Source: Caryophanales bacterium UBA970 (lineage in GTDB: Bacteria; Bacillota_I; Bacilli_A; RFN20; CAG-826). From it: 11,921 bases of DNA. Location of the stretch: assembly GCA_002292805.1 (NCBI GenBank), contig DBCA01000004.1, positions 884-12,804 on the forward strand. The letters are read 5' to 3'. The translations under genes and the position numbers were made by a program. Position 1 is the stretch's first letter, and every line of letters starts with the position of its first letter. Below are positions 1 through 11,921 of this stretch, piece by piece. The notes below the pieces were generated by a model that saw nothing but the letters and a program-made list of their open reading frames with translations, was not told the DNA's origin and did not search any database.

Positions 1-1183
1 GTCTAAAGAGACCTTTAAGAGGGAAAAACCTCACGTAAACGTAGGTACCATTGGTCACGTTGACCATGGTAAGACCACGCTCACTGCAGCCATCACAACC
101 GTGTTGGCAAAACAAGGTGGTGCAACTGCAAAGAGATATGATGAAATCGACGCAGCCCCAGAAGAAAAGGCTCGTGGTATCACCATTAATACCTCGCATA
201 TTGAATATGCAACAAAGAATCGTCACTATGCTCACGTCGACTGCCCAGGACACGCTGACTATGTTAAAAACATGATCACCGGTGCTGCGCAAATGGACGG
301 TGGGATCTTAGTTGTTGCTGCCAATGACGGTGTCATGGCGCAAACCAAAGAACACATCCTTCTTGCTCGTCAAGTTGGTGTCCCATTCATCGTTGTCTTT
401 TTAAACAAAGTCGACTTAGTCGATGATAAGGAATTAATCGATATCGTTGAAATGGATATCCGTGATACCTTAAGCAAGTATGGATTCCCAGGTGATAAGA
501 TTCCTGTTATCCGTGGTGCTGCCGTCAAAGCTTTAAACGGCGATGAAGCAGAACAAAAAAATATATTAGCCTTAATGGAAGCGGTGGATACCTATATCCC
601 AACTCCAAAGCGTGAAAAAGATAAACCATTCTTAATCCCAGTTGAAGACGTCCTCACCATCACTGGTCGTGGCACGGTTGTCACTGGACGTGTTGAACGT
701 GGAACTTTAAAACTTAACGATGAAGTTGAAATCGTTGGGATTCGTGACACCATCAAGTCAGTTGTGACTGGCATCGAAATGTTCCGTAAACTTCTTGACG
801 AAGCGCAAGCTGGTGATAACGTTGGTGTTCTCTTACGTGGGATCGTTCGTGAACAAGTGGACCGTGGTCAAGTCGTTGCAAAACCAGGTTCAGTGACCCC
901 ACACACCAAGTTCTCTGCCACCGCTTATATCTTAACCAAAGAAGAAGGTGGCCGTCATACCTCATTCTTATCCAACTATCGTCCACAATTCTACTTCCGT
1001 ACCACTGACATTACCGGTGTGATCGAATTAGCAGCCGATGTGAAGATGGTCATGCCAGGCGATAACGTCACGTTCAATGTTGAACTGATTCACCCAGTCG
1101 CGATTGAAAAGGGAACCAAGTTCTCGATTCGTGAAGGTGGTCGCACCGTCGGTGCGGGTACTGTTAACGAAATCATCAAGTAA
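1..1183 (+). CDS. tuf: Elongation factor Tu (5' end clipped by 2 bases)
   Basis: EF-Tu is the cytoplasmic GTPase that delivers aminoacyl-tRNA to the ribosomal A site. The reading frame starts at base 2 with [19 protein letters not shown]; base 1 (g) fits the last base of an ATG lying just outside the window, giving a protein of 394 residues, normal for the family. Visible motifs are the P-loop GHVDHGKT (about 19-26), switch I RGITI, DCPGH (81-85), NKVD (136-139), domain [15 protein letters not shown], and the C-terminal GGRTVGAG. An oddity is DGVMAQT (about 111-117) where most bacterial EF-Tu have DGPMPQT. The gene ends in TAA and is followed by a strong hairpin terminator, so it is the last gene of its transcript. 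An internal ATG at 101 is not the start because conserved EF-Tu sequence lies upstream of it. Identification is essentially certain. Confidence 0.98.
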
Positions 1184-1207
1184 ATTCTCTTCAAGATTCC
1201 ATTTAAG

Positions 1208-1235
1208 AAAAGACCGATTCGTCGGTCTTTTTTTC
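1208..1235 (+). terminator. Rho-independent terminator of tuf
   Basis: The arms AAAAGACCGA (1208-1217) and TCGGTCTTTT (1222-1231) pair perfectly around a TTCG loop and run into a T tract. It lies 24 bases after the tuf stop and separates tuf from the RDD gene. Confidence 0.93.
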
Positions 1236-1264
1236 TTGCATTCTTTGCATATTTTCTTGATAAT
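1236..1264 (+). promoter_or_regulatory. Sigma-A-type promoter, apparently leaderless, for the RDD gene
   Basis: The -35 box is TTGCAT (1236-1241), followed by a 17-base spacer and the -10 box GATAAT (1259-1264). The canonical start point, 7 bases after the -10 box, falls on base 1271, the A of the ATG. No Shine-Dalgarno sequence lies before that ATG (AATAAAAGA precedes it), which agrees with a leaderless transcript. The -35 box abuts the T tract of the tuf terminator. Confidence 0.7.
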
Positions 1265-1270
1265 AAAAGA

Positions 1271-2227
1271 ATGAAAACAAATCCATTTGCTGTCAATGCT
1301 AATTTATTAAAACGAACTGGCGCTGCTGTTCTCGATTTATTTTTATGGTTAATGGCATCGTTATTATTGTTAAGTTATCTATTTGGTCCACTTTATGATG
1401 GCCAATATGGCACAAGTCAACTCTCGCGAGAATTTGTTGCTTATCAAGAAGCGAGTTATTTGTATGGTACCGACGAAGCGACCAATCAATTGGTGAACAT
1501 CGATTTGGATGAAGTACCTACGGCGATCTACTCTTATTACTCAATGTTTAAAGATGGTAAAGTTTACGCTGCAAGTGAACCTGCGTTTGACTTTAGCGTT
1601 GCTTGGTTTAATGAGAATGTACTAAAAGTGACGGAAACAGACTCTCTATTCACCTTGGTAAATGGGGATGACAATGTTCTTGCGGTGGTTAAAGCAGGCA
1701 TTGAAGAGATTGATTTGGATGAATTTTACACAGAAGCGTATCGCCAAGCATTGATTGATTTTAATACGTATCCTCCATTTTCTTCCTTGGTGAATTTAAT
1801 CAACGGATACTTTCTTGAAATCATTGGCTATAGTGCCTTGGTTTCTTTCATCATTTTTTATATCCTTGTTCCACTCGCCGCCAAACAAGGCCAAACCTTA
1901 GGTAAACGCGCGAGTCAATTGATTGTCGTCAATGACAAAGGTTATTTCGTCCAATGGTGGCAATTGCCATTACGTAGTGTGGTCTTGGCGGCCACCTTAT
2001 TCACGGCTCTTTATACCATTTTTGGATCTCTACTCTTGTCTTATACTTTGATGGTGTTTACCAAACAATATCGATCAGCGAATGATTTTATTGCCCTCAC
2101 TCGCGTGGTGGATAAAAAAGCTTCGGTGATTTTTGTTGACGAACAAGGCATGCTCGCTTATGAACATCAGTTAACCAAAGATCAACCATCATCCTTAGAT
2201 GCTAAACCTAGTCCCTATTTAAAGTAA
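1271..2227 (+). CDS. RDD-family integral membrane protein with large external insertion
   Basis: This 318-residue membrane protein of unknown substrate matches the RDD family. R15 and D22 lie at the start of the first membrane helix (about 17-37, KRTGAAVLDLF), and the closing motif NDFIALTRVV places the second conserved Asp at D272. Further helices lie at about 182-204 and 233-262, with GQTLGKR between them as is typical of RDD proteins. Between helices 1 and 2 an acidic, soluble stretch of about 130 residues (45-175) is inserted, probably outside the cell; ordinary RDD proteins are about 130-200 residues and lack it. The C-terminal tail (about 280-318) is polar. The start at 1271 has no Shine-Dalgarno site but sits 7 bases after a good -10 box. 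Family assignment is fairly sure; function is unknown. Some RDD proteins are linked to ion transport, but nothing here shows this. Confidence 0.82.
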   Translation: MKTNPFAVNANLLKRTGAAVLDLFLWLMASLLLLSYLFGPLYDGQYGTSQLSREFVAYQEASYLYGTDEATNQLVNIDLDEVPTAIYSYYSMFKDGKVYAASEPAFDFSVAWFNENVLKVTETDSLFTLVNGDDNVLAVVKAGIEEIDLDEFYTEAYRQALIDFNTYPPFSSLVNLINGYFLEIIGYSALVSFIIFYILVPLAAKQGQTLGKRASQLIVVNDKGYFVQWWQLPLRSVVLAATLFTALYTIFGSLLLSYTLMVFTKQYRSANDFIALTRVVDKKASVIFVDEQGMLAYEHQLTKDQPSSLDAKPSPYLK

Positions 2228-2265
2228 ATTAACGATTATCCCATGAATAACTTATTGAATGCAAT

Positions 2266-2319
2266 TTGAGGAAAAAAACTAAAAATATATAAACAGAAGC
2301 TACACGAGAGTGATATATT
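2266..2319 (+). promoter_or_regulatory. Candidate promoters of the ABC/nuclease operon
   Basis: The gap between the RDD gene and the ATPase gene holds two candidates. The first is TTGAGG (2266-2271), a 16-base spacer and TATAAA (2288-2293). The second is an extended -10, TG-A-TATATT (2311-2319), predicting a start near 2326 and a leader of about 38 bases. No convincing terminator for the RDD gene and no clear operator palindrome was seen, so read-through from upstream is possible. Confidence 0.45.
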
Positions 2320-2348
2320 AAAGTGTTAGAAACAACAAATCATTGAAC

Positions 2349-2356
2349 AGGGAGGT
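2349..2356 (+). promoter_or_regulatory. Shine-Dalgarno site fixing the ATPase start
   Basis: AGGGAGGT lies 7 bases before the ATG at 2364. An in-frame TTG at 2343 lies upstream of this site and is therefore rejected as the start. Confidence 0.88.
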
Positions 2357-2363
2357 TCATCGA

Positions 2364-3461
2364 ATGGAAGTGAAGTTACAACAGCTGACAAAAATCTTCG
2401 CCTCAAAGAAAGCAGAACCAGTTTATGCCGTTAAGCAGATGAATCTAACAATACCTTCAGGTAAGTTGGTTGGTCTATTAGGACCTTCTGGATGCGGTAA
2501 ATCAACAACACTTTATATGATTGCCGGTTTACATCGGCCCAACGAGGGGCGGATTTTTTTTGGTGATAGTGACGTGACCGATATCCCTCCTGAAAATCGC
2601 GGGATTGGTCTTGTTTTTCAAAATTATGCACTATATCCTCACTTTAGCGTGCGCCAAAACATCATGTTTCCTTTAGAAAATGTCAAAGATTATCAAGATC
2701 CAACCACTGGGGAAAAGCGCAGATACACCAAACAAGAAATGGAAGCGATTGTTTTTAAGACTGCAAGACTTGTGGATATTGAAAAATTATTAGAACGAAA
2801 ACCAAAGCAATTATCTGGCGGTCAACAACAACGGGTGGCAATTGCCCGGGCCCTTTCAAAATCACCCCGCGTCCTTTTGTTAGATGAACCTTTATCTAAT
2901 CTCGATGCTCGCTTACGTTTACAAACTCGTGAAGAAATTAAACGGATTCAAAGAGAAACTGGTGTCACTACCATCTTTGTTACCCACGATCAAGAAGAAG
3001 CTATGTCCATCTCTGATTTTATTGTTGTGATGGAAAACGGGATTGTTCAACAAGTGGATGAACCCCAACAAGTGTATGAAAATCCAATCAATTTATTTGT
3101 AGCAAAGTTTTTAGGTTCACCTGCAATTAATATTCTTGATGGTGAGATTATCAACGGTAAATTGATGCTCCAAGGTAAGGTATTTGATGAAGGTTATACG
3201 AGTAATGGAATGGTTAAGGTTGGCATTCGTCCTGAACATTTCACCATCAATGGAATCATGAAGCAACAATTACAAGTCGACATTGACTATGTTGAACACA
3301 TCGGCCGAGATATTTCCATTATTGGAAAAGTCAAAGAAACAAAGAATCGTTTGCGGATCATTGTCTCAAGTGAATTTAAAAATCAAGCTGAGGCGAAAAC
3401 TGTTCAATTTGGAATTAAAAAATTCTTTGTCTTTAATGGGGCGGGAGAAAGGATTAAATAA
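2364..3461 (+). CDS. ABC transporter ATPase, MalK/UgpC/MsmX type
   Basis: This is the ATP-hydrolysing subunit of a CUT1-type (sugar-class) importer, working as a dimer on the cytoplasmic face with the two permeases encoded next. The 365-residue protein has Walker A GPSGCGKST (40-48), Q-loop Q86 in VFQNYALYPH, signature LSGGQQQRVAIARAL (150-164), Walker B VLLLDEP (170-176), D-loop NLDAR, and switch histidine H208 in THDQEEAMS. The C-terminal third carries the regulatory TOBE-type region (VGIRPEHF), typical of this subfamily. A short polar insertion (about 107-128) lies between Q-loop and signature. Its stop abuts the permease start directly, so the genes are co-translated. MsmX-like ATPases can serve several importers, so the ATPase does not define the substrate; the operon context does. 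The symbol is left blank for that reason. Confidence 0.95.
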   Translation: MEVKLQQLTKIFASKKAEPVYAVKQMNLTIPSGKLVGLLGPSGCGKSTTLYMIAGLHRPNEGRIFFGDSDVTDIPPENRGIGLVFQNYALYPHFSVRQNIMFPLENVKDYQDPTTGEKRRYTKQEMEAIVFKTARLVDIEKLLERKPKQLSGGQQQRVAIARALSKSPRVLLLDEPLSNLDARLRLQTREEIKRIQRETGVTTIFVTHDQEEAMSISDFIVVMENGIVQQVDEPQQVYENPINLFVAKFLGSPAINILDGEIINGKLMLQGKVFDEGYTSNGMVKVGIRPEHFTINGIMKQQLQVDIDYVEHIGRDISIIGKVKETKNRLRIIVSSEFKNQAEAKTVQFGIKKFFVFNGAGERIK

Positions 3462-4409
3462 ATGCTTGAACATAAGCGGGATGGTTGGAAAGCAACCATT
3501 GCATTATTTCCTGCCTTTATTCTTTTAACCGTTTTTATTTTATTCCCGATGCTCAATACCTTTTTGCTTTCGTTCATGTCAAACTTTGCTTGGGCTCCCG
3601 GCGCAGGTTTGTGGCTATTTGGCAATACGTTTGATTTATTCCCTTCCCTTGGCAATTACATCGCCGTGTTGGCTGATCCAGTGTTTCGTGATGCGTTGTT
3701 TAACACCGTCTTGTTGGTGATCATCTCGGTGCCTTTATCCATCATTGTTTCCTTGATCATTGCCGTTGCCTTGTATAACGTCAAATTTTTAAAAGGGTTT
3801 TATCAAACGATTTTTTTCCTTCCTTATGTGACCAACGGTATTGCCTTAGGCATGGTATTTAATGTCATTTTTTCAAAATATAATTCAGGGCTTATGAATC
3901 AATTTTTGATGACCTTGGGTTTGATTAGTGCCGATAACCCTATCAACTGGGTTGGCGCTGATGGTGCAACCAAGTTAGCAATGGCCTTTGTCTTGATTGT
4001 TTATTTTTTATGGAATGGATTAGCATTTAAAATCTTAGTGTTTTTATCAGGGTTGGCAAGTATTGATAAACAATATTATGATGCCGCTCGAATTGATGGT
4101 GCGGATCGACGAACCATCTTTAATCGAATTACGGTTCCTTTACTATCTCCACAAATTCTTTATATCACCATCACCAGTTTCATAGGAGCGTTTAAAGTCT
4201 ATGCTTCCGTCATCAGTATTTTTGGGCGCGGTCCGTTTAATTTCGGAGGATCTACAGGATTAACGTGGGTTACCGTGGTTGGCTATGTTTATCGCGACAT
4301 GCGGACCGATACGGGTCGAGCGGCGGCAGGTTCCATGGTCTTGTTAATCATTATTTTAGCGATTACTGCAATTCAATTTGCCGTAAGTAAAAAGCGGATT
4401 CATTACTAG
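3462..4409 (+). CDS. ABC transporter permease, MalF/UgpA type
   Basis: First transmembrane subunit of the CUT1-type importer, 315 residues. About six hydrophobic segments are visible (about 13-35, 80-105, 113-137, 170-195, 228-250 and 287-308). The cytoplasmic EAA loop that docks onto the ATPase is YYDAARIDGADRRTIFNRI (205-223), followed by VPLLSP. The ATG follows the ATPase stop with no gap, and an AGAAAGGA ribosome site lies inside the end of the upstream gene, implying coupled translation. The next permease begins 10 bases after its stop. The extra N-terminal helices of long MalF proteins are absent, as in UgpA-like members. Family is clear; the substrate cannot be read from it. Confidence 0.93.
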   Translation: MLEHKRDGWKATIALFPAFILLTVFILFPMLNTFLLSFMSNFAWAPGAGLWLFGNTFDLFPSLGNYIAVLADPVFRDALFNTVLLVIISVPLSIIVSLIIAVALYNVKFLKGFYQTIFFLPYVTNGIALGMVFNVIFSKYNSGLMNQFLMTLGLISADNPINWVGADGATKLAMAFVLIVYFLWNGLAFKILVFLSGLASIDKQYYDAARIDGADRRTIFNRITVPLLSPQILYITITSFIGAFKVYASVISIFGRGPFNFGGSTGLTWVTVVGYVYRDMRTDTGRAAAGSMVLLIIILAITAIQFAVSKKRIHY

Positions 4410-4413
4410 GAGG
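4407..4413 (+). promoter_or_regulatory. Shine-Dalgarno site overlapping the MalF-type stop codon
   Basis: TAGGAGG uses the TAG stop of the upstream permease as its first three bases. It lies 6 bases before the ATG at 4420 and abuts the earlier in-frame ATG at 4414, so 4420 is the better start. Confidence 0.85.
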
Positions 4414-4419
4414 ATGATT

Positions 4420-5319
4420 ATGGAAAGAGAATTATACTTTGCCTCAACTTCAGAATTAAAAAAATTTAAGCGTAAAAAATTCTTTTCTAACCTTGGTTTG
4501 TATGCTTTCTTAACCTTGGTCGCCGTCTTTATCTTGATTCCTTTTTATTGGATGTTAATTACAGCCTTCAAAACCAACGGATTAATTGAACTCGAAGAAA
4601 CCACAGGTGTTTTCTATTTCTTTCCACCTGAAATTACGTTTGTTAATTTTATTCGTGTTTTTGGTGCCGCCAGTGATGTTAACTTTGGTCGGTATTATCT
4701 AAACACTATTTTTGTTGCATTGGTGACCATGGTCATGACTGTTGGGACCACGGTTCTTGCTTCCTTTGCCTTTGCAAGACTCAATTTCAAACTGAAAGAA
4801 CCTTTGTTTGCGCTTTTGATTGCCACAATGATGATTCCAGGAGAAATGATGGTCATCACAAATTTTCAGACAATTTCGATTTTAGATTGGCGTGACACAT
4901 TTCAAGCGTTGATTTTACCCTTTGGGATTTCTGTTTTTTATATTTTTTTTCTTCGGCAAACTTTTCAACAAATTCCTAACGAACTTTATTTAGCAGCGAA
5001 AGTAGACGGATACGGAGACTTCAAGTATTTGTGGAAAGTGATGATTCCAATGGCGATGCCAACAATCATCACCATTATCATTCTTGATATGATGGGAACT
5101 TGGAATGCTTATGTGTGGCCGCAACTCGTCACGGAAAGTAAAGATATGTTGATGGTTTCGAATGGGTTAATGAGTATTTTTCAATCTTCAGAATTTGCGA
5201 ATTGGAATAACATCAAGTTAGCAGCGAGCGTGGTCGTGACAACTCCTTTATTAATTGTGTTTATTCTCTTTAAAAACTACATCATGCGGGGTGTATCAAG
5301 AAGTGGCATCAAAGGATAG
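4420..5319 (+). CDS. ABC transporter permease, MalG/UgpE type
   Basis: Second transmembrane subunit of the importer, 299 residues from the preferred ATG at 4420. An in-frame ATG at 4414 would add two residues but leaves no room for the ribosome site. A basic cytoplasmic N-terminus (KKFKRKKF, 14-21) precedes the first helix (about 24-49); further helices lie at about 93-120, 127-150, 160-180, 212-233 and 270-290. The EAA loop is ELYLAAKVDGYGDFKYLWKV (188-207), followed by MIPMAMP. It forms the heterodimeric channel with the MalF-type subunit encoded just before it. A 53-base gap follows, holding a second promoter, before the binding-protein gene. Confidence 0.94.
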   Translation: MERELYFASTSELKKFKRKKFFSNLGLYAFLTLVAVFILIPFYWMLITAFKTNGLIELEETTGVFYFFPPEITFVNFIRVFGAASDVNFGRYYLNTIFVALVTMVMTVGTTVLASFAFARLNFKLKEPLFALLIATMMIPGEMMVITNFQTISILDWRDTFQALILPFGISVFYIFFLRQTFQQIPNELYLAAKVDGYGDFKYLWKVMIPMAMPTIITIIILDMMGTWNAYVWPQLVTESKDMLMVSNGLMSIFQSSEFANWNNIKLAASVVVTTPLLIVFILFKNYIMRGVSRSGIKG

Positions 5320-5337
5320 TTTTTCCCCCTCGACTTG

Positions 5338-5346
5338 TGCGATAAT
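5338..5346 (+). promoter_or_regulatory. Extended -10 promoter inside the operon, ahead of the binding protein
   Basis: TG-C-GATAAT matches the extended -10 pattern; no good -35 box is seen, which extended -10 promoters tolerate. The predicted start near 5353 lies just before a strong ribosome site. It could raise binding-protein and nuclease output above that of the membrane subunits. Confidence 0.5.
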
Positions 5347-5358
5347 TATTTTGGAAAT

Positions 5359-5365
5359 AAAGGAG
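5359..5365 (+). promoter_or_regulatory. Shine-Dalgarno site fixing the binding-protein start
   Basis: AAAGGAG lies 7 bases before the ATG at 5373 but only 1 base before the in-frame ATG at 5367, so 5373 is chosen. Confidence 0.82.
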
Positions 5366-5372
5366 CATGTAT

Positions 5373-6962
5373 ATGCTAAATAAACATCAACTGATGGTCG
5401 CTGTCTCGAGCACATTCGCGTTCGTCGTTGCCGGTTGTTCTAATGTGGCAACGTTTCAAGTGCAATTGCCAACCCTTGTGCCTTTAGCAGAGTTTAATGA
5501 GCGTTATACAGAATCTAGTCCGATCGAAATTAATTTTTGGACTGGTTTTGGCGCAGCCGTTTCTACGTCGATTGAAGACGGGATTACTCAATTCCAATCA
5601 ATTTATCCTAATATCAAGGTCACCCATACATCAAAAGGTGGGTATGACAATCTTTTGAAGGCAATTAATTTATCGGTCACATCGAGAACCTATCCTGATG
5701 TGGCGATTGGTTATCCTGACCATTTTGCGAATTACATCAGAAGTTCAATTCAACTTGCGTTAGATCCGTTGATTGCCAGTAGCGAATACGGATTGGATAT
5801 CGATGATTTTGTTGCTGATTACATGGGCGAAAATCGCTCGTTCCAATTTGATGAACAAGGTGACCCATATACCCTTGGACTTCCATTTAATAAGTCGACC
5901 GAAGTGATGGTCGCGAACCAAACCTTCTTTGATTTTATGGCCTCATTAGACGCAACCATCGTCGTTCCCCAAACCTGGGATCAAGTGAGAGCCGCTGGAG
6001 AAAAAATACTTGATCGGATGGCAACCACCGTCGATGTGGATGGTGACGCAAGCGTTTATGGTAAACAAGTTGTTTTCTCGAGTGATCTCAATGAATACCG
6101 AGTCATTAAAAGTGGTGCGACAGCCCCAGTTGGTTTTGCATTAGTCTTAGATTTTTCTGCGGTCATCGACACCGAGTTTTATCCATTTTCTTATGATTCG
6201 ATGGCAAACTTCTTTATCACTGCGGTCCGGCAATGGGGTGGAACCTATACGGAAATGGGTGAAAATATTACCCGTGGGTATATTCGTTTTAACACGCCAG
6301 AAATCGCTACCATGCTTGAATATTTTAAAGATTTGCATGAAGATAAAATTTTAGCGATACCCATCACCTTTGGACAACCTCAATATAACTCCATTCCGTT
6401 CCGTGGCAATAAATCGGTCCTTACCATTTCTTCTTCGGCTGGTGTGTTTAATAACGTCCCATCTGCCGGTGCATTTGAGGTCACCATTCATCCAGTTCCT
6501 TATCAAAATGCGTCAAGAAAATATGTTATTTCTCAAGGAACCAACATGGCGCTATTCACCAATCGGAATGCGGATCGGGTCCTTGCCTCTTGGTTATTTA
6601 TGCGCTACATGACCACCAATCCTGGCAATACTCAATTTTCAGTGTCAGCCGGTTATTATCCCTCCACTGAATCAGGATTAGCATCCGCCTTCTATCAAGG
6701 TTATTTAGGTGCGACTGAAGTAAACAGCAATGACAAATCAAAAATTGACTCCGCGAAAGTCAATGCCAATGTCTACGGTCAAGCCTCACAAAATTGGATT
6801 AAATTCGTTGACCCTGGTTTTGTGGGTAGTAGCGATATTCGCGAACAACTTGATACTGCCTTTCCAATCTTACTTTATGGTCGTGATGGCACAACCTTGA
6901 CAGCCCAAGAAGTACTAGACTATCTTGAATCGAACCTTTCGCGTTACGTTGAGGCGGTCTAA
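5373..6962 (+). CDS. Extracellular solute-binding lipoprotein, family 1 (UgpB/MalE type)
   Basis: Substrate-capturing lipoprotein for the importer encoded upstream. A short signal peptide ends in the lipobox VAGC, so the mature protein is anchored by the lipid-modified Cys. After the linker comes INFWTGFG, the first strand of the binding fold, then SIEDGITQFQSIYPNIKV. A C-terminal block of family-1 binding proteins (QGTNMALFTNRNADRVLASW, then FMRYMTTNP and SAGYYPSTESG) closes the match. At 529 residues it is clearly longer than the usual 400-450; extra sequence appears in the middle around the DVDGDASVYGKQ region, whose DVDGDASVYG could be a small metal-binding or surface loop. Its TAA overlaps the nuclease ATG (TAATG), tying the two products together. 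The fold is clear; the ligand is unknown, with nucleic-acid breakdown products suggested only by context. Confidence 0.92.
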   Translation: MLNKHQLMVAVSSTFAFVVAGCSNVATFQVQLPTLVPLAEFNERYTESSPIEINFWTGFGAAVSTSIEDGITQFQSIYPNIKVTHTSKGGYDNLLKAINLSVTSRTYPDVAIGYPDHFANYIRSSIQLALDPLIASSEYGLDIDDFVADYMGENRSFQFDEQGDPYTLGLPFNKSTEVMVANQTFFDFMASLDATIVVPQTWDQVRAAGEKILDRMATTVDVDGDASVYGKQVVFSSDLNEYRVIKSGATAPVGFALVLDFSAVIDTEFYPFSYDSMANFFITAVRQWGGTYTEMGENITRGYIRFNTPEIATMLEYFKDLHEDKILAIPITFGQPQYNSIPFRGNKSVLTISSSAGVFNNVPSAGAFEVTIHPVPYQNASRKYVISQGTNMALFTNRNADRVLASWLFMRYMTTNPGNTQFSVSAGYYPSTESGLASAFYQGYLGATEVNSNDKSKIDSAKVNANVYGQASQNWIKFVDPGFVGSSDIREQLDTAFPILLYGRDGTTLTAQEVLDYLESNLSRYVEAV

Positions 6963-8407
6963 TGAAATTAGTTCGTAACCTCCCATTTCTTTTTTTAATC
7001 GCAATGGTTGGGGCGTGCACCCCATCCTCGGCGAGTAGTGCGCTACCGTCCTTAACCCCTGCGGATTTAAACACGCAATATACTGATGCTTTAAAATTAA
7101 CTGAATCTTTTACTGGCAAGGATTTTATTGAAGATGGGATTGGAGAAGTCACCTTAAGAAGCACCACCGACGGCGATACCGCTCGGTTTAATGTAGGAGA
7201 TATTAATATTGCTGTCCGCTTTTTGGGCATCAATACCCCAGAGTCGACTGGAAAAATTCAACCTTGGGGCAATGCCGCGTCTACATTTACTGCTAGCATC
7301 CTCACCACAGCAAGTCGAATTGTGTTAATCAATGACGTCGATTTGTTTGGCCAAAAAGATTCTTCTGGATCACGCTTTTTAGGATTTGTCTGGTATCAAC
7401 CTGCATCAGGTGGGGATTTTCGCTTGCTCAATTTAGAGATTGTTGAACAGGCATTTTCTGAATCACTTTTGTTTAACGATTCGCCACTTGTGCCTTACTT
7501 CGAATCCTTTCAAGCCGCGGGACAATATGCCCAACGGACGAAGGCAAGAATCTATGGTTTTCGTAATGACCCAAGTTTTGATTACACCGATAATGTTTAT
7601 GATGTGAGCATTCGGTTTGTCAGAAAAGCGTTTGGTAACACCATACCTTTAGAAGACAAAGAAGGCAATATCATCCTCAATGAAAATGAGGAGTCAACCT
7701 TATTTACGCTTTCGAATTCCACAAAATTAAGATTACAAGTTGTCGTCGTTGCCACGATTGGCTCGAATGCGATTTTACGTGATGTCTTTAATCCTGATGA
7801 GCAAGGCGACTATGCATCGATGTTTTTATTTACCCAATTCAGTGATCTTCCCTTTCGCCAACCAGGGGACGTGATTCAGTTGTACGCCAAAGCAACGAGC
7901 TTCAATAATAATGTGCAACTCACCGATCCGATCATGCAAACCTTTCATCCTTATTATCCGCTCACGTTGTTAACGCGACCCAGTAATCCCAACCACGACA
8001 CTTACTTATCGCAAAATGGCATGAGTGGTGATTATTTACCTTTTGATATGCGGACCACGGTGATTACCGATCGCGAAGATTTTACTTCGTATAACGGGTT
8101 CTTTGTCCGAGCCCGAATTGTCGTGAGAGCGCGGCCAACCTCGCCAGATGACGATATCACGGGTGATGTGACCTTAGGCGATTTCTTTAGAAAAGACGCC
8201 AACGACAACATGACCATTTATGCTTATTATGTCGGCACCGAAGTCTCCTTCAATATAAGAATTGACGGTCGCTTATTCCCTTATGTGCGGGAAACCAATT
8301 TTGCGATCGGGGGCACATATGACATCTCCGGGTATATTGCACCGTATTTCGACAATTACCAATTACAAATTCATAATGGTGTGGTCATCACACCTGTGAC
8401 TGCATAG
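6962..8407 (+). CDS. Surface thermonuclease (SNase-type) lipoprotein with C-terminal OB-like modules
   Basis: Predicted metal-dependent nuclease cutting DNA or RNA outside the cell, 481 residues. A signal peptide with lipobox VGAC (16-19) anchors it. Residues about 58-205 match the staphylococcal nuclease domain. TDGDT gives D70 and D72 (equivalent to D19 and D21), VRFLGINTPES gives R86 and E94 (R35 and E43), and GSRFLGFVWY gives R138 (R87). The three main catalytic residues are therefore intact. The metal ligand D40 is replaced by N91. The C-terminal half holds two beta-rich regions (about 254-328 and 376-477) that look like OB folds; GDVIQLYAKATSFNNNVQL resembles a segment of the next protein. 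A ribosome site GAGG (6951-6954) lies in the upstream gene, and the start overlaps its stop. Mycoplasmas also carry SNase lipoproteins beside ABC transporter genes, as recalled from the literature, supporting a nutrient-scavenging role. Confidence 0.9.
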   Translation: MKLVRNLPFLFLIAMVGACTPSSASSALPSLTPADLNTQYTDALKLTESFTGKDFIEDGIGEVTLRSTTDGDTARFNVGDINIAVRFLGINTPESTGKIQPWGNAASTFTASILTTASRIVLINDVDLFGQKDSSGSRFLGFVWYQPASGGDFRLLNLEIVEQAFSESLLFNDSPLVPYFESFQAAGQYAQRTKARIYGFRNDPSFDYTDNVYDVSIRFVRKAFGNTIPLEDKEGNIILNENEESTLFTLSNSTKLRLQVVVVATIGSNAILRDVFNPDEQGDYASMFLFTQFSDLPFRQPGDVIQLYAKATSFNNNVQLTDPIMQTFHPYYPLTLLTRPSNPNHDTYLSQNGMSGDYLPFDMRTTVITDREDFTSYNGFFVRARIVVRARPTSPDDDITGDVTLGDFFRKDANDNMTIYAYYVGTEVSFNIRIDGRLFPYVRETNFAIGGTYDISGYIAPYFDNYQLQIHNGVVITPVTA

Positions 8408-8418
8408 GAGGTCATGAT

Positions 8419-9597
8419 ATGCACTTGTCAAAAAACCTTTTTGTCGCTGGCTTGAGTTTAGGGTTAATCCTTGCTAGTTGTGGAGGCAATGCCAACCAAG
8501 ATTTATTGGAAAGTACCTTAGACTCCACCCCAACCGTTGCGGTCAAAAGTGATGGCCAAACGTTAGAGATTGGTTTTCGCCAAACCGTGGAAGGGACGCT
8601 TACCTTAATTCGCACCCTTGCAGCTTTTGGGGAAACTGAGGATCATCCCGTTAATTTAACGTGGACAGTTATAGAATCCGCGAGTCAATATTTTAATTTT
8701 CGCGAAGCGACCCTTGAAGGGAACGCGGTCTATAACGTTGGCATTATTCAACCTTTGTTTGGCACTGCTGCCGTGGATGTGACCTTAATGATGGCCGCAT
8801 CGATGACCATTGCGACCACAGAGTATACGTCAACCCGTGAATACTTATTGACGATCAATCCTGAACCTGTTGACTATTCGGCGACCCCTTTGATTCCATT
8901 GTCGATTGACTTTGCTCGTAACGCCGATGGAACCTACGTCAATGAGATTTTACAAAGTGCTTCTCGCTCGGATCGTCAAGCGCCGATTATTAGGGCCCGC
9001 GGATACGTTTCAGGTATTTTTTCGGACTGGAATACGTCTTATATCACAAGTGGTGAATATGGTTTGGCCTTATTCCGAACCGATATTGGTTATCGTGATG
9101 CCTTTGCCATCGGCGACTATATCGAAGTGATTGGTGAGGCAGCTACCTTCAATGGCTCGCGGCAAATTGCCTGGATCACTTCCATTAAAATCCTTCCGCC
9201 TCTTGGGGAAGAACCGGTCATTCGCCAACTTAACGCGGGTAACTTTGCTTCGACCTCGATCGCCAACAATGGACAACGGTTTCGTGATGGTTCACTTGTC
9301 CGTTTAGGAAACCTACAATTTGATAGTGTGACTTCCGGTGCGCCAACGTCGGGACCGATGATTGGGTCTGCCAACCATTTGGCGTTGCGCTTCAAAGTGT
9401 TTGATGGTGCGACCTCGTATAACGTTGCCGCCTATTTAAACTACCGCCTTGGGGTGACCAAACGGCAAGCGATTTATGATTTACTACTTCAGGCCCCTGT
9501 TGGTTCTGATCAATTCTTAGTCTATCAAGGGTTGATGGGTTGGTCGTTTGGTCCGCAATTGATGATTTTAGAAGTTAGTGATTTTAACATTCAATAG
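8419..9597 (+). CDS. Lipoprotein with Ig-like and OB-like regions
   Basis: No named family is certain. The 392-residue protein has a signal peptide with lipobox LASC (18-21), so it is a surface lipoprotein. Residues about 40-148 look like a bacterial Ig-like beta-sandwich (VNLTWTVIESASQYFNF is typical of such domains). Residues about 186-260 look like an OB fold: IIRARGYVSGIF, then GDYIEVIGEAATFNGSRQIA, parallel to GDVIQLYAKATSFNNNVQL in the preceding nuclease. The rest (about 265-392) is beta-rich, possibly another OB-type unit (GSLVRLGNLQF, GLMGWSFGPQL). TAGGAGG (8405-8411), overlapping the nuclease TAG stop, sits 7 bases before the ATG. No catalytic motif was seen. It is last in the operon, before a strong terminator. 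A role in holding nucleic acid near the nuclease and importer is inferred. Confidence 0.78.
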   Translation: MHLSKNLFVAGLSLGLILASCGGNANQDLLESTLDSTPTVAVKSDGQTLEIGFRQTVEGTLTLIRTLAAFGETEDHPVNLTWTVIESASQYFNFREATLEGNAVYNVGIIQPLFGTAAVDVTLMMAASMTIATTEYTSTREYLLTINPEPVDYSATPLIPLSIDFARNADGTYVNEILQSASRSDRQAPIIRARGYVSGIFSDWNTSYITSGEYGLALFRTDIGYRDAFAIGDYIEVIGEAATFNGSRQIAWITSIKILPPLGEEPVIRQLNAGNFASTSIANNGQRFRDGSLVRLGNLQFDSVTSGAPTSGPMIGSANHLALRFKVFDGATSYNVAAYLNYRLGVTKRQAIYDLLLQAPVGSDQFLVYQGLMGWSFGPQLMILEVSDFNIQ

Positions 9598-9606
9598 TTA
9601 TGGTTA

Positions 9607-9637
9607 AAAAAGGAGTTTCTAAGGGAAACTCCTTTTT
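9607..9637 (+). terminator. Rho-independent terminator of the ABC/nuclease operon
   Basis: The arms AAAAAGGAGTTTC (9607-9619) and GAAACTCCTTTTT (9625-9637) pair over 13 bases around a 5-base loop, 9 bases after the last stop codon of the operon. Confidence 0.94.
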
Positions 9638-9643
9638 CATTGA

Positions 9644-9672
9644 TTGAATTCATTGAATGGTTATTGTAAGAT
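9644..9672 (+). promoter_or_regulatory. Promoter of tRNA-Lys
   Basis: TTGAAT (9644-9649), a 17-base spacer and TAAGAT (9667-9672) give a start near 9679, a few bases before the mature tRNA. An overlapping GATAAT (9670-9675) is an alternative -10 box but has poorer spacing. Confidence 0.5.
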
Positions 9673-9683
9673 AATTTGGCAAT

Positions 9684-9759
<76 letters not shown>

Positions 9760-9771
9760 TTTAACCTCAAC

Positions 9772-9798
9772 ACATCATGCTTGTCATGATGTTTTTTT
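9772..9798 (+). terminator. Rho-independent terminator after tRNA-Lys
   Basis: ACATCATG (9772-9779) pairs with CATGATGT (9785-9792) around CTTGT, followed by a T tract to 9798. It closes the single-gene tRNA unit. Confidence 0.9.
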
Positions 9799-9904
9799 AT
9801 GGATGACTATCTTCCATTCATAAAAATATCCGATAAAATCAAGCTATTTTTAAATGATGACAAACAATCCTTCATCCCCGTGAACGAATAGGGTGATTAT
9901 TCGC

Positions 9905-9910
9905 TACAAT
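9905..9910 (+). promoter_or_regulatory. -10 box of an apparently leaderless promoter for the winged-helix gene
   Basis: TACAAT is followed by exactly six bases and then the ATG at 9917, so the canonical start point coincides with the start codon. The -35 region is weak (TGAACG at 9881-9886 with an 18-base spacer). No usable Shine-Dalgarno site precedes the ATG, because AGAAG ends only one base before it. Confidence 0.55.
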
Positions 9911-9916
9911 AGAAGT

Positions 9917-10315
9917 ATGGTCAAACGTCCAATCTATCAAAAAATATATCAAGCATTATCGACAACCTCACATAAATATGTGACCTCAGAGATGCTTGCC
10001 CAATCCATTGGGATCTATCCTGATGTTATCAATGATGCATTGTCTTTATTTAATCCTGTGGTCACGTTGGATGTGACCTTTAATTTATTAGAACTTTTAC
10101 CTTTGTTAGCAACCCATTTAGGCTCAAACAAAAACGTCAGACAAAAAAGTCATCGGCCTAGTTCAACGATTTTACCTTATGAGAATTTTTCAGATTTTGT
10201 TTACCAAAAAATGACGATGGCTGGCATTGTTGATAAAAGTTTACAACTCTCGGACAAAGATTTAAAGATGGCGAAGAAATTAATTGTTAACGAACTGAAA
10301 AGCAGGAAGAAATAA
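9917..10315 (+). CDS. Small putative winged-helix protein, Rex N-terminal-domain-like
   Basis: A 132-residue protein, not firmly identified. Residues about 1-68 resemble the N-terminal DNA-binding domain of the redox repressor Rex. RPIYQKIYQAL aligns with the RLPLYYRFL helix, YVTSEMLAQSIGIYPDVIND aligns with the VSSAELSDAVKVDSATIRRD recognition region, and a downstream stretch ending in LLELLPLL aligns with the helix that ends this domain. The arginines of the Rex recognition helix are replaced (DVINDALSLF), and no glycine-rich NAD-binding Rossmann domain follows. The C-terminal part (about 75-132) is instead basic and ends in KSRKK. It may bind DNA without redox sensing, or use the fold otherwise. 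A GTG at 9893 could add eight residues but lies upstream of the -10 box and lacks a ribosome site. The gene converges on tRNA-Pro with a 4-base gap and has no terminator of its own. Confidence 0.6.
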   Translation: MVKRPIYQKIYQALSTTSHKYVTSEMLAQSIGIYPDVINDALSLFNPVVTLDVTFNLLELLPLLATHLGSNKNVRQKSHRPSSTILPYENFSDFVYQKMTMAGIVDKSLQLSDKDLKMAKKLIVNELKSRKK

Positions 10316-10319
10316 AAAA

Positions 10320-10396
10320 TGGTCGGAACGATGAGATTCGAACTCACGACCTCTACCACCCCAAGGTAGCGCACTACCAAGCTGTGCTACGTCCCG
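10320..10396 (-). tRNA. tRNA-Pro (anticodon GGG)
   Basis: Read on the minus strand, the acceptor stem CGGGACG/CGTTCCG has one G-U pair, discriminator A and an encoded CCA (10320-10322). The D arm is GCAC/GTGC and the anticodon stem is CTACC/GGTAG with loop TTGGGGT, giving anticodon GGG followed by G37. The T loop is GTTCGAATC. The CCA runs straight into a T tract on the minus strand (TTTTTTATTT), the only visible stop signal. A GGG proline tRNA in addition to the usual UGG argues against a highly reduced genome. Confidence 0.97.
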
Positions 10397-10405
10397 CCAA
10401 CCATG

Positions 10406-10434
10406 ATTTTATATGAGAAACCACTTGGATTCAA
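10406..10434 (-). promoter_or_regulatory. Promoter of tRNA-Pro (minus strand)
   Basis: On the minus strand, TTGAAT (10429-10434), a 17-base spacer and TAAAAT (10406-10411) form a good sigma-A-type promoter. The predicted start lies near 10399, three bases before the mature tRNA. Confidence 0.68.
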
Positions 10435-10508
10435 TCCTTCGACCAATGATGAGAAAAAAACAAGCCTTTCTCTTGTCTATAAAGTATACGGGCAAGAACC
10501 GGTAACCC

Positions 10509-11015
10509 ATGCAAACCATTGAATGGCACACGTTTCAAGCTTTAAAAAGAGGTAATCACGAAGCATTTCATGAGGTTTATCAGCAATTTCGTAGTCTTCT
10601 GTATGTCATCATTCTCTCGATTGTGAAACATGAACCGACGGCCGAAGACCTTTTACAAGATACCTTTCTCAAGATTTATCAGAAAGTATCGACGTTAAAG
10701 GATCCTGACAAGTTTCAAGCTTGGGCGTCGATGATTGCTAAACACACTGCCTTGAACGAACTGAAGCGAAAAAAAGAAGAAGTTTGGCAAGAACAGTATG
10801 ATCAAACCAGCAGTGGAGAAGATGGGAAAAGTTTATTCCAAACGTGGCATAAGCATCTCAGTGATCAAGAGAATCTGGTGATTGCATATAAGATTGTCTA
10901 CGAATTAGGATTTGAAGACATTAGTAAGTTGATGGATGTGTCGTTATCTAACGTTCATCATCTCTACGAACAAGCCCTTGATAAATTAAAAGTGATGTAT
11001 CGGAAACAAAGATGA
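10509..11015 (+). CDS. ECF-type RNA polymerase sigma factor
   Basis: A 168-residue alternative sigma factor that should direct RNA polymerase to a small stress or envelope regulon. Region 2 (about 5-90) carries AEDLLQDTFLKIYQKVSTL (45-63), then FQAWASMIAKHTALNELKRK (69-88), the core-binding and -10-reading parts. A linker rich in charged and Ser/Gly residues (about 92-115) leads to region 4 (about 116-164), a helix-turn-helix ELGFEDISKLMDVSLSNVHH. In ECF proteins the recognition helix usually reads like TVKSRLHRA; here it is NVHHLYEQA, suggesting an unusual -35 target. There is no clear ribosome site, and an in-frame stop just upstream (10503-10505) excludes a longer start. Its TGA overlaps the ATG of the next gene as ATGA, the usual layout of an ECF sigma and its anti-sigma factor. 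Confidence 0.9.
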   Translation: MQTIEWHTFQALKRGNHEAFHEVYQQFRSLLYVIILSIVKHEPTAEDLLQDTFLKIYQKVSTLKDPDKFQAWASMIAKHTALNELKRKKEEVWQEQYDQTSSGEDGKSLFQTWHKHLSDQENLVIAYKIVYELGFEDISKLMDVSLSNVHHLYEQALDKLKVMYRKQR

Positions 11016-11921
11016 AACAAACCAAATTAGAAAAACAAATCAAACAAACTGGGCAAGCTTATTTTGACAAGCGTACGGCGCATTTGAATTTTCAAGGTGT
11101 CCTCAGTCAACCAAAACCTTGGTGGATGACCTTGGCCATGTGGGGAACCCCCGCGGCAGCCGTGGCAACCACGGTGACGGTCTTGGTTGCCGTGCTCATT
11201 GGGGCGATAGATCCCAATGGTTCCGTGCCACAAACCTTACGATCTCTGCAAGCTTTAAACGCGGTTAGTTTTCCTTCTTTTGATCAACGAGACCAAGCGG
11301 AAGATTTTTTAGAAGGTCAACCTCGTTACGAAACCTATCAGTCGCAAGTCAGTCAGTATTTTGCTCGCACCGCCCCGGACTTATTTTCAACCTCAAACAA
11401 TCTTGCTTATTCTCCACTTTCTGCTTTCATGGCCTTAACGTTACTCTTGGAAGCAGCGGATGGGCAAACCCGAGAAGCCCTTGCATCTATCCTCGCGGTT
11501 GAAGACATGGATCAACTTCGTGAAGAAACCAGTCAAGTTTTCATTGATACTTATTTAGAAGATAAAGAAACGTTGAATCAACAAGAAACGCTCGTCGCCA
11601 AATCTTTACTCGGCAATGGGGTGTTTGTTCGCGAAGACATCGAGGTCAACCCAACGTATCTAAATCGTTTAAGTAGTGACTATTTCACGGAAGTTTTTCA
11701 TACCGACTTTCAACCCGATGGTTTAGAAGACATGGCCAATTGGTTAAATCAAAAAACCTTTAATTTTTTAGACATGAAACCTTCGGATCTTGGATTAAAT
11801 CAAGACACAGCGATGGCGTTATTCAATACGTTTTATCTCAAAGCCAATTGGCTTGAAGCGTTTGATATCTTAACCACCCAAGGGACATTCACCAATTCAA
11901 GCAATCAAAGCAATGTCCGTT
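11012..11921 (+). CDS. Membrane-anchored serpin in anti-sigma position (3' end cut by window)
   Basis: The reading frame stays open to the window edge: 303 residues seen, no stop reached. Residues 1-38 are polar and basic and probably cytoplasmic. Residues about 41-66 (LAMWGTPAAAVATTVTVLVA and onward) form a single membrane helix. After a linker (67-105) comes a serpin domain, predicted outside. Serpin signatures are NLAYSPLSAFMALTLLLEAA (130-149) followed by DGQTREAL, then MANWLNQKTFNFL (241-253), matching the INxWVxxxT helix, and LFNTFYLKANWLEAF (270-284), matching LVNAIYFKGxWxxxF with conserved N272, K277 and W280. The reactive-centre loop lies beyond the window, so protease specificity and inhibitory ability cannot be judged. 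The ATGA overlap with the sigma gene implies coupled, near-equal synthesis. Serpin assignment is strong; the anti-sigma role is inferred from position and topology. It could instead be simply a surface protease inhibitor co-expressed with the sigma factor. Confidence 0.88.
   Translation, partial: MKQTKLEKQIKQTGQAYFDKRTAHLNFQGVLSQPKPWWMTLAMWGTPAAAVATTVTVLVAVLIGAIDPNGSVPQTLRSLQALNAVSFPSFDQRDQAEDFLEGQPRYETYQSQVSQYFARTAPDLFSTSNNLAYSPLSAFMALTLLLEAADGQTREALASILAVEDMDQLREETSQVFIDTYLEDKETLNQQETLVAKSLLGNGVFVREDIEVNPTYLNRLSSDYFTEVFHTDFQPDGLEDMANWLNQKTFNFLDMKPSDLGLNQDTAMALFNTFYLKANWLEAFDILTTQGTFTNSSNQSNVR

Follow-up and report, generated by a model that had tools for sequence, protein, structure and literature searches.

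In some Bacillota, a membrane protein with an outer serpin domain appears to keep an ECF sigma factor inactive. The evidence starts from a contig stretch of 11,921 nucleotides from Caryophanales bacterium UBA970 (hereafter the window), in which an ECF sigma factor gene overlaps a gene for a membrane-anchored serpin (TM-serpin), and the best explanation overall is likely that of an anti-sigma factor that uses a serpin as outer sensor. Judged separately, the assignment of the TM-serpin as an anti-sigma factor anchored in the membrane and bearing a serpin ectodomain is very probable on sequence grounds, and for the signal we infer a protease, a reading that is favoured to a modest degree. The serpin-type anti-sigma factor that a sequence-only reading of the window had proposed is supported by the recurrent pairing of the two genes, the predicted topology, the promoter and the presence of N-terminal domains (N-domains) with other ectodomains.

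Organization of the window locus

The sigma factor gene (10509..11015, + strand) encodes 168 aa and was assigned by Pfam, by its homologues and by profile alignment to SigW chains. Sigma70_r2 matched at 51.5 bits (cut-off 24) and Sigma70_r4 at 24.1 bits (cut-off 24.1), giving the ECF combination of regions 2 and 4 without region 3, and the sigma profile aligned along the full length of SigW chains in the PDB. Its stop codon overlaps the start of the TM-serpin gene by 4 bp, in an ATGA at 11012..11015 (+). The latter gene, the proposed anti-sigma factor identified by Pfam (11012..11921, +), is cut by the window end and is complete in P0001, a relative of 485 aa with 98% identity. The protein is predicted to comprise a cytoplasmic N-domain of residues 1-39 (11012..11128, +), proposed as the sigma-binding part from conservation in the window's clade and a related N-domain in locus L179; a single membrane helix at about residues 44-66 (11141..11209, +), placed by the hydropathy of relatives and modelled by AlphaFold at 47-62 with low confidence; and an outer domain with both a serpin fold and a Pfam Serpin match, the N-terminal half of which is visible in the window (residues 127-300; 11390..11911, +). 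The gene overlap and the combination of a short N-terminus, one helix and an external serpin, both described from the letters alone, were thus confirmed, the N-terminus measuring about 39 residues and the full gene being seen in P0001.

A tRNA-Pro(ggg) gene (10320..10396, - strand) is the upstream neighbour and a conserved landmark of the locus, adjoining the ECF operon also in L001, L002, L179, L045 and L046; the L001 locus (CAMBSI010000033.1) is syntenic with the window. The next ORFs after the operon in L001 and L002 presumably resemble uvrA and lgt, which indicates a chromosomal location. A viral origin was rejected on a single scan of viral contigs, in which no relative of the locus appeared. 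Elsewhere in the window, 2343-9597 holds an ABC transporter (ATPase, two permeases and a solute-binding lipoprotein with an SBP domain). After it come two lipoproteins, of which one carries a staphylococcal-nuclease domain and the other lacks a Pfam match. The 140-aa ORF at 9893-10315, between tRNA-Lys and tRNA-Pro, shows, at its N-terminus, weak similarity to the model of the redox repressor Rex (E 0.00036, 19.9 bits versus a cut-off of 130). The nearest genome contains a second ECF-like frame with one in-frame TGA (G001:C16:2457-2966), reflecting either decay or an assembly error.

Recurrence of the ECF/TM-serpin pairing

Serpins were searched in two orders and in one contig scan. The contig scan, for which the serpin family served as query, yielded 40 loci, with L001 at 61% and L002 at 57% identity and the other 38, labelled mostly Clostridia, at 23-28%; among 28 ORFs put to Pfam, the window sigma included, 21 matched Sigma70_r2. 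In the order of the L001 genome, the nearest relative, a search of 196 genomes gave serpin matches at 99 places in 79 genomes, 90 of which (30 + 60 loci) were taken into the survey. The places left out were G139:C38, G016:C57, G100:C3, G129:C17, two each of G110 and G015, and G139:C41:8-892, the last of which lies inside L043 and was counted there. L157 and L159 had no serpin frame by the serpin profile, and serpins cut by the locus end (L103|2, L105, L106|1, L112, L114) were excluded, which left 86 evaluable serpins. ECF genes were found by profile, comprising 24 of the 28 ORFs of A3 (the other four being plainly other genes) and 18 rows of A2, with three profile members lacking Pfam Sigma70_r2 confirmation. 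The N-region was taken as the longest possible stretch from start codon to hydrophobic segment and was scored blind to the ECF gene.

With a length cut chosen after the data had been seen (at least 28 versus at most 20 residues, and 24 in the tree analysis), all 43 serpins of the order with an N-region of at least 28 residues lie directly behind an ECF gene, versus 0 of the 43 with at most 20 residues, 32 of which were called lipoproteins. The gap between the two genes in the 43 pairs ranges from -26 to +37 and is often -4, and six of the fused serpins have a Cys in the membrane helix. Altogether, ECF/TM-serpin pairs occupy 70 rows representing 69 distinct loci (L060 is the same as L001), and a further sample of 40 Oscillospirales loci added seven fused pairs, so that a single-genome artefact is excluded. 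The recurrence directly behind ECF genes that is expected of a membrane-anchored ECF anti-sigma factor is therefore present, and the search suggested earlier, for ECF genes next to TM-serpins beyond one genome, had a positive outcome. These counts are lower bounds, because the Pfam search misses divergent serpins such as L182 (G033) and L188 (G072), ECF-linked transmembrane proteins that are serpins by profile, the one in G033 having no PF00079 match.

Since the surveyed rows are related and some are nearly identical, a serpin-domain tree was also used. It covers the order and Clostridia, was built by a quick method whose program flags many rows for uneven composition, and omits the keys L075 and L089 and serpins with fewer than 280 matched residues. 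Its 149 rows comprise 66 with both N-domain and ECF gene, 82 with neither, one with the N-region only (L096) and none with the ECF gene only; in other words, 66 of 67 long-N serpins and none of the 82 others are ECF-linked. The N-region of L096 is rather a signal peptide, to judge from its sequence, with an upstream in-frame start. Ten contrasts could be drawn on supported branches, nine concordant, none discordant and one neutral (sign test p 0.0039), and apart from the neutral one the link always changed together with the N-domain. Supported branches force the ECF link to have been gained or lost at least nine times, and the best tree needs 16 such changes. Four serpins (L119, L137, L146 and L010) have a membrane helix, a short N-region, no lipobox and no ECF neighbour; two of them, L119 and L137, lie inside the fused clade and look like losses of both N-domain and ECF gene.

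N-terminal domains and the probable exchange of ectodomains

Across 18 rows, the N-domain of the window's clade follows the consensus MKxxxLExxIKxSGxxxFxxxTxHLxF, whereas the family as a whole has several types of N-domain without a common motif, so that N-domain conservation holds clade by clade. The expected conservation of residues 1-40 was accordingly upheld within the window's clade, and the domain also recurs with a non-serpin ectodomain in genome G082, but it does not extend to a family-wide motif. The G082 locus (L179) is the corresponding operon, with the same tRNA-Pro(ggg) and the same promoter site; its sigma factor is 45% identical to that of the window over 161 columns, and its N-domain and helix are related to the window's (31% over 71 columns, E 9e-10 in a single comparison). 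In place of the serpin, its ectodomain is a beta-propeller (PF09826, 2.3e-71), and the N-domain is thus common to another ectodomain behind an ECF gene. The simplest reading of these sequences is that the ectodomain was exchanged in G082 and that sigma factor, N-domain, promoter and place were retained.

In the order, 98 genomes were also searched for ECF genes. In each of the 30 best-scoring loci, which are not a random sample, the next gene encodes a hydrophobic helix behind an N-region; six of these neighbours were recognised as serpins. Of 11 non-serpin neighbours put to Pfam, four matched RsgI_M, whose name refers to anti-sigma factors (L180, L187, L192, L199), one was a beta-propeller and six had no match. 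Recurrence of N-domains with various ectodomains behind ECF genes is the behaviour of modular anti-sigma factors.

Known anti-sigma models gave no match to the window protein. Serpin was its sole Pfam match at E <= 1e-3, with neither DUF4179 nor RsgI_M detected; DUF4179 was likewise absent from L001 and L002 at E <= 1, and no anti-sigma family model in Pfam or NCBIfam reached its cut-off with the N-domain. Weak matches of L026 to the NCBIfam CU044_5270 family (7.6e-5, 22.7 bits versus a cut-off of 100), to NCBIfam 'antisigma' (0.032) and to Pfam DUF3040 (0.0021) were not used. At about 39 residues, the N-domain is shorter than the 50 residues of a class I anti-sigma domain; the accessible part of PMC7406223 gives this limit and treats shorter domains as possible class II. 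Distances between sigma factors and N-domains are weakly correlated (partial rho 0.24, with 17 of 2000 permutations as high), no more strongly than those between sigma factors and serpins (partial rho 0.33). Both the lack of a model match and this weak correlation count against the anti-sigma reading, as does the diversity of N-domains across the family.

Promoter site and candidate regulon

A promoter-like site, RGAAAA-N15-TTGTCTATA, precedes the sigma gene in the window (10452..10481, +; no mismatch) as well as in L001, L002 and L179, and is presumed to be autoregulatory. The zero-mismatch site occurs once each in G001, G002 and G082, at the ECF operon. The sole one-mismatch site of G001 and that of G002 both lie 23 bp before membrane beta-propeller genes (L213:1554-3029, +, in G001; L212:2-1477, -, in G002), whose products match PF09826 at 4.2e-59 and 1.7e-59, respectively, and are similar to each other. 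In G082, three one-mismatch sites lie inside ORFs, and one further TTGTCTATA site was found in L220. At up to two mismatches, G001, G002 and G082 have 12, 9 and 14 sites versus 9, 5 and 5 in the reversed control, which makes two-mismatch sites meaningless by themselves. The G001 propeller protein is 30% identical to the L179 protein over 504 columns. The PF09826 domain thus forms the outer part of the ECF-adjacent protein in G082 and belongs to a presumed target in G001 and G002, with sensor and target swapping places.

Fused serpins of the wider order are preceded by a related site, CGACRAAA-N13-TYGTNTTATT, from whose consensus the window's own site differs at six positions. With a consensus derived from some of the sequences scored, up to two mismatches were found before 16 of 45 ECF genes, in none of the shuffles and before 1 of 43 non-ECF serpins; allowing four mismatches or fewer gave 21 of 45 and 6 of 43, with 1.0 in shuffles. 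In eight genomes, zero-mismatch sites of the order-wide pattern occur in three (G099, G141, G132), in every case at the ECF/serpin operon. Taken together, the promoter pattern looks like that of an autoregulated ECF gene, as far as sequence can indicate. Among the 43 non-ECF serpins, the lipoprotein serpins L124 (two mismatches) and L117 (three) have the site directly before the start codon, which is suggestive at most of their membership in the regulon.

Proposed mechanism and the reactive loop

According to the proposed mechanism, residues 1-39 would hold the sigma factor at the membrane. Outside the cell, a protease would attack the loop that the serpin exposes; in the window's clade it might also become trapped there. 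The altered serpin, or the complex formed, would make the membrane-proximal part of the protein accessible for a first cut, the candidate triggers being loop cleavage, loop insertion or a covalent complex. A second cut could be made by a site-2 (M50) protease; such a protease is present in all seven genomes searched and also in all 14 control genomes, and this step is therefore merely possible. The freed sigma factor would transcribe the operon to which it belongs; in the two nearest genomes it would probably also transcribe the membrane beta-propeller gene.

The reactive loop bears directly on the nature of the signal. An inhibitory hinge was defined by small residues at P12-P10, with Gly at P12 accepted. 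Such a hinge is present in 5 of 5 rows of the window's clade (AAA in P0001) and in 25 of 25 fused Clostridial serpins. In the order, 29 of 41 fused serpins lack it, often having Lys at P12, and so do 14 of 45 non-ECF serpins. Across the 18 rows of the window's clade, mean column identity is higher in the P15-P1 loop (88.5%) than in the domain (72.8%), a pattern of sequence that fits one constant target. Inspection of the hinge, as suggested earlier, therefore had a divided outcome, with small residues throughout the window's clade but not in most fused serpins of the order. Trapping is consequently not a general requirement, and loop insertion or trapping as the trigger is weakened for that part of the family; cleavage or binding may be enough in the order lineage, which, on its loop sequences, may only sense.

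The same hinge data lend some weight to an anti-sigma factor whose serpin has ceased to deal with proteases and, as a domain that binds a ligand or is sensitive to folding, reports something else, for instance small molecules or stress on the envelope. Besides the 29 fused order serpins without small P12-P10 residues, ligand-binding, non-inhibitory serpins are known, and corticosteroid- and thyroxine-binding globulin are among the fold matches. The uniformly small hinge residues of the window's clade and of the fused Clostridial serpins, together with a loop conserved above its domain, speak against this alternative, which is unlikely although it deserves serious consideration.

Relation to known regulatory systems

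An experimental precedent for the proposed anti-sigma serpin is a pair from Thermoanaerobacter tengcongensis: in the available sections of PMC3397946, residues 1-39 of Tt-TolB bind and inhibit the ECF factor Tt-RpoE1, which transcribes its own gene, and the Tt-TolB gene lies 2 bp behind the ECF gene and encodes a transmembrane helix at 39-61. The window pair shares with it the gene order, an N-domain of about 39 residues, one transmembrane helix and a large outer domain. The outer domain of Tt-TolB is of the TolB type, for which those sections state no signal, whereas that of the window protein is a serpin; the beta-propeller relative L179 connects these two types. A short sigma-binding region also belongs to a system of metal response in a proteobacterium.

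With respect to sensing, the proposal resembles SigV/RsiV of Bacillus subtilis, in which, by the excerpted text of PMC4183432 and PMC6066255, RsiV is a lysozyme receptor that undergoes two-step proteolysis. The window protein would likewise be a membrane anti-sigma factor with an outer domain for a host-type enzyme, which in the case of RsiV is lysozyme. RsiV has DUF4179 and a lysozyme-binding domain, whereas the window protein has no DUF4179 match. Modular outer sensors on a membrane anti-sigma factor are likewise found in SigI/RsgI of Clostridium thermocellum, as far as the excerpts of PMC3990059 and PMC3413522 describe them. That system differs in its SigI-type sigma factor and carbohydrate-binding sensors, and RsgI_M, lacking in the window protein, is present in other ECF neighbours of the order. 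Regulated expression of a bacterial serpin reportedly occurs in Bifidobacterium breve under two-component control. There the serpin is the output, whereas in the window system it is the proposed sensor.

No serpin anti-sigma factor was found in the literature searched, with a mention in the ECF reclassification (doi 10.1093/nar/gkaa1229) being possible. Membrane-anchored prokaryotic serpins are listed in PMC8233489, the available part of which reports no trend between location and function. If the proposed reading is true, a considerable part of the serpins of Bacillota would act as sensor or likely output in ECF signalling and not as inhibitors standing by themselves. Bacteria would then have a class of receptors for proteases outside the cell, much as RsiV is one for lysozyme. 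The serpin fold, characterised above all by a single irreversible change of conformation, could moreover be studied as a signalling device in a manageable system.

Serpin arrangements in Oscillospirales

Serpin loci of Oscillospirales fall into three arrangements. The 30 best-scoring loci include three serpins fused behind an ECF gene (L071, L073, L091) and seven lipoprotein serpins with an ECF gene 444-749 bp upstream and a transmembrane protein between (L072, L077, L079, L081, L083, L095, L100). Another 40 loci were hand-picked down the matches listed, a choice in which low-scoring serpins are not represented; seven are fused, nine have the serpin as third gene of an ECF/transmembrane protein/lipoprotein-serpin operon (L257, L261, L268, L269, L273-L276, L279) and 24 have neither, one of these (L267) with an ECF gene 1.1 kb upstream. 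On visual inspection, the middle gene of the nine operons encodes a hydrophobic helix preceded by a short N-region. Several of the Oscillospirales middle proteins start with a motif like LxDAIGxIDDxLI, and none of the five that were put to Pfam gave a match above cut-off. In pairs chosen by eye, N-domains of fused serpins match those of middle proteins, with 54% identity over 50 aa between fused L091 and L275 and 40% over 52 aa between L004 and L261.

The lipoprotein serpins that stand third behind an ECF gene, in 7 of the 30 best-scoring and 9 of the 40 further loci, are likely outputs, and they favour an alternative in which the TM-serpin, too, is a mere anchored protease inhibitor and an output of the sigma factor, its N-region serving only as an anchor and the sigma factor being controlled otherwise. 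An anchor, however, need not reach at least 28 residues only beside an ECF gene, N-domains are common to other ectodomains behind ECF genes, and L119 and L137 lack both N-domain and ECF gene although they lie in the fused clade, so that this alternative is decidedly improbable. Chance adjacency of two unrelated genes, for which no supporting point was found, is rejected as next to impossible on the 43/43 versus 0/43 distribution and on the contrasts, with the ECF link forced to have been gained or lost at least nine times, jointly with the N-domain in all contrasts drawn but one neutral.

A broader form of the anti-sigma reading, for which the chances appear evenly balanced, is that serpins in Bacillota became attached, on more than one occasion, to differing short anti-sigma modules and turned into a family of receptors of extracellular proteases, with loop cleavage or the irreversible shape change as the signal across the membrane. 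One large lineage would be purely sensing, its hinge having lost the inhibitory residues. Commensal gut Clostridia would read the protease activity of host or competitors through such receptors and respond by secreting serpins that operons of this type encode. A different gene order, serpin/ECF/transmembrane protein, was observed at G064:C31:6028-7128 and G079:C135:7951-9042 (L196 and L191), where the transmembrane protein has a short N-region and the serpin of G064 is a lipoprotein (L155).
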